In this document: piece after piece, positions 1 to 64,000 of the stretch
Layout: each line of letters opens with the position of its first letter
Numbering within the stretch: the first letter of the stretch is position 1
Assembly: GCA_910574745.1 (NCBI GenBank)
Contig: CAJTCE010000014.1
Span: 1 to 64,000, forward strand
Source of the DNA: Lachnospiraceae bacterium
Lineage (GTDB): Bacteria; Bacillota; Clostridia; Lachnospirales; Lachnospiraceae
Direction: 5' to 3'
Length of the DNA: 64,000 nucleotides
Translations under genes and position numbers: made by a program
The notes under the pieces: model-generated
Told to the model about the DNA's origin: nothing
The model's input: only the letters and a program-made list of their open reading frames with translations
The model's database searches: none

Positions 1-171
1 ACACGATTTTTACATTCTCACGAATGGCAACTTCAAAATAAGCATACCACAATTTCAAAAAAATCTCATCTAATATCAAGGGAAAAGTGCGCCCTTTTTT
101 CCACATTTATCTGATATCTTTCCAAAACTTCACAATATTCAGTTATCAAAATACAAATCTAAGCCAACTCA

Positions 172-3100
172 TTATGAATCCGAGAGGCTATAAACCTCTG
201 CTACAGGGGACATAGGACTTTTTTGTCCAAAAGCGTCCACCGCCTTTACGTAATATTTATAAGTCTTATCATCCTCCACATCGCTGTCTCTGTACCAGCT
301 TGCATTTCTTCCCTCAATATCTGCGATTTTTCCGCTGTCCGACCTGCCGGAACCGATTCTGTAAAGCTCATATCCCACACAGTCGCCGCTTCTGCTGATA
401 TCCCAGCTTATGACCACAGTTCCTCCGTCGTCCTTAGCCGATACTGTTTCCGGGGCCGCCGGCGCCGTCCGATCCAGCGTATAGGTAACAATCTGTTCCC
501 CTGAATTGCCATCGGAATCCGTGATCCTGTACCTGATATCCAGATCTCCTTCCACAGAAAGCCCTGCAATATTCCAGTTATATACGGCATAAAAGGTTTT
601 CGCATCCAGATCTCTTTGCCCCAAAGGCGACGGGGTTATGGTAATCCATCTTTCCTCTGTCTTGTCATAATACTCCATGGTAACGGCATTTCCCTTACTG
701 CCTCCGCCGTTTTCAAAATGAACCTCCAGCTTTACGCTCTCTCCTCCGATAATCTCATAATCCTTCGGAAATACTGCCGTAATACGGGGCATAAAAACCA
801 CGCCGTCCATTCCCCGGCTTTTTTCGGACTCATTCCCTGCCTCATCCACCGCCATAACACAATAGGTATATACGGTATTTTCCAAAAGTCCGCTGTCCTT
901 ATAGCCTGTTTCAGCGCCGCTGTAAACCATTTCCCCGTCCCGGTAAAGACGGTATTCCTTTACCGCCACATTATCCCTGCTCTTTTCCCATTTCAAGGTA
1001 ATGGAAGAACCTGTCCGCTCTGTGATTTCCGGCGTTCCCGGCACGGAAGGCGCTTGGTCGTCCTCGGGTGTAGCCACTGTGCACTCCGGGGATGATGCCG
1101 CGCTTATTTTATCCGGATTATAGGGATAAACAGTATAAACATAGGTTTCTCCCGGCAAAAGCCCCGTATCCTTACAAGTGAGCTCTGTGGTTGTTCCCAG
1201 CCTTACCCCGTCACGATAAACGGCAAAGCCCTTTACCACGCCTTCTTCCCATTCCCCTTGGAAACGAAGAGTTGCCGATGTGACCGTAACCTCCTCTGCC
1301 GCAAGGGAAGAAACCGGCTTCGGGATAACGGCTCCCGGCGTAATATAAATAACTCTGTCCGCCAAAGCTTCCGGTCCGTAGGGAATGTCATAGCCGTCCT
1401 CTTTTCCGCTTCCTATGGAAAGCCCCGCAGTCAGCTCCAGGGTGGCAAAATGTATTTTCTGGCTGTTAGTAATTTTAATTGCCTGTTTCACGTTTGTTCC
1501 CGCCGGAGCGTTTTTCCGCCTGAAAATGGTATAATGCTCCCTAGTGGCCACAAAGCTTCTGCCGCCTCCAATGGAATTAAAATCTCCCGTAATCTCCAAC
1601 GTTCCGTCCGTAAGATACCCTTCATGGCCGGCAGTCCCTATAAAGCTTACGTCTCCCTTTACCAGCACATAGGTTTTATCATCCATGACAAATAAGCCCT
1701 GATTTCTCACAGTCAGCGCCTGCTCCAAAACCAAAGCTGCCTTGTCCGTATATACTTTTCCGTCCACGATCAACACGCCGGCACGAATGGCTTCATCCCC
1801 GCAATGAAGTTCCCCCTGCTCCCCTACGCTCAGGATTCCGTCTATGGCAATACTTCCTTCTGCGCTACAGCTTCCTTCCAGGATAACATTTCCCCCAAAG
1901 CATCCGTCCTTTAACCGGCCTATATCCTGCAAAACCACGCTGCCGCTGCCGGTTGCTTTCCTGCTCAAATCCTCCACACATCCCCCGATCAGTACGTTTT
2001 CCATAAAGGAAACGCCTTCCGGAGAACTGTTTTTAATTGCAAGATCATAAAGCATGATGGGCATTTCACTGTAAATACTCTGTTTTTTCTGCCCCATTAA
2101 AGTCATGGCTCCGCCAAATGCAAAAGCATTGTCGCCTATCTGCTGCAAATCTCCCGAAAGCTCTATGGAGCCCTTTATTAAATCCCCTGTAATATCCTCT
2201 TTTGCATCTATGATCAGATTGCCTTTTATAGCAACGCTATCCTCTTCATTCTCCATGAGAAGATGTCCTTCTCCCGAAGAATACAAATATTTTTTCTCAT
2301 CCGGTTCCATTTCCGAAATATCGGAATTATCCAGCCTCCTGGACTGGAAACGCAGATTTCCTTCTACGACCAGTCTGCCGCCGTTAACATTAACCCATCC
2401 GTCCTGCAAGATCAAATCGCCTTGGATGGTCAGCGTATGACCGTTTAAATCCAGCGTATCATCCAAAAGGGTAAAATCTCCTGCGGCAATATAATCCTCA
2501 GTCAGAGTAAAACCGTAAATGCCGCTGCCGTCCCCTATAGTCAGCCTGCATCCGTTGAGAATCAGTTTGTTTTTCCTGATCGTCTTTTCCGAATACACTC
2601 CTGCCGCGCTGTAATTTTGAAGCTCCAAAGTTCCGAAGGTAGATGTGCAGTCCACGGTCTGCAGACCGGTTCCGCTTAAAATTACCCTGTGGTCCGTGCC
2701 ATAAATCTGCTCCCCTTTATCCCTATAGTCCCCCTTTACCTCCAGAGTACCGAAAGAGAATTGCGAATCGGCGGTTTCTTTCATAAAATCTCCGTTTATG
2801 AGCAGATGATCATTTTCGTTCTGCATTCTGATGCCGAATGCGCTGTACCGGTTCGCCGGCACAATGCAGGTATCTCCCTGCACCTCCACCCGGGAGTTAT
2901 CCATGGCTAAAATACCTTCTATAAGCAGACTGCCACCCACCGAAAGATGAGCGTCCTTCACTTTAACATCCGCTGCTGTACTTGAACCGCCATAGTGTAA
3001 AACCTTGAAATTCCCGCCGATTTCCACATCTTCCTTGACTTCCATAATGGCGCTGTTCACAATGCCGCCCGCAAAATAATTGCCCTTCAACTGATCTGTG

Positions 3101-6100
3101 GAAGAAACAGACAGATATCCATTTATGTTCTGTCCCCTCTCAGTATCCACCTCTCCTGTTACACAGGGTTCCCCTTTAAAAGTCACACCTGCCGCACTGT
3201 TATTGGTAATTTTTAAACCGGCAATACGGGAACCGTCCAAAGAAGAGTTGGCAAACCATACGGTCTGTCCTTCTTCCCCGCTCAAAATCAGCCTGTGATT
3301 TCCCGATGCGGGAAAGCTGCATTTTTTCACAGATGCATAAGGCTCCACCTTCTCCTTCTGGACCAAATTTCCTTTTACCTCCAGAACCCCGTCCGTTAAC
3401 AGGCTGGATGTAGAGTAATAATAATCCGTATAATTGTAGGGCTTTCCCCAGGAAATGTAGAAATCCCCCTCTACCCGCACATAGTCCTCAGGCTTAGTCA
3501 TAAACAGATAACCGGTGGAAGTAGCTCCATCGTTTTCATCCCACATAGTATCGGGATTGCCCAGATAATAGCCGCCCTCTACAATAAGATTTCCGCCGTT
3601 TATATTCATGATGCCGTCCATCTGGATCAAATCGCCTTGAACAGTCAGCGTATGACCGTTTAAATCCATGGTTCCCGAGGTCAGTACCGCATTTCCTTCT
3701 ATTACCAGATCCTCCGTAAGAGTAAAACCGGTTATTCCTTCCTGGCCGAAATAAGTAACCGGACATCCGCTTTCATTGATCAGGCTGCCATAAGACAGGG
3801 GACTGTTAACACAAATTCCGTCCTTACTGCTGTTTCGAATAATAATTGTTTTAAAGTAAGAATCATTTGTTACGGAAACCGTCTGTTTCCGGCTGCCTCC
3901 TAAAATTAAAGCGGCATTGTAATTCGCCTTTCCCTGAAACGAAATATCCCCTCTAACCTCCAAGGCTCCGCCCTGAGAGCTCAATTCCAGCTTCAATTCA
4001 GAAATCCTGTAGTTTCCTTCTATCAACGCATAACTGCTGCCCGACTTCAAAATAATTCCCGCATAACTAAAGTCACTTTTTGCTTCCACATCTCCCTTTA
4101 CGGTCAGTTTTGCATCATAAAGGTTCAGATATCCGCCGGTTCCGTATTCAGGCACGCCCGTTAAATATATACTGCCGTCTACCACAAAGTCCTTATAAAC
4201 ATTCAGAACCCGCTGAATATACAAATCTCCCCCTAATTCATATTCATAATTCAAATTAAGGGTATCCAAAATAAGCATATCGCCATTATAGAATTCCCCC
4301 CATTCACTGTTATAGCCCGATTTGCACACACGGCCTTCAATATGCGATTCCCGTAAAGATTCACATTTTCCGTATACCTTATGCGCCCCTTCTATTACAA
4401 CACCTTCCGCCGAAGCATTGGTTATATACAGATTCTGGATATAAGAAAGCTTATCAAAGTTTTCCTGAAAATGAATGGTCTGCTTCTTATCCCCGCTGAT
4501 TAATACAGTATGGCTTTCCGAAGCATAGAAACCATAATTTGGAGCCTCCTCCCACTGATAGAAATTTCCTTTCAGCTCTAGACATCCTGCCGATAACTCC
4601 ACCGCCTTATACTTACCGGAATACTCATAAAAATCCCCTTCTACCAGAATATGGCCGTTCTCCCCCGCCATTTCCAGCTTTCCTTCACTGCCTCCATAGC
4701 TATAGCCGTTTGTTTCCTCTCCGCTCCTGGACTGGAAACGGTAATCTCCCTCTACAACAAGCCTTCCGTCTCCTATCACTACCGTTCCGCCACTGTGAAG
4801 GAAGCTTCCGCTAACCGTCAGAGTATGGCCGTTTAAATCCAGGACACCGCCTTTTAATACAAAATCCGTGGAGATATTTTGGTCCTCTTCCAGTATGAGG
4901 CCCGTTTCATTTACTATCTCCTGAACGGAAATTTTACACCCGTTTAAAACCAGCCGGTTCCACGCTCCGCTGCCATCCACCACAATTCCCTGAGAACTGT
5001 GGTTTTTCAATTCCAACGTCTGAAAGGATGCGCCGTTTAGCAGGTTTAAATGCTGTTCCCCTGCACCGGAAAGAATAACCCTATGCTTCCCCTTTGCACC
5101 AAAGGAACCGTCTACGGATACGTTTCCCTGACATTCCAGAATTCCATCCGTCAAATGATAAGGACTTGAAATTTTCTGGTAAAAGTCTCCTTCAACTAAT
5201 ACATAGGCTTCTTCTCGTGCCATATCCAGACCGTTGCTCTGGTTCCCCTCTTCATTTTCTATGGAAACATCGCCTTTTACATTCAGTCCGTTTCCATAAA
5301 CATGTACGCTTCCCCCGATTCCGGCGTCTCCCAAGACCTCCAGTCTGTCATATAAAGACAAATGACCCTTTTCATTTACCGTAAGCCCATCTCCAATGGT
5401 CAGGGGCGTCTTTATATCTACATCCATGCCGGAAGGCACGGTAATTCCCCCGTCAAAATAATCCTCTGTAAAGACCGTTCCATACCCTATGCCCAGATTT
5501 CCTGTAACGGTATTTCCGTTGGTGGTTATTTTTCCCGATACACAGGGATTATTTTCTAAAATAACGCCTTCTTCACTTTCGTTTTCAATGACCAGATTGG
5601 CAATCACGGAGGAATTGTTAAAGCCTGACTGCTCCATAAAAAGTCTCTGCCCTTTATTTCCTGTCAAGTACAGGGTAAATCCTTTATCGCTTCCCATGCC
5701 GGATGTATAAAAGTTCCGGGAGCTTTCCGGCGCATGCTGGACAAAGTCTCCTTTTAATTCCATAATTCCCAGATAAATTCCATTCGTCTGGACCAAAGCC
5801 TCCGTGGAAAAATTCCCCATAACGAGAAGATAGCCGTTTTCGCCCGTCATGGTAAAGGCCCCTTCTCCCGATATACGGTAATCTTTGCAGACGACCACCC
5901 TGCCCTCTCCTATTTCCAAAGTCCCGCCGGTCTGGATGAAATCGCCGTACACATAAAGGGTGTGCCCCTTTAGATCCAGCTTTCCTTCCTCCAAAACCAG
6001 GTTGTTTACCACCATATCTTCCTGCAAAACCCAGCCTTCCCCAAGGGTTAAATCCTCTTCCTCATAATGCGTTTCTCCCCGCAAAAACGCATTTATAAAA

Positions 6101-6372
6101 GCATCTATTTCTTCCCCGCCATGGGTCTTAACTTCTTCGGAAGATTCCGCTTCCATAGAAATGCCTGCTGGAGAATTTGCTGATATCTGCACTTCCCCTG
6201 ATAAATTTCCTGTTTGTTCTCCCGCCATGCTCCCTGCGTAAACCTTCGCCGTGCCCATAGAGGCAAAGCTGGAAAAGGGAAGCATTGTTATAATCAACGC
6301 CGCCGCTATTCCCTGGCGCAGTTTCCCCTTTGTTTTCCATGCATCCTTAAAAATCTTTTTTCTTTTGTTCAT
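172..6372 (-). CDS. Giant secreted repeat protein with C-terminal fibronectin-III-like domains
   Basis: About 2066 residues. A basic N-terminus and a hydrophobic stretch ending near residue 48 (FASMGTAKVYA) form a signal peptide. Four modules of about 380-400 residues follow. Each opens with a motif of the type LDLNGHTLTVxGD (near residues 130, 509, 901 and 1306) and continues with strands of the type LxVEGDY, LVEGDFY, LExKGNF and ILSGxxxQT; this short-strand, Gly/Asn-rich pattern suggests a beta-solenoid. The last ~400 residues hold two Fn3-like domains (about 1670-1850), an Ig-like segment and a third Fn3-like domain (about 1970-2060). No LPXTG, SLH or choline-binding anchor is visible, so it may be secreted or held non-covalently. 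The second ATG (MNKRKK) is chosen because GAGGG lies 9 bases upstream of it. It diverges from the agrBD genes. The ligand or function is unknown; an adhesin or matrix role is inference. Confidence 0.85.
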   Translation of the reverse strand: MNKRKKIFKDAWKTKGKLRQGIAAALIITMLPFSSFASMGTAKVYAGSMAGEQTGNLSGEVQISANSPAGISMEAESSEEVKTHGGEEIDAFINAFLRGETHYEEEDLTLGEGWVLQEDMVVNNLVLEEGKLDLKGHTLYVYGDFIQTGGTLEIGEGRVVVCKDYRISGEGAFTMTGENGYLLVMGNFSTEALVQTNGIYLGIMELKGDFVQHAPESSRNFYTSGMGSDKGFTLYLTGNKGQRLFMEQSGFNNSSVIANLVIENESEEGVILENNPCVSGKITTNGNTVTGNLGIGYGTVFTEDYFDGGITVPSGMDVDIKTPLTIGDGLTVNEKGHLSLYDRLEVLGDAGIGGSVHVYGNGLNVKGDVSIENEEGNQSNGLDMAREEAYVLVEGDFYQKISSPYHLTDGILECQGNVSVDGSFGAKGKHRVILSGAGEQHLNLLNGASFQTLELKNHSSQGIVVDGSGAWNRLVLNGCKISVQEIVNETGLILEEDQNISTDFVLKGGVLDLNGHTLTVSGSFLHSGGTVVIGDGRLVVEGDYRFQSRSGEETNGYSYGGSEGKLEMAGENGHILVEGDFYEYSGKYKAVELSAGCLELKGNFYQWEEAPNYGFYASESHTVLISGDKKQTIHFQENFDKLSYIQNLYITNASAEGVVIEGAHKVYGKCESLRESHIEGRVCKSGYNSEWGEFYNGDMLILDTLNLNYEYELGGDLYIQRVLNVYKDFVVDGSIYLTGVPEYGTGGYLNLYDAKLTVKGDVEAKSDFSYAGIILKSGSSYALIEGNYRISELKLELSSQGGALEVRGDISFQGKANYNAALILGGSRKQTVSVTNDSYFKTIIIRNSSKDGICVNSPLSYGSLINESGCPVTYFGQEGITGFTLTEDLVIEGNAVLTSGTMDLNGHTLTVQGDLIQMDGIMNINGGNLIVEGGYYLGNPDTMWDENDGATSTGYLFMTKPEDYVRVEGDFYISWGKPYNYTDYYYSTSSLLTDGVLEVKGNLVQKEKVEPYASVKKCSFPASGNHRLILSGEEGQTVWFANSSLDGSRIAGLKITNNSAAGVTFKGEPCVTGEVDTERGQNINGYLSVSSTDQLKGNYFAGGIVNSAIMEVKEDVEIGGNFKVLHYGGSSTAADVKVKDAHLSVGGSLLIEGILAMDNSRVEVQGDTCIVPANRYSAFGIRMQNENDHLLINGDFMKETADSQFSFGTLEVKGDYRDKGEQIYGTDHRVILSGTGLQTVDCTSTFGTLELQNYSAAGVYSEKTIRKNKLILNGCRLTIGDGSGIYGFTLTEDYIAAGDFTLLDDTLDLNGHTLTIQGDLILQDGWVNVNGGRLVVEGNLRFQSRRLDNSDISEMEPDEKKYLYSSGEGHLLMENEEDSVAIKGNLIIDAKEDITGDLIKGSIELSGDLQQIGDNAFAFGGAMTLMGQKKQSIYSEMPIMLYDLAIKNSSPEGVSFMENVLIGGCVEDLSRKATGSGSVVLQDIGRLKDGCFGGNVILEGSCSAEGSIAIDGILSVGEQGELHCGDEAIRAGVLIVDGKVYTDKAALVLEQALTVRNQGLFVMDDKTYVLVKGDVSFIGTAGHEGYLTDGTLEITGDFNSIGGGRSFVATREHYTIFRRKNAPAGTNVKQAIKITNSQKIHFATLELTAGLSIGSGKEDGYDIPYGPEALADRVIYITPGAVIPKPVSSLAAEEVTVTSATLRFQGEWEEGVVKGFAVYRDGVRLGTTTELTCKDTGLLPGETYVYTVYPYNPDKISAASSPECTVATPEDDQAPSVPGTPEITERTGSSITLKWEKSRDNVAVKEYRLYRDGEMVYSGAETGYKDSGLLENTVYTYCVMAVDEAGNESEKSRGMDGVVFMPRITAVFPKDYEIIGGESVKLEVHFENGGGSKGNAVTMEYYDKTEERWITITPSPLGQRDLDAKTFYAVYNWNIAGLSVEGDLDIRYRITDSDGNSGEQIVTYTLDRTAPAAPETVSAKDDGGTVVISWDISRSGDCVGYELYRIGSGRSDSGKIADIEGRNASWYRDSDVEDDKTYKYYVKAVDAFGQKSPMSPVAEVYSLSDS

Positions 6373-6836
6373 AATCATATTCCCTCATAAGTATTTTTGC
6401 CTTTTAGGGCTTTTTCTTTTGTTTATCATAAAGAAACCCTTTTGGCATTCCTTTGCATAAACCGTCCTTTTTAGACAGTTACGTATATCTTACTATAAAC
6501 AAATTTTAAATGCTTACCATATATGGAAAGAAACGGCACTTTTTTAAATTTTTTTCAACTTTTTTATTTTTTTTTGCAAAATGGATGCAATTTTCTATAA
6601 GCCATAAACCTTTATTATAACCCGAAACCAAGCAATCCCCACATTTTCCTACACAAAGCGTTAATTATCGGGACTGAAAGTTAAAAAAAGCAAAAAAATG
6701 ATGCGCAGTTATCAAAAAAAGTGCAGATGAAACTTTTCAGTCCCCAAAAACAGCCATTCGTGTAAGAAATTTTTTCTATTCCAAATTTTTGGAATATACT
6801 GGATATATCCAAATCAGGAAAGGAGTTATAAGAATT
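6373..6836. other. Divergent intergenic region, surface protein / agrB
   Basis: 464 bases without a gene, AT-rich, with long T and A runs around 6540-6580. It must carry the promoters of both flanking genes. Visible structure: a 10-bp palindrome CCATATATGG at 6517-6526; a long inverted repeat with arms at 6670-6682 and 6731-6744 (GGGACTGAAAGTT against its complement with one bulge, about 48 bases apart); a palindrome at 6778-6795; and GGATATATCC at 6801-6810. The last two lie within 60 bases of the agrB start and are plausible operator sites. Confidence 0.6.
6778..6800 (+). promoter_or_regulatory. Candidate agrB promoter -10 with overlapping palindrome
   Basis: TATACT at 6795-6800 is a good -10 hexamer; the corresponding -35 position (6772-6777, TTTTCT) is poor, as expected for an activator-dependent promoter. 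The perfect palindrome ATTCCAAA-TT-TTTGGAAT (6778-6795) fills the spacer and touches the -10. Binding by the LytTR regulator encoded nearby is inference; I could not identify a clean LytTR consensus repeat. Confidence 0.4.
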
Positions 6837-7439
6837 GTGGAGAAACTGATTAAAAAAATCGATATGGGATATCAATTGGATAAAAGAGATATGGATTTTC
6901 TGAAATTCGCTTATAAAGCGCTTTTTTATGATTGTTCCAAAATGCTTATTATGTTTCTCTTCGCCCTGGCCACTCATCGGGGGACGGCATGTCTGTTAGA
7001 CCTTTTTCTGCTTGCCGGTCTTCGCAGCAACCATGGCGGAATTCATTTAAAGCATTACTGGAGCTGCTTCGCATTATCTTTTGCGGTGTTAATCTTTTCC
7101 TTTTCTATGCCAACGCTGGTAACTGTTCAAAAACCGGCCATGCTGGCAGCATTGCTGTTTTGTATGCTCATTAATTATTTGATCGGACCTCTCAGAAGCA
7201 GGCAATGTCATGTGAAAGATATAAGTATCTTTAAAAAGAACCAGATAAGAACCTTTGCAATTGTATTCGCTTATCTGATCTCTTTATATCTTCTTCCTGC
7301 TTCTTATACACTGGCTACCGGATTTTGGACAATCATAGCGCATTCTGCACAATTAATTGTAGCAAAATGCATGCAACATTTTACGGAAAGGAGAAATTTT
7401 AATGAAGAAACTGACTCAAAACTCACACAAACTACTTAA
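6837..7439 (+). CDS. agrB: AgrB-type peptide-processing membrane protease
   Basis: 200 residues from a GTG start at 6837, chosen because AGGAG lies 11 bases upstream; an earlier in-frame TTG has no such site. AgrB is an integral membrane cysteine protease that trims the AgrD propeptide and helps form its thiolactone ring. The family signature is visible: a basic N-terminal helix, then RSNHGGIHLKHYWSC with His70 and Cys77 seven residues apart, the spacing of the catalytic pair in staphylococcal AgrB. Several hydrophobic segments follow, and the last ~15 residues are hydrophilic. Its 3' end overlaps agrD by 38 bases, indicating co-expression. Length is normal for the family. Confidence 0.93.
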   Translation: MEKLIKKIDMGYQLDKRDMDFLKFAYKALFYDCSKMLIMFLFALATHRGTACLLDLFLLAGLRSNHGGIHLKHYWSCFALSFAVLIFSFSMPTLVTVQKPAMLAALLFCMLINYLIGPLRSRQCHVKDISIFKKNQIRTFAIVFAYLISLYLLPASYTLATGFWTIIAHSAQLIVAKCMQHFTERRNFNEETDSKLTQTT

Positions 7440-7548
7440 TTCAATCGGAAAGGCTATCATTGAATTAGGTCTCGCTTATTCTACGTTTATTTTTATTGGC
7501 GGTTGGTGCATAATACTTTTCGGCGAACCTGAATTTCCTCAAGAATAA
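7402..7548 (+). CDS. agrD: AgrD-type cyclic autoinducer propeptide
   Basis: 48 residues. The ATG at 7402 is preceded by GGAAAGGAG and lies inside the 3' end of agrB in another frame. Three parts match AgrD propeptides: an amphipathic N-terminal helix (MKKLTQNSHKLLNSIGKAII), a core around IGGWCIILF, and an acidic tail GEPEFPQE. One Cys (residue 36) followed by four residues (I-I-L-F) gives the five-membered thiolactone ring typical of the family; the ring would end at Phe40 before the cleaved tail. The exact N-terminal trimming point cannot be read from sequence. A strong hairpin follows directly. Confidence 0.88.
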   Translation: MKKLTQNSHKLLNSIGKAIIELGLAYSTFIFIGGWCIILFGEPEFPQE

Positions 7549-7553
7549 CGCTT

Positions 7554-7593
7554 AAAGGAGTCAACATTCCAAACAATGTTGACTCCTTTTGTT
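7554..7593. terminator. Convergent terminator between agrD and agrC
   Basis: A perfect 15-bp stem (AAAGGAGTCAACATT at 7554-7568 paired with 7575-7589) with a six-base loop, flanked by T-rich sequence on the plus side and an A/T-rich context on the other. It lies between two convergent genes and can serve both. Confidence 0.85.
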
Positions 7594-7600
7594 AATTTTT

Positions 7601-8869
7601 CTATTTTAAGCAAAGCACTACATTAAAAACAATCTGGTCTATTCCTTCATTACTAACAAAAATTGCCTGTGTTCTTCCTTCATATCTATCGACAATCCGA
7701 TTTACGTTGGCAAGTCCTACTCCTCTACCTTCTCCTTTACTGCTAACACCTTCAAGAAACATATGCTGTATTTTTTCTGATTTTGTCCTATCACAGGGAT
7801 TTGCAATTTTTATAATCAAAATATGCTCATCTTGTGTAACAGCAAAATCAATCATTTTTATTTCTTTGTCGCTAACCTCGTCCATAGCATTATCAAATAA
7901 GTTTCCAAAAATTTCAACAAAATCTACAAAAGATATATGTTCCTCCACTCCATCAACATCTATCTCGTATTTAACCCGGATTCCTTTACCTTCCGCCTGC
8001 TCAATTTTGCTATAAATAAAACCTGCAAGTATGGAAGAAACATCGTCGCGCAACAGTCTATTTGTATTATTCTCTGCCAATAGTTCTAAGCAATATTCAT
8101 TCTGCCACTTTACCAGTTCTTTCAAGTCAGTTGCGACTGTATTCATGCTAAAAACTGCATTGATGTGATTATTAAAATCATGCTGTCTCCTTCGAACTTG
8201 TTTGATTAAGTCCTTGTAAACTAAATTATATCTTTCATATGCCAGTAGTTCTTGTTGCCTCTGCTTATTTTCAAATTTTTCTTTTTGCCATTGGAAAAGT
8301 ACTATAGAAATAATTATGGCAAGTACAGGTAACCCGATTACATCTTTCCAAGATATGAAATTAACTGTTTTAAAAAAGTTAATTATGAGCATACATACTA
8401 TTGAAGCAATCAATAGCACTAATTTTCCATAGCCCCCATTAATCAATACTATTTCAATGTATCGGTTTATTTTCAGATATCTATTCATAATCAACAGTAC
8501 TATACTGGAAAATATTATAATACATAAAATACCGATTTTATCAATGCGATTTACACGAAAAATACTGTAAACAACTATACTTCCAAACAGTTGTAATATC
8601 CCAAGCAATACAATATCCATAACAACATAAACAACCGCATCAAAGATTCTATCTCCATACTCCAGCTTACATACAATAATCAGTCCCAGATAGATCAGAT
8701 TTACAAAAGCCCCGTGTAGCCATCCTGCCTCAATGACGGATGCAATAATCAATGCCAGCGCCACATAAACCATAGTAGCAATGCCCGGTCTTTTATTTCC
8801 TTTATGTAATACATGCAGTCCTATTAAAATTGTAATGATTTCAAATAACAGATAAACCCGTTCAACCAT
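7601..8869 (-). CDS. agrC: AgrC-like sensor histidine kinase (GHKL family)
   Basis: 422 residues. Six or so hydrophobic segments fill residues 1-195 and form the membrane sensor. A linker follows, then the phospho-acceptor motif RRRQHDFNNHI (His230) and a GHKL-type ATPase domain with the N box EIFGNLFDNAMDE and the glycine-rich GEGRGVGLANV near the C-terminus. It is expected to sense the cyclic peptide made by the convergent agrBD genes and phosphorylate the LytTR regulator encoded just upstream. The start codon overlaps the end of that regulator gene by 8 bases, with GAGGA upstream, indicating translational coupling. Assignment to AgrC rests on architecture and location. Confidence 0.88.
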   Translation of the reverse strand: MVERVYLLFEIITILIGLHVLHKGNKRPGIATMVYVALALIIASVIEAGWLHGAFVNLIYLGLIIVCKLEYGDRIFDAVVYVVMDIVLLGILQLFGSIVVYSIFRVNRIDKIGILCIIIFSSIVLLIMNRYLKINRYIEIVLINGGYGKLVLLIASIVCMLIINFFKTVNFISWKDVIGLPVLAIIISIVLFQWQKEKFENKQRQQELLAYERYNLVYKDLIKQVRRRQHDFNNHINAVFSMNTVATDLKELVKWQNEYCLELLAENNTNRLLRDDVSSILAGFIYSKIEQAEGKGIRVKYEIDVDGVEEHISFVDFVEIFGNLFDNAMDEVSDKEIKMIDFAVTQDEHILIIKIANPCDRTKSEKIQHMFLEGVSSKGEGRGVGLANVNRIVDRYEGRTQAIFVSNEGIDQIVFNVVLCLK

Positions 8870-9587
8870 TCGTTAGTTCCTCATATACCTTTTTCCTGAA
8901 TGTTCTTCCTATCTCAAAGCTTCCGTATTCGCTCTTCAGTATGATCTTATTTCGGATGACGTCTACCTTATGTATATATCTTTTATTTATAATCGTATTT
9001 CTGTTGCATTGAAAAAAATGACTGCCGGGCAGATGATTTTTGATATCCGATACCGACTTATAGAAAAAACTGTTAATACCGTCCACACTTTTTACAATGA
9101 CTTTCCTGTCTTTGTAATAGACATAGACAATTTCATTGATCCGCTGCGGCCAGACACAGCCTTCATTTTTCAAGTAAATATAATTGTCCTCGTCCATGCG
9201 CTGGGGAACCTTCAACGCCTTTTCAATAACCTGTTCCACATCTTTTATGGCATAAGGCTTTTCCAGGTACTGATAACAATGCAGTTCGTCATACGCAAAC
9301 ATTTTAGGACTGTCCAAAGAAGTGGTAATAATAACCGGAGCGAACTCATATCGCTTCATATTCCGTAAAAAACTGATAAATTCAAGCCCGGAAGTATCAT
9401 GGACATAACTTTTATCCAGAATAATGTCCACGATAAACAGATCAAAAAATCTGTCTGTAACCATCATACAGGCATCCACATATTGGGTAACGCAGGTTAC
9501 TTCTGCATTCAAATCCATATTTTTAACGGCCTTTTCCAGTGAATATGCCGCAACTGTATTATCCTCAAGAATCAATACCCTTTTCAT
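8862..9587 (-). CDS. agrA: AgrA-like response regulator (REC-LytTR)
   Basis: 241 residues from the ATG that lies 9 bases after GGAGG (MKRVLILED); an ATG three codons upstream abuts the Shine-Dalgarno directly and is less likely. The receiver domain covers about 1-125, with acidic pocket LEDN (E8, D9) and phospho-acceptor Asp54 in FIVDIILD. The C-terminal LytTR DNA-binding domain (about 138-241) has the typical run ending in FFQCNRNTIINKRYI and FRKKVYEEL. Cytoplasmic transcription factor, presumably phosphorylated by the overlapping kinase. Likely targets are agrBD and perhaps the divergent giant protein (inference). Confidence 0.9.
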   Translation of the reverse strand: MKRVLILEDNTVAAYSLEKAVKNMDLNAEVTCVTQYVDACMMVTDRFFDLFIVDIILDKSYVHDTSGLEFISFLRNMKRYEFAPVIITTSLDSPKMFAYDELHCYQYLEKPYAIKDVEQVIEKALKVPQRMDEDNYIYLKNEGCVWPQRINEIVYVYYKDRKVIVKSVDGINSFFYKSVSDIKNHLPGSHFFQCNRNTIINKRYIHKVDVIRNKIILKSEYGSFEIGRTFRKKVYEELTNG

Positions 9588-9625
9588 CCTCTGCATCCTC
9601 CTGCTTTATCTGATGGTTAGTTTAT

Positions 9626-9654
9626 ATTTTACCCTTATTTTCCAATTTTGCAAA
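9626..9654 (-). promoter_or_regulatory. Candidate promoter of the agrA-agrC operon
   Basis: On the minus strand, TTTGCA (9654-9649) and TAAAAT (9631-9626) are separated by 17 bases, about 40 bases before the agrA start. It sits directly after a terminator hairpin, consistent with a separate unit from the XRE gene. Confidence 0.55.
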
Positions 9655-9655
9655 G

Positions 9656-9703
9656 CAAAAAGGGGCTGATCGCATTGATGTTCTTCCCATACGACAGTCC
9701 CTT
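9656..9703 (-). terminator. Terminator after the XRE gene
   Basis: On the minus strand AAGGGACTG pairs with CAGCCCCTT (one mismatch; arms 9695-9703 and 9660-9668), followed by a run of T. It separates the XRE regulator from agrA-agrC. Confidence 0.55.
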
Positions 9704-9728
9704 TGTAATAATCTTTTATTATCTGTTG

Positions 9729-10046
9729 TCACATTCCTAATAGTGCGTCCACCACTCTATAAAATCTCTTGACCTCTTCCGGCGTCAACTTCGCTATCTT
9801 TTCTTCGTATTTTGCCAGTCTTACCAGATAGCCTTTTTTAAGATTTCCACAGAGCAGTTCATCTGCTGTTGCATTGAGCACGTCCGTTATTAGTACAAAT
9901 GAATCAATACTCGGTTTTCTTTCTCCTCTTTCAAGCATTCCGATATAAGGAACGCTTAAATTTGTTTTCTCCGCAAGCTCTTCCTGCGACATCGATCTTG
10001 AGATCCGCTTCATTCGTATTCTTTTTCCCATATCTTCCAAATCCAT
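9729..10046 (-). CDS. XRE-family HTH transcriptional regulator
   Basis: 105 residues. The start is the ATG (MDLEDMG) 8 bases after GGGAGG. Residues about 5-62 form a Cro/C1-type helix-turn-helix with the signature SMSQEELAEKTNLSVPYIGMLERGERKPS. A short helical tail (about 70-105) may mediate dimerisation. It resembles SinR-like single-domain regulators. Located upstream of agrA-agrC but separated by a terminator, so a regulatory link to quorum sensing is only suggested by position. A palindrome overlapping its own -10 suggests autoregulation. Confidence 0.88.
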   Translation of the reverse strand: MDLEDMGKRIRMKRISRSMSQEELAEKTNLSVPYIGMLERGERKPSIDSFVLITDVLNATADELLCGNLKKGYLVRLAKYEEKIAKLTPEEVKRFYRVVDALLGM

Positions 10047-10063
10047 CGGCAAGACCTCCCAAC

Positions 10064-10088
10064 AGTATCACATAATACTCTTAGTATA
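10064..10088 (-). promoter_or_regulatory. Candidate XRE promoter and operator
   Basis: The minus strand has TATACT (10088-10083) as a -10. The palindrome ATACT-CTT-AGTAT (10075-10087) overlaps it, and a further AGTAT half-site at 10064-10068 makes a second inverted pair with 10075-10079. Closely spaced ATACT/AGTAT half-sites over a promoter are what an autorepressing HTH protein would need. No strong -35 is seen. Confidence 0.4.
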
Positions 10089-10147
10089 GGTTTTCCCGTT
10101 TTCTTCAAACAGATACGTGGTGTATTTCGACATAACAGTAGGTTAAG

Positions 10148-10606
10148 TTAAATTGCAAAGCTTCCGGTCACTTCGCCATTGATTACATAGTAGGCACGAC
10201 TTTCCTCAGGCTTTACATATAATTCAACACTTTTGAAATCTGTAGCTTTATTGCCCAGATCATATTTCCATACATCCTTAGCAATTTTGACTAAATCGTC
10301 ATCTGTATAGGATTTTCCTGCAAACTGTAAATTAACAACTGCTTTCACTGCTTCTTTCTTTGCAGGCGCCTTTTTTACCGCCGCCGTTTTCTTTGCAGGC
10401 GCTTTTTTCTCTGCCGCAGCCTTTTTAACAGGAGCTTTCTTAGCAACTGTTTTTGTGACTGCCGCCGCTTTAGCAGGAACCTCTTTTACTGTTTCTTTAA
10501 CTTCTTTTGCAACTTCCTTTACCTCTGCCGCAGCCCTTGTTGCTACTGCTTTAGCTGCAGGTTTAACTGCTGATTTATTCGTCTCTTTTTCCTTTGCCTC
10601 TGCCAT
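10148..10606 (-). CDS. Lys/Ala/Pro-rich histone-tail-like protein with C-terminal DUF6465-type domain
   Basis: 152 residues, strong AGGAGG start. Residues about 1-85 are a low-complexity, strongly basic tail of Ala, Lys, Val and Pro with repeated KKAP/AKK units (for example KKAPAKKTAAVKKAPAKK), much like bacterial H1-like proteins. The last ~60 residues (from VVNLQFAGKSYTDDDL to VTGSFAI) form a compact domain of the kind annotated as DUF6465 in Lachnospiraceae. No signal peptide. The tail suggests binding of nucleic acid or another polyanion; the domain's function is unknown. It has its own promoter right after uppP. Confidence 0.85.
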   Translation of the reverse strand: MAEAKEKETNKSAVKPAAKAVATRAAAEVKEVAKEVKETVKEVPAKAAAVTKTVAKKAPVKKAAAEKKAPAKKTAAVKKAPAKKEAVKAVVNLQFAGKSYTDDDLVKIAKDVWKYDLGNKATDFKSVELYVKPEESRAYYVINGEVTGSFAI

Positions 10607-10689
10607 AATAGTTCCTCCTTTTCACACACAAATGTGTCTGATAAATCTTTCTCTTTTCATTTTTCCAAAATTTTCTTATCTACAAAAAG

Positions 10690-10718
10690 AGTTTACCCTA
10701 AAAAAGGACACTTGTCAA
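10690..10718 (-). promoter_or_regulatory. Promoter of the DUF6465-type gene
   Basis: On the minus strand a perfect -35 TTGACA (10718-10713), a 17-base spacer and -10 TAAACT (10695-10690). It begins at the base after the uppP stop codon, so this small basic protein can be expressed independently and strongly. Confidence 0.75.
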
Positions 10719-11555
10719 TTATCCCGCCACCATAAAGTACACCAGGACAAGCGCTCCCAGAATGATCCGGTACCAGCCGAACACTTTAAAATCATGCTTC
10801 TTGATATAGCCCATCAGGAATTTGATTACTACAACGGATACAAGGAACGCCACAATCATTCCCGTCAGAAGAATCGCCAGCTCCATGCCTGTAAATGCAA
10901 AGCCGAACTTTACCATTTTTAAGAGGCTGGCTCCGAACATAACCGGAATCGCCAAAAAGAAAGTAAATTCGGCGGCAACCGTCCGGGATACGCCGATAAG
11001 CAGCGCTCCTACAATGGTAGCGCCGGAACGGGATGTTCCGGGGAAAACCGCAGCAATGAGCTGAAATACACCGATAATAATTGCCGTTGTATAAGTAATG
11101 TTTTTGAGAGAACGGATTTTGGGCTTCTTCCCTTTATTCAGGTTCTCTATGATAATAAAGAGAATACCGAACAAAATCAGCATAACGGCAACCGTCTGAT
11201 AGTTGTAAAAATACTTTTCCAAAACATCATCAAAGGCAAGACCTACAATGGCAGCCGGAACACACGCCGCTACTATCTTAAACCAGAGCACAAAAACGTC
11301 CTTTCTGATGATTCCTCCGTTTTCCTCCGCCTTTTTCCCAAAGTAAAAGGGAAAAATCTTGTTCCAGAACAACACCACAACAGCCAGAATCGCCCCCAGC
11401 TGAATGACAACCTCAAACATGGACCAGAATTCTTCACTTACATCCAGGGTTACAAATTCATTCAATAAAATCAAATGCCCTGTGCTGCTGATGGGAAGCC
11501 ATTCCGTAATTCCCTCAACAATTCCAAATAATATCGCTTTTAAAATTTCTACCAT
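10719..11555 (-). CDS. uppP: Undecaprenyl-diphosphate phosphatase
   Basis: 278 residues, AGGAGG start. UppP (BacA family) dephosphorylates undecaprenyl diphosphate to regenerate the lipid carrier for peptidoglycan and other surface polymers; loss or excess affects bacitracin sensitivity. The two family motifs are visible: VEGITEWLPISSTGHL (residues about 11-28) and PGTSRSGAT (about 170), along with about eight hydrophobic membrane segments. It is the last gene of a three-gene run with a patatin-like protein (9-base gap) and an aminotransferase. Confidence 0.95.
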   Translation of the reverse strand: MVEILKAILFGIVEGITEWLPISSTGHLILLNEFVTLDVSEEFWSMFEVVIQLGAILAVVVLFWNKIFPFYFGKKAEENGGIIRKDVFVLWFKIVAACVPAAIVGLAFDDVLEKYFYNYQTVAVMLILFGILFIIIENLNKGKKPKIRSLKNITYTTAIIIGVFQLIAAVFPGTSRSGATIVGALLIGVSRTVAAEFTFFLAIPVMFGASLLKMVKFGFAFTGMELAILLTGMIVAFLVSVVVIKFLMGYIKKHDFKVFGWYRIILGALVLVYFMVAG

Positions 11556-11564
11556 GCGCTCCTC

Positions 11565-12461
11565 CTAACTGAGTTTTAAATATTTTTTCAAATCTTCAAA
11601 GGACTCTTTTGCATCTTCATAGCCGGTTTCATAAAGTGCCTTTAGCTTTTTCTCATTCTTTTCCAGCCTTCCCACGTTGGGGTTTACCTTGGGACGGATT
11701 ACAAAAATATGTCCTTTTTTCTCATGTTCCTCAATAAAATCCAGAGTTCTGTTATAGACAATATGCCTTCTTGCCATATCCCTTATCAGATTCGGATATT
11801 TATGATATCGCACTTTAATTGCCTGCATGTTGGAAGTAGGTTTTCTCCGGTAGCCCACCTCTTTTGTCATAATGACGACATTCTTTTTATTTCCGTCCCG
11901 CAGGGAACGGATAATGGGAATGGAGTCCGCAATCCCTCCGTCCAGATAGGGAATGTTGTCAATATACACATTATTGGACACAAGCGGAAGGGAAGCCGAA
12001 GCTCTGACGGCTATAATATCTCTATGCATCTCCCTTAAGGGCTTATACTCGGCTTTTCCTGTAATAATATTGGTAACTACCGCATATGCCCTGCCGGGAT
12101 AGGCCGCAAAAGCATCATAATCATACAAATCAAGTTCATTGGGAATCTTGTCATATAACATTTTCACACCAAATAAATCCCCTGTGGTAATCAGGCTCCG
12201 AAGGCTGCAATAATTTTTGTCCTTCAGATAGTCCACACATACTCTATATGCCCGGCCTTTCTGTTTTGACAGGTAGCTGCACATATGACATGCTCCGGCG
12301 CTGACGCCGTAGCAGTCCGAAAATAAAAGCCCCTGTTCTAAGAAATAGTCTAAAACGCCGGCAGTATACAGGCCTCTCATTCCGCCGCCTTCTAATACAA
12401 GCCCCCCCTTTACCATATGCTCCTCTACAACAGAATTCTCAATTAATTCTTCGTTTTCCAT
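11565..12461 (-). CDS. Patatin-like phospholipase/acylhydrolase
   Basis: 298 residues with no signal peptide. The patatin catalytic features are all present: oxyanion loop LEGGGMRGLYTAG (about residue 22), nucleophile elbow GVSAGA (Ser in GxSxG, about residue 53), and the catalytic Asp in DGGIADSIP (about residue 175). It belongs to the cytoplasmic YjjU-like group. It probably cleaves acyl esters of membrane lipids, but the substrate is not known. It lies between the aminotransferase (14-base gap) and uppP (9-base gap), and all three are probably one transcript; a shared role in membrane or envelope lipid turnover is inference. Confidence 0.9.
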   Translation of the reverse strand: MENEELIENSVVEEHMVKGGLVLEGGGMRGLYTAGVLDYFLEQGLLFSDCYGVSAGACHMCSYLSKQKGRAYRVCVDYLKDKNYCSLRSLITTGDLFGVKMLYDKIPNELDLYDYDAFAAYPGRAYAVVTNIITGKAEYKPLREMHRDIIAVRASASLPLVSNNVYIDNIPYLDGGIADSIPIIRSLRDGNKKNVVIMTKEVGYRRKPTSNMQAIKVRYHKYPNLIRDMARRHIVYNRTLDFIEEHEKKGHIFVIRPKVNPNVGRLEKNEKKLKALYETGYEDAKESFEDLKKYLKLS

Positions 12462-12475
12462 AAAAACTTCTCCTT

Positions 12476-13663
12476 TTACATACCATAGTCCTTTGCTATT
12501 TTCCTGATTGCGTCAAGGGAACGTTCCACCTTTTCCGTCCGGATACAGTATGACATTCTGAAATATCCCGGACAGCCGAAGGTATCCCCCGGAACAAGAC
12601 ATAAATCATATTTTAACGCATCCTCACAGAATTTTTTGGCATCGGGAATCGGAGCCTTGGGGAAAATATAAAAGGTGCCTCCCGGCTTAACGCAGGTAAA
12701 TCCAAGCTTTGTCAGCTCTTCATACAAAATATTCATATTGGTCTCATAAACCTTAAGCTCCGATGTTTCCTCCAGCATTTTTGCCACAGCCAGCTGAATA
12801 AGGGAGGACGGGCAGTTATGACCGGTTCCCCTTGAAATCTGGGTGCACATATTCACAATTAAAGCCGCATCCTTACAGTTGGGGCATACCGCCACATAGC
12901 CGATTCTTTCTCCCGGGATAGATAAGGATTTGCTAAAGGAATAGCACATCAGCGTATTGTCATAAATCCGGGAAACGCAGGGACTGTCCGCTCCTTCAAA
13001 AACAATTTCCCTATAGGGCTCATCTGAAATGATATAAATCGGATGACCGAATTTTTCCTCTTTTTCTTTTAAAATCTGCGCCAGCCTTTCAATCGTTTCC
13101 GTAGAATAAGCGACTCCCGACGGATTGTTGGGCGTGTTGAGCAATACCGCCGCCGTTTTTTCGTTACAAATGGATGAAAAGGCCTCAAAATTAATCTGAA
13201 AGCTCTCCGTATCCGCGGGAACAACCTTTAATACGGCTCCCGTTTCGTTTATATAAGGATCGTATTCCGGAAAATAAGGCGCAAAGGTAATAATTTCATC
13301 TCCCACATCCGCAACAGCTCTTGCAGCATGGGCAATGGCGCCCGCCGCACCACTTGTCATAAAAATATCTTCCATCTTGTAGGGCAGCTTAAATCTCTTG
13401 TTTAACGAATCTGCGATTTTCTGCCTTACCTCGGGCAGACCGTGGCTGGGACTGTAGCCATGGAGGGCAAGGGGCTCTCTTGTATCCAGTAATTCCTTGA
13501 TTACCGTGTTAAATTTCTCCGGAACGGGAACGGAAGGATTGCCGAGACTGTAATCAAATACATTCTCATAGCCTATTTCGCTCCCTCTTTTATTGGCATA
13601 TTCGGATATTTCACGAATAACCGATTTCATTCCCAGCATATCTTTATACTTTTGTACAATCAT
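12476..13663 (-). CDS. PLP-dependent class I/II aminotransferase
   Basis: 395 residues. Aspartate-aminotransferase fold type I enzyme: the N-terminal DYSLGNPSVPVP, substrate/PLP-binding motifs NTPNNPSGVAYS and SDEPYREIVF, and the PLP lysine in YSFSKSLSIPGERIGY (about residue 235). The C-terminal part ends in PGDTFGCPGYFRMSYC, where the Arg binds the substrate carboxylate. Annotated relatives are simply 'pyridoxal phosphate-dependent aminotransferase'; the amino acid used cannot be told from sequence. GGAGG precedes the ATG. The 5' leader contains a 33-bp tandem repeat array. First gene of the run with the patatin-like gene and uppP. Confidence 0.92.
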   Translation of the reverse strand: MIVQKYKDMLGMKSVIREISEYANKRGSEIGYENVFDYSLGNPSVPVPEKFNTVIKELLDTREPLALHGYSPSHGLPEVRQKIADSLNKRFKLPYKMEDIFMTSGAAGAIAHAARAVADVGDEIITFAPYFPEYDPYINETGAVLKVVPADTESFQINFEAFSSICNEKTAAVLLNTPNNPSGVAYSTETIERLAQILKEKEEKFGHPIYIISDEPYREIVFEGADSPCVSRIYDNTLMCYSFSKSLSIPGERIGYVAVCPNCKDAALIVNMCTQISRGTGHNCPSSLIQLAVAKMLEETSELKVYETNMNILYEELTKLGFTCVKPGGTFYIFPKAPIPDAKKFCEDALKYDLCLVPGDTFGCPGYFRMSYCIRTEKVERSLDAIRKIAKDYGM

Positions 13664-13729
13664 CGCTTTATCCTCCGCTTTCTTCTATTCACTGCTTTTC
13701 TTTATTCACTACACATCTCTTTTTATTGC

Positions 13730-13870
13730 TTCTCTTTTTCACTGCTCTTCTCTATTATTGTTTCTCTTTATTCACTGTTCTTCTCTATTATTACTTCTCT
13801 TCATTCACTGCTCTTCTCTATTATTGTTTCTCTTTATTCACTGTTCTTCTCTATTATCGCTTCTCTTTAT
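13730..13870. repeat. 33-bp tandem repeat array
   Basis: About 4.5 copies of a pyrimidine-rich unit beginning TTCTCTTTATTCACTG and ending TTCTCTATTATTG. Copies start at 13730, 13762, 13795, 13828 and 13861; period 33 (first interval 32). Purine-rich on the minus strand, which is the transcribed one. The last partial copy runs into the stop codon of the SGNH gene (13867-13869). A looser, degenerate version extends left to about 13680. There are no spacers, so this is not CRISPR. It lies in the leader of the aminotransferase gene. Confidence 0.9.
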
Positions 13871-14796
13871 TCATTATTCTTGTCCAGATAATTTTTTAAG
13901 TCCTCAATCAATAATGCAGTTCTTATGCCTACCCCTTCATTATTCAGATGCATATAAGTATTATAGAACAACTCCTTATCCATCATATAATCTTCATAGC
14001 GTGAAATCAACGGGCAATCCAGAAGTCTTCCGATTTCATCCGAAAAAGCTTCGTATTCTTCCCGATTCGGAGTATAGTCACAAATGGCTATGGGATACGC
14101 CGTCATCAGGAGAGTCGCCCCTTCTTTTTCAAGGCGGGCATTCAGTTCATTAATTCGTTCAATGGTTTCCTCCCCGATTTCCGGTATATGGACTGGACTA
14201 AAATCCGTATCCGGCACCAATCCCGGACGATCAAACACATTATCGCCGTACTCATTAAATTGAAGCCTGCTGTACGCATCCCCACTGTCCATATTGCCGA
14301 TTCCCTGGCTCCAAAGGCTCAGGCAGTCCTTTAGATAAGTAGGATATGCCTTTAGCATTTCCTTCCAGTCCTTGGGTCTGATATAATTCCACAGCTTCAA
14401 ATGGTTCTCAATGGTAATCCACGCCAGTTCCTGGTTTTTAATCACATCTCCGTCATCAAAATTACTGTAGCTTAAAATCACAATATCCCCTTTACAGACA
14501 TTTTGTACTGCCGCCTGCTCATTAAAGGCGTTCCCCAGTCCTCCGTGCATTCCCATATTCACTACAGGCATTCCGAATGCCTCTTCTAAAGCCCTTGAAT
14601 CAATTCCAAATGCCAGATTGGAATTGCCTACCAGTACGATCTTAGGGCCGTCAATGGAACACAATCTTTCATTTTTATCTATCAGCGCCGCCTGATAATT
14701 ATTTAAATACTGAGGCATAACGAACCGGAAGCAGAACAGGAGCACCAGTCCCAGCATAATCAGACATTTCAAAAAGAATACTATTATCTTCTTCAT
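13867..14796 (-). CDS. SGNH-hydrolase/DltD-like partner of the MBOAT acyltransferase
   Basis: 309 residues from the ATG preceded by AAGGATGAG (MKKIIVFF); a longer frame upstream has no ribosome site. Residues about 5-27 are one membrane anchor, and the rest is predicted extracytoplasmic. GNSNLAFGIDSR (about residue 62) looks like the nucleophile block of a DltD/AlgX-like SGNH domain, and the C-terminal YMHLNNEGVG (about residue 288) supplies the His. Such proteins work with a membrane-bound O-acyltransferase to pass acyl groups to surface polysaccharide or teichoic acid. The MBOAT gene lies 276 bases upstream. No dltA/dltC genes are near, so exopolymer O-acetylation is at least as likely as D-alanylation. 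Confidence 0.78.
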   Translation of the reverse strand: MKKIIVFFLKCLIMLGLVLLFCFRFVMPQYLNNYQAALIDKNERLCSIDGPKIVLVGNSNLAFGIDSRALEEAFGMPVVNMGMHGGLGNAFNEQAAVQNVCKGDIVILSYSNFDDGDVIKNQELAWITIENHLKLWNYIRPKDWKEMLKAYPTYLKDCLSLWSQGIGNMDSGDAYSRLQFNEYGDNVFDRPGLVPDTDFSPVHIPEIGEETIERINELNARLEKEGATLLMTAYPIAICDYTPNREEYEAFSDEIGRLLDCPLISRYEDYMMDKELFYNTYMHLNNEGVGIRTALLIEDLKNYLDKNNE

Positions 14797-14865
14797 AGAA
14801 TTCTCATCCTTCTTTACCTTATTGCACAAATAAATCTCTCTTTGCAATATTTGTCTTTTCTCATA

Positions 14866-15036
14866 TTAACCCTTTTTCAATCTTGACTCTTTTTCAATAT
14901 TGACCCTTTTCCAATATTGATCCTTTTCCAATATTAACCCTTTCCCAATATTGACTCTTTCCCAATATTGACTCTTTCCCAATATTGACTCTTTCCCAAT
15001 ATTGACCTTTTTCCCAATATTGACCTTTTTCCAATC
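14866..15036. repeat. 17-bp tandem repeat array
   Basis: Ten copies of a 17-base unit, consensus TTGACTCTTTCCCAATA, starting at 14866, 14883, 14900, 14917, 14934, 14951, 14968, 14985, 15002 and 15020 (one unit is 18). The central units are identical and the edges diverge. Each unit junction carries AATATT. The array lies in the 276-base gap between the MBOAT gene and its SGNH partner, so it should be in the transcript. No coding role is supported. Confidence 0.92.
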
Positions 15037-15072
15037 AAACTCTTCTTCATTTCCGCATTGTATCTTCTATAT

Positions 15073-16563
15073 TTAAAAATGGAAATAAATAAATTCGGTC
15101 TGGGCATAATCCAGTCCATAGGCACCATAGGTCATAATCATAAAGAGCAGCCCGATATAGACGAGCCACCGGAACCAAATTCCCTGTTTTAATACCAGGC
15201 AGGACACGTCTTCGCCTCTGTTCTTTAAAACATCCACAATCATCAATAGAAGAAAAGCAACTATAAGCGCCGCCAGCTGCTGCATGGTAAAGCCCATCCG
15301 GTTAACCGCCAATCCAAACAACTGGGGAAACTGCAGGCTCATAATAATCTGCTTTATAATACGGAATGCCGTCCCGATGCCCTCCGCACGGAAGAAAAGC
15401 CATGCAAAATCAACCATGGCAAAGGTTGCAAGGCCACAGCCGAACCGATAGCTGAAGCGGCTTTCATCTACCTTCAGCCATTTTTTTATGCGATTCCTTA
15501 TACCGGCGCCCGCTTCTCCTGCAATCATGTATATACCGTTTAATGCGCCCCAGATAATATAAGACCATGCCGCGCCGTGCCACATACCGCTGATAAAAAA
15601 CACAATGAAGATATTCACATATTTGCGCAGCTTTCCCTTTCTGTTTCCGCCCAGCGGAATATAAAGATAGTCACGAAACCATCCTGTCAGCGAAATGTGC
15701 CATCTCTTCCAGAAGTCCCTGACGCTGACTGCCTGATAGGGCGCATGAAAATTTTCCATCAAAGTAAAGCCCAGCACCTTCGCACTGCCAATGGCAAGGT
15801 AGGAATATCCGCCAAAATCACAGTAAATCTGAAAAGCAAAAAGCACTGTGGCCAGAATGATCTCCACACCTGTATACGCCATATAATTGTCGTATACGGA
15901 ATTAATGTACACAGCAATGTTGTCCGCTATGACAATTTTCATAAAAAGCCCCCACAGCATAAGAAGAAGTCCTTTTCTGACTCTTTCAACCTCAAAGGTA
16001 TGCTTTTTATCAAACTGCCCCAAAAGATTTCCGCTGCGCTCAATAGGTCCCGCCACCAGCTGGGGAAAAAAGGATACAAAAAGCATATACCGGAACAGAT
16101 TTCCGGTAGCTTTGGTTTTCCCCCGGTATACATCCATGGTATAACCCAGCGCCTGGAAAATATAGAAAGAAATCCCCACCGGAAGCAATATATCAAAAGA
16201 AGGCAGATTTATCTTTCTGCCCGCAATTCCCAAAACCCTGTTACAGTTATCTATAAAAAAATTAAAATATTTGTAGAAAAACAATATCGACAGATTGAAG
16301 GCAAAGCCGCCGCCCAGTATCCATTTGGCAAGAACCGGCGTCCCCTTTTTTATTGCCTTTTCAATAAGAAGTCCTGCCAGATATGTAACAAAAGTGGATG
16401 CAAATAAAAGCAGCGCATACGCTGCATTCCAGTTCATATAAAAATAATAGCTGGCAATTAAAAGCCATAGATTCCGCAGTTTCAGGTACTTTCCCGGTAT
16501 GGCAAAATACAAGAGCACAACAACGGGAAAAAACACCAGATAACTCAATGAATTAAATAGCAT
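15073..16563 (-). CDS. MBOAT-family membrane-bound O-acyltransferase (AlgI/DltB-like)
   Basis: 496 residues, GGAGA upstream of ATG. About ten hydrophobic segments. Family marks are PVGISFYIFQALGYTMDVYRG (about 130-150), DFWKRWHISLTGWFRDYLYIPLGG (about 280-305) and the catalytic His in ISGMWHGAAWSY (about 335). MBOAT proteins move acyl groups across the membrane onto surface polymers: acetyl for alginate-like polysaccharides, D-alanyl for teichoic acids. The downstream gene encodes an SGNH/DltD-like extracytoplasmic partner, the usual two-component arrangement. The polymer acted on is not evident. Confidence 0.92.
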   Translation of the reverse strand: MLFNSLSYLVFFPVVVLLYFAIPGKYLKLRNLWLLIASYYFYMNWNAAYALLLFASTFVTYLAGLLIEKAIKKGTPVLAKWILGGGFAFNLSILFFYKYFNFFIDNCNRVLGIAGRKINLPSFDILLPVGISFYIFQALGYTMDVYRGKTKATGNLFRYMLFVSFFPQLVAGPIERSGNLLGQFDKKHTFEVERVRKGLLLMLWGLFMKIVIADNIAVYINSVYDNYMAYTGVEIILATVLFAFQIYCDFGGYSYLAIGSAKVLGFTLMENFHAPYQAVSVRDFWKRWHISLTGWFRDYLYIPLGGNRKGKLRKYVNIFIVFFISGMWHGAAWSYIIWGALNGIYMIAGEAGAGIRNRIKKWLKVDESRFSYRFGCGLATFAMVDFAWLFFRAEGIGTAFRIIKQIIMSLQFPQLFGLAVNRMGFTMQQLAALIVAFLLLMIVDVLKNRGEDVSCLVLKQGIWFRWLVYIGLLFMIMTYGAYGLDYAQTEFIYFHF

Positions 16564-16639
16564 AAGACTGTCTCCAATATAAAACTGTCCTCATTATACT
16601 CCTTCATTTCCCTTTTTGGCAAACGGGAAGTTTTTAAGA

Positions 16640-16797
16640 GTTTTCGTAAATATATCTAAAAAAAGCCAAAAAATGTGGGCACTATCACTCTAGGCTTTTG
16701 CATAATTCTTTGTTATGATTTTGACAGGATGAGTAACAATCCTGATTGTTATTCTTTCACCTTGTCGCCCCCGCCGTAATGGCGGGGGTGCTTTTAG
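16640..16797 (+). ncRNA. Structured intergenic region, possible small RNA
   Basis: Between the divergent start of the MBOAT gene and the end of trxA lies a series of stems readable on the plus strand: AAAAGCC...GGCTTTT (about 16662-16700), TAACAAT-CCTG-ATTGTTA, and a very stable CCCCCGCC-GTAAT-GGCGGGGG stem followed by TGCTTTTAG, which looks like a plus-strand intrinsic terminator ending at the trxA stop. No plus-strand gene feeds this terminator, so a small RNA is possible. No known RNA family was recognised and no clear promoter was found. Confidence 0.3.
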
Positions 16798-16800
16798 TAA

Positions 16801-17112
16801 TTAAAGAGCCGCCAATATTTCCTCAAGCTCTTCCCTGCTATGAAATCCAATGACTTTTTTTACCATCTGTCCATCTTTAAAAAATATAAGGGATGGGATA
16901 TTGGTTACCTGAAAACGTACCGCAAGCTCCGGTTCCTTATCTACATTTACCTTGTATACGCCAATATCTGTCCTTTCCTTTGCCAGTTCATCCACAACCG
17001 GTCCCTGCATCTGGCACGGCCCGCACCATTCTGCCCAGAAATCCACCAGTACCTTTCCTCCGCCCTTCATAGCCTCTTCAAAATTACCGCCTGTCAATTC
17101 TTTTACTTCCAT
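16801..17112 (-). CDS. trxA: Thioredoxin
   Basis: 103 residues, the usual thioredoxin length. The active site WAEWCGPCQMQGP carries the CxxC pair (Cys31 and Cys34), followed by the cis-Pro motif TNIPSLIFF (about residue 72) and the closing strand GFHSREELEEIL. A cytoplasmic disulfide reductase recycled by thioredoxin reductase, whose gene is not in this window. AGGAGG lies a few bases before the ATG. It stands alone: a structured region follows it and 311 bases of non-coding DNA precede it. Confidence 0.95.
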   Translation of the reverse strand: MEVKELTGGNFEEAMKGGGKVLVDFWAEWCGPCQMQGPVVDELAKERTDIGVYKVNVDKEPELAVRFQVTNIPSLIFFKDGQMVKKVIGFHSREELEEILAAL

Positions 17113-17423
17113 ATGCTTTTCCTCCTGACATACTTTTGCTAAATATTTTATTTATCAACAGATCTGTTTGATCCATCTTTATCCGAATTAATTTCCTTAT
17201 TCTGATATTATTGGTTTTTCTTATGTTTTTATTCTACAGACTGTTTCCGTCCGCCCTTTATCCCATGCAGACATTTTCACTTACCATTCAGTATTTTACC
17301 ACAGTTAAATTCCCTTGGCTATAAAAATAACAATACCTTGGTTCCTGCAGATATTTTAAAAAAGTAAGGGGACTTACATCTTTCGACGAAAGCCCCCTTA
17401 AAAATTAGATATTGGTGTATGGC
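17113..17423. other. Intergenic region, trxA / sugar transporter
   Basis: 311 bases without a gene. It holds the terminator of the sugar ABC operon (17355-17400) at one end and the trxA ribosome site at the other. A weak trxA promoter candidate on the minus strand is TTGATA with an AT-rich spacer before AAGTAT near 17120-17155. Nothing else was recognised. Confidence 0.5.
17355..17404 (-). terminator. Terminator of the multiple-monosaccharide ABC operon
   Basis: On the minus strand a TAAGGGG/CCCCTTA stem (arms 17394-17400 and 17365-17371) encloses a second small stem CTTTC/GAAAG, and it is followed by ACTTTTTT. It lies 20-70 bases past the permease stop codon. Confidence 0.8.
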
Positions 17424-18593
17424 TTATTTGCCTTCTTTCTTTGTTGTTACATCGAAGATAACTGCCAGCAACAGTACGATACCTTTTACAACTCTCTGCC
17501 AGTTGCTGTCTACACCCATGATAGACATACCCAGGTTGATGATACCCATTAATACGGCACCAACGATAACGCCGGGAACAGTACCGGTTCCGCCGTAAGC
17601 AGACGCACCGCCGATGAAGCAGGAGCCAATGGCATCCATTTCATAGTTCTGACCGTATGTAGGCTGTGCACTTGTCAGACGGGCAATGGTAAGAATACCT
17701 GCAAGACCGGCTAAAAGCCCCATGTTAGCATATGCTAAGAAGTATACTCTATTGGTATTGATACCGGAAAGCTTTGTCGCTTTTTCGTTACCGCCTACTG
17801 CGTAGAAGTAACGGCCGATGGTTGTTTTGGAAGTAATGTAACCATAAATCAGTACTACCAGAAGTACCCAGATAAGTACGGTAGGAATACCTTTATACTG
17901 CGACAGTTTAAAAGCAAGCACGCAGATTACCGCACAGATTACAACAGTCTTTATAATCATTCCTGCAAGGGAATCAACCTCATATCCCTTTTTCACTCTG
18001 GAAACACGCCCGTTTATCTGAATCGCAACATAGATAATACATGCAATGATGCCTAACAGCATGCATGTCAAATTAAAGCCTTCTATTCCAAACAGGTCGG
18101 GAACATAGCAGTTTGCGCCGCCGCCGAATATTTTCTGGAAAGCCTCGTCGGTAACAGAAACCGTCATACCGTTTAATACAACATTGGAGAGACCTCTGAA
18201 TGCAAGCATACCGGCCAGAGTGGTAATGAATGGAGGCACATGGATATAGGCAATACAGACAGCCTGGATGGAACCAATGATCAAACCTACAACCAGCATG
18301 GCAAAAACCGCTGCCACTGAGTTGATTCCTTTATCCATCATGGTTGCACCCACCGCACCGGTAAAGCAGACAACGCTTCCTATGGACAAGTCGATGTTAC
18401 CGCCTGTTAAAATGCAGAGCAGCATACCGGTTGCTAATACAAATACATATGCATTCTGGGAAATCAGGTTCGTTACGTTCTGTGGAAGAAAAAGCTTACC
18501 GCCCGTACCTATTCCAAAGAAGATCATAACCAAAATCAGTACAATGATCATCGTATATTTTTTGACAAATGACATTATTTTTTCTTTTTCCAT
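17424..18593 (-). CDS. mmsB: Multiple-monosaccharide ABC transporter permease
   Basis: 389 residues with about ten hydrophobic segments. It is a BPD_transp_2 family permease, longer than RbsC (~320) because of an insert around residues 190-215, as in the GguB/MmsB group. Family marks include GGNIDLSIGSVVCFTGA (about residue 66) and the conserved ending AIGSCFIGGASAYGGTGTVPGVIVGAVLMGIINLGM. It forms the membrane channel with the ATPase encoded upstream (22-base gap) and the binding lipoprotein. Transport of pentoses or other monosaccharides is expected from the family; the sugar cannot be fixed from sequence. Confidence 0.92.
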   Translation of the reverse strand: MEKEKIMSFVKKYTMIIVLILVMIFFGIGTGGKLFLPQNVTNLISQNAYVFVLATGMLLCILTGGNIDLSIGSVVCFTGAVGATMMDKGINSVAAVFAMLVVGLIIGSIQAVCIAYIHVPPFITTLAGMLAFRGLSNVVLNGMTVSVTDEAFQKIFGGGANCYVPDLFGIEGFNLTCMLLGIIACIIYVAIQINGRVSRVKKGYEVDSLAGMIIKTVVICAVICVLAFKLSQYKGIPTVLIWVLLVVLIYGYITSKTTIGRYFYAVGGNEKATKLSGINTNRVYFLAYANMGLLAGLAGILTIARLTSAQPTYGQNYEMDAIGSCFIGGASAYGGTGTVPGVIVGAVLMGIINLGMSIMGVDSNWQRVVKGIVLLLAVIFDVTTKKEGK

Positions 18594-18615
18594 TTTATTT
18601 ACGCTCCTTTACTCT

Positions 18616-20148
18616 TTATTTGCTGGACTTTAAAATATGAGACATGATCACTTCCTGGGAAGCTTCTTCCGCAGTGACCTCGCCAACGATTCTGCCCTCG
18701 TTCATGACATAAATCCTGTCACACATACCGAGAACTTCGGGAAGCTCAGAAGAAATCATAATAACCGATTTTCCGTCTGCAATCAACTGATTGATGATAC
18801 AGTAAATCTCATATTTTGCACCTACATCAATACCACGGGTAGGCTCATCTAAAATCAATACATCAGGATCCGTAAACATCCATTTTGCAAGAAGTACCTT
18901 CTGCTGGTTACCACCGGACAGATTACCTACATTCTGCTCTACACTTGGGCATTTGGTTTTCAGTTTTTCCTTGTAATCCACTGCCACGGCATATTCCTTA
19001 TCCCTGTTGATGACGGTATGGCTGCTGACCGCCCCTAAGTTTGCCATGGTTGTGTTTATTTTTATGGAATTGGAAAGGACAAGCCCGTTTCCTTTTCTAT
19101 CCTCTGTTACATAAGCCAGTTTATTTTTAATGGCATCTCCTACGGATTTCATATGTACTTCTTTTCCATTGATGAAAACCCGACCGGAAATGTTTGTACC
19201 GTAGCTGTGTCCAAATACGCTCATGGCAAGCTCGGTACGTCCCGCTCCCATCAGACCGGAAATTCCTACAACCTCTCCCTTGCGCACGTTGATGCTTACC
19301 TTATCAACAACTTTGCGCTCCGTATAAATGGGGTGGTATACCGTCCAGTCTTTAATTTCCATATTAATGTCGCCAATATGTTTTTCCGCTCTCTTGGGGA
19401 AGCGGTCGGTTAAGTCACGGCCTACCATACCTTTAATGATCCTGTCTTCCGAAATATCATCCTTATTCTTATCCAGGGTCTCAATGGTGGAACCGTCACG
19501 GATAACCGTAATTTTATCTGCACAATAGGCAATCTCATTTAACTTATGAGAAATAATAATCGAAGTCATGCCTTCCTGTTTGAATTTCAACAGCAAATCC
19601 AGTAACGCTTTGGAATCCGTCTCGTTTAAGGATGCTGTCGGTTCATCCAAAATAAGAAGCTTTGCATTTTTGGCAAGGGCTTTGGCGATTTCTACCAGCT
19701 GCTGCTTGCCTGTACCAATATCTTTGATTAAAGTTCTGGAAGATTCCTTTAAGCCTACCATCTTTAAATACTTTTCGGAAAGGCCGTGGGTTTCGTTCCA
19801 ATTAATGGCGAATTTTTTGCCCCGCTCATTTCCAAGGAACATATTCTCGCCGATGGTCATATAAGGAATCAGCGCCAGCTCCTGGTGAATGATTACAATA
19901 CCTTTTTCTTCGCTGTCTTTAATCTTATTAAATTTACAAACCTGGCCGTCGTAAACAATATCCCCTTCATATGTACCGTAAGGGTAAATACCGCTTAAAA
20001 CGTTCATCAGTGTGGATTTACCCGCACCGTTTTCACCTACGAGAGCATGAATCTCGCCCTCTTCTACCTTCAAATTAACGTTGTCAAGAGCCTTAACTCC
20101 GGGGAACGTTTTGGTGATATTTTTCATTTCAAGTAATACTTTCGCCAA
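18616..20148 (-). CDS. mmsA: Multiple-monosaccharide ABC transporter ATP-binding protein
   Basis: 510 residues from a TTG start that is 7 bases after GGGAGG (MAKVLLEMK). Two fused ABC domains. The first has Walker [10 protein letters not shown] and Walker [11 protein letters not shown]. The second has a degenerate Walker A (GLMGAGRTE), the signature [13 protein letters not shown] and Walker [13 protein letters not shown]. This is the RbsA/MglA/GguA pattern, in which one half is less active. It powers uptake through the adjacent permease. The binding-protein gene upstream is separated by a strong hairpin that may lower expression of this gene relative to the binding protein. Confidence 0.94.
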
Positions 20149-20228
20149 TTGTATCCCTCCCAATATCTAATTATTCTAACTAAACTGATTTACCTTCATC
20201 TGATAAAAATTGAGCCTTTATGAATTCA

Positions 20229-20252
20229 GCAGGCGGGAAAAATCCCGCCTGC
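20229..20252 (-). promoter_or_regulatory. Intercistronic hairpin between binding protein and ATPase
   Basis: A perfect 10-bp GC-rich stem (GCAGGCGGGA at 20229-20238, complement at 20243-20252) with a four-base loop, 24 bases after the binding-protein stop. No T run follows. Such hairpins commonly protect the upstream message from 3' decay, giving excess binding protein over transporter; that role here is inferred. Confidence 0.65.
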
Positions 20253-20276
20253 ATCAGTTCATATATGAAATTTGAA

Positions 20277-21437
20277 TTACTGTAAGTCGCTTTCTGCGTA
20301 GTAACCGGAATCAATTAAGATTTCTTTGTAGTTATTTACATCAGCGAATACGGGCTCGCAAAGGTAAGAAGGAATAACGCCTGTACCATTGTCATATGTC
20401 TCTGTGTCAAGACCTGCGATATCTTCGCCCTTCATGATAGCGTCAACCATTTCTACTACCTTGCTTGCTAAGTCACGAGTATCTTTGAAGATAGACATGG
20501 ACTGTTTTCCTGCAACGATGTTCTTTACGTTAGCAACGTCGCAGTCCTGACCTGTTACGATAGGCCACTCGCCTGTGTAGTTAGCCTCTAATGCATTTAC
20601 AACACCTAAAGCGGTGGAGTCATTGGAAGCAAGTACTACGTCTAAGTTTGTTCCGTCAGAGTAGTAGGAAGAAATGATTGCTTCAAATCTAGACTGTGCT
20701 GCATCTGTTGCCCAGTTAGCTGTAGCAACGTCTGCTTTCTCAACCTGACCGGATTTAACAACCAGTTTGCCGGAATCGATATAAGGCTGTAATACATCCA
20801 TAGCGCCGCCGTAGAAGAAGTTTACGTTGTTATCGCCGGGATCGCCTGTTACGATCTCAAGGTTGAAAGGACCTTCTGCATTGTCAAGGTCTAACTGCTC
20901 AACAATAAATTCGCCCTGTTTCTGTCCTACCAAGTAGTTATCAAATGTTGCATAGTAGGAAACCGCATCGGTATTCATGATCAAGCGGTCATATGCAATA
21001 ACCGGGATATCATTCTCTTTTGCCTGCTGTAAAACAGTTCCTAAGGAATCTCCTTCGATGGAAGCGATAACCAGCAATTTGCATCCGCCGGAAATCATGT
21101 TCTCAATCTGGGAAACCTGTGTAGGAATATCATTGCTGGCGAACTGAAGATCTACTTCATAGCCCGCTGCTTCCAGCTGTGCTTTCATGTTTTCGCCATC
21201 CTGATTCCAACGCTGTAAGTCTTTGGTCGGCATTGATACGCCGATTAATTCTCCGCCGCCTGTTGTGGAACCGCTTTCCTCTGCCGGAGCCTCATCCGAG
21301 CTATCTGCCGGTGCCTCTGTCTGTGTGTCATCTGCCGGTGCTGTCGTTTCGGTACCGCCGCCGTTATTGCCGCATCCAACCAGTAAAGTAGCTACCAGAG
21401 CAACACTCAATAATGCGCTAAGTAATTTCTTTTTCAT
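20277..21437 (-). CDS. Sugar-binding lipoprotein of the multiple-monosaccharide ABC transporter (ChvE-like)
   Basis: 386 residues with GGGAGG before the ATG. Lipoprotein signal peptide with lipobox LLVGC (Cys22), then an acidic Thr/Pro/Asp/Glu-rich linker (residues about 25-62). A two-lobed Peripla_BP_4 domain follows: GVSMPTKDLQRWNQDGENM near its start, then YDRLIMNTDAVSYYATFDN and the hinge-proximal VLASNDSTALGVVNAL and TGQDCDVANVK. It presents sugar to the permease and ATPase encoded downstream. The 191-base upstream gap should contain the operon promoter; no strong -35/-10 pair was seen, in keeping with activation by the AraC response regulator encoded upstream. Confidence 0.93.
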   Translation of the reverse strand: MKKKLLSALLSVALVATLLVGCGNNGGGTETTAPADDTQTEAPADSSDEAPAEESGSTTGGGELIGVSMPTKDLQRWNQDGENMKAQLEAAGYEVDLQFASNDIPTQVSQIENMISGGCKLLVIASIEGDSLGTVLQQAKENDIPVIAYDRLIMNTDAVSYYATFDNYLVGQKQGEFIVEQLDLDNAEGPFNLEIVTGDPGDNNVNFFYGGAMDVLQPYIDSGKLVVKSGQVEKADVATANWATDAAQSRFEAIISSYYSDGTNLDVVLASNDSTALGVVNALEANYTGEWPIVTGQDCDVANVKNIVAGKQSMSIFKDTRDLASKVVEMVDAIMKGEDIAGLDTETYDNGTGVIPSYLCEPVFADVNNYKEILIDSGYYAESDLQ

Positions 21438-21628
21438 TTAGAAATCCTCCCTTGTTTATGTTTTGTGAATCTCTTTAGAAGCTATTTGCTTCCCTGTGAC
21501 ATTATTAATATAACATAGGTCAAATAGTAAATGTTTGCGAAATTCTTCATTTTTTTGATTGCGTGCACGGGCAAATTTCGACAAACCAGCATTTTTTTGT
21601 TTTATCTTTCATGAATGACAATTTTGTG

Positions 21629-22705
21629 CTAGTCTTCTTTTCCGCGGCCGGATACGTTCAGGTAAACTTCTTCCCTCAAATGAAAACCGCTTTCGATAAT
21701 AGTCTCGTCAATATTTTCTTTATTTACGGCAATCGGTTCCAAGACAATGCCGGGAATGTCGTAGGTCCCGTCTGACATGACCGCATTGATTCCGTCCACC
21801 TCTTCTCCCTTAGCCAAAGCAATGGCGCATTCCGCCGCAACCCTCGCCTGCTTCTCTACGGGCTTGTACACGGTCATGAGCTGTGTCCCCTCCACAATCC
21901 TTTGACAGGCTTCCAGCTCCGCATCCTGACCGGTTACTACAATTTTTCCCGCCTCTCTCTTTTCAGCCAACACCCGCACCGTATGGGTGGCCAGACTGTC
22001 GTTGCCGCACATAATACCATCTACTTCCTCAAGCACCTCGGGGTGTTCATAGATATAGTCAGAAGCATATTCCGGTTTCCAGGCATCCGCATGCATAATG
22101 TCCACCACCTGAATGCCATGGGCGTCCATGACCTTTATAAAACCTCTGTTTACCATGGCCACATTGTTATCCGCCGTGGGTCCGGCAAGCATTAAAACTT
22201 TTTTACCGGGCATTCCATTTGCCACCATAGCTTCTCCCATAAGGGTTCCTACCTTTTCATTATCAAAGGATATATAGAGATCCGCATCTGCGTTATGAAT
22301 CATCCTGTCATAGGCTATAACAATGATTCCCGCATCCTTCGCCTTCTTTACCACATCTGCCAGCCCGTCCCCGTCAATACTGACAATGACTATCACATCC
22401 ATCTTTTTTTCAATCAGATATTCAATCTGGGAAATCTGTTCCTCCAGGTTACCGTTGGCATTCTGCACGTTAACCTCTGCTCCCAGATCCCTTGCCGTAG
22501 AAACAAAAACATCCCTGTCCCGCTCCCATCTTTCTATCAGAAAAGAGTCAAAGCAGATACCTATCTGGATTTTCTCCATATCGTCTTTTATTTTTGCTTC
22601 TTCTTCCTTTTGGGCGCCGCATCCTGTAAGGAGCCCCGTCTGCAATATAATAATAAGAAGGAAAAGTATATACCGTCTCGGTTTACTGATTCGTTTTCTT
22701 TTCAC
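21629..22705 (-). CDS. Second sugar-binding lipoprotein (XylF/ChvE-like)
   Basis: 358 residues with a GTG start, GAGGG 7 bases upstream. Lipobox LLTGC (Cys29). The Peripla_BP_4 domain has IGICFDSFLIERWERDRD, AYDRMIHNADADLYISFDNEKVG and TGQDAELEACQRIV, a close structural match to the other binding lipoprotein but without the acidic linker. The gene overlaps the response regulator gene by 23 bases, so it is translationally coupled to the sensory genes rather than to the transporter. It may be an accessory receptor feeding the kinase, or a second ligand donor for the transporter; sequence cannot decide. Confidence 0.88.
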   Translation of the reverse strand: MKRKRISKPRRYILFLLIIILQTGLLTGCGAQKEEEAKIKDDMEKIQIGICFDSFLIERWERDRDVFVSTARDLGAEVNVQNANGNLEEQISQIEYLIEKKMDVIVIVSIDGDGLADVVKKAKDAGIIVIAYDRMIHNADADLYISFDNEKVGTLMGEAMVANGMPGKKVLMLAGPTADNNVAMVNRGFIKVMDAHGIQVVDIMHADAWKPEYASDYIYEHPEVLEEVDGIMCGNDSLATHTVRVLAEKREAGKIVVTGQDAELEACQRIVEGTQLMTVYKPVEKQARVAAECAIALAKGEEVDGINAVMSDGTYDIPGIVLEPIAVNKENIDETIIESGFHLREEVYLNVSGRGKED

Positions 22706-24302
22706 CGTTTTTTCCCTCCTTATACTCCGTGGGCGTTACCCCTACGTTTTTCTTAAAGGTTCTGCTGAAATAGTTGGGGTCCGCATATCCCACCTCCCCG
22801 CATATTTCTTTCATGGAAAGCATGGAAGATGACAACAGCTCCTTTGCCTTTTCCATACGGATTGCCGTTACATACTCAATAAAGTTTTCCCCTGTTTCCT
22901 CTTTAAATATTTTGCTGAAATAGTAAGGGCTGATATCCACCGTCCTGGACACATCATCCAGAGATATCTCTTTGTGGAAATTTGCATGAATGTATTCCTT
23001 CGCCTTTGCCACAACGCCTCCTGACTGGGTGGCCTTTCCGTTTGCCACGTTCCGCACTGCCGCGTCCATCTTTTCCGTAAACCATGTCCGCAGGCGCTCC
23101 GTGTCCCCTCCTATCTCCATAATAGAAGGCAGATAGTCTTCCCTGGACTTAAAGCGGTAAATCCGGCTGCTGCCCTCATAGCTGATTTTTTCCGCCCGAA
23201 GGACAAATTCCAGCACCTTCAACTGGATATCGCTTTGGCAGTCTCCGTAATTTTCTATCATCCATTCAAAATAGCGGTTTACCGCAGAATGCTGCTCTTC
23301 TATATTTCCTTTTTCCGTATGCTCAAAAATCTCCTGCTCCGTCTCTACCGGATAGTTCTCTTCATAGTCGCAGCCCACGGGAAGATCATCTATATGGGCA
23401 ACGCTGCCGTCTGACTGAAGCAGGGCATGAAGAGCTTCATTGTAGGATTTCATGGAATCCCTTAATCTTCCCACGTGCCCGAAGCCCATCCGGAACGAGG
23501 CATCCAGCCTTCCTTTCAGCTTTCTAACCATTTCCCTTGCTTTGTCGATAAGGGCAATCCTTTCATTATAATCAATTCTCTCTTCCATGACGGGTACCAG
23601 TATGGCGATTTTGTTTGCCATGACAGAGCCCATAATGCATTTAAAATATCCCCGGACAATTTCCCTCACTTCATTATAATGCTCCTGGATACGCACGGAG
23701 GTGCCCACTACATTGGTCATGTGGTTCCCCACCTGGCTTTCCCCGAACACAAGCACGCCCATATAGCAGTAATCCCCGGTAATATCCAGAAGATTCTTGA
23801 AATTTTCCACATCCTCTTCAAAATATTCCCGGAACATCAGACTGTAAATAAGTCCGTTTTCAATAATAGGAACAACCGTTTCCATTTTTTCCCGAAGCAT
23901 TAGATCCTGTCTGCGCTTTTCCCGTTCTTTATCGATCATAGCCATAGCGCGCTTTAACACTTCCACAATTTTGTTTTTTTCCACAGGCTTGTTAAGGTAT
24001 TCAAGCACTCCCAGGTTAATGGCTTCCTTGGCATAATCAAATTTGTCATAGGCAGACATAACAATGAAAATGGTATTTCCGTTGTTTTCCCTGATTTCCC
24101 TCATAGCCTCGATTCCGTTGATACCCGGCATCTGAATGTCCATAAAAGCAATATCCGGACGAAACCGCTCCGCAAGCTCTATAACATTTCTCCCGGTTTT
24201 GGCCGATTCAATCTGGCAGGATATGCCGAATTCTTTTTCGATAATGAAGGAAAGGGAATCGATAACAATACCTTCATCATCAGCCAACATGATTTTGTAC
24301 AT
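22683..24302 (-). CDS. AraC-type response regulator (YesN-like)
   Basis: 539 residues, AGGAGG start. Receiver domain at about 1-120 with acidic ADDEG near the start and phospho-acceptor Asp in IAFMDIQMPGING (about residue 55). A long middle region (about 130-430) has no recognised fold beyond YesN-like sequences. The C-terminal AraC double helix-turn-helix (about 435-530) reads ISLDDVSRTVDISPYYFSKIFKEETGENF and later CGEVGYADPNYFSRTFKKNVGVTPTEY. Presumably phosphorylated by the kinase encoded 21 bases upstream and activating the downstream sugar transporter operon. Confidence 0.93.
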   Translation of the reverse strand: MYKIMLADDEGIVIDSLSFIIEKEFGISCQIESAKTGRNVIELAERFRPDIAFMDIQMPGINGIEAMREIRENNGNTIFIVMSAYDKFDYAKEAINLGVLEYLNKPVEKNKIVEVLKRAMAMIDKEREKRRQDLMLREKMETVVPIIENGLIYSLMFREYFEEDVENFKNLLDITGDYCYMGVLVFGESQVGNHMTNVVGTSVRIQEHYNEVREIVRGYFKCIMGSVMANKIAILVPVMEERIDYNERIALIDKAREMVRKLKGRLDASFRMGFGHVGRLRDSMKSYNEALHALLQSDGSVAHIDDLPVGCDYEENYPVETEQEIFEHTEKGNIEEQHSAVNRYFEWMIENYGDCQSDIQLKVLEFVLRAEKISYEGSSRIYRFKSREDYLPSIMEIGGDTERLRTWFTEKMDAAVRNVANGKATQSGGVVAKAKEYIHANFHKEISLDDVSRTVDISPYYFSKIFKEETGENFIEYVTAIRMEKAKELLSSSMLSMKEICGEVGYADPNYFSRTFKKNVGVTPTEYKEGKNGEKKTNQ

Positions 24303-24323
24303 CCCGGACCTCCTTTTCGCTTC

Positions 24324-25820
24324 CTAAAGGGGAATGCGTATCATTACCAAGGTTCCCCCGTTTTTTCCCTGACTGCTAATCTCAAATACATCGTCTCTGT
24401 CATAAAACAGCTTCAGTCTGCTTATAACATTATAAAGCCCGATTCCGTTAGAACCGCTGCTGATATCCGACTCCTTTAAATTTACCTGCATGATTTTGTC
24501 AATTTTTTCCTTGTCTATTCCGATTCCGTTATCCCTGATGGTAATGTAGGCACAGTCTCCTTCCCTGTATACCGAAAGCCAAATTCTGCCCTTCCATGAA
24601 ATTCCCCTGATTCCATAATTCACACTGTTTTCTACAATAGGCTGTAAAATCATACTGGGCACTTCCAGATTTTCCAGGGAGGAATCAATATCCTTCTCAT
24701 AATGAATTTCCCCCGAAAAACGTACGTTCAAAATATAAACATAGTTGTCCACCAGCTCCAGTTCTTCTTTCAGGGTAACGCTGTCATGGTCTTTCTTGAT
24801 ATTATAACGAAAAAAATCAGCCACATTCTGGACATATTCATAGGTGCGGTCCGCTCCCTCCATCATAGCCAGCTGCGCACCCGCATTCAGGGTGTTAAAC
24901 AGGAAATGGGGATTAATCTGTGCCTGCAGGTATTTTAACTGGGCGTCCTTTAAATGGTTTTCCATTTTCAATTCATTTTCTTTCAGTATACCCTCATTTT
25001 CCTTTAGCACACGTTCGTTTTCCATGCTGGCCTTTAACTGCTCAATATAGTTGCGGATACTGATGATCATGTGATTAAAGGCTTTGCTGACCACGCCTAC
25101 CTCATCCCGGGAGTTTACTTCCAGAAGAGTTACCTCCAGATTTCCTCCTGCAATCTGGTTTGCCACTGAAGATAAAGATTTTAGCGGCTTGGTAATATTT
25201 CTGATAACCAGAATAACCAGCAGGACATTGCCGAATATGACTGCCAGAAAGACTACCGTATTTACCACCTCCACATACCGCATGGATACGGAAAGCATAT
25301 TATAATTGGCGGAATTGCTTTTGAACTGTTCATTATTCAGGCTGTTGATATAGGTACTGATATAATTATAAACAGTGGTTGCTTCTTCGCTATAGGTTCT
25401 GTACTTTTCCACATTCCGCCCGCGCTTGGCCTCGATGGCAAGGTCGGTAAGCTCCAGATAGCGCACCGACATGGCTTTAATATTCCGTTCCATCCTTTGG
25501 GATTCATCGCTGGTAATCCCATCGGACAGCCTTTCCATCTGGGCAGTATAATCCTGGCAGGATTTGTAGTAGCTGTCCATGGCGTCAGTGGTCTTTGTGT
25601 TCAGATAATTGGTCATATCATTCTGTACGCTGTCTAAGGAACCCCATAGCTCGTTTAAGTTAATGTTGCTGACATAAATCCGGTCCAGACGGTGAAGCAC
25701 GGAATTAATATTGCTGTACATAAAAAGATTTACAATGAGTATTAACAGGGCAGTCAGACAATAAACAGCGATTAACTTGTTCTGAAGGGGAAGATTTACT
25801 AATTTGTTTTCACTCTTCAT
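24324..25820 (-). CDS. Sensor histidine kinase (YesM/LytS-like)
   Basis: 498 residues, GGAGG 10 bases before the ATG. TM1 at about 14-34, an extracytoplasmic helical domain (about 35-180), TM2 at about 187-207, then HAMP (about 208-262). The His_kinase motif QAQINPHFLFNTLNAGAQ carries the phospho-acceptor His. The ATPase domain has N-box VENSVNYGIRG and G-box DNGIGI and GSNGIGLYNV. It overlaps the membrane-anchored binding-protein gene by 11 bases, which suggests that the binding protein is its sugar-sensing partner. Partner regulator is the AraC-type protein encoded next. Confidence 0.93.
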   Translation of the reverse strand: MKSENKLVNLPLQNKLIAVYCLTALLILIVNLFMYSNINSVLHRLDRIYVSNINLNELWGSLDSVQNDMTNYLNTKTTDAMDSYYKSCQDYTAQMERLSDGITSDESQRMERNIKAMSVRYLELTDLAIEAKRGRNVEKYRTYSEEATTVYNYISTYINSLNNEQFKSNSANYNMLSVSMRYVEVVNTVVFLAVIFGNVLLVILVIRNITKPLKSLSSVANQIAGGNLEVTLLEVNSRDEVGVVSKAFNHMIISIRNYIEQLKASMENERVLKENEGILKENELKMENHLKDAQLKYLQAQINPHFLFNTLNAGAQLAMMEGADRTYEYVQNVADFFRYNIKKDHDSVTLKEELELVDNYVYILNVRFSGEIHYEKDIDSSLENLEVPSMILQPIVENSVNYGIRGISWKGRIWLSVYREGDCAYITIRDNGIGIDKEKIDKIMQVNLKESDISSGSNGIGLYNVISRLKLFYDRDDVFEISSQGKNGGTLVMIRIPL

Positions 25821-26913
25821 AGCTGCGTACCCTCCCCTGCCTGTCTACATTTTCTTTGTTGACTACATAAGTATCAACCGTAAAGTATTCACTGACATGT
25901 TCTACATCCAAAAATTCGGAAAGGGCATATACGCAATATCTTCCCATCTGCTCCGTATCCATGGAAATGGTACAGTAAATGACCTCCTTGTCCACGCCTG
26001 CCCGGATAGTCTCGGAGTCATAATATCCGATAATATTGGTAATTCCCACCCTGTTATAATCGATGACCGCCTGATAGGCACAGGTGGTATAGATTTCCGT
26101 AAGACAAACGAGAATATCCGGCACTTCGTCCTGCCCCATAAAAATATCCCGGATAGATTCTTCCGCCGTAAAGGCTCCGGAATCATCTATGGTATAAGTG
26201 TCCAGTTCTATTTTATCTTCCAGGGCTGTATTCGCCGCTATCTCTTCACGGATACCCGACATCAGCAGATTTTGCCCGTTGCTGTCCGCCTCCTGGCTGA
26301 TCAACACCCGAATCTGCAGCTTTTCCCCTCTACTTTCGTCATCATTTTCTTCATCCCGCTCTCTTAACATTTTCTCCGCCAGTTCACAGGTCTGTCTTCC
26401 GTAAGTTTGTCCCAGATCATATCTGCCGATGCCCACAAAACTGATTCTGTTGCTTTCCGGAACGTCCTGATTAATTACCACGACCGGTATTCCGTTTTCT
26501 CCGGCTTTTATAATCTCATTGCGCAAAGAGTCATTGTCTTCTCCCTCCACAATGATTCCGTCCACATCTGCCGCAATGGCAATCTCCATCCGCTCCTCCA
26601 TGGAGTATCTGGTTCCCAGATCCCCGGCAAAAAACTCCACATAAGCGTTTTCATTGATTCCTTCCTCTCTGGCTCCGTTATAAACCGCCTGCCAGAAGTC
26701 CTCCCTGTCGTCGCTGGTAATCAATGCATAATATCTGTTGTATTCCGTATATTCCTCCTGGTTTTCAATAGAAACGCTTTCGTCAAACTGCGCTTTAAAT
26801 ATAACCATTCCGCCCAATGTAATCAATATCATCAATAAAATAAGTGAAAAGGTCGTTACTGCAAAAATATTTTTCCTGTTTATGCTTTTCCAGATTCTTT
26901 TAATCGTTTCCAC
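25810..26913 (-). CDS. Membrane-anchored periplasmic-binding-protein-like sugar sensor
   Basis: 367 residues, GTG start. A single N-terminal membrane segment (about 17-38) with no lipobox, so it stays anchored rather than lipidated. The Peripla_BP_4 fold follows, with YYALITSDDREDFWQAVYNGA, a VDGIIVEGEDNDSL segment and late VIDYNRVGITNIIGYYDSETI. Its gene overlaps the histidine kinase gene by 11 bases. This resembles the XylFII-LytS-YesN type of three-component system described in clostridia, in which a binding protein gates the kinase. A direct role in transport is less likely because of the anchor and gene order. Confidence 0.85.
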   Translation of the reverse strand: METIKRIWKSINRKNIFAVTTFSLILLMILITLGGMVIFKAQFDESVSIENQEEYTEYNRYYALITSDDREDFWQAVYNGAREEGINENAYVEFFAGDLGTRYSMEERMEIAIAADVDGIIVEGEDNDSLRNEIIKAGENGIPVVVINQDVPESNRISFVGIGRYDLGQTYGRQTCELAEKMLRERDEENDDESRGEKLQIRVLISQEADSNGQNLLMSGIREEIAANTALEDKIELDTYTIDDSGAFTAEESIRDIFMGQDEVPDILVCLTEIYTTCAYQAVIDYNRVGITNIIGYYDSETIRAGVDKEVIYCTISMDTEQMGRYCVYALSEFLDVEHVSEYFTVDTYVVNKENVDRQGRVRSYEE

Positions 26914-26919
26914 CTTATA

Positions 26920-27795
26920 TTACCCCGTATAAACATACTGACACATTTCTTTTCCTTCTATTAAAACATCCCCCGCCTCCTCAAATCCAAGTTTCCTGCA
27001 TAATTTAAAGGAAGCGATGTTTTCTCTTTCAAACAGAACCCTTATGAGGGAAAACTGCAGTTCTTTCTTTGCAAAGTTGAGAATGGCGCCGCACACCTCT
27101 GTGGCTATTCCCTTTCTCTGATAATCCGCCGATATGATATAGCCCAGTTCCGGCGTTTCGAAGCCCTCCCGCCAGGAAAACCCCGCCCTGCCTATAAGCT
27201 TCCCCGTAACCTTATCCACTACCGCCCATATTCCGAAGCCGCACAATTCATAAACCTGACTGATATAATCCTTTATATATTCCCGCTCCTTTTCCCGGTC
27301 CTGATAAAGTCCTTCCGTATAGCGGGTAATAGACGGATCTTTGTAAACATCATAAAGCTCATCCAGATCATCCTCGGCAATTTCCCTTATGACACAGCGT
27401 TTTGTCGTAAGAATCGTCCATGGTATGCCAAAAAGCCGCCTGTAGATTTTATCCATGTAATCGTAATCCACGCCCTTTAAGCCCGTAACCGCATAAGGGA
27501 CTTTTTTAAAGGACGCCGCTTTATTGCCGTCATGAAGATAGAGCAAAAAGGGGATTTTCTCCCTGTAAGCGGCTTCATAAAAATCTACGGAATCTGTAAC
27601 CAGAAACACCTCCGGCCTTCTCTTTTGAGGAGCTACAATACAGGAAGGAGCCTTGACACCGACTACCCGCCCTGTAAAGGTCTTTTCCAGCTCCTCTGTC
27701 CACATTTCTATCTCTTTTAAAGAAACCGCATCCGTAAAATAGTACCATATCTCAGCGATTTTCACGTTCCATTCATCTTTCCACATAAGTCTCAA
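26920..27795 (-). CDS. GNAT-family N-acetyltransferase with N-terminal extension
   Basis: 291 residues if the upstream TTG is used; the start is uncertain, since no good ribosome site precedes any candidate and a GTG about 9 codons in (VKIAEIWYYF) is an alternative. Residues about 1-125 form an unrecognised domain. The GNAT domain follows (about 130-285) with the RimJ/RimL-like opening TKRCVIREIAEDDLDELYDVY and acetyl-CoA loop DYQRKGIATE. Six bases separate it from the sensor gene, so it may be the first gene of that operon, though no functional link is obvious. Confidence 0.8.
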   Translation of the reverse strand: MRLMWKDEWNVKIAEIWYYFTDAVSLKEIEMWTEELEKTFTGRVVGVKAPSCIVAPQKRRPEVFLVTDSVDFYEAAYREKIPFLLYLHDGNKAASFKKVPYAVTGLKGVDYDYMDKIYRRLFGIPWTILTTKRCVIREIAEDDLDELYDVYKDPSITRYTEGLYQDREKEREYIKDYISQVYELCGFGIWAVVDKVTGKLIGRAGFSWREGFETPELGYIISADYQRKGIATEVCGAILNFAKKELQFSLIRVLFERENIASFKLCRKLGFEEAGDVLIEGKEMCQYVYTG

Positions 27796-27884
27796 ATCGT
27801 CCCTTTTCTTTTCCGTGCCCGTTCCCTATATCAGTAGTATAACACAAGTTTGGGCATATGCACTTTCTATTTTATTTGTTTTTC

Positions 27885-27913
27885 TTTACGTTTTTTTACT
27901 TTTCCTTTACAAT
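27885..27913 (+). promoter_or_regulatory. Candidate promoter of the cyclophilin gene
   Basis: TTTACG (27885-27890), a 17-base T-rich spacer and TACAAT (27908-27913), about 165 bases before the cyclophilin start. The long leader contains no recognised riboswitch. Confidence 0.45.
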
Positions 27914-28079
27914 ATATCTGTATACCCCCTTTATTATGCGGGTAATGAGCCGGACACAGATTTCTTCTACGCACACCGGCAAATGCCCCGGGAACCCATT
28001 CCCCTCAGTTTGCTGTGCGGGTATCGGCTTCGGTATATTTACAAACAATTTATAAGTAAAAGCAGGAGGAATTTAAAAA

Positions 28080-28607
28080 ATGGCACAAAATCCCATTGTT
28101 ACCATTACCATGGAAAACGGAGATGTTATGAAGGCGGAATTGTATCCCGAAATCGCTCCCATTTCCGTTAACAATTTTATTAATCTGATTCAGAAGGGTT
28201 TTTATGACGGCCTGATTTTCCATAGAGTCATTAAAGGTTTTATGATTCAGGGCGGATGTCCCGACGGAAACGGTATGGGCGGCCCCGGCTATTCCATCAA
28301 GGGCGAATTTGCCCATAACGGTGTGGAAAATAATTTAAAGCATACGGAAGGCGTTCTTTCCATGGCAAGGGCTATGCATCCCAATTCAGCAGGGAGCCAG
28401 TTTTTTATCATGCATAAAACAAGTCCTCATTTAGATGGCGAATATGCGGCTTTCGGTAAAATTACAGAAGGCATGGATGTGGTAAATAAGATAGCGGAAA
28501 CTTCCACCGATTATTCTGACAGACCTATGGAAGAACAAAAAATCAAGACCATGACAGTGGAAACCTTTGACGTGGATTATCCGGAACCGGACAAGATTCT
28601 GATGTAA
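28080..28607 (+). CDS. Cyclophilin-type peptidyl-prolyl cis-trans isomerase
   Basis: 175 residues, AGGAGG start, no signal peptide, so cytoplasmic. Single cyclophilin domain with the catalytic Arg in LIFHRVIKGFMIQGGCPDGNG (about residue 43), the conserved MARAMHPNSAGSQFFI and the late HLDGEYAAFGKITEGMDVV. It speeds Xaa-Pro isomerisation during protein folding. Length is standard for bacterial PpiB. Transcribed alone on the plus strand, converging on the ammonium transporter gene. Confidence 0.95.
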   Translation: MAQNPIVTITMENGDVMKAELYPEIAPISVNNFINLIQKGFYDGLIFHRVIKGFMIQGGCPDGNGMGGPGYSIKGEFAHNGVENNLKHTEGVLSMARAMHPNSAGSQFFIMHKTSPHLDGEYAAFGKITEGMDVVNKIAETSTDYSDRPMEEQKIKTMTVETFDVDYPEPDKILM

Positions 28608-28648
28608 TTTGACAACTGTTGCAGAAATATTATCGTTTTTACCCATGA

Positions 28649-28679
28649 CGACCCCGGGCAGTGGAAGCACCCGGGGTCG
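28649..28679. terminator. Hairpin between cyclophilin and amt genes
   Basis: A 10-bp GC-rich stem (CGACCCCGGG at 28649-28658, complement at 28670-28679) with an 11-base loop, between two convergent genes. Neither side has a clear T run, so it is a weak intrinsic terminator by rule but well placed. Confidence 0.5.
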
Positions 28680-28722
28680 CATTGATATAGATAAACTAAG
28701 GGATTAAGATAAAAGCATTGAT

Positions 28723-30471
28723 TTATTCTACATCCTGTAAGGCGTCAAAGTCCTCTTCGCCTGTACGGATCTTAACAACCTTGTCAACATTGTATACAAA
28801 GATTTTACCGTCTCCGATATGTCCGGTATAAAGAGCTTTTTTCGCAGCCTCAATAACATCCGCTACGGGAATTTTGCTGATGACAACCTCCAGCTTAACC
28901 TTAGGTAAGAGAGTTGCATCCATTTCCACGCCGCGGTACATTTCGCCCGCCCCCTTCTGAACGCCACAGCCCATTACCTGTGTAACGGTCATACCTGTAA
29001 CACCCAGGTTATTCATAGCTTTCTTTACCTTTTCATACCTGGACAGCTTGGAAATAATTACTACTTTATAAATACCGCTTGTTGAGATAACCGGTGCGTT
29101 TACAACCTTAACAGCAGCTTCCTTCTGGACTTTGGAAGCTTCTTCATAATCTTCTGTACCAAGATTGGTATTCTCGTTTACTTCCATTGTCATGGTGTTG
29201 GAAATATCCATGATACTGAAGCCTGAGTATGCGGACGCAAGACCGTGTTCGCAGGAATCTAAGCCCACAATCTCTTCTTCCTCGCTTACTCTCAAGCCCG
29301 CAACCGCTTTAATGACCAGAAAGGCAATGGTAATGGTAACCGCCGTCCATGCGGCTACAGCGGCAAAACCGATCAACTGTTTACCCAGAAGCGAAAATCC
29401 TCCTCCATAGAAAAGGCCGGTAAGAGTATCATTGCCGGGTGCGGATGTTGTTGCAAAAAGCCCTACCGCAATAGTTCCCCAGATACCGTTTAGGCAGTGA
29501 ACCGCTACAGCCCCTACCGGGTCGTCAATATGAAGCTTGTAATCCAACAGCCATACGCCAAACACTACCAGGAGTCCTGCTACAGCGCCGATAACCAGCG
29601 AGCCCGCCGCATCTGTAACATCACAGGGAGCGGTAATGGCAACCAGACCTGCCAAGGAAGCATTTAAGCACATGGAAACATCCGGTTTCCCGTATTTCAT
29701 CCATGTAAAGATCATACATACCACCGTAGCAATTGCCGGTGCAATCGTTGTGGTAACAAATACGCTTCCCAGCTGTTCAACACTTGTACACGCCGCACCA
29801 TTAAAGCCGTACCAGCCAAGCCACAGGATAAATACGCCAAGGCAGCCCATGGGAAGATTATGTCCGGGAAAGGCATTTACTTTTGATACTTTACCGTTTT
29901 TGTCCTTTGTGAACTTTCCGATACGAGGGCCTAAAATTTTTGCCCCGATCAAAGCGGAAATGCCGCCTACCATATGAATCGCACAGGAGCCTGCAAAATC
30001 GTGGAAGCCCATCTGTGCAAGCCAGCCGCCGCCCCAGATCCAGTGCGCCTCAATGGGATAAATCAATGCGGAAATAATTCCAGAATAAATACAGTAGGAT
30101 AAAAATTTGGTTCTTTCCGCCATGGCTCCTGATACGATGGTCGCCGTCGTAGCGCAAAATACCAGGTTGAATACGAAATTCGACCAGTCAAACTCCGCAT
30201 AATTGGTAAAGATATCAAATCCCGGTTTTCCTATCAGTCCTACTAAATCTTCGCCAAACAACAGTCCGAAACCAATCAGGATAAAAACCACTGTTCCGAT
30301 ACAAAAGTCCATCAGGTTTTTCATTAAAATGTTGCCCGCATTCTTTGCCCTGGTAAAACCGGTTTCTACCATGGCAAAGCCTGCCTGCATCCAAAACACC
30401 AGTGCCGCGCCGATCAAAAACCAGACGCCGAACACTTCGCCGTTTACAGCGCTCAAAATTTCTTCACTCAT
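28723..30471 (-). CDS. amt: Ammonium transporter fused to a C-terminal PII domain
   Basis: 582 residues from the second ATG (MSEEIL), 7 bases after GGAGG. The Amt channel (about 1-400, eleven hydrophobic segments) shows the twin pore histidines in GSCAIHMVGG and VAVHCLNGIWG. After a linker, residues about 465-575 form a GlnB/PII domain: VYKVVIISKLSRYEKVKKAM, GCGVQKGAGEMYRG, LPKVKLEVVI and the ATP-binding TGHIGDGKIFV and IRTGEE. Amt-PII fusions are known in several bacteria; the fused PII is expected to gate the channel by nitrogen or energy status. The position equal to uridylylated Tyr51 of E. coli PII is Met here (RGVEM), so control is more likely by ligand binding. Confidence 0.93.
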   Translation of the reverse strand: MSEEILSAVNGEVFGVWFLIGAALVFWMQAGFAMVETGFTRAKNAGNILMKNLMDFCIGTVVFILIGFGLLFGEDLVGLIGKPGFDIFTNYAEFDWSNFVFNLVFCATTATIVSGAMAERTKFLSYCIYSGIISALIYPIEAHWIWGGGWLAQMGFHDFAGSCAIHMVGGISALIGAKILGPRIGKFTKDKNGKVSKVNAFPGHNLPMGCLGVFILWLGWYGFNGAACTSVEQLGSVFVTTTIAPAIATVVCMIFTWMKYGKPDVSMCLNASLAGLVAITAPCDVTDAAGSLVIGAVAGLLVVFGVWLLDYKLHIDDPVGAVAVHCLNGIWGTIAVGLFATTSAPGNDTLTGLFYGGGFSLLGKQLIGFAAVAAWTAVTITIAFLVIKAVAGLRVSEEEEIVGLDSCEHGLASAYSGFSIMDISNTMTMEVNENTNLGTEDYEEASKVQKEAAVKVVNAPVISTSGIYKVVIISKLSRYEKVKKAMNNLGVTGMTVTQVMGCGVQKGAGEMYRGVEMDATLLPKVKLEVVISKIPVADVIEAAKKALYTGHIGDGKIFVYNVDKVVKIRTGEEDFDALQDVE

Positions 30472-30556
30472 AATCATTCCTCCTCAATAAAAAATGTAAA
30501 GTCCATGTTTCCACCTTCCACTCCTTTGTGGCAACACAGCTTTACATTTAAATAGC

Positions 30557-30575
30557 CGGACATTTCCTTTGTCCG
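30557..30575. promoter_or_regulatory. Inverted repeat in the amt upstream region
   Basis: CGGACA and TGTCCG separated by seven bases (30557-30575), about 90 bases upstream of the amt start. It could be an operator or a leader hairpin. No regulator is recognised. Confidence 0.35.
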
Positions 30576-30581
30576 AAATAG

Positions 30582-30608
30582 AAAAAGCGCTGAGATATTT
30601 CCCAGCGC
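30582..30608 (-). terminator. Terminator of the LXG toxin/immunity operon
   Basis: On the minus strand GCGCTG and CAGCGC pair across a ten-base loop and are followed by TTTTTC. It lies about 110 bases past the last immunity-like gene and before amt. Confidence 0.7.
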
Positions 30609-30713
30609 CTTTGCCTGTATTGAAGTATAGAACAAAGAATTCATTTTGTCAATTATAAAATTTAATTTATTTCCCCTTATAGCGAAGCACTTTGCCTTTT
30701 CACTCTTTCTTAA

Positions 30714-31898
30714 TTATAACGAAACTCTTTCTTCTTTAAATATCAAATAATTTATCCCCCGGAAAATAAGCATCAGAAAAACAGCTCCAATCCATGCAAT
30801 TCCATTGATTATATAGAATCGGAGACTGCGGGGATAAAAATCTGATACCAGCATCATGCCAAGCCTTATGATGAACATTTCCAGAATACAGCCTGCGGTC
30901 ATCTGGACTATTTGCCATGAACCCATCTTTCCCCTTGTATTTTCTGGTTTCTCTGCTCCGTTCCTTACTATAACGAAGCATCCTGTAATAGCGACAATAA
31001 TGGCTGAAATACCGTAGGATACATATATGTTTACGGGGTTCTCTACTCCAAACAGTATAAAGCCGGAAATAACAGGTCTTAGTATATAGATCCAGAACAG
31101 AATGGTTGCTCCGCATAACACATACTTCCAGCGGGCCAATTTATTAATTGCATTTACAATAGTCTCGCCCAAATACTGCTCTGTGGTTTTTTTTCCACCA
31201 GTTGCTCCTCCCCTTACAAATTCCCACTTTAAAATCATATAAATTATAAATAAGATAAATCCCCCATTTACCAAGTTGCATCGACGATTATTGACTTTTC
31301 TAATCTGATATTTATGCATTTTTTCCATTTCGTCTTCGAACGTCGTGTACATTTGCTCAATATTCTCCATAATCTCATCAGAAGTAATGGCAAACCTTTG
31401 TTCCATTTCACTATTAGGAATACATTTTCCGTCTTTATACAAAATCTTATATAAAACATATTCTTCATTTATAGAAAAAACCACTATAAAAAGTGTCTCT
31501 TTTCCATACGTTCCCCGAATGCTATGGCTATTATTTACTTCCTCACTCGTACTGTCAAACCGCATATACAATCGGAATTCTGAATATCCACCTCGCAATA
31601 TCCCTAATGTCCCGATATCTGTTTCCAAATCAACACTATATAAGCCTTCACGCTCAAATCTATGCCCTAATTCCCTCCAATCCCCTCTATATCTCCACGT
31701 TATATAATGTTCTGCATAGCTAAGAGCATTTTGCATATTAGGTATATATTTTGTCTCTTCTATATATTTTGCCTCATTGGATAGTTGAATAATAACCCAT
31801 CCTATAACTGCCAATAGAATAATTTTCAAAACTATCATGTATGGGCTTCTATCTCCTATTAAAATTTTTTTCTTTTTCATCCTTTTCTTCCCCATCAT
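30714..31898 (-). CDS. Six-TM putative immunity protein, paralogue 1
   Basis: 394 residues. One N-terminal membrane segment (about 20-40), an ectodomain of about 165 residues (SYAEHYITWRY conserved), then five membrane segments in the C-terminal half. It is homologous along its length to the next two genes. The ectodomain follows paralogue 3 (LETDI, SIRGTYGKE, EEYVLYKILYKDGKC), whereas the last ~140 residues are almost identical to paralogue 2 (GVENPVNIYVSYGISA, FYPRSLRFYIINGIAWIGAVFL), so the gene is mosaic. Its ATG overlaps the stop codon of the toxin-tail relic (ATGA). An ATG six codons later follows GGGAAG and could also serve. Immunity function is inferred from position after an LXG toxin. 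Confidence 0.75.
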   Translation of the reverse strand: MMGKKRMKKKKILIGDRSPYMIVLKIILLAVIGWVIIQLSNEAKYIEETKYIPNMQNALSYAEHYITWRYRGDWRELGHRFEREGLYSVDLETDIGTLGILRGGYSEFRLYMRFDSTSEEVNNSHSIRGTYGKETLFIVVFSINEEYVLYKILYKDGKCIPNSEMEQRFAITSDEIMENIEQMYTTFEDEMEKMHKYQIRKVNNRRCNLVNGGFILFIIYMILKWEFVRGGATGGKKTTEQYLGETIVNAINKLARWKYVLCGATILFWIYILRPVISGFILFGVENPVNIYVSYGISAIIVAITGCFVIVRNGAEKPENTRGKMGSWQIVQMTAGCILEMFIIRLGMMLVSDFYPRSLRFYIINGIAWIGAVFLMLIFRGINYLIFKEERVSL

Positions 31899-32011
31899 TG
31901 TTCAGTAGCAGCACGCTTTTGGAAAACTCCTGTTTCTGCCAATCTATAATCAACTAATTCTATTTCCATATATTCGTTACTGTTATTCATAAGACTTTTA
32001 TAAAAATTTCT
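31895..32011 (-). pseudogene. Relic of an LXG toxin C-terminus
   Basis: A 38-codon open stretch ending in TGA, with no start codon or ribosome site of its own. Its translation matches the last ~35 residues of the intact toxin encoded at 34433-36043: shared runs are RNFYKSL, SNEYMEIE and LAETG. The end then differs (VFQKRAATEQ instead of IYPTF). It begins within the last codons of paralogue 2, in another frame, and its stop overlaps the start of paralogue 1. This is what remains of a second toxin gene once coupled to paralogue 1. Confidence 0.85.
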
Positions 32012-33158
32012 TTTTTTTCATTACCAAACAATTTACCTTTTTCAAAATGAACACCAGAAAAACAGCCCCAATCCATGCAATTCCATTGATTATATAGAAT
32101 CGAAGACTGCGGGGATAAAAATCCGATACAAACACCATGCCAAGCCTTATGATGAACATTTCCAGAATACAGCCTGCGGTCATCTGGACTATTTGCCATG
32201 AACCCATCTTTCCCCTTGTATTTTCTGGTTTCTCTGCTCCGTTCCTTACTATAACGAAGCATCCTGCAATAGCAACAATCATGGCTGAAATACCGTAGGA
32301 TACATATATGTTTACGGGGTTCTCTACTCCGAACAGGATAAAGTTGGAAATAACAGGTCTTAGTATATAAATCCAGAACAGTATCGTCGCTCCGGATAAC
32401 GCATATTTCCAACGGGTAAATTTATGAATCGTATTTACAATCGCTTCCTCCAGATACTGCTCTGTGGGCTTATCCCCGTCTGTGGCCTCTGCCATTATGA
32501 ACCTCCATTTATAAAACATATAAATTGCAAATAGTATAAAACCCAAATTTGCTAAATTCTTTCGGCGTTTTCTTACTTTTTCGATTTGATACTCGTGCAT
32601 TTTTCGCAATTCAGATTCAAACGATGCACACATTTCTTCGGCATGATTTATAATTTCATCAGTAGTAATGCCTGAATATTTTTCCATTTCAGGGTTGGAT
32701 ACATAATGCCCGTTTTCATACAGAATTTGATATGATGCATAGTCTTCTTTTTTCCAAAAAGTTACCATAATAGGCGTCTCCTCGCCGTATGGAATATTAA
32801 TAATATAATTAATATCTTTGGTTTCTTTTGTACTGTCAAGCCGATTCTGTAATAGAATATCATATCCTCTCGATAATTCCCAAGTTATAGAAGCCGTTCT
32901 TGGTATAAGGTAATATAAACCATCAGACTTAGCAATGTATCCTAATTTTTCCCAGTCCCTTCCGTATCTCCACGTTATATAGTGCTCTGCATAATCAAGG
33001 GAATTTTTCATATCAGGAATGTATTTAGTCTCCTCTATATTTTTTGCTTTATTAGATAATTGGAGCACAAAATAGCTAAGTCCTATTAATATAACGATTT
33101 TTATTACAAATGCAAATGGTGTTTTATTTTTTATAACTTTTCTAATTAGTTTTTTCAA
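31998..33158 (-). CDS. Six-TM putative immunity protein, paralogue 2
   Basis: 386 residues with a TTG start, GGGAG 8 bases upstream. Same layout as its neighbours: TM1 (about 17-36), ectodomain, TM2 (about 203-221) and four further membrane segments. The ectodomain between residues 75 and 165 differs most from the other two copies (LIPRTASITWELSRGYD, INIPYGEETPIMVTFW), while the region MHEYQIEKVRKRRKNL follows paralogue 3 and the C-terminal ~140 residues follow paralogue 1. It would therefore recognise a different partner if the ectodomain is the specificity part (inference). The gap to paralogue 3 is 31 bases. Confidence 0.75.
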   Translation of the reverse strand: MKKLIRKVIKNKTPFAFVIKIVILIGLSYFVLQLSNKAKNIEETKYIPDMKNSLDYAEHYITWRYGRDWEKLGYIAKSDGLYYLIPRTASITWELSRGYDILLQNRLDSTKETKDINYIINIPYGEETPIMVTFWKKEDYASYQILYENGHYVSNPEMEKYSGITTDEIINHAEEMCASFESELRKMHEYQIEKVRKRRKNLANLGFILFAIYMFYKWRFIMAEATDGDKPTEQYLEEAIVNTIHKFTRWKYALSGATILFWIYILRPVISNFILFGVENPVNIYVSYGISAMIVAIAGCFVIVRNGAEKPENTRGKMGSWQIVQMTAGCILEMFIIRLGMVFVSDFYPRSLRFYIINGIAWIGAVFLVFILKKVNCLVMKKKKFL

Positions 33159-33189
33159 TTATGTTCTCCCTTAATAAAGTGACAGATAC

Positions 33190-34377
33190 TTAATCTATTT
33201 TTTCTTGATTGCAGTTAGGCCTTTTCTTTAGCATCAAATATCTTATCCCCCTGAAAATAAGCATCAGGAAAACAGCTCCAATCCATGCAGTTCCATTAAT
33301 CATATAAAACTGCAGACTGCGGGGATAAAAATCCGATACAAGCATCATGCCGAGCCTTATGATGAGCATTTCAAGAATGCAACCCGCCATCATCTGAAGT
33401 ATTTTCCATGTGGTCGCCTGTCTCGCTGTCGCATTTTCGGATGTTTCTGCTCCTTTTCTTGTTATTATGGAGCATCCTGCGATAGCAATAACAACGACTG
33501 ACATACCATAAGCTATGTATACATTTGCGTTTCTCTCCACTTGAAACAATATAAATTGGGAAATGACAGGTCGTAGTATATATATCCAGAACAGGATTAC
33601 CGCACCGCATAACACATACTTCCAGCGGGAAAATTTATTGATTGTATTTACAATAGTCTCGCCCAGACATTGTTCTGTGGGCTTATCCTCTTCTATTGCC
33701 TCTGCCATTATGATTCTCCATTTAAAAAACAGATAAAGTGCAAGTAATATAAATCCCAAATTTGTCAAATTTTTCCGGCGTTTTCTTACTTTTTCGATTT
33801 GATACTTGTGCATTTTTAGCAATTCAGATTCAAATATTGTATATATTTGTTCAATATTCTCCCTAATCTCATCAGTAGATATAGAAAACCGTTGTTCCAT
33901 TTCAAAATTTCGAACGCATTTCCCATCTTTATACATAATTTCATATAAGACATATTCCTCATCTTCAGAAAAAACCACCGTAAAAAGCGCTTCTTTTTCA
34001 TATACTCCCCGAATACTATGTCCATTATTTATTTCTTCCTGCGTACTATTAAACCATGCATAAAATAGAAATTCCGATTGTCCCCCTCGCATTATTTTTA
34101 ATCTTCTGATATCCGTTTCCAAGTCAAGGCTATATAATCCATCATGATTAAACCTATGCCCTAATTTTCTCCAATCCCCTCCATATCTCCATGTTATATA
34201 ATGCTCTGCATAATCAAGAGCATTTTGCATATCGGGTATATATTGGGTCTCTTCTATGTTTTTAGCCTCATTTGATAATTGAATAAAAAGATAGCCAAAC
34301 CCCATCAAAATGCACATTTTTATTACGGATGCAAATGGTGTTTTATTTTTTATAAGTCTGTTAATCTGTTTTTTCAA
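33190..34377 (-). CDS. Six-TM putative immunity protein, paralogue 3 (next to the toxin)
   Basis: 395 residues with a TTG start, AAAGGAG upstream. TM segments at about 17-36, 203-221, 253-271, 284-303, 322-346 and 358-378 leave residues 37-202 as the only large loop, predicted outside the cell. It is the first gene after the intact LXG toxin (55-base gap) and so the best candidate cognate immunity protein. The C-terminal half is more diverged from the other two copies than they are from each other (VERNANVYIAYGMS, TWKILQMMAGCILEM). No Pfam family was recognised by eye. A membrane immunity protein with an outer domain suits a toxin acting at or outside the membrane. Confidence 0.75.
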   Translation of the reverse strand: MKKQINRLIKNKTPFASVIKMCILMGFGYLFIQLSNEAKNIEETQYIPDMQNALDYAEHYITWRYGGDWRKLGHRFNHDGLYSLDLETDIRRLKIMRGGQSEFLFYAWFNSTQEEINNGHSIRGVYEKEALFTVVFSEDEEYVLYEIMYKDGKCVRNFEMEQRFSISTDEIRENIEQIYTIFESELLKMHKYQIEKVRKRRKNLTNLGFILLALYLFFKWRIIMAEAIEEDKPTEQCLGETIVNTINKFSRWKYVLCGAVILFWIYILRPVISQFILFQVERNANVYIAYGMSVVVIAIAGCSIITRKGAETSENATARQATTWKILQMMAGCILEMLIIRLGMMLVSDFYPRSLQFYMINGTAWIGAVFLMLIFRGIRYLMLKKRPNCNQEKID

Positions 34378-34432
34378 TCATGTTCTCCTTTAACAAATCC
34401 TTGGATTCCTGTACTATTTCTTCCGGCAGCTT

Positions 34433-36043
34433 TTAGAATGTCGGATAGATCCCCGTTTCTGCCAGATCAAGATAAACCGGCTCAATTTCCATATATTCAT
34501 TACTACTATTTATCAGGCTTTTATAAAAATTTCTTTGTACTTTTGCCCTTTCCGTATAAATATCTCTTAGTAAGGAAGCTTTATCCCCGTTTAGAATACC
34601 CTTTACTGCATTCTTCGTTGCTTCAATCCCTATGTCCGCCCAAATTCCAATCGGATTGCTCAATATATGGGTTTGCCCTTTTTCCATCTGATTTTCCAAA
34701 TATTCCACTCCCCTTTTATAATCCCCCTCTCCCAGATTTACAATGAATTCACTCGCCCTGTTAATTTCTCCGCTTGATATTCCGGAATAATATCGTCCAA
34801 TTACTCCAATGCAATTATCATTACAGGCCAACCTGTTGCAAAGGTTAACCGCATCCAAATCTGCTTTATAATCATCCTGTGTTAATTTAGCTCCGTTACC
34901 CGCCGTTCCATATACGTCTCCTATATATCCTGCGTTCTCTTCCAGATTAAATATACCGCTGCAATACCACCCGGCAGCTCCACCTACAAGCTCCCATATT
35001 TTACTATTATTTTTCAGAAGAGTTGCACAGATAATGGACATATGGCTTAAATCACATTTTAAATAATAATCATTTTCCTCTTTCTCATTTTTGCTGGATT
35101 GATCGTAATTATCTTTTACTACAGACTTCAAATATTCCCTTTCCTCTTCCGTCAACCCATACCTCTCCAGCATCTCATTTAACACATCCTCATTATAACT
35201 CCCCGCTATCTCATGCCAAACCGTATTTTTTATATCCTTATTTACAGAATTAGAATAAATATAAGACGCCAACATTGCAAAGTATTTTTGGTTAAGATCC
35301 TCTACTCCGCTTTGCTGCATTCTATAATACAAATCATATAAAATTCTTGACGTTTCATCATCAAAGCCAAAGTGTTCTCTCATAGCTTCAATATAAAGTT
35401 CTTTTTCTTTTATTTCCCGCTCAATCCACTTTCTGTCCAATTCTGCTATCCGGTTCAAATTTATATTATTAGTCCGATAGTCGATTGTCTTTCCATCAAA
35501 AATCGCTTCATGAAGGCATTCTATTCCTCTCTGAATTCCTGCCTTTTGTGCTTCCAATCCTCCGTAGCATCCGGCGGACGCTCCAAGAAAGTCATTGATC
35601 TGCTCCAGCTTCTTTTCTATCAGCCGCTCCGTCTTTTCCATAACTTCCAAAAGCCCCCATGCACTGGAAGGCGGATTTTTTCTGCTAAGAAGCCCCCTGA
35701 TGCAATCTATCTGATTCCTCACATTTTCCAACTCTTCTTTTAAGGCATCCTCATCCACATATCCCAATCCCGAAAGATGATTTCCGATACACACCTTATA
35801 TTGATAGCTTTCCTGTATGGTATCTTCTATCAGCATGAGAAATCCCCGAAGAACCGGTATATGCATGGTCTGGTAATAATCCCTGATACTGTCATAGGAT
35901 TCTCCCTTTAATATATCCTTTGTTTCTTCCAATTCCGCCATACAGCTCAGCAGCTTCCTTATCCTCTGTGCCGAACTGTTTAACCCCTCATTCATAATAT
36001 CCAGCTGTCCCGCGGCCTGGCCGGGACTCATAACCAATCCCAT
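34433..36043 (-). CDS. LXG-domain type VII secretion toxin with unrecognised C-terminal domain
   Basis: 536 residues from the ATG following AGGAGGAAAAAT (MGLVMSPGQ). The helical N-terminal ~230 residues match the LXG domain by pattern: DILKGESYDSIRDYYQTMHIPVLRGF near residues 43-70, then GYVDEDALKEEL and long coiled helices. LXG proteins are effectors of Firmicute T7SSb, used against other bacteria. After a linker region the C-terminal part (about 310-536) should be the toxin. It has a possible polar site in CDLSHM (His334) and DDYKADLD (390-397), a hydrophobic GGAAGWYCSG, and a tail RNFYKSL...LAETG shared with the relic. No catalytic family was recognised. Two small partner genes precede it and three immunity-like genes follow. 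No T7SS machinery genes are in the window. Confidence 0.85.
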   Translation of the reverse strand: MGLVMSPGQAAGQLDIMNEGLNSSAQRIRKLLSCMAELEETKDILKGESYDSIRDYYQTMHIPVLRGFLMLIEDTIQESYQYKVCIGNHLSGLGYVDEDALKEELENVRNQIDCIRGLLSRKNPPSSAWGLLEVMEKTERLIEKKLEQINDFLGASAGCYGGLEAQKAGIQRGIECLHEAIFDGKTIDYRTNNINLNRIAELDRKWIEREIKEKELYIEAMREHFGFDDETSRILYDLYYRMQQSGVEDLNQKYFAMLASYIYSNSVNKDIKNTVWHEIAGSYNEDVLNEMLERYGLTEEEREYLKSVVKDNYDQSSKNEKEENDYYLKCDLSHMSIICATLLKNNSKIWELVGGAAGWYCSGIFNLEENAGYIGDVYGTAGNGAKLTQDDYKADLDAVNLCNRLACNDNCIGVIGRYYSGISSGEINRASEFIVNLGEGDYKRGVEYLENQMEKGQTHILSNPIGIWADIGIEATKNAVKGILNGDKASLLRDIYTERAKVQRNFYKSLINSSNEYMEIEPVYLDLAETGIYPTF

Positions 36044-36063
36044 ATTTTTCCTCCTTAAAGTAA

Positions 36064-36432
36064 TCAGCAATTTAAAAGCTCTTTCTTTTTTCTCAGCTCT
36101 TCCCTTATGATTTCTTCCTGCTCATATGTACTTTGCTCTTCCCTCTGTAAGTCATCTTCTTTTTCATCCAATTCACGATCAACCTTGTTTCTCAGATCAT
36201 GAAATTCGTCCGAGCATTCCTCAAGTTCACGGATAAAATGTTCATCGTCGCAGCAGCCTGCAATGCTTTTAAAAATATCATGCATCTGTCTGTAAACATC
36301 CTCAAAATCATAACGGTCTGCATCCAGTTCTCTTTTTCTTCGTTCAATGCTTTCCCTTTCAATTTCAATAGCCGCCATTTTTTGATAATACGCATCATAT
36401 ATCCTCTGCTCTTTTTCATATTTTTCGTTCAT
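36064..36432 (-). CDS. Small coiled-coil LXG partner (Lap2/DUF3958- or YwqH-like)
   Basis: 122 residues, GGGGG-type ribosome site. Almost wholly charged helix: N-terminal KYEKEQRIYDAYYQKMAAIEIERESIERRKREL, a break with two Cys (AGCCDDEH, about residue 60), then a second long helix rich in Glu and Lys. Small alpha-helical proteins encoded just before LXG genes bind the LXG domain and are needed for its export. The start codon overlaps the upstream partner gene by 4 bases, and the toxin gene begins 20 bases downstream. Naming is by size, helix content and position. Confidence 0.75.
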   Translation of the reverse strand: MNEKYEKEQRIYDAYYQKMAAIEIERESIERRKRELDADRYDFEDVYRQMHDIFKSIAGCCDDEHFIRELEECSDEFHDLRNKVDRELDEKEDDLQREEQSTYEQEEIIREELRKKKELLNC

Positions 36433-36731
36433 TTCAAAAATACCCCCGCGCCTGAAAAGTCAGCTGTCATATCATTTCTCATACTGTTATCCAAATCCGC
36501 CAGAGCGTCGGCTACCATCTTTATTCTGTCGGCGTCCCTTTCTCCCGCATTACAATAAGAATCCAGCATGGAAGAAATCCCTTGATAAATATTACATCCT
36601 GTATTATATATCCCGTGATTTGTACTGCCTGCACTTATTGCCGGAACATCTCTCAAAGGTTTTGTGTAAGATTTTAATATTGCGCTTTTGCTTCCCGCCA
36701 CATAAGTATCGCTCCCCAACATAAACTCCAT
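36429..36731 (-). CDS. Small WXG100-size LXG partner (Lap1/DUF3130- or YwqI-like)
   Basis: 100 residues from the ATG (MEFMLGSD) 7-8 bases after GAGAGGG; an earlier in-frame ATG lacks a ribosome site. Polar N-terminal part with many Ser and Gly (YVAGSKSAI, AISAGSTNHGIYN), then a helical region DADRIKMVADALADLDNSMRNDM. Size and position as first gene of the toxin operon match the ESAT-6-like partners of LXG effectors. The strict WXG motif is absent. It overlaps the next gene by 4 bases (ATGA), implying coupled translation. Confidence 0.72.
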   Translation of the reverse strand: MEFMLGSDTYVAGSKSAILKSYTKPLRDVPAISAGSTNHGIYNTGCNIYQGISSMLDSYCNAGERDADRIKMVADALADLDNSMRNDMTADFSGAGVFLK

Positions 36732-37057
36732 TTTTTTTACCCTCTCTTTCATTTAATATCCACATTATGTAAACAGCTTTGTATAAAACCCCATTTTATT
36801 ATTACCTTATAAATGGACTAAATTGCTAAATATGGCAAAAATTGTAATCCTCGAGGCAATTTTTGTATTCCGGGCCCTTACGTTCAAACTTTGTTCATAA
36901 ATCATTTATAGATTTTTAATTTACATAACATCTTTTATCCATTTCTCCCCCATATACTAAATATATAAAATAAGTGTTTTAGTTATAAAAACTTTTTCAT
37001 AATAAATGCCGGGTAGTAATATCCGGCATCCTCCCTTTTGTGTATTGTTATTTCTCA

Positions 37058-37100
37058 AAGGGCAAGCCCGGCAGTTTCCCCCTGCCGGGCTTGTCCTTTT
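37058..37100 (+). terminator. Orphan strong hairpin with plus-strand T run
   Basis: Arms AAGGGCAAGCCCGGCAG (37058-37074) and its complement (37082-37098, one G-T pair), a seven-base loop, then TTTT on the plus strand. No plus-strand gene precedes it. It may also act as a backup terminator for fba on the minus strand. Confidence 0.45.
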
Positions 37101-37106
37101 ATCGTC

Positions 37107-37141
37107 TAAAAAAAGCGATGCGCATAATACGCATCGCTTTT
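37107..37141 (-). terminator. Terminator of fba
   Basis: A 12-bp stem (AAAAGCGATGCG at 37111-37122, complement at 37130-37141) with a seven-base loop. On the minus strand it is followed by a run of seven T, and it lies just past the fba stop. Confidence 0.9.
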
Positions 37142-37162
37142 GTGATCTTTAATCTTGTAGAA

Positions 37163-38026
37163 TTAAGCCTGACCAACAGATCCGAACAATTCCATTTTTT
37201 CTTTAACTTTAGCTTTGATAGCATCAAAACCGGGAGCAAGTAATTTACGAGGGTCAAAGCCTTTGCCCTGCTGATCCTTGCCTTCTTCGATATATTTGCG
37301 TGTAGCTTCTGCAAATACTAACTGACATTCTGTATTAACGTTGATCTTAGCAACGCCTAAGGAGATTGCTTTTTTGATCATGTCGTCCGGAATACCTGTG
37401 CCGCCGTGAAGTACTAAAGGCATGTCGCCTGTCTTCTGCTGGATAGCATCCAATACGTCAAACTGTAAACCTGCCCAGTTTTCAGGATATTTACCATGGA
37501 TATTACCGATACCTGCTGCCAGGAAATCAATTCCTAAATCAGCAATTCTCTTACACTCATCAGGATCTGCGCATTCGCCCATTCCTACAACGCCGTCTTC
37601 TTCTCCACCGATGGAGCCAACCTCTGCTTCAATGGAAACTCCTTTTGCATGAGCTGCTTCAACCAGTTCTTTTGTCTTTGCAATGTTCTCATCAATAGCA
37701 TAATGGGAACCGTCAAACATAACGGAAGGGAATCCTGCTTCGATACATTTATAGCAGTGGTCATAAGAACCGTGGTCAAGATGTACTGCTACAGGTACTG
37801 TGATATTCTGGTCTTTGATTAAACCGTTAACCATTCCCATAACTACATCATAACCGCCCATATATTTGCCTGCGCCTTCGGAAACACCAAGGATAACAGG
37901 GGAATTGCATTCCTGAGCTGTTAATAAGATTGCCTTTGTCCACTCCAGATTGTTGATGTTGAACTGGCCTACAGCGTAGTGGCCTGCTTTTGCTTTTTTG
38001 AGCATTTCTGTTGCTGATACTAACAT
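37163..38026 (-). CDS. fba: Class II fructose-1,6-bisphosphate aldolase
   Basis: 287 residues from the ATG (MLVSATEM) after GGAGGTAAGTGAA; five extra upstream codons are unlikely to be used. Class II zinc-dependent aldolase, cleaving fructose bisphosphate in glycolysis. Visible features: YAVGQFNINNLEW, the zinc/catalytic VHLDHGSYDHC (about residue 83), FDGSHYAIDEN, EAEVGSIGGEEDG, GIGNIHGKYPE and the phosphate-binding LHGGTGIPDDMIKKAI. The closely related tagatose-bisphosphate aldolases share these motifs, but the single-copy setting and strong terminator fit a glycolytic enzyme. A palindrome and a cre-like site lie upstream. Confidence 0.93.
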   Translation of the reverse strand: MLVSATEMLKKAKAGHYAVGQFNINNLEWTKAILLTAQECNSPVILGVSEGAGKYMGGYDVVMGMVNGLIKDQNITVPVAVHLDHGSYDHCYKCIEAGFPSVMFDGSHYAIDENIAKTKELVEAAHAKGVSIEAEVGSIGGEEDGVVGMGECADPDECKRIADLGIDFLAAGIGNIHGKYPENWAGLQFDVLDAIQQKTGDMPLVLHGGTGIPDDMIKKAISLGVAKINVNTECQLVFAEATRKYIEEGKDQQGKGFDPRKLLAPGFDAIKAKVKEKMELFGSVGQA

Positions 38027-38128
38027 TTCACTTACCTCCATATTGTAATTTTATTAAAAATATAAACTTTTTATTGTGTATATTATACTTATATCGCAAG
38101 AAGCCGGGCGATGCAACACATCATTTGG

Positions 38129-38165
38129 CGAATGCGTTTTGATAATAACCACTTGTGGTTATTAT
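38129..38165. promoter_or_regulatory. Operator-like palindrome and weak cre-like site upstream of fba
   Basis: A near-perfect palindrome with 11-bp arms and a two-base centre (ATAATAACCAC-TT-GTGGTTATTAT, 38142-38165). Next to it, CGAATGCGTTTTGA (38129-38142) agrees with the catabolite-response consensus at 11 of 14 positions but misses two conserved ends. On the minus strand TATAAT falls within the palindrome edge, 17 bases after TTCCAT. Regulation of fba by these sites is inference. Confidence 0.45.
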
Positions 38166-38266
38166 ACCTTATCTTGTTTTAAAATGGAATAAGAAGATGT
38201 AAATTTGTTCCAAAATTTATAACAAGCCCTCCCCGCAAAAAACTTTCCGCAAAGTCAACGCCTCAA

Positions 38267-39178
38267 TTATATGAGGGGAGACTTGTCCCTGTCCGGAATA
38301 ATCAGATGCAGGGCCTGAAAAGCATTCCGGATGGATACCGTTTTGTGCTTCCCGCCAAATTCTCCATCCAAAGTCCAGGGAATCTCTTCAGCGCTTTCTA
38401 CGGTAATTGCCGAAGTTTTAAAGGTCTGCATATAATCGCTGTGAATTTTGTTTCCCAGAATGGATGTGACAATCAGGTTCAGTTCCACCATATTATAGGG
38501 GGCCTTGATTAAAGTCACTTCAAAAAGACCGTCGTTTAAATCCACGTTTTTGCCTGTAATTTTGGAAAATCCGCCCACGGAACGGGAGTTGGTTATCATG
38601 CCGAACATATAATCCCCTTCCAAAACATTTCCTTCATATTCCGCCTTTATATGGTAAACCGGAATGGAACTGATTCTCTTAGCCCCCTCCAGCACATAGG
38701 CAAGGTGTCCCAGCACATTTTTGACCTGCTGCTTTGTTTCATAGGACACATCCGTAAAAAGTCCGAACGCCGCTATATAAACAAAGATATCGTCATTGAA
38801 TATACCCGCATCACAGGCATATTCCCTGCCGTTTACAATATCCGCCGCCGCTTTCTGCATATTTCCCGATATTTTCAGGCTTTTTGCAAAATCATTGGTT
38901 GTTCCTGCAGGCACATAGCCTATAGGAATCTTATTCTGACATTTCATCATGCCCGTTACCACTTCGTCCAGGGTTCCATCGCCGCCGCTGCATACCACCA
39001 GCTCATAATCCCCACTTCTGCTCAAAACCGCTTCCGTCGCATCCCCCTGTTTCTGGGTCGGCCTTGCCGTAACAGTGTACCCCGCTTTTGTAAAAATATC
39101 TATGATATCCAAAAGATTACTGCGAATCCGGGATTTCCCCGCATGGGGATTGTAAATAAAAAGTAATTTTCTTTCCAT
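38267..39178 (-). CDS. Diacylglycerol/lipid kinase (YegS/DagK family)
   Basis: 303 residues from the ATG (MERKLLFIYNPHAGKS) after TGGAGG; eight upstream codons have no support. DAGK catalytic domain with nucleotide-binding NPHAGK (about residue 9) and SGGDGTLDEVVTGMM (about residue 65), then GTTNDFAKSL, and a C-terminal beta-rich domain ending with WTLDGEFGGKHK. Such enzymes phosphorylate diacylglycerol or related lipids at the inner membrane face, recycling the diacylglycerol released when lipoteichoic acid is made. Precise lipid not determined. It lies between the crh terminator and fba. Confidence 0.9.
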   Translation of the reverse strand: MERKLLFIYNPHAGKSRIRSNLLDIIDIFTKAGYTVTARPTQKQGDATEAVLSRSGDYELVVCSGGDGTLDEVVTGMMKCQNKIPIGYVPAGTTNDFAKSLKISGNMQKAAADIVNGREYACDAGIFNDDIFVYIAAFGLFTDVSYETKQQVKNVLGHLAYVLEGAKRISSIPVYHIKAEYEGNVLEGDYMFGMITNSRSVGGFSKITGKNVDLNDGLFEVTLIKAPYNMVELNLIVTSILGNKIHSDYMQTFKTSAITVESAEEIPWTLDGEFGGKHKTVSIRNAFQALHLIIPDRDKSPLI

Positions 39179-39254
39179 AAAAAACCTCCATTTTGCAAGC
39201 AATGATCGATTCCCGGAACGGATAAGGGAATACAGCTTCTAAAAAAGTTTCACG

Positions 39255-39281
39255 AAAAGGGGACACATTTCTTGTGTCCCC
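39255..39281 (-). terminator. Terminator after crh
   Basis: A 9-bp stem (GGGGACACA / TGTGTCCCC, arms 39259-39267 and 39273-39281) with a five-base loop, followed on the minus strand by TTTTCG. It closes the hprK-to-crh gene run. Confidence 0.85.
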
Positions 39282-39304
39282 TCATATACGCTTGTGTGAG
39301 CAGC

Positions 39305-39568
39305 CTACTCTTTTTCGATTCCGCTGATGTAGTTTTCTAAATTTTCCACTGCTGCAGCTTCATCTTCCCCATCGGCAATTACGGTAACCTGTTCCCCTGT
39401 GTTGAGCCCGAGGCTCATCATACCCATAATACTTTTTGCATTTACCTTCTTGCCTTCCGCTTCGATGTAGATTTTGCTGTCAAACATACTTGCTTTTTGG
39501 ACAAGAACTGCGACCGGTCTTGCCTCAAGTCCGTTTGCCAACTGAATTTGCATAGATCTCTGAATCAT
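39305..39568 (-). CDS. crh: Crh-type HPr paralogue lacking the PTS histidine
   Basis: 87 residues, AGGAGG start. HPr fold, but the PTS phosphorylation site His15 is Glu: the motif reads NGLEARP instead of NGLHARP. The regulatory Ser46 in NAKSIMGMMSLG is kept. This is the pattern of Bacillus Crh (GLQARP, Ser46), which is phosphorylated by HPr kinase and serves as a co-repressor for CcpA but cannot carry PTS phosphate. The location directly after whiA (11-base gap) matches the rapZ-yvcK-whiA-crh order of Bacillus. The hprK gene is in the same run. Glu at this position could mimic a phosphorylated state, which is speculation. Confidence 0.88.
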   Translation of the reverse strand: MIQRSMQIQLANGLEARPVAVLVQKASMFDSKIYIEAEGKKVNAKSIMGMMSLGLNTGEQVTVIADGEDEAAAVENLENYISGIEKE

Positions 39569-39579
39569 TTTTACTCCTC

Positions 39580-40530
39580 CTAATTCACCTTTAATCTCTC
39601 TGCAAGCTCACTCAACTTACGTAATCTGTGATTAACACCTGATTTTCCCACAGGAGGATTGGACAGTTCGGATAATTCCCTCAAGGTTGCATCGGGATAA
39701 TCCAGACGAAGCTGTGCCATTTGTTTTAGATTATCCGGGAGCCTTTCAAATCCCAAATGCTTTTGAATATACAAAATGTCCTCCACCTGTTTTACGGCCG
39801 CATTTACCGTTTTGGTAATATTGGCGGCCTCGCAGTTTACTCTGCGGTTTATAGAATTACGCATTTCTTTCACAATGCGCGTATTCTCCAGTTCCATCAA
39901 TGCCACATGGGCTCCCATAATATTCAGCAAATCTACAATGGCTTCTCCGTCCTTGAGATAAACAACATAGTACTTTTTACGGAGTACCTCCTTCGCCTCT
40001 ATGGAAAAATCTCTCAAAACCTCCAGCAGCTTTTCGGCCTGCTCCTGCTTGTCGCAGACAAATTCAAAATGATATCCCTTTTCGGGGTTACTCATAGAGC
40101 CTGACGCCAGATAAACGCCCCGAAGGTACGCTCTTTTACAACAGGAGCTTTTCAACAAAACAGAATTGACAACACTGTCCGCTCTGCCGTAGCTTCCCTT
40201 TACATCATCAAAAAGCTTTAATGCCATAAGCACTTCATTTGCCTTACGATAATCCTCAATCCGCAGCACATAAATAAAGCTCTTGGATTTCAGACTATGC
40301 TTTTTGACGGAAACACTAGCATATATATTAAATGTTTTTTTCAGCAATGTAAAGCATTTTATTGAAATAGTTTTATTTTCCGTAGAAATTCCTATGACAG
40401 GACGACAATCCTCCGTACCCCATATAAATCCGCAAAACTGGAAAATCGCAGCCAGCTCTGCCAGCTGGCAGTGCCTTGCACTTCCGGTCATGGAAAGCAG
40501 TTCTTCTTTTACCTGTTTTGAAAAGGACAT
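39580..40530 (-). CDS. whiA: DNA-binding protein WhiA
   Basis: 316 residues, AAGGTGG before ATG. N-terminal LAGLIDADG-endonuclease-like domain (about 1-200) in two repeats, including CKRAYLRGVYLASGSMSNPEKGYHFEF near residue 115, without catalytic acid residues. The C-terminal helix-turn-helix ends in LRELSELSNPPVGKSGVNHRLRKLSELA. WhiA proteins influence cell division and chromosome segregation in Firmicutes and sporulation in actinobacteria. Its place between rapZ (14-base gap) and crh (11-base gap) is the conserved Firmicute cluster, except that yvcK is missing. Confidence 0.95.
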   Translation of the reverse strand: MSFSKQVKEELLSMTGSARHCQLAELAAIFQFCGFIWGTEDCRPVIGISTENKTISIKCFTLLKKTFNIYASVSVKKHSLKSKSFIYVLRIEDYRKANEVLMALKLFDDVKGSYGRADSVVNSVLLKSSCCKRAYLRGVYLASGSMSNPEKGYHFEFVCDKQEQAEKLLEVLRDFSIEAKEVLRKKYYVVYLKDGEAIVDLLNIMGAHVALMELENTRIVKEMRNSINRRVNCEAANITKTVNAAVKQVEDILYIQKHLGFERLPDNLKQMAQLRLDYPDATLRELSELSNPPVGKSGVNHRLRKLSELAERLKVN

Positions 40531-40544
40531 AACTCCACCTTCTC

Positions 40545-41405
40545 TCAGTTACTCCTGCCTGCATCGCGGTGCATCAGGGTAAGCCCGTAATTTCCCCTGT
40601 CCTTCAATTTTTCATAAAGGGCGTTGGCAAGAGTCACACTCCTGTGCTTTCCTCCCGTGCAGCCGATACAGACAACCAGCCGGTACTTTCCCTCTTTGAT
40701 ATAATTAGGAATCAAAAATCCCAGCATATCGGTTAATTTGGAAAGAAATTCATCCGCCTCAGAAAAGCCCATAACATATTCCCTGACCTCTTTATCGTTA
40801 CCCGTTTTGGATTTTAATTCATCAATATAAAAAGGATTGGGGAGAAATCTCACATCAAATACCAGATCAGCCTCTAAGGGTATTCCGTTTTTGAATCCAA
40901 AGGACATGATCTGTATCATTAGGGAATTATATGCTTCATTCTTAATAAATATCCTGTCTAATTCTTCCTTTAGTTCCCTGGTAAGAAGGCTGGAGGTATC
41001 AATGACATAATCCGACTGCTTGCGGATTTCTTTTAATATTTCCCGCTCAAAGCGTATGCTCTCTTCAATGCTGACGCCCTCTATGGGATGCATTCTCCGG
41101 CTTTCCTTATATCTTTTAATAAGAATCTCATCTGAGGCATCCATAAACAGGACTTCATACGCCAGTCCGCTTTCCTTCATAGATACCAGCGTCTTATTTA
41201 TTTCCTGAAAAGATTTATCGGAACGCACATCAAGCCCCAACGCCACCTTGGTAATTTCGCTTTTGGGAAGGGTAATCAGCTCCACAAATGTGCTGATCAG
41301 CGCCGCCGGCAGATTATCCACACAGTAAAATCCCACGTCCTCTAACATCTTCATGGCAGTTCGTTTGCCGGCACCGCTCATTCCCGTTACCACTACAAAC
41401 TTCAT
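40545..41405 (-). CDS. rapZ: RapZ-family nucleotide-binding protein (YvcJ)
   Basis: 286 residues. N-terminal P-loop GMSGAGKRTAMKML (about residue 8), followed by CVDNLPAALI and the conserved DASDEILIKRYKESRRMHP. The C-terminal domain contains VCIGCTGGKHRSVTLANAL, the metabolite-binding part. In enterobacteria RapZ is an RNase adaptor controlling glucosamine synthesis; in Firmicutes the YvcJ orthologue hydrolyses GTP and has a less clear role. Upstream murB gap is 33 bases, downstream whiA gap 14 bases. Confidence 0.94.
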   Translation of the reverse strand: MKFVVVTGMSGAGKRTAMKMLEDVGFYCVDNLPAALISTFVELITLPKSEITKVALGLDVRSDKSFQEINKTLVSMKESGLAYEVLFMDASDEILIKRYKESRRMHPIEGVSIEESIRFEREILKEIRKQSDYVIDTSSLLTRELKEELDRIFIKNEAYNSLMIQIMSFGFKNGIPLEADLVFDVRFLPNPFYIDELKSKTGNDKEVREYVMGFSEADEFLSKLTDMLGFLIPNYIKEGKYRLVVCIGCTGGKHRSVTLANALYEKLKDRGNYGLTLMHRDAGRSN

Positions 41406-41438
41406 CTTTTTTTCCTTTCACTGCACAGAACCGAAAGG

Positions 41439-42350
41439 TTAAAAATTTCCGATTCTGATTATCTCAGGTTCCAATGTAACAGAAAACTGCTTTTCTACTT
41501 TTTCAATCACTTCATCCATCAGCTCCGAAATATCCGCAGCCGTTGCATTTCCCACATTAATAATAAATCCGCAATGCTTCTCGGAAACCTGCGCGCCTCC
41601 GACGCGATATCCCCTAAGTCCTGCATCCATGATCAGTTTGCCTGCATAATATCCTTCCGGACGTTTAAAAGTGCTTCCCGCACTGGGATATTCTAACGGC
41701 TGCTTACTCCTGCGCCTATTATTAAAGTCATCCATTTTGGACTGAATAGACGCCATATCTCCTTTTTCCAGGGAAATTACGGCAGACAGTACTACAAACG
41801 GTCTGTTTTTTATAATGCTGGTACGATATCCGAATTCCATGGTTTCATTATCCAGCTCCAGAATTTCGCCTTCTCTGGTCATAACCGTTACCTTTGTGAT
41901 GATCTGCTTCATTTCGCCTTCGTAGGCTCCGGCATTCATCACAACCGCACCGCCGATCGTCCCGGGTATTCCCGCAGCAAACTCCATGCCGGAAAGTCCG
42001 TTCTTTGCCGCCGTTTTGGCAACGGTGGAAAGCAATGCTCCCGCTTGTGCCGTAATTGTATTTCCTTCAACAGTAATGCTGTTAAAGCGTTCTCCCAAAT
42101 GCAGGATAACGCCTTCATAGCCTTTATCCCCCACTAAAAGATTGCTGCCGTTTCCAAGTATAAAATAGGAACGGTCCGTTTCAGTTAAATAATTGATAAT
42201 ATCCAAAAGCTCTTCCGGAGAGCCGATCTCCACGAAGAAATCAGCCGTACCGCCTACCCGGAAGGTAGTATGCCTGCTCATGGGCTCATCTTTCATTACG
42301 TATTCCTGTAAGCCCCGGGTTTTCAAAAATTCAAATAATGCTTTATCCAA
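41439..42350 (-). CDS. murB: UDP-N-acetylenolpyruvoylglucosamine reductase
   Basis: 303 residues with a TTG start close behind AGGTGGGGG. FAD enzyme of the second committed step in UDP-MurNAc synthesis. Motifs: NTFRV-equivalent HTTFRVGGTADFF (about residue 27), GNGSNLLVGDKG, the FAD-binding GIPGTIGGAVVMNAGAYEGEM (about residue 128), YRTSIIKN and the catalytic Ser in SAGSTFKRPEGYYAGKLI (about residue 226), plus a C-terminal Glu in TLEPEIIRIG. Cytoplasmic. It lies 63 bases after glcK and 33 before rapZ, joining wall-precursor synthesis to carbon-control genes in one run. Confidence 0.95.
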   Translation of the reverse strand: MDKALFEFLKTRGLQEYVMKDEPMSRHTTFRVGGTADFFVEIGSPEELLDIINYLTETDRSYFILGNGSNLLVGDKGYEGVILHLGERFNSITVEGNTITAQAGALLSTVAKTAAKNGLSGMEFAAGIPGTIGGAVVMNAGAYEGEMKQIITKVTVMTREGEILELDNETMEFGYRTSIIKNRPFVVLSAVISLEKGDMASIQSKMDDFNNRRRSKQPLEYPSAGSTFKRPEGYYAGKLIMDAGLRGYRVGGAQVSEKHCGFIINVGNATAADISELMDEVIEKVEKQFSVTLEPEIIRIGNF

Positions 42351-42413
42351 GCCCCCACCTGCTATTCTTTTTATATATATGGTATGTCACTTTCAATCAA
42401 TTATACCGGAAAG

Positions 42414-43349
42414 CTAGTCCAATACCAGCTTTGCCGCTCCGTAAATTCCCGCGTCGTTTCCAAGCGTCGCCAGCGTGAACTCCACTTCACGGCTTGCATG
42501 GAACACATTGGGAATATAATTTTTGCGGATATAATCAAGAATTACTTCTCCGGCTTTAGAAACACCTCCACCGATAACAAATGCCTCCGGATTTACGACT
42601 CCGGCCACAGCCGCCAGTCCTTTTCCCAGATATTCGCCAAACTGCTCCGCAATTTCCTTTGCCACTTCATCCCCGGCTTTTACTGCATCCCAGACTGTTT
42701 TGGCGCTGACCGCCCCTTCCTTTAAACAAGTAGGCTTTGTGTTTTTGGCCAAGATACGGTTTGCCAATCTGACAACTCCCGTGGCGGAAGCATATTGTTC
42801 AAGGCAGCCCGTATTGCCGCAGCCGCACGCCTCTGTTTCCTCATCATCCACATGGATATGTCCGATTTCTCCTGCAGCGCCCTTTGCACCGGTCAGCATT
42901 TTACCGTCCATAATAATTCCGCCGCCTACTCCTGTTCCCAAGGTAACCACTACAACGCTTTGAAAGCCCTGTCCGCCGCCCTTCCACATTTCTCCGAGAG
43001 CCGCCACATTAGCGTCATTTCCGCCTTTAACGGGAAGATTTAAAAGCTTTCCAAGTTCTTCATTTATATTCAGTATGCCCCAGCCCAGATTCACGCATTT
43101 ATGCACGATGCCCTTTGCATCCACAGGTCCGGGAACACCGATTCCGACTCCTACAATGTCGGCCTTGTCAATGGCTTTTTGGGAAATTTTCTTTTCCACT
43201 GCCGCAGCAATATCCGGCAGCACATTTACGCCGTTATTTTCGGTACGGGTCTTAATCTCCCATTTGTCCAGAACATTTCCTTCTGTATCAAACAATCCCA
43301 TCTTTATGGTGGTTCCGCCTACATCTACCCCAAAACTGTATTTTGCCAT
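42414..43349 (-). CDS. glcK: ROK-family glucokinase
   Basis: 311 residues, AAGGGGGA start. ATP motif DVGGTTIKMGLFD at the N-terminus, catalytic region LPVKGGNDANVAALGE (about residue 103), glycine-rich VVTLGTGVGGGIIMDG, and the zinc-binding ROK signature HIHVDDEETEACGCGNTGCLEQYASATG (about residues 160-188). It makes glucose-6-phosphate from glucose entering by non-PTS routes such as ABC uptake or GH3 activity. It follows hprK by 15 bases. Confidence 0.94.
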   Translation of the reverse strand: MAKYSFGVDVGGTTIKMGLFDTEGNVLDKWEIKTRTENNGVNVLPDIAAAVEKKISQKAIDKADIVGVGIGVPGPVDAKGIVHKCVNLGWGILNINEELGKLLNLPVKGGNDANVAALGEMWKGGGQGFQSVVVVTLGTGVGGGIIMDGKMLTGAKGAAGEIGHIHVDDEETEACGCGNTGCLEQYASATGVVRLANRILAKNTKPTCLKEGAVSAKTVWDAVKAGDEVAKEIAEQFGEYLGKGLAAVAGVVNPEAFVIGGGVSKAGEVILDYIRKNYIPNVFHASREVEFTLATLGNDAGIYGAAKLVLD

Positions 43350-43364
43350 TTTTCTGATCCCCCT

Positions 43365-44297
43365 TTAATCTTCCCTCTTCTTTGCAAGATTATTTTGTAC
43401 TCTTGCATATAATTCCTGGGCCGCATTATATCCCATCTTCTTCTGACGGTGGTTAACCGCCGCCGATTCACAGATAATGGCCAGATTACGTCCGGGCCTT
43501 ATGGGAATGTTGTGGCACACAAGCTTGTTGCCCAGATACTCCGTATATTCCTCTTCCAGTCCCAGCCTGTCATATTCTTTATCCTTATCCCAGTCTTCCA
43601 GCTTGATAACCAGATCAATCTGACTTGTTTCTTTTACACTGGAAACACCGAACAAGGTCTTAACATCTACGATACCGATACCGCGAAGCTCTATGAAATG
43701 CTTGGTAATCTCCGGCGCGGAACCCACCAGGGTATCGTCGCTTACCTTACGGATTTCCACAACGTCGTCCGTTACCAGACGATGTCCTCTCTTAATCAGC
43801 TCTAAAGCCGCCTCGGATTTACCGATTCCGCTTTCGCCTGTAATCAAAACGCCTTCGCCGTAAACATCCACCAGAACGCCGTGAACGGAAATACAAGGGG
43901 CAAGCTGTACGTTTAACCACCTGATAATTTCCGCCGTAAACGCAGAGGTTGCCTTTTTGGTCATTAAAAGCGGTATTTTCTTTTCCAGCGCAATCTTTAA
44001 GAACAGCGGGTCCGGCTGCAATTCACGGCAGAATACAATGACCGGAATCGGGCAGGAAAGCAGTTTGTTATAAATTTCCAGCTTCCTCTCTTCTTCCATG
44101 CTGTCCATGTAAGTATATTCCACATAACCCACAATCTGAAGGCGGGTCGCCTCATAATGCTCAAAATACCCCGCCAGCTGCAAAGCAGGTCTGTTTATAT
44201 CGGGCTGTACGATCCGTACTTCCTCAATATCCAGCTCCGGCGTGAGATTTTCCAACTTAAATCTTTCAATAACCTTTTTCAGGCTTACACTTGCCAT
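43365..44297 (-). CDS. hprK: HPr(Ser) kinase/phosphorylase
   Basis: 310 residues. The N-terminal domain is about 1-130; the C-terminal kinase domain has the conserved His139 (SVHGVLV), Walker A GESGIGKSE (about 154-162), DDVVEI, and the family signature ELRGIGIVDVKTLFG (about residue 203). The enzyme phosphorylates Ser46 of HPr and Crh when fructose-1,6-bisphosphate and ATP are high and removes it when phosphate rises, setting CcpA-dependent catabolite repression. It is the first gene of a run that ends with its likely substrate Crh. Confidence 0.96.
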   Translation of the reverse strand: MASVSLKKVIERFKLENLTPELDIEEVRIVQPDINRPALQLAGYFEHYEATRLQIVGYVEYTYMDSMEEERKLEIYNKLLSCPIPVIVFCRELQPDPLFLKIALEKKIPLLMTKKATSAFTAEIIRWLNVQLAPCISVHGVLVDVYGEGVLITGESGIGKSEAALELIKRGHRLVTDDVVEIRKVSDDTLVGSAPEITKHFIELRGIGIVDVKTLFGVSSVKETSQIDLVIKLEDWDKDKEYDRLGLEEEYTEYLGNKLVCHNIPIRPGRNLAIICESAAVNHRQKKMGYNAAQELYARVQNNLAKKRED

Positions 44298-44361
44298 ATA
44301 TCTCCCTCTCTTTACTTAAATTTTGCTGTAATCCAATTTCTGGCTTTACCCTGTTTGTTTC

Positions 44362-44390
44362 ATCATAGCACAGTTTTTTTAGTCCCGCAA
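44362..44390 (-). promoter_or_regulatory. Promoter of the hprK-to-crh gene run
   Basis: On the minus strand TTGCGG (44390-44385), a 17-base spacer and TATGAT (44367-44362) with an extended -10 TGC. The -35 lies in the final codons of uvrC. It is about 65 bases before the hprK start. Confidence 0.65.
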
Positions 44391-46268
44391 CGGAGTATCG
44401 GAATGAAAAAAGGAGTATATTTCCTCCGCCAGCTTACGGGGAATTTCAGGCGCCTCCATCAGCTCCTTTACCTGTGCTTTCTTGATATCTTCTATGGATT
44501 TAAAATGCCGCATAAGCGCCTTTCTCTTGGCCGGTCCCACTCCCTTAATGTCATCCAGCACCGAATGAACGCTTTCGTTTCTCCTTAAAGACCTGTGGTA
44601 CTCAATGGCAAACCGGTGGGCTTCGTCCTGTATGCGGGTAATCAGTTTAAAGCCTTCCGAATCCTTTTCTATGGGGATTTCCCTGTTTTCAAAATAGAGT
44701 CCCCTGGTCCGGTGGTGGTCGTCCTTGACCATGCCGCAGACGGGAATATCCATATGCAGACTTTCCAATACTTCCTTTGCAATATTGACCTGCCCTTTTC
44801 CTCCGTCCATCAGCAAAAGGTCCGGAAATTTGGTAAAGCTTCCGAAGGCCTCGTCCATCTGTTTTTCCCTGTACTGCTTTTTTTCTTCCAGGCCGTGAAG
44901 AAATCTTCTGGTCAGCACCTCTCTCATGCAGCCGTAATCATCAGGGCCGTCAACGGATTTAATGCGGAACTTCCGGTAATCGCTTCTATGGGGCTTTCCT
45001 TTTTCATAAACAACCATAGAGCCTACGTTTTGGAAACCACTGATATTACTGATATCAAAGGCCTCTATACGGTCCGCCTTTTCAAGCCCGATAGCCGAGG
45101 CGATTTCCTTTACAGCCCCAATCGTCCTGCCCTCTTCTCTCTTTATCCGTTCCTTATCCTTGCTTAAAACCATTTCCGCATTTTTGGCCGCCAAAAGAAC
45201 CAGCTTTTCCTTGCTTCCTATTTTAGGTACTACAATGTAAACCCGCGTGCCTTTCCGCTCCGAAAGCCACTGCTCGATTAATTCTTTATCCCCGATTTCC
45301 TCCTGCAGCATAATGGTACGGGGCAGATAGGGCGTTCCCGCATAAAACTGCTTAATAAAATTCTCAAAGATTTCACCCCCGGAGATTTCCGACACATTTG
45401 TCATATAGAAGTGCTCCCTGCCGATAAGCTTCCCGCCCCTGACAAAAAATACCTGCATTACGGCATCCTTATCATCGGACGCCATGGCGATAATATCCTT
45501 ATCCTCCTGATCGCTTTCCGTAATTTTCTGCTTCTGGGCAACGGCTTTCACACTGTTTATCAGCTCCCGATAGCGGATTGCCTCTTCAAAATCCATGGCC
45601 TCCGCCGCTCTGGACATATTTTCCTCAAGGCTCTTTATGACCGGCCCGTAACTGCCGTTTAAAAACTCCAGCGCCCCTTCCACCTGCTTCCGGTATTCCT
45701 CCTGGCTGATTTTGCCCGCGCAGGGAGCGCAGCACTGCTTCATATGGTAATTTAAGCAGGGTCTGTCCTTTCCTATATCCTTTGGCAGAGATTTCCGGCA
45801 GGTCCGCAGACAGAAAAGCTTATTCAAAAGCTCCATGGTATCCTTGACCTTTCCCGCACTTGTATAAGGTCCGAAATATTTTGAGCGGTCCTTTTTCATG
45901 GTTCTGGAAAAAACAAGCCTGGGAAAAGCCTCTCCCATGGTTACTTTAATATAAGGATAGGTTTTGTCATCCTTTAACATGGTATTATACTTGGGCCTGT
46001 GCTCTTTAATGAGATTATTTTCCAGCACCAGGGCTTCTAACTCCGAGTCCGTCACAATATATTCAAAACGCTCTATCTGGGAAACCATTTTCTGGATCTT
46101 TGCCGTTTTTTTCGTGCTGGTACGAAAATAAGAGTGCACACGCCGGTTTAAATTAATGGCCTTGCCCACATAAATAATAGTGTCATGCTTATCATGCATA
46201 ATATAAACCCCCGGATTGGGCGGGAGTTTTTTCAATTCTTCTTCAATATCAAACATGGATTCCTTCAT
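44379..46268 (-). CDS. uvrC: Excinuclease ABC subunit C
   Basis: 629 residues, starting at MKESMFD (GAGG 8 bases upstream); MFDIEEEL four codons later is the alternative. GIY-YIG nuclease domain at the N-terminus ([22 protein letters not shown], making the 3' cut), a Cys-rich patch ([15 protein letters not shown]), the UVR UvrB-binding motif ([17 protein letters not shown], about residue 215), the RNase-H-like 5' nuclease domain ([17 protein letters not shown]), and C-terminal helix-hairpin-helix repeats ([16 protein letters not shown]). Cytoplasmic nucleotide excision repair. Length is normal. Confidence 0.96.
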
Positions 46269-46312
46269 AAACAAAGCCTCTGATAAAAGCCCTGATAGCA
46301 GAATGGCACATA

Positions 46313-46334
46313 AGACTGCCGGGGAAAGCAGTCT
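46313..46334. terminator. Hairpin in the ftsH-uvrC gap
   Basis: A 7-bp stem AGACTGC/GCAGTCT with an eight-base loop between ftsH and uvrC. There is no T run, so it may be a processing or weak terminator element rather than a full terminator. Confidence 0.35.
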
Positions 46335-46379
46335 CAGTGCCGATATTTTATAATTTATGATAAATTGCCCGCTTCCGGA

Positions 46380-46480
46380 TGTTGTTTTTTCCGGACTGTT
46401 ATTCTTCCTCGGACCGCTGCCCTTTTCCGGACTGTTATTCTTCCCCGGATTGCTGCTCTCTTTCGGACGGTTGTTCCTCT
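46380..46480. repeat. Imperfect in-frame repeat spanning the ftsH stop codon
   Basis: The end of ftsH and its 3' flank repeat a unit of about 36 bases that contains the stop codon: on the minus strand GAAGAATAACAGTCCGGAAA occurs twice, 36 bases apart, with related sequence before each. The first TAA ends ftsH; the repeat keeps the same frame after it. Confidence 0.7.
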
Positions 46481-48576
46481 TCGGTCTTTATCAGCTCTCT
46501 GTTGGGGATCATATACTGGTTGGAAGCACCCGCCTCCTCTGCAGCCGATTCATCTTTGGACTCTTTATCCGTCCTCTTTTCCAAATCCTTTTCAGAGTCT
46601 TTTCCGGAAGCATCGCCCTTATCTTTGCCGTCATCCTTTTCCGGCTCCTCGGGAAGTCCCTTTTCTTTACGGTAAATTGCCATAAACTCTTTGCCGGTAA
46701 TAGTTTCCTTGTCAATCAGATGCGCTGCGATTTTGTCCATGATCTCACGGTTTTCCTTCAGCAGATTTACCGCCTCTTCGTAGCAGTTCTTTAGGATCTT
46801 CATAACCTCTTCATCTACCGCCGCGGCAGTCACATCAGAGCAATTCATTGCCGTGCGTCCGTCCAGGTAACGGCTCTCCACCGTTTCAAGTCCCATCAGT
46901 CCGAAACGCTTACTCATACCGTACTGGGTAACCATGCTTCTGGCAATACCTGTGGCTTTCTCAATATCATTGGAGGCGCCTGTGGTTACCGTATCAAAAA
47001 CCAGTTCCTCGGCTGCCCTTCCGCCCAAAAGACCTACCAGCATATCATGAAGCTCCGCCTCGGTATTGAGATATTTCTCCTCCTCCGGCACATGCATAAC
47101 GTATCCCAGGGCTCCCATGGTACGGGGCACGATGGTAATCTTCTGCACCGGCTCGGAGTTTTTCTGCAATGCGGAAATCAGCGCATGCCCCACCTCATGG
47201 TAGGATACAATCTTTCTCTCTTCCTTGCTCATAATGCGGTCTTTCTTTTCCTTACCTACTAAAACAACCTCTACCGCATCAAACAGATCCTTCTGGCAGA
47301 CAGCTTTCCTGCCTTCTTTTACGGCGTTGATAGCTGCCTCATTGATCATATTGGCAAGGTCTGAACCCACTGCGCCGCTAGTAGCAAGGGCAATGGCGTC
47401 CAAATCCACACTGTCATCCAAAAGCACATCCTTGGAATGTACCTTTAAAATATCAACACGCCCCTTCAAATCGGGTTTGTCTACAATAATACGCCTGTCG
47501 AAACGTCCGGGACGAAGAAGGGCTTTATCCAAAATCTCCGGCCTGTTGGTAGCCGCTAAGATCAAAATACCCTTGGATGAATCAAAACCATCCATCTCGG
47601 AAAGCAGCTGGTTTAAGGTCTGCTCCCTCTCTTCGTTACCGCCGCCGTATTTGGAATCACGGCTTCTTCCGATAGCGTCAATTTCGTCAATAAAGATAAT
47701 ACAAGGAGCGTTTTTCTGGGCTTCCTTAAACAGATCCCTGACACGGGAGGCGCCCACGCCCACATACAGCTCTACAAAATCGGAGCCCGCCAAGGAGAAG
47801 AAAGGCACATGCGCTTCTCCTGCAACGGCTTTGGCAAGCAGAGTTTTACCCGTTCCGGGAGGTCCTACTAAAAGCGCTCCCTTGGGCAGCTTGGCGCCGA
47901 TCTGGGTATATTTGCCGGGATTGTGTAAAAAGTCTACAACCTCCTGTAAGGATTCCTTTGCTTCCTCCTGTCCCGCCACATCTTTAAATGTAACGCCTGT
48001 TTCTTTTTGTACATATACCTTGGCATTGTTCCTGCCCACACTCATTGGCCCGCCGCTTCCGCTCATCTTACGGAATACAAACATCAGTACCACATAGAGC
48101 AGCACTACCGGCAGAATCCACGTTAAGATAAAGCTTAAAATCATGCCCGAGCTGTCGGGAATTTCCTTGCTGTATTCCACGCCGTATTCATCTAAAAGAG
48201 CATACAGGTTGTCGTCCTCTAAATTGCCTGTATAATAGTTTTCCGTCTGCCCTGAATTTTGTCCGTAGTCCCCGAACAGGGCGTTTCCGCTCACCTCTTT
48301 TTCAGTCTTTTTGGGTGCAATCTTAATCTGGTCGTCCGTGATGAGCACGCTCTCTACCTGTCCACACCTTACCATATTCAAAAAGGCGCTATAAGAAATC
48401 TCGTTGCTGCCGCCGGATAAAAAGCGCATGACAAAGCTCATGAACATCAGCGTAAACAGTACCGCAATCATGAGCATAAACAGGCTCTGTTTCTTTTGGG
48501 GCCCGTTTCCTCCGCCCTGATTCTGGTTGTTCTGATTATTATTCTGGTTATTATTAGGTTGGTTGTTATTATCCAT
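46435..48576 (-). CDS. ftsH: ATP-dependent zinc metalloprotease FtsH
   Basis: 713 residues from the ATG (MDNNNQPNN). GGAGG lies about 14 bases upstream, longer than usual, but the promoter position excludes the longer upstream frame. An Asn/Gln-rich cytoplasmic start, TM1 at about 33-52, a short extracytoplasmic domain, TM2 at about 140-160, then the AAA domain (Walker A GPPGTGKT, Walker [12 protein letters not shown], second region of homology) and the zinc protease site HEVGH. It degrades membrane and short-lived proteins. The last ~80 residues are a charged, low-complexity tail ([18 protein letters not shown]...) not needed for the core fold. Confidence 0.96.
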
Positions 48577-48610
48577 AATTGTATATTGTTCCTCCAAACA
48601 GTCTGTTACT

Positions 48611-48639
48611 ATTATAAATTTAGGTTTTCTATAAATCAA
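48611..48639 (-). promoter_or_regulatory. Promoter of ftsH
   Basis: On the minus strand TTGATT (48639-48634), a 17-base spacer and a perfect TATAAT (48616-48611). The predicted transcript starts near 48604, which supports the MDNNNQ start of FtsH. Confidence 0.75.
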
Positions 48640-48718
48640 TACAAACATTGTGAAATTTAATAAGCGCTTCTAAAACTTTTATAAACTTTTTTGAATTTTT
48701 TTGATACAAATCCTAGAT

Positions 48719-48742
48719 TTTAGACAATCTTCATTGTATAAT
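48719..48742 (+). promoter_or_regulatory. Promoter of pyrG
   Basis: Perfect -10 TATAAT at 48737-48742, with the -35 region poorly conserved (TAGATT at the 17-base distance, 48714-48719). The predicted start leaves only about 20 bases of leader before ATG 48770, so the pyrG attenuator hairpin known from Bacillus is not present here. Confidence 0.6.
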
Positions 48743-48769
48743 ACATGAGTATATTAGGAGGACTATTTC

Positions 48770-50377
48770 ATGGCAGTAAAATACGTATTCGTAACAGGCG
48801 GCGTCGTTTCCGGTCTCGGAAAGGGAATTACCGCCGCATCTTTGGGAAGATTATTAAAAGCACGTGGCTATAAGGTTACCATGCAGAAATTTGACCCATA
48901 TATCAATATTGACCCCGGCACTATGAACCCCATTCAGCACGGAGAGGTTTTTGTAACCGACGACGGCGTTGAAACGGACCTGGATTTAGGTCACTATGAG
49001 CGTTTCATCGACGAAAGTCTGGACAAAAATTCCAACGTTACCACGGGAAAAGTGTACTGGTCCGTGCTTCAGAAGGAGCGCCGCGGGGATTACGGCGGAG
49101 GCACCGTACAGGTAATCCCTCATATCACTAATGAAATAAAAAGCCGTTTTTACCGCAATTTTTGCGACGACGACATGCGTATTGCCATTATCGAAGTAGG
49201 CGGAACCGTGGGCGATATCGAAAGCCAGCCTTTCTTAGAGTCCATCCGTCAGTTCCAGCACGAGGTAGGGCGTGATAATGCCGTTTTGATTCATGTAACC
49301 TTAATTCCCTATCTGAGTGCGTCCCAGGAGATGAAGACGAAACCTACCCAGGCGTCCGTAAAGGAACTGCAGGGAATGGGAATCCAGCCGGATATTATCG
49401 TATGCCGCAGCGAGCATTCCTTAGACCAGCAGTTAAAAGACAAAATCGCCCTATTCTGCAACGTACCCAACAAGCACGTACTGCAGAATCTGGATGTGGA
49501 GCATTTATACGAGGCTCCACTGGCTTTGGAAAAGGAAAAAATTGCGGACGTTGTATGCGAATGTCTTCATTTAGATTGTCCCAATCCCGATTTATCAGAC
49601 TGGAAAGAAATGGTAAATAAGCTTCGAAACCCCAAGCACGAGGTTACCATTGCCCTTGTGGGAAAATATATTCAGCTTCATGACGCTTATTTAAGCGTTG
49701 TTGAGGCTTTAAAGCATGGCGGTATTTTTATTGATACCACTGTAAATATCAAATGGATTGATTCCGAAACCGTAACCGATGACAATATAAAAGAGCTTCT
49801 TGGGGACGCAGACGGCGTTTTAGTGCCCGGCGGTTTTGGCAATCGCGGTATTGAGGGCAAGATCAAGGCAATTACATATGCCAGGGAAAACAATATTCCC
49901 TTCCTGGGGCTTTGTCTCGGTATGCAGCTTGCGATTGTGGAATATGCCAGAAATGTAGCGGGCTTCCATGACGCCCACAGTGAAGAGTTAGATCCCAGCA
50001 CTACTCATCCCGTTATTGCTCTGATGCCCGACCAGAATGGCGTGGAGGATATCGGCGGCACTTTGAGACTGGGTTCTTATCCCTGCGTTTTGGACAAGAC
50101 TTCAAAAGCCTTTGAGCTCTATAAACAAGAAACCATCCATGAACGTCACAGACATCGTTACGAAGTAAACAACGATTTCCGTTCCGTCTTAACAGAAAAG
50201 GGAATGAAGTTATCAGGTATTTCTCCCGACGGACGTATTGTGGAGATGTGCGAGCTTCCTGAGCATCCTTTCTTTATCGCTACTCAGGCTCATCCAGAGT
50301 TCAAGAGCCGCCCCAATAGGCCGCACCCTTTATTTAAGGGCTTCGCCGAGGCAGCTCTCGCACACAATAAAAAATAA
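48770..50377 (+). CDS. pyrG: CTP synthase
   Basis: 535 residues, AGGAGG start. N-terminal amidoligase domain with [23 protein letters not shown], the conserved [21 protein letters not shown] and GGTVGDIES. The C-terminal glutamine amidotransferase domain (about 290-530) has the nucleophile Cys in [10 protein letters not shown] (about residue 381) and the His/Glu pair near the end ([11 protein letters not shown]). It converts UTP to CTP using ATP and glutamine. Length is standard. Diverges from ftsH. Confidence 0.97.
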
Positions 50378-50432
50378 TTAGAAAAGAGGCAGGGACATTC
50401 CGGGGTATAATATGCTGGTTAATGCGGTTTCC

Positions 50433-50897
50433 TCATTCAGCGTATTGTATTCCGGTAGTTCCAAAGGCCAGTAATATCCCGAAGGCGATACTGATTCCCT
50501 CCTGAAGTCTGCAGCCCGCCAAATTCAGGACTGCATTCAATATGTCATACATGGGCATTCCTGCGTATTCCATAAGCCCCGGACCGATAGGGGATGTGGC
50601 CCAAAGGGTATACAATAGAGAAATCACATAAACCCCAAAGCATGTAATGATAATGAAAAAAAAGGGTTCGCACACTGTTTTGTCGGTTCTTCTAACCGCA
50701 TGTAAAAAAACCGGTCTGCATATACTATAGGACAATGCCAGATATAATGCCGGCACAACGCTTAATCTGAAAATCCAGTCAGGGTTTTCCAAGGAAGTCC
50801 AGCTTACATCAATTTCCCACACATACAAAAACACATATGAAAGCAGCGCCATGATAATATAGGTTTCTAACGTAACAATTTTTTGTTTCCTTCTCAT
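50433..50897 (-). CDS. Small membrane protein of unknown function
   Basis: 154 residues with four hydrophobic segments (about 10-28, 41-60, 77-98 and 125-148) and short polar links; a positively charged start (MRRKQK). No family recognised. It is transcribed toward pyrG from its own start. The frame is clean with normal codon use and a plausible ribosome site (GGGGAG before ATG), which supports a real gene. The segment VWEIDVSWTSLENPDW is probably outside. No neighbour suggests a role. Confidence 0.6.
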   Translation of the reverse strand: MRRKQKIVTLETYIIMALLSYVFLYVWEIDVSWTSLENPDWIFRLSVVPALYLALSYSICRPVFLHAVRRTDKTVCEPFFFIIITCFGVYVISLLYTLWATSPIGPGLMEYAGMPMYDILNAVLNLAGCRLQEGISIAFGILLAFGTTGIQYAE

Positions 50898-51089
50898 GTG
50901 CTCTCCCCTTTATCAAGGAATATTACAACCTGTCACAGATTTCCCTGCAAATCTGTTAAATACATTCTAATACAATATGCAAATAATATCTACCAACATT
51001 CGTCGACAATTTTCGACATTTTTTGCAGTATTTTTCTTTAATTTTGCACAAAAACTCCGCCTTTCCCGCATTTATTCTCTGCCAAAAAC

Positions 51090-51132
51090 AGCATATACTG
51101 ACAGTTGTCAAAATATACTGTCAGTATATGCT
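51090..51132 (-). terminator. Terminator of the GH3 gene
   Basis: A perfect 15-bp inverted repeat (AGCATATACTGACAG at 51090-51104, complement at 51118-51132) with a 13-base loop, followed on the minus strand by GTTTTTGG, 45 bases past the GH3 stop. Perfect arms of this length could also be a protein-binding site. Confidence 0.75.
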
Positions 51133-51177
51133 TATTATTAAAAATCTGTGGGCCGAAAAACCTGCAAAATTTATAAA

Positions 51178-53451
51178 TTACTGATTTATTTTGTCGATGA
51201 CTTTTTGCAGTTCATCAAAATCAATGGTTCCATTCTGGAAACTTACCATAGCGCGAAGAGGCATATACTGCATCATGGCTTCCTGCATTGCTTTGGAAGA
51301 GCTTCCCAGCCCACTCTCCTCAGAATTGGTATCACATGATTCAAGCATAGTACATGCGGCATATAATGGTTCTAAGAAAGAAGCCGCCCTTTCATCCTTT
51401 GAAATATCCCCGAAGGTGGTATTCAAATGGTATTTCTTTTGAATTACCTTTGTGGATTCCACCATCACTGTGTCCTCAAGCTTTATATCGGTACAGGAAC
51501 GTCCGATCATGATCTTAAAGCTGCCGCTTTCCACATGGAAATCCCCAAGCTGTACATTATAATATGCAAAGGCTCTTGCATCCAGCTTCATGCTGACCGT
51601 TTTCGTCTCTCCAGGCGCAAGCTCCACCTTCTCAAAGCCCTGCAGTTCCTTTACGGGACGGATAACCGTGCTTTCTTCATCCGCCACATAAAGCTGTACA
51701 ACCTCTTTTCCGACCATGGTTCCTGTATTTGTCACATCCACGGAAACCGTCAGGACTTCCGTATCCTTCATGGCCTTTTTATCCAGCTTCAGATTGGAAT
51801 ATGCAAAATCAGTATAACTGAGTCCGTACCCGAAAGGAAAGAGAACATCCATTTTCTTTTTATCATAATAGCGGTAGCCTACGAATACGCCTTCCCTGTA
51901 TTCAACCACATCCTCTTCCCCGATGTAATATAAATAAGAAGGATTATCTTCCAGTTTTAAGGGGAAGGTTTCCGAAAGCCTGCCGCTGGGATTAACCTCG
52001 CCAAACAGAATGCGGTATTCTGCTTCTCCGACAGCTTCCCCGCCAAGATAAGCCTCCAGCACGCCTTTTACCTTGGAAATCCAGGGCATCTCTACAGGAG
52101 AACCATTATGAAGCACAACTACCACGTTGGGCTGTACCTTCACAATCTCTTCAATCAGATGGTTCTGACTTTTCGGCATCTGCATATGGGTGCGGTCATA
52201 GCCTTCCGATTCAAAAGCATCCGGCAGACCCGCAAAGACAACAGCCACTTCCGCTTCTTTCGCAGCCTTTACCGCTTCCTCCACCATCTTTTCATCCACT
52301 TTATCTTCCTGGTCGTTATAGCCCTCGGCAAAAATTACATTGGGCATATCCTTTACCAGCTCCAAAGCCCCCGTTACCTTATAGCTGTTAATATGGGAGC
52401 TTCCGCCGCCCTGGTATCTGGGTTTTTTCGCATACTGACCGATAAAAGCAATTTTTTGTTCCTTCTTCAAAGGAAGAATACCGTCATTTTTCAGTAAAAC
52501 AAGGGACTCCTCCGCTACCTTTCTTGAAAACTCATGCTGTTTTTCTTTATCAAATACCGCTTCCTTATCCCTGTTTTCCATAAAACGGTATACAATCTGA
52601 AGAATTCTTTCCACTGTCAGATCCAAAACCGCTTCATCCAGTTTGCCATCCTTTACAGCTTTTTCAATTAATTTGTCATTAACTCCGCATGAGGGCGGCA
52701 TTTCCAGATCAAGTCCCGCCTTAACGCCTGCCACGCGGTCGTTAACCGCACCCCAGTCGCTTACCACAAAGCCGTCAAAGCCCCATTCATCTCTTAACAC
52801 ATCCGTAAGGAGTTTCTTATTTTCAGCCGCATAGGTTCCGTTAATTCTGTTATAGGAGCACATAACCGTCCACGGCTTTGATTCCTTTACAGCCTTTTCA
52901 AATGCAGGCATATAAATTTCTCTCATGGTTCTTTCGTCAATTCTCGAATCCGAAGACATTCTGCGGGTTTCCTGACTGTTTGCCATAAAGTGCTTAATGC
53001 TGGTTCCCACATTCTTACTTTGTACGCCTTTGATATAGCTTGCCGCCATCTCTCCTGCCACATAGGGATCTTCCGAATAGTATTCGAAATTGCGCCCGCA
53101 TAAGGGAGAACGTTTAATATTTACCGCGGGTCCCAAAATAACCCCGACTCCCTCTGCCTGACATGCCTCTCCGATTGCCCGGCCCATCTCTGTAAGAAGC
53201 TCCCTGTTAAAGGAAGATGCAGATGCGCATCCCGTCGGATAGCAAACCGCCACAATACTGTCGTTGACTCCCAGATGATCGCCTTCATCCTTTTGTTTTC
53301 TCAATCCGTGAGGTCCGTCCGATACCATCATAGCAGGCACGTCCAGTCTCTCCACTGCCTTGGTGTGCCAGAAATCCCCTCCTGAGCAAAGGGAGGCTTT
53401 TTCCTCCAGTGTCATCTGCGAAATAATTTCCCTGATTTTTTCTGCAGTCAT
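51178..53451 (-). CDS. Glycoside hydrolase family 3 beta-glucosidase-like enzyme
   Basis: 757 residues, no signal peptide, so cytoplasmic. GH3 N-terminal barrel with SDGPHGLRKQ, the conserved GRNFEYYSEDPYVAGE and KHFMANSQETRR, and the nucleophile Asp in FDGFVVSDWGAVND (about residue 225). The GH3 C-terminal domain follows (AFIGQYAKKPRYQGGGSSHIN), then a fibronectin-III-like domain (VDVTNTGTMVGKEVVQLYV, about 555-640). About 90 extra residues at the C-terminus (from KYHLNTTFGDI) resemble the extra helical end of some clostridial GH3 enzymes. It likely cleaves beta-linked oligosaccharides or glycosides taken up by the cell. The divergent AraC gene is the probable regulator. Confidence 0.94.
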   Translation of the reverse strand: MTAEKIREIISQMTLEEKASLCSGGDFWHTKAVERLDVPAMMVSDGPHGLRKQKDEGDHLGVNDSIVAVCYPTGCASASSFNRELLTEMGRAIGEACQAEGVGVILGPAVNIKRSPLCGRNFEYYSEDPYVAGEMAASYIKGVQSKNVGTSIKHFMANSQETRRMSSDSRIDERTMREIYMPAFEKAVKESKPWTVMCSYNRINGTYAAENKKLLTDVLRDEWGFDGFVVSDWGAVNDRVAGVKAGLDLEMPPSCGVNDKLIEKAVKDGKLDEAVLDLTVERILQIVYRFMENRDKEAVFDKEKQHEFSRKVAEESLVLLKNDGILPLKKEQKIAFIGQYAKKPRYQGGGSSHINSYKVTGALELVKDMPNVIFAEGYNDQEDKVDEKMVEEAVKAAKEAEVAVVFAGLPDAFESEGYDRTHMQMPKSQNHLIEEIVKVQPNVVVVLHNGSPVEMPWISKVKGVLEAYLGGEAVGEAEYRILFGEVNPSGRLSETFPLKLEDNPSYLYYIGEEDVVEYREGVFVGYRYYDKKKMDVLFPFGYGLSYTDFAYSNLKLDKKAMKDTEVLTVSVDVTNTGTMVGKEVVQLYVADEESTVIRPVKELQGFEKVELAPGETKTVSMKLDARAFAYYNVQLGDFHVESGSFKIMIGRSCTDIKLEDTVMVESTKVIQKKYHLNTTFGDISKDERAASFLEPLYAACTMLESCDTNSEESGLGSSSKAMQEAMMQYMPLRAMVSFQNGTIDFDELQKVIDKINQ

Positions 53452-53640
53452 TTTTGATACTCCTTCCTGATCATTATTTTGTCACTTTCTTCTTTTACCG
53501 CTTTTTCTGTTAAGGCGCTTCTTGCCATAGCGGATTCATCATTTTTTCCTGCCGCAGCTGTTTTTGTTATTTCCTTCTATGCACATATGCTAACAGATTT
53601 TCTTTATTCGGACTATATCGTTTTTTGACTCATTTTTAGG

Positions 53641-53675
53641 TCAATATTGACTTTTTTCATTAATAATGCTAGGTT
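53641..53675 (+). promoter_or_regulatory. Candidate promoter and palindrome upstream of the AraC gene
   Basis: TCAATATTGA palindrome (53641-53650) overlapping a -35 TTGACT (53647-53652), with TAGGTT 17 bases on. The -10 is weak. The palindrome lies midway between the divergent GH3 and AraC genes and could be bound by the AraC protein (inference). Confidence 0.4.
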
Positions 53676-53745
53676 AAATGCAAGCCCTACACAAGGAAAA
53701 ATCCACAGGCAGAAAATTTATACAGCCAATCCAAAGGAGTCATTT

Positions 53746-54576
53746 ATGCAGCCCATTCATGAACAGGTCAAAACCGATACCGCCCTTCCCATGCGTTTTA
53801 CCGTGTATGACAGCGATAATGATTTAATTCCCATGCACTGGCATAACAGCCTGGAAATTGTATACATTCTGGCAGGTACTATGGATGTTACCATAAACGA
53901 CCATGTTACCAGGCTCTTTGCAGGGGATTTCATTATTGTCAATTCAAGGGAAATTCATTCAACCCATTGTATCGGCTCTTCACGGATTCTCCTGCTTCAG
54001 CTCCCTTACAACTTTTTAAAGGAACATATTCCGGGCTATGAATTTGTACGCTTTCAGGACACAAGAGGCCCCTTTAGTTTTCCCGGGCAAAACAAGCTAA
54101 AACCCCTTTTAGACCAGATGGCGGCTCTCTATGACGACAAGGGCACCATAGGACGTTTAAAGCTGACCTCCCTTTTGTACAGCCTGCTTTCCGAACTGGT
54201 TTCCGATTATATGGTTCATATAAGCGAAAACGCCAAGTTGAAAAATGACAAAAATTTCAACCGTCTTTCCCTGATTATGGACTACATAAAGGAACATTAT
54301 ACAGAAAATCTAAGCGTTTCCGAGGCTGCCGGACTCCTCCATCTGGAGGAAGCATACTTTTGCAGGTTTTTTAAAAAATACATGGGGCAGACCTTTTTAG
54401 AATACGTAAATTCCGTCCGGCTTAGGTACATTTATGAAGATATGATGAAAACAGACTTAACCCTTTCAGAAATTCTGGACAGACACGGATTCCATAATTA
54501 TAAGGCATTTTCCAAAATGTTTAAGGAAATATACGGAACCACTCCCAGCAAAAAGCGAAGAGAACAAACGGAATAA
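53746..54576 (+). CDS. AraC-family transcriptional regulator with cupin domain
   Basis: 276 residues from the ATG (MQPIHEQV) behind AAAGGAG; a longer upstream frame lacks a ribosome site. N-terminal cupin sugar-binding domain (LIPMHWHNSLEIVYILAGTMDV, about residues 26-50, with metal-type His residues, then VNSREIHSTHC). C-terminal AraC double helix-turn-helix (about 180-275: LSVSEAAGLLHLEEAYFCRFFKKYMGQTF and HGFHNYKAFSKMFKEIYGTTPS). This is the RhaS/MelR-like layout. It diverges from the GH3 gene, probably an activator for it in response to a saccharide. Confidence 0.92.
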   Translation: MQPIHEQVKTDTALPMRFTVYDSDNDLIPMHWHNSLEIVYILAGTMDVTINDHVTRLFAGDFIIVNSREIHSTHCIGSSRILLLQLPYNFLKEHIPGYEFVRFQDTRGPFSFPGQNKLKPLLDQMAALYDDKGTIGRLKLTSLLYSLLSELVSDYMVHISENAKLKNDKNFNRLSLIMDYIKEHYTENLSVSEAAGLLHLEEAYFCRFFKKYMGQTFLEYVNSVRLRYIYEDMMKTDLTLSEILDRHGFHNYKAFSKMFKEIYGTTPSKKRREQTE

Positions 54577-54621
54577 GGCACTGTCCCCCCCTTTACCCTT
54601 ATTCGAAACTGCATATCAGGC

Positions 54622-54657
54622 AAAAAAACACAGCCGGAAATTTCATTCCGACTGTGT
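54622..54657 (-). terminator. Terminator of the chemoreceptor-like gene
   Basis: On the minus strand ACACAG-t-CGGAA and TTCCG-g-CTGTGT pair across six bases and are followed by seven T residues. It can also act on the converging AraC transcript. Confidence 0.85.
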
Positions 54658-54720
54658 CTGTTTATCATATTCAGATTTTGTACGGCAATAGCCTGCCGCA
54701 TATCTGGTGCAGTTTATCAT

Positions 54721-56028
54721 TTATGAATAAATCTGAAACATATTGGTCTGTCTCGTCAAATCGTCTGCCACCTTATTCAGGCTGGTGGTTGCTGATTTGA
54801 TTTCGCCGATGGTTGCCGCAAGCTCTTCTGCCGAAGCCGCTGTTTCTTCCGTGGCAGCCGCATTTTCTTCCGCAATTGCGGAAAGGCTTTCTACAGAAGA
54901 CATTACCTGTCCTCTGGCGTCATCTAACACCTTGGTGGTGCTTGCAATTGCCTCAATTCCGTTTACCGTTACCAGAAGTCCTTCATTTACCTTATCAAAG
55001 ACTCTCTTGGTCATTTCTACCTTGTCAGCCTGGAAACCGATAATGGCATCCACCGTATTCATGGTCTTAACAGCCTGCTGGGATTCCTCCAACAGGTTGT
55101 TGATAATCCCTTCAATGGTCTTTGCAGACTGGTTGGACTGCTCAGCAAGATTTTTAATCTGCTCCGCAACAACTGCAAAGCCCCTGCCGCTTTCTCCGGC
55201 TCTTGCCGCCTCGATGGAAGCATTTAATGCAAGAAGGTTGGTTTCATTGGCAATGGATGCAATTAACTCTGTAGCTTTATGTATTTCCTGTGCGGATTCA
55301 TTGGTGGTATTGGTCTGTTCATAAATAACGGCGATCTGGCTCTTAACCTTCTGGGAAATAGATTTTAACTCCGCTACGGAATCGGCGCCTTCCTGACCGG
55401 CCGCCTTCATCTGTTCCGCATTGTCAAGCAGATGCTCTACAGCCCTTGAGGTCTCTTCGATCTCTTCGCCGATCTTAATAACCGCATCTGTAACCGACTG
55501 GGTTTCCGCCGCCTGGGTTGTAGCCCCGTTTGCCATATCCGTCATGGATCGCGCTACATCATCAGAAGCGTTGCTGGTATGCTCAGCCATTTTATCCAGC
55601 TTACCGGAAGCGTCTACAATAACATCGGATGTATTGCCTACTTGTCCGATAACATCCTTTAAGGAAACAATGACCTTATCCGCATGCTTTGCCAGAAATC
55701 CCATTTCATCCTTGCGGCCTACATCCCTCTTATCAATTCCCACAGTCAAATCGCCTGCCGCCGCTGCATCCAAGGAAGCAATAATACGATTGATGGAATT
55801 GACCAGACTCCATATAAACAGTCTCATAACAATTGCCACAATTGCAACTGTAATTACCGTAATCACTGCAAGGGGCTTTACAATCTCCATAGCATCTTTG
55901 CCAAGTATGATAAATGATGCCAGACAAAACTCTATTCCTACCAACAGCACGGGAAATATCGTATAAAACATTAGCTTCGTTTTCATTGTGAATACAGAAT
56001 CTGTATTCCTTAGTTTTTTTACCTTCAT
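54721..56028 (-). CDS. Methyl-accepting chemotaxis protein without a large sensor domain
   Basis: 435 residues. Two hydrophobic segments close together (about 19-43 and 50-72) leave almost no extracytoplasmic loop. HAMP follows (about 75-125), then a long helical signalling domain with the highly conserved tip [33 protein letters not shown] (about residues 265-297) that contacts CheA and CheW. Most receptors have a 100-200 residue sensor between the TMs; here sensing must be through the membrane, HAMP or another protein. No other chemotaxis genes are near. The following gene encodes a diguanylate cyclase with a similar HAMP region. Confidence 0.92.
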
Positions 56029-56147
56029 GATGTTACCCTCTCTTCAATACATTTTTAGTTGCTGCACGATTCCTCAGTAAAACTCCTCTAGTCACATCTT
56101 ACCACGAAACCGGGCTTTTTTAAAGAAAAATATTTGCAGCAGAAACA

Positions 56148-57416
56148 CTATACTACAATCCGGTTTCTACCTTCTGCTTTCCCCCTATACAAAAGATCGT
56201 CTGCTTTTTTAATCAAGGAATCCATGCTGTCTCTCCCGTCATACCGGGCAACACCGAAAGTAATCGTCACAGAGAAGCGGCAATCCTCATAATCGAATGT
56301 TTTATTGCATATTTCCTCCATAATTTTTTGCAGTGAAGCAAGGGCGCTTTCTTTATCCTCTTTGAATACCAGAAGAAACTCTTCGCCGCCCCATCTGACC
56401 GGAAATCCTTTATTCTCCAAATGCTTTTTAAAAATATCCGCTATAGACGCTAAAACCTTGTCGCCGCATTCATGTCCGTACCGGTCGTTGATTTGTTTGA
56501 AAAAGTCAATATCCCCCATGGCTACCGTAACGCATCTGTCCCTGTTGGCATGAACCTTCTCCATGCATTTAGCCAACTCGATCCGTCCTGCCCTGCGATT
56601 GAAAAGTCCCGTCAGTGCGTCCGTGGCTATCAGCTCTTTAATTGTCTCGGCAACCTCAACCGCATGACGGCCCATATCGCCGATTTCATCCTTGCGCCTG
56701 AGGACCACCTGGGGCATCTGGCCTGTAAAGTCGTTTTCCGCCAGTCCGCCGATATAATTCCTTACCTTGTTCACACAATCCACAATATTGCCCGCAAATA
56801 CGGAAACAACCGCAAGCATGATAACCAGTGCAATCACAAAAACCAATATGATCCTGGTAACAATTGTCCTGACATTTACTACCACGCTTTCATTGGATTT
56901 ACCGGCAAAGACCATGCCGCATACTTCGCCGTCATTGTACAGAGGCACATAGTAGGCAAAATAACCGACTCCCCGAATCTGGACATTTTTGGAATAGCAT
57001 TCATTTCCCGAAAAAACCGCATCCAATATCCGCGTATCATCCAGATTTGTATCTATAATCCGCTCTCCGTTTTTATCCCTTATGGTGGTAATAACCCTTT
57101 TATTCTCCCAGAATATGCTGATGTCCGCTCCTGTGTTTTCTTTAATCCGGTCTGCCAGAGCGCAATCCCCTGTCAGATCTGCGTCCCCCATATAAAAACG
57201 TTCATCCTCCATCCGTATTTCTCCCGGATAAGCAATGCCGTAGACGTCTATGGTTTCTCTTGCAATTCCTGCCAGTGATTTTTGAATTTCCAGTTCCATC
57301 CCCTCAGAGACACTCTGTCTCCCCACAATAACCAGAATGACTCCTAATAAAAGAATGGGAACTGCCATCAGACCTGCAAGGGAAAAAAATAGTTTTCCCT
57401 TTCTATCTTTTTTCAT
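56148..57416 (-). CDS. Membrane diguanylate cyclase (Cache-HAMP-GGDEF)
   Basis: 422 residues. TM1 (about 10-30), an extracytoplasmic single-Cache-like domain (about 35-185, with GYFAYYVPLYNDGEVCGMVFAGKS), TM2 (about 188-210), HAMP and a GGDEF domain (about 262-420) with the active motif RWGGEEFLLVF. It should make cyclic di-GMP from GTP. The usual inhibitory RxxD motif five residues before GGEEF is absent (ENKGFPV), so product inhibition is probably weak. Separated from the chemoreceptor-like gene by 119 bases; both are minus-strand and may form a signalling pair. Confidence 0.93.
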   Translation of the reverse strand: MKKDRKGKLFFSLAGLMAVPILLLGVILVIVGRQSVSEGMELEIQKSLAGIARETIDVYGIAYPGEIRMEDERFYMGDADLTGDCALADRIKENTGADISIFWENKRVITTIRDKNGERIIDTNLDDTRILDAVFSGNECYSKNVQIRGVGYFAYYVPLYNDGEVCGMVFAGKSNESVVVNVRTIVTRIILVFVIALVIMLAVVSVFAGNIVDCVNKVRNYIGGLAENDFTGQMPQVVLRRKDEIGDMGRHAVEVAETIKELIATDALTGLFNRRAGRIELAKCMEKVHANRDRCVTVAMGDIDFFKQINDRYGHECGDKVLASIADIFKKHLENKGFPVRWGGEEFLLVFKEDKESALASLQKIMEEICNKTFDYEDCRFSVTITFGVARYDGRDSMDSLIKKADDLLYRGKAEGRNRIVV

Positions 57417-57502
57417 TATGACATTCCCTCTTCACTAATTTCTTTATTCATTTTAACAAATACCGACCTTTTTAGCAATGCTTTTCAACGGTCCGCCCAG
57501 CC

Positions 57503-57949
57503 CTATGCCAAAAATTTGTCCACATTCATTGCACATTCTTTTCTCGGTATGTAAGTCTCCTTTGAAAGCCCGGGAACCAGTTCTTTTAATCCTTCCTCCG
57601 GAGAAGCTATAACTTTCAGCTTATCCTTTCGCGCAAGACGCTTTATCCTGTATTCCAGCTTTGCCGCCGACGAATAGGAAACCGCCTCCCACACCATCAT
57701 AATCTCCAGAATCTGACGGCTTCTTGTATACTTTGCACCTTTCCCTGTCTTATGATAATGCTCTCCCATCCTCTTTTTCAAATTCTTCGTGATTCCCGTA
57801 TACAGGGAACCATCCTGACATTTCACTATGTAGATAAATGCCCTCTGTTCTTTTTTATCAATATTCCCATCCGGCTTATCCGTTTTCTCCTCCGGTTTGC
57901 CGGTATTCTTATCCAACATATTTTCCATCATCACATCATTTTCTGTCAC
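57503..57949 (-). CDS. GIY-YIG nuclease-domain protein (UPF0213/YhbQ-like)
   Basis: 148 residues if the upstream GTG is used; the first ~36 residues are hydrophilic and low-complexity (NTGKPEEKTDKPDGN), and an internal start is possible. The GIY-YIG domain follows: AFIYIVKCQDGSLYTGITKNLKKRMGEH, with the Tyr, Arg and the later Glu in KLEYRIKRLARKDK. These small single-domain proteins occur in most bacteria; a DNA repair or nucleic-acid cleavage role is presumed. It follows the upstream small gene by 12 bases. Confidence 0.85.
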   Translation of the reverse strand: MTENDVMMENMLDKNTGKPEEKTDKPDGNIDKKEQRAFIYIVKCQDGSLYTGITKNLKKRMGEHYHKTGKGAKYTRSRQILEIMMVWEAVSYSSAAKLEYRIKRLARKDKLKVIASPEEGLKELVPGLSKETYIPRKECAMNVDKFLA

Positions 57950-57961
57950 ATAGTTTTCATT

Positions 57962-58357
57962 TTACTTAAGGCTTCCGAAAAACTTGTTCTCATAATCCGT
58001 TCCCGTATCGTGCTGCATCCTCTTTACATACTCCTCCGGTTCCTTTGCCATTTTCAAAAAGGTATCAAAAGCCGAAAGCACCATTTTTGCCTCATTATTT
58101 TTCATATCGTAATTATCCCGGTCCATCCTTGACTTAAACCCGTCCATCTGCCAGATGAGCACATCCACCACCTGATACCCCTCAATCCTTACTTCTCCCA
58201 AAAACTCCTTTTTTACCAGATAATAAACATACTCCTTATAAATATCGTCCCTCTCTGACAACTCCTTCCAGAACTCCTCAAAAAAACCTTCCGAAAAGCC
58301 GTTATCCAGACATGCCTTCTTTGTAAAATTACGAACCTCTTCCCTTGTAATGCGCAT
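57962..58357 (-). CDS. Uncharacterised small cytoplasmic protein
   Basis: 131 residues from the ATG (MRITREEVRNF) after GGGGGAG; nine upstream codons are unsupported. Mostly charged helix with FFEEFWKELSERDDIYKEYVYYLVKKEFLGEVRIEGYQVVDVLIWQMDGFKSRMD and a Tyr/Asn-rich middle. No transmembrane segment, signal or recognised motif. Resembles short hypothetical proteins seen in Lachnospiraceae, but no name is offered. Twelve bases separate it from the GIY-YIG gene, so the two are probably co-transcribed. Confidence 0.7.
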   Translation of the reverse strand: MRITREEVRNFTKKACLDNGFSEGFFEEFWKELSERDDIYKEYVYYLVKKEFLGEVRIEGYQVVDVLIWQMDGFKSRMDRDNYDMKNNEAKMVLSAFDTFLKMAKEPEEYVKRMQHDTGTDYENKFFGSLK

Positions 58358-58479
58358 CTTACTCCCCCCTATCAACAAACACACGCCTATTTAAATCATT
58401 CTACCACAGTCCCGCCACAAAAACATTACATTTTTGACAAGCAGTAACCCTATATTTTTAAACCGAGGCGGCCTCCCAT

Positions 58480-59595
58480 CTACCTAAGCCTCTTATACTC
58501 CCCCACAGTATACCCCGTATATCTCTTAAACTGCCTGCAAAAATAAGAGGAATACTGATACCCCACCTTCTCTGCCAGCTCATTCACATTATCCGTTCCC
58601 TGCTCAATCAGCTCAACCGCCTTTTTCATCCTGACCTCAGTCAGATATTCCACAAAGATCTTATCCAAATGCTGCTTAAACAAGTGGCTAAGATAACTTG
58701 CATTGATCTTCACATGGGCGGCTGCCGTTTCCAAGGAAATATCCTCCCCGTAATGGTTTCCGATATAAGACATTACCTTATTCAAATGCTGGCTGTCCGT
58801 CACATCTCCCTCTCCCTTTTGACCCTCTTCCGATTCCCCCAAAGCGGAATAATAGGTTTTGGGAAGCTGCTCATAAATATCGGTAATCAGGCATCCCGCC
58901 TTAATCTCCGGCTTCACGCCGAAAGCGGCCATAGAAATATCGTTTAAAACCCCCGGAAGGTCTGCGGACAACTGCCCGTATATAAACTCATCCATAACAT
59001 CATCTGAATATATCAGCATGGGAAGCACATTTCCCTCCGCCGGACAAAGGGTAAAATCACAGATCAGGGAAAGCCTTTTTGGCAGCTCCTCCCGGAATTT
59101 TTGAAATCCCTTGGATACAAATAATTCCTCATACCGTTCCTTTGGAAAAATAAGCGACAAAATAAAGCCGCTGGCAAAATTCCTGCCGCTGCTTTCTTCC
59201 TTTTTATCCCCTATATTCTGTTTTTGCAACTTCCGGAAAATTTCATCCAGCCGTTCCTTTAACTCCGCCTTCTTCACGGGCTTTAGTAAATAAGCGTCCA
59301 CATGCAGATGCAGTGCATCCTGGGCATAGGCAAACCTGCCGTAAGCGGTTTTGACTATCACATAACCGCCATAGCCCTGATCTCTTAAAAGCTTCAAAGC
59401 CTTCAAGCCGTTAAGCCCCGGCATTTCTATATCCAGAATTAAAATATCCGGCTGCTCCTTAAGGGCATTCTCCACCACCTGGGTGCCGTTTTTCGCATCA
59501 GGCAGTATTACCGCCTCCGGATAATTCCTCTCTAAAAAAATCCTCATGGACTTTAATTCCAGTTCTTCATCATCTGCTATCAATATTTTATACAT
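58480..59595 (-). CDS. AraC-type response regulator (YesN-like) of the second sugar system
   Basis: 371 residues, GAGGA 7 bases before ATG. Receiver domain (about 1-120) with phospho-acceptor Asp in PDILILDIEMPGLNGL (about residue 55). A short middle region (about 130-265), much shorter than in the first YesN-like protein here. C-terminal AraC DNA-binding domain (about 270-370: ISLETAAAHVKINASYLSHLFKQHLDKIF and AEKVGYQYSSYFCRQFKRYTGYTVGEY). The gene overlaps the kinase gene by 16 bases. Likely activates the upstream sugar transporter operon or its own. Confidence 0.92.
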   Translation of the reverse strand: MYKILIADDEELELKSMRIFLERNYPEAVILPDAKNGTQVVENALKEQPDILILDIEMPGLNGLKALKLLRDQGYGGYVIVKTAYGRFAYAQDALHLHVDAYLLKPVKKAELKERLDEIFRKLQKQNIGDKKEESSGRNFASGFILSLIFPKERYEELFVSKGFQKFREELPKRLSLICDFTLCPAEGNVLPMLIYSDDVMDEFIYGQLSADLPGVLNDISMAAFGVKPEIKAGCLITDIYEQLPKTYYSALGESEEGQKGEGDVTDSQHLNKVMSYIGNHYGEDISLETAAAHVKINASYLSHLFKQHLDKIFVEYLTEVRMKKAVELIEQGTDNVNELAEKVGYQYSSYFCRQFKRYTGYTVGEYKRLR

Positions 59596-61094
59596 AGGTT
59601 TTCCTCATAAGGGATTGTTACAGTTATGGCTGTTCCCCCGTTTATTTCCGACACAATTGTCACATCAAACCCGTCTTTAAAAAACGCCCGCATTCTGTCA
59701 ATGACGTTTTTCAGTCCGATGCTGTCTGAATGGATTCCCTGTACGTCCGTCCCTTCAATATAACCGGAAATCGCAGAAAGCTTTTCCTCCTCTATTCCTC
59801 TGCCGTTATCCCTGATACAAATCCCGATGCTCTTCCCCTCACAGCTTACTGAAATTTCCACTCTTCCTTCTCCCTGACAGCATCCTAAACCATGTATAAT
59901 GCTGTTTTCTATAATAGGCTGAAGGGTCAGCGCCGGTATTTTTCCCTTATCCGCCTTTTCGTCATAACAAAGGGAAAAGTCAATTCTGTCTCCGAAACGT
60001 ATTTTTTGAATATAGATATAATCCTTTACATTTTTGATTTCCTCCGCCATGGTGGACACATGATGAATGTCCTTCAGATTATATCTGAAATAATCCGATA
60101 CCGCTTCTATCATCTGCTCCGTCTGGGGAGCCTCCTCAAGATACGCCATCTGTGCTATGCTGTTTAAGGTATTGAACATAAAATGGGGATTGATCCTCGC
60201 CTGCAGCGCCTTCATTTCGCTTTCCTGCAGCAGCTTTTCCATTTTAATATGCTCAAAATGCTGTTGTTTTAGTTGAAGTTCCAGCTTCATGTTAATTTCC
60301 ATCTGGCCTACCTGTTCCTCAATTCGAAGAAGCATGGCATCAAAGGTGTCTGCCAGATTTTTCACTTCATCCCTGCCCCATTCCACTTGTCCCGGTTCAT
60401 CCGCCCGGTAATTGGCCGCTTTATAAGCCAAGGCGGACAAAGGACTTAACACGCCTCTTGAAAACCAGAAAAGCATAACGGCTACCCCGCCGAACATAAC
60501 CAGAATTACAAAGACGCAGATTCCTGCAATGAAGGATTTTTCTCTCTCCAGCACTTCTTTTTCTTCTTCGGAAAACTGCTCCACGGCGCGGTAGACGTAA
60601 TCATAATATTTGTCAATAAGCGATGCGGTATAAGCCGTTTTTTCATACCCCGCCGTTCTCTCCTCCCGGTTCTGGGACGCAAACAGCAGCAGGCCCTCCT
60701 CTGTCTGCCCGGAAAAGGTATCTATCATATTGTTCAAATCATCAATTTCTCTTATGTAAGCATCCTCAAATATATCGCTTTTCAATGCGGCGCTATCCGA
60801 CACCAGCTCCTTAAGCCCCACACAAATCGCTTCTTTATCTTCTTCCTTACCCGAAACCAGATAATATTTATACGCTTGTGCCACTTCATTGACACTGATT
60901 TTCAAATCATAGACACGGTTATTCATATCCAGGAGGGTTTCCATTTTGTGCTGCATATAATTCATCATGCCAAACAGCAGCCCGCTGGTCAAAAGAAGCA
61001 CCGCCACAATGACCAGCAGACACAGTGAAAATTTTTCCTTCAAGGTAGATTGTCTAATTTTACCAGGTTTCATTCCATTTTTCCCATACAACAT
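59580..61094 (-). CDS. Sensor histidine kinase (YesM-like) of the second sugar system
   Basis: 504 residues from MLYGK; MKPGKIRQ seven codons on is possible. TM1 (about 25-48), an extracytoplasmic all-helical domain (about 50-190), TM2 (about 193-215), HAMP (about 216-270), His_kinase motif ALQARINPHFMFNTLNSIAQ (phospho-acceptor His) and ATPase domain with N-box IENSIIHGLG and G-boxes DNGRGI and SDSIGLKNVIDR. It lies 41 bases after the sugar ATPase gene, so kinase and regulator follow the transporter genes here, the reverse of the first locus. No dedicated binding-protein sensor gene is adjacent. Confidence 0.92.
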   Translation of the reverse strand: MLYGKNGMKPGKIRQSTLKEKFSLCLLVIVAVLLLTSGLLFGMMNYMQHKMETLLDMNNRVYDLKISVNEVAQAYKYYLVSGKEEDKEAICVGLKELVSDSAALKSDIFEDAYIREIDDLNNMIDTFSGQTEEGLLLFASQNREERTAGYEKTAYTASLIDKYYDYVYRAVEQFSEEEKEVLEREKSFIAGICVFVILVMFGGVAVMLFWFSRGVLSPLSALAYKAANYRADEPGQVEWGRDEVKNLADTFDAMLLRIEEQVGQMEINMKLELQLKQQHFEHIKMEKLLQESEMKALQARINPHFMFNTLNSIAQMAYLEEAPQTEQMIEAVSDYFRYNLKDIHHVSTMAEEIKNVKDYIYIQKIRFGDRIDFSLCYDEKADKGKIPALTLQPIIENSIIHGLGCCQGEGRVEISVSCEGKSIGICIRDNGRGIEEEKLSAISGYIEGTDVQGIHSDSIGLKNVIDRMRAFFKDGFDVTIVSEINGGTAITVTIPYEENLCIKY

Positions 61095-61135
61095 TTATAC
61101 TGCTCTGTTTAATGATACCCTGCTCCGCATTCCGT

Positions 61136-62653
61136 TTACATTGCCATTCCGGTTGCCAGCTCCATAACCTTTTCCTGAGTGGCTTCTTTGCCCGGGATTT
61201 CTCCTGCGACCTTTCCTCCCGAAAGCACTACGATACGGTCCGACATGGATATCAGCTCCGGAAGCTCGGAAGAAATCATAATGATTGCCATTCCCTGTCT
61301 TGCAAGATCCACCATGATTTTATAAATCTCATACTTGGTTCCTACATCAATTCCTCTGGTAGGTTCGTCTAAAATCAGCACCTTGGGATTCGTCATCAAC
61401 CATTTGCTGAGGACTACCTTCTGCTGGTTGCCTCCCGATAAAGTGTTTAAATGAACGTCCATATCCGGAGCTTTGACCTTGAGTTCTTCGAAATACCGTA
61501 AGGCCGCTTTTTTCTCTTTTAGGGCTTTTATCATACCATATTCGGTAATAGCTTTCAACGACGCTAAGGTAATGTTCTGTTCGATGGACATGCCTCCTAC
61601 GAAGCCGTCCACCTTACGATCCTCGGTTACCAGGGCAATGCCTTTTCTAATTGCTTCTTCGGGATTTCTGATGCATACTTTCTGTCCCTGCATGTAAATA
61701 TTTCCGCTTTGCTTTTCTATAATACCGAAGATGGCGTTTACCAGTTCGCTCCTTCCGGCACCCACCAGACCGCCGATTCCCAAAATCTCTCCCTGGCGCA
61801 CCTGAAAGCTCACGTCCTCCACGATTTTTTTCCGGGCATTCTGGGGATGAGGCACACTGAAATTTTCAATACGCATAATCTCATCCTTTATGGGCACTTC
61901 CTCCTTGGGATAGAGATTATCCATCTTTCTGCCCACCATTTCCGAAATGATCAGGCCCTGGTCAAACTCGCTTCTTTCATGGCTGTTTATAACGCATCCG
62001 TCCCTCATAACAACGATCCGATCCGAATATGCAAATACTTCATCCAGCTTATGGGAAATCAGCACACAGGTATAGCCCTTTTCTTTTAACTGAAGCATGA
62101 TTTCAAAAAGCCGTTTGGATTCCGTTTCCGTAAGAGAAGCCGTGGGCTCATCCAGAATTAAAATCTGGGGATTACTGGAAAGAGCCCTGGCTATGGAAAT
62201 TAGCTGCTGCTTACTGGCGCTTAAATTTCGCAGGATTTCAGTGGCGTCAACATCCAGCTGTACCATTTCCAAATAGGATTCCGCCGCCTTATGAAGTTTA
62301 TTCCACTGAATGTTTTTTCCAAACTGCCCCCATCTGCCCAGAAACAGGTTTTCCGCCACATTCAAATCCAAATGCATGTTTAGCTCCTGATAGATCATGG
62401 CAATTCCGGCTTCTTCCGATTGCCTTGTATTTTTGAACTGTACTTTTTTTCCGTTGATCTCTATTTCGCCCTGATAGCTGTCGCAGGCGTAGGAGCCGCT
62501 GAGTATTTTCATTAATGTACTTTTTCCGGCTCCGTTTTCTCCTACGATAGACAGAATTTCGCCTTTATATGCCTCTAAACACACGTCGTTCAGGGCCTTT
62601 ACGCCGGGAAAGGCTTTGGTAATATGTTTCATTTTGAGCACTGTTTCTGCCAT
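61136..62653 (-). CDS. Sugar ABC transporter ATP-binding protein (RbsA/MglA-like)
   Basis: 505 residues from the ATG (MAETVLKMKH) after AAGGAG. Two ABC domains: first with Walker [10 protein letters not shown] and Walker [11 protein letters not shown]; second with degenerate Walker A GLVGAGRSE, signature [13 protein letters not shown] and Walker [13 protein letters not shown]. Powers uptake through the permease encoded upstream (16-base gap). About the same architecture as the other sugar ATPase in this window but a separate subfamily member. Confidence 0.93.
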   Translation of the reverse strand: MAETVLKMKHITKAFPGVKALNDVCLEAYKGEILSIVGENGAGKSTLMKILSGSYACDSYQGEIEINGKKVQFKNTRQSEEAGIAMIYQELNMHLDLNVAENLFLGRWGQFGKNIQWNKLHKAAESYLEMVQLDVDATEILRNLSASKQQLISIARALSSNPQILILDEPTASLTETESKRLFEIMLQLKEKGYTCVLISHKLDEVFAYSDRIVVMRDGCVINSHERSEFDQGLIISEMVGRKMDNLYPKEEVPIKDEIMRIENFSVPHPQNARKKIVEDVSFQVRQGEILGIGGLVGAGRSELVNAIFGIIEKQSGNIYMQGQKVCIRNPEEAIRKGIALVTEDRKVDGFVGGMSIEQNITLASLKAITEYGMIKALKEKKAALRYFEELKVKAPDMDVHLNTLSGGNQQKVVLSKWLMTNPKVLILDEPTRGIDVGTKYEIYKIMVDLARQGMAIIMISSELPELISMSDRIVVLSGGKVAGEIPGKEATQEKVMELATGMAM

Positions 62654-62669
62654 TTTACCGGTCTCCTTC

Positions 62670-63617
62670 CTATCTGGCGGCAATTTTCTTCAGCCTGAAG
62701 GTATCCATTCCCACAGCCGCTACCATAATGACGCCGATGGTTATTTTCTGCCAATATACAGATACATGTAAGAGCACCATGGCATTGGAGATGGTCTCCA
62801 TCAAAGCACAGCCTAAAATTGTTCCTATTACCGAACCATAACCACCGTACATGCTGGTACCGCCGATAATAACCGCCGCAACTGCCGTCATTTCCCAGCC
62901 TTCTCCCGCGTTGGGCTGTGCGGAGCTTAATCTTGCCGCCATAATGATTCCTACAAAGCCCGCTAAAAGAGATACCAGCACATGGGAGCTGAATAAAATC
63001 TTCTTTACATTAATGCCCGATACCCTGGATGCTTCCCTGTTTCCGCCTACAGCCATAAGACTTCTGCCGTAGGGCGTTTTCTTAATGACAAAGTGGCCGA
63101 TTATTACAATAAAGAGGGCGATGAATACCGAATAAGGAATACTCCAAAGGGTGCCCTGTCCTATGGCTTTAAAGCCGTCGGGCAGAGGGTAATAAGGTTC
63201 TCCTTTTGTCAGCACATTAACAATTCCTCTGGCTACATACATGGTGCCCAAAGTAGCAATAAGGGCCGGAATCTGACAATTGACAATCAGAACCGCATTG
63301 ACGATTCCCACAACTGCCGCCGCTAAAAGTCCCATAATAATGGACAGCCAGACGGGCCAGTCGTTGACAAGACACAATCCGCAGATAGCCCCGCCTAATC
63401 CCATTACGGAGCCGATGGACATATCAAGGCTTGCTCCTAAAAGCACATATGTAACGCCCACGCTTACAATCAGCAGAAAGGAAATGCTTCTTGCCAGATC
63501 GATCAGATTGGATGAGGAAAAGAATACCGGATTGATGATTCCCGTCACAATGCACAGCAATGCAAGAGGCCCCACCTTTATCAGGCTGTTCACATTCAAC
63601 TTCTTTTTCAAGGTCAC
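62670..63617 (-). CDS. Sugar ABC transporter permease (RbsC-like)
   Basis: 315 residues from a GTG (TTG two codons later is an alternative, with only a weak AGG upstream of either). Eight to ten hydrophobic segments and BPD_transp_2 marks GASLDMSIGSVMGLGGA (about residue 61), GGNREASRVSGINV and the ending AAVIIGGTSMYGGYGSVIGTILGCALMETISN. Length matches RbsC (~320), unlike the longer permease of the other system. Ribose-type or other monosaccharide transport is expected; the sugar is unknown. Confidence 0.92.
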   Translation of the reverse strand: MTLKKKLNVNSLIKVGPLALLCIVTGIINPVFFSSSNLIDLARSISFLLIVSVGVTYVLLGASLDMSIGSVMGLGGAICGLCLVNDWPVWLSIIMGLLAAAVVGIVNAVLIVNCQIPALIATLGTMYVARGIVNVLTKGEPYYPLPDGFKAIGQGTLWSIPYSVFIALFIVIIGHFVIKKTPYGRSLMAVGGNREASRVSGINVKKILFSSHVLVSLLAGFVGIIMAARLSSAQPNAGEGWEMTAVAAVIIGGTSMYGGYGSVIGTILGCALMETISNAMVLLHVSVYWQKITIGVIMVAAVGMDTFRLKKIAAR

Positions 63618-63642
63618 ACCTGCTTTCTTCTGTTTTCACGCA

Positions 63643-64000
63643 TTATTCCGCATCCTCTTTATACGTTTCCACATTGTCTTTTGTTACAAGAGTAACGCCG
63701 GAGTCAATGACGGTTTCCCCGATTTCTTCCCCGTTATTGATTCTGGTCAGTATTTCGATTGCCTTGCGGCCCATGAAATCAGGCTTCTGCACAATGGTTC
63801 CCCATACGACGCCGGAGCGGATATAGTCAAGGCATTCCGCCGTATCGTCAAAGCCGATAACCGTTATGGCGCCGGATAAGCCCTGTTCCTCCAAAACCTT
63901 TCCTGCCGCAACCGCACCCGTTCCTTCACTTCCGAAAATGGCATTCATCTCGGGATAAGCCTTCAGCATATCCTGTGCCTTCTGGGTTCCTGTCAGCATA
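63643..64000 (-). CDS. Sugar-binding protein of the second ABC transporter (partial, 5' end outside window)
   Basis: C-terminal 119 residues only; the gene continues beyond the right edge, so its signal peptide and first lobe are not visible. Peripla_BP_4 C-terminal lobe: AIFGSEGTGAVAAGKVLEE, VIGFDDTAECLDYIRSG and VVWGTIVQKPDFMGRKAIEIL, a RbsB-like layout in which the Asp residues bind sugar hydroxyls. It ends 25 bases before the permease gene and is the first gene seen of this transporter operon. Confidence 0.88.
   Translation of the reverse strand, partial: MLTGTQKAQDMLKAYPEMNAIFGSEGTGAVAAGKVLEEQGLSGAITVIGFDDTAECLDYIRSGVVWGTIVQKPDFMGRKAIEILTRINNGEEIGETVIDSGVTLVTKDNVETYKEDAE

Follow-up and report, generated by a model that had tools for sequence, protein, structure and literature searches.

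The locus studied here raises two questions: is the short open reading frame that overlaps the end of agrB a gene for a signal peptide, and do its neighbours form with it a system that makes and senses that peptide? The analysis covered a window of 64,000 nucleotides from a gut Lachnospiraceae bacterium (contig CAJTCE010000014.1), and the features concerned are listed in Table 1. We consider it very probable that the locus encodes all parts of an agr-type system for quorum sensing by peptide, with agrB-agrD lying tail-to-tail with agrC-agrA, and that this system makes a CIILF thiolactone, sensed by the convergent kinase.

Table 1. Features of the agr locus, in window coordinates
Feature	Position	Strand	Description
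Upstream block of agrB	6703..6770	+	candidate promoter/AgrA-binding region; near-identical in the nearest sister species, flanks diverge
agrB	6837..7439	+	membrane peptidase/cyclase, GTG start; conserved catalytic-type His70 and Cys77 (HLKHYWSC)
agrD	7402..7548	+	48-aa precursor: leader ~1-32, candidate exocyclic G33-G34-W35, predicted ring C36-I-I-L-F40, C-terminal recognition tail G41-E-P-E-F-P-Q-E48
Hairpin between agrD and kinase gene	7554..7589		T-rich arms; -22.2 kcal/mol, z -7.4
agrC-like sensor histidine kinase	7601..8869	-	several N-terminal membrane helices and GHKL/HATPase_c_5 domain; convergent with agrBD
agrA-like response regulator	8862..9596	-	receiver and LytTR DNA-binding domain

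The frame runs from an ATG at 7402 to a stop at 7548 and encodes 48 residues (MKKLTQNSHKLLNSIGKAIIELGLAYSTFIFIGGWCIILFGEPEFPQE). It is preceded by a good ribosome-binding site (GGAAAGGAGAAATTTTA-ATG; the letters before the frame are GGAAAGGAG), and its 5' part shares 38 nt with the end of the agrB frame (7439). A frame that is this short, that overlaps agrB and that yields zero Pfam or NCBIfam family matches even at E = 10 could be taken for a spurious overlap of agrB rather than a gene. Comparison with the nearest sister species, within a genus sample of nine genomes (Lachnospiraceae), revealed differences at 23 of ~32 synonymous sites and at 12 of ~112 non-synonymous sites (Fisher p = 3e-11). 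This pattern of strong purifying selection rules out a spurious frame over agrB and, together with the ribosome-binding site, the kept frame and the conserved core, leaves that reading with hardly any probability. In four sister species the frame is uninterrupted; two of them have AgrDs 83% and 51% identical to that of the window and the other two match in the core. Their cores are GTW-CIIFF-GEPEFPQE (nearest sister), GQY-CFLCF-GEPEFPEV, GPH-CLFFF-GEPEIDIPEE and GTF-CMLFL-GEPDIDIPEE; in a fifth sister (G007) agrB lies at a contig end. The stretch 7402-7548 is thus a genuine gene and not a chance frame. A preliminary description of this DNA had proposed a 48-residue gene overlapping agrB that gene finders would easily miss and that should be kept in sister strains, and it was right on each count.

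The preceding gene product, AgrB (200 aa), matches Pfam PF04647 at 72.2 bits (cut-off 23), and the GTG at 6837 is a better placed start than the mechanically assigned TTG at 6789. Its His70 and Cys77 are invariant in 24 relatives, the active-site region R-x3-GGxHxxxYxxC is conserved, and by analogy to S. aureus AgrB these two residues are predicted to be of the catalytic type. The predicted structure is all-helical with seven helices (pLDDT 82). Searches of the PDB with AgrB by sequence and by fold returned no relative and hence no solved AgrB against which to check the active site.

The product of the short gene is, judged by homology, AgrD, because it adjoins AgrB (72 bits with Pfam) and because the alignment of its core, [C/S]-4 residues-G-E-P, with 27 relatives needs no gaps. 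We refer to such peptides, which end in [S/C]-x-x-x-[F/L]-G-E, as GE-type; to identify their ring residues, the peptides were aligned with G-E as the anchor. The other marks of an AgrD are there as well: a small selected gene beside agrB, a Cys or Ser that precedes the cut by four residues, a short, amphipathic leader (helical moment 0.63 over residues 2-19) and an acidic C-terminal tail, GEPEFPQE, in which G41, E42, P43 and P46 are invariant in the genus. Relative to the cut, Cys36 has the same position as the cysteine of the canonical AgrD of the same genome (CIILF-GEPEFP versus CLWLC-HQPEFP), and both peptides follow a common plan of a nucleophile with four residues, one further residue and [Q/E]-P-x-x-P. 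A ring formed by C36-F40 therefore follows from homology. Synteny, selection and the gap-free comparison with related AgrD sets thus support both the AgrD identity and the Cys-Ile-Ile-Leu-Phe ring put forward in the preliminary description. Most likely, the product is cut and closed into a greasy five-residue ring, CIILF, that acts as a cell-to-cell signal. AgrB would cleave AgrD after Phe40 by means of His70/Cys77 and would couple the Phe40 carboxyl to the Cys36 thiol, which would give the hydrophobic thiolactone, and removal of the leader would leave a short tail, probably such as GGW-, GW- or W-. A literature search of incomplete coverage found no report of GGWCIILF, and the CIILF strings that it returned belong to unrelated proteins.

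The exocyclic Gly-Gly-Trp that had been proposed is in part upheld. Gly at -3 and Trp, Tyr, Phe or His at -1 before the Cys are kept in 5/5 genus members, which argues for a retained tail; the N-terminal cut itself is unreadable from sequence. Were AgrD cut right up to Cys36, full removal of the tail would be expected, from work on Listeria, to lead to an S-to-N acyl shift, and a head-to-tail cyclo(CIILF) would be the lasting form of the signal (PMC11297923). Pentameric tail-less thiolactone AIPs do rearrange within minutes at pH 7, with a half-life of 1.3 min for that of Listeria, and a similar shift has been reported for Ruminiclostridium cellulolyticum (PMC11297923). However, the conserved residues before the Cys in the five genus members speak for a tail, and most relatives use Ser; the lactone analogue examined in the same study was much slower to rearrange, with 48% in 22 h (PMC11297923). 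The cyclopentapeptide is for these reasons regarded as rather unlikely, and the tailed thiolactone is preferred.

The preliminary description had called the signal unusually hydrophobic. Averaged over the four residues that follow the nucleophile, the Kyte-Doolittle hydropathy reaches 3.9 in the window peptide; the corresponding means are 3.20 (GE group), 1.78 (Gln-Pro types) and 1.13 (20 characterised AIPs from PMC12312760). The wording therefore holds against characterised AIPs and fails within its own group, where such values are the norm: the ring is among the most hydrophobic known AIPs, yet ordinary for a GE-type peptide. That it defines a distinct specificity group is plausible from the sequences, as the core of the nearest sister already differs (GTW-CIIFF versus GGW-CIILF) and the kinase diverges faster in its membrane part than in its catalytic part.

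Downstream, the convergent genes encode a polytopic sensor with a GHKL-type kinase and a regulator with a receiver and a LytTR domain, the make-up of AgrC and AgrA. The kinase scores 63.5 bits (E 1.9e-17) with the staphylococcal AgrC equivalog model NF046015, below its cut-off of 500, and by its sequence is best described as AgrC-like and not as a staphylococcal AgrC. The hairpin between the gene pairs is a probable bidirectional terminator. Compared with the nearest sister, dN is 0.26 for the first 190 residues of the kinase and 0.085 for the remainder, a difference of about threefold; the regulator has 0.08 and AgrB 0.11. A membrane part that evolves faster than the catalytic part is the pattern expected for a signal receptor. 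Of the 30 GE-type loci whose downstream sequence is long enough to judge, 28, with the window as one of them, have a convergent kinase homologous to that of the window; in G283 the kinase is on the same strand, and G304 has none within ~5 kb. A convergent kinase was also found in 10/10 loci checked of order-level relatives with a Trp-Gly-Glu (WGE) version of AgrD, whereas the two canonical agr loci examined have their kinase on the same strand. This conserved convergent arrangement makes the kinase the most likely receptor of the window peptide, synteny being the basis of the pairing. The membrane part of the kinase would detect the extracellular peptide, and activation of the LytTR regulator by the kinase would follow, which would probably turn on the agrBD promoter, a positive feedback, as well as other genes. 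A ring peptide this hydrophobic might instead act mainly on competitors, as an antimicrobial or as a cross-inhibiting AIP of the kind well known between staphylococcal species (PMC12312760). The conservation of the kinase/LytTR pair in nearly all loci and the absence of an accompanying immunity or export gene make this very improbable, and a self-signal remains the preferred function.

The block at 6703-6770 upstream of agrB comprises 68 nt, and a search for other copies found its core once only in the genome. It may be a site for the regulator, but was observed in no more than two species. A promoter scan gave sites no more numerous than in shuffled sequence. Upstream of agrB, at 6671-6743, there is also a spaced inverted repeat (GGGACTGAAA ... 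TTTTCAGTCCC, ~50 nt apart), mostly kept in the nearest sister. Divergent from agrB lies a gene for a 2068-aa surface-type protein with fibronectin III domains (172-6378, minus strand), which is found beside agr in the nearest sister too (77%) and is a possible agr target. On the other side, upstream of agrA, a small HTH regulator (RstR/Cro-like; 9729-10052, minus strand) has conserved counterparts close to agr in four sister species (97, 70, 50 and 50% identity).

The extent of the GE-type group was surveyed by AgrB alignment against 397 genomes of the family, and every small frame with a ribosome-binding site after agrB was read. The relatives are for the most part known from draft or metagenome-assembled genomes. 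The alignment of 27 GE-type AgrDs contains no gaps from the ring to G-E, and the ring nucleophile is Cys in 8 of these peptides and Ser in 19; with L157, G164, L162 and the viral contig L146 the totals rise to 10 and 21. Since most carry Ser, lactones are predicted for them. A seven-residue Cys ring (CASFLFF) considered for L020 was dropped, as the G-E alignment makes its nucleophile a Ser. A six-frame scan covered the 28 loci that had been retrieved through their AgrB: 26 of them contain the motif [SC]-4 hydrophobic-G-E, in every case adjoining agrB and never elsewhere, and the other two have the near-variants CTFFF and SFWFF-EE. A profile built from AgrD sequences alone picked up three loci that had not been used to train it (in G1060 and on two contigs of G164): one adjoins agrB, one lies directly after AgrB at a contig end, and the third, at the start of a contig, faces a convergent kinase.

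In the tree the GE-type AgrBs fall into one clade, supported at 96/89, which lies next to the WGE types and away from the Gln-Pro types and in which the genus of the window is a Cys-only subclade (100/99). The WGE version of the order-level relatives and the Tyr/His-Gln-Pro version of other Bacillota both mix Cys and Ser. Within the GE clade 4-5 changes between Cys and Ser are needed, 3-4 of them forced by well-supported branches, and the nucleophile has therefore been exchanged repeatedly. On balance, we favour the view that the Lachnospirales hold a large, largely unannotated agr class with tail-to-tail agrBD/agrCA, all-hydrophobic five-residue rings and several switches between thiolactone (Cys) and lactone (Ser), of which the window represents one Cys dialect.

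Several relatives deserve separate mention. A leader motif, C-x-x-C-[LIM]-A, is conserved in many GE AgrDs of other genera (alignment A4) and absent from the genus of the window. In L041 (G104 contig C170) the AgrD, NTHCPFIIIGEPKVPE, is encoded ahead of its AgrB, and its sequence suggests a ring of six residues, provided that the cut falls before G-E; at least one other agrBD locus, L162 (CLLVF-GEP), is present in that genome. On G008 contig C1 (L016/L129) a canonical AgrB/AgrD (ECFYIFHQPELPE) is situated ~2.5 kb from a GE-type agrBD, with two kinases, so that two agr systems stand side by side. A GE-type AgrB and a Ser AgrD (LISMVLFGEYPYPSREDYP) are also encoded at 3959-4653 of L146, a predicted viral contig (IMGVR_UViG_3300035422_000236), where they are possibly prophage-borne or part of a bacterial flank. 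Searches with AgrB gave one relative among viral contigs and one weak match, a 4.7-kb record, in a phage collection; a search of a plasmid collection with AgrD gave no match.

The mining of gut bacteria for cyclic lactone autoinducers depends on family models, one of which is TIGR04223 (NCBIfam quorum_AgrD). At E up to 10 this model detected 1/27 GE-type peptides (E 0.005) and did not match the window AgrD, while at E up to 0.01 it found 20/20 Gln-Pro-type and 12/14 WGE controls; for the GE-type peptides Pfam gave nothing beyond matches at chance level. Because nearly all of the GE group is missed, probable peptide signals of Lachnospiraceae go unlisted. The repeated exchange of Cys and Ser in one AgrB clade moreover offers a natural test of the tolerance of AgrB for closure by a thiol or a hydroxyl, and of whether ring stability (thiolactone versus lactone) was selected.

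The genome has a second, canonical agr locus (L001; G000 contig C23, 14843-18367) with kinase, AgrD (SACLWLCHQPEFPE) and AgrB on one strand, and the bacterium therefore probably runs two peptide signals. In this second locus agrD precedes agrB, whereas in the window it follows. Clostridial Gln-Pro AgrDs of the TIGR04223 type (e.g. CLWLC-HQPEFP) share with the window peptide the nucleophile with four residues, followed by x-[Q/E]-P-x-x-P; the window peptide differs in its Gly at P1' and Glu at P2' and is not detected by that model. The staphylococcal AIP-I precursor (...CDFIM-DEVEVP) has an acidic tail with E at P2'. The window locus resembles staphylococcal agrBDCA in the short leader-core-tail precursor beside AgrB, the five-residue ring closed by Cys, the E at P2' and the kinase with a LytTR regulator. 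It differs in its tail, GEPEFPQE, in a ring without polar residues, in having agrCA convergent on the opposite strand and in that no RNAIII was identified there. Ser-lactone AIPs are known from S. pseudintermedius, Enterococcus faecalis (GBAP) and C. difficile agr2 (PMC12312760). Most relatives of the window AgrD have a ring Ser and are accordingly predicted to form the same O-ester ring; the window peptide itself has Cys, and the rings of the relatives are hydrophobic pentapeptides followed by G-E. Closest in character among characterised AIPs is that of Listeria monocytogenes, [CFMFV], likewise an all-nonpolar five-residue Cys ring, although its sequence is another one, its agrBDCA is a single operon and it may be tail-less (PMC11297923).
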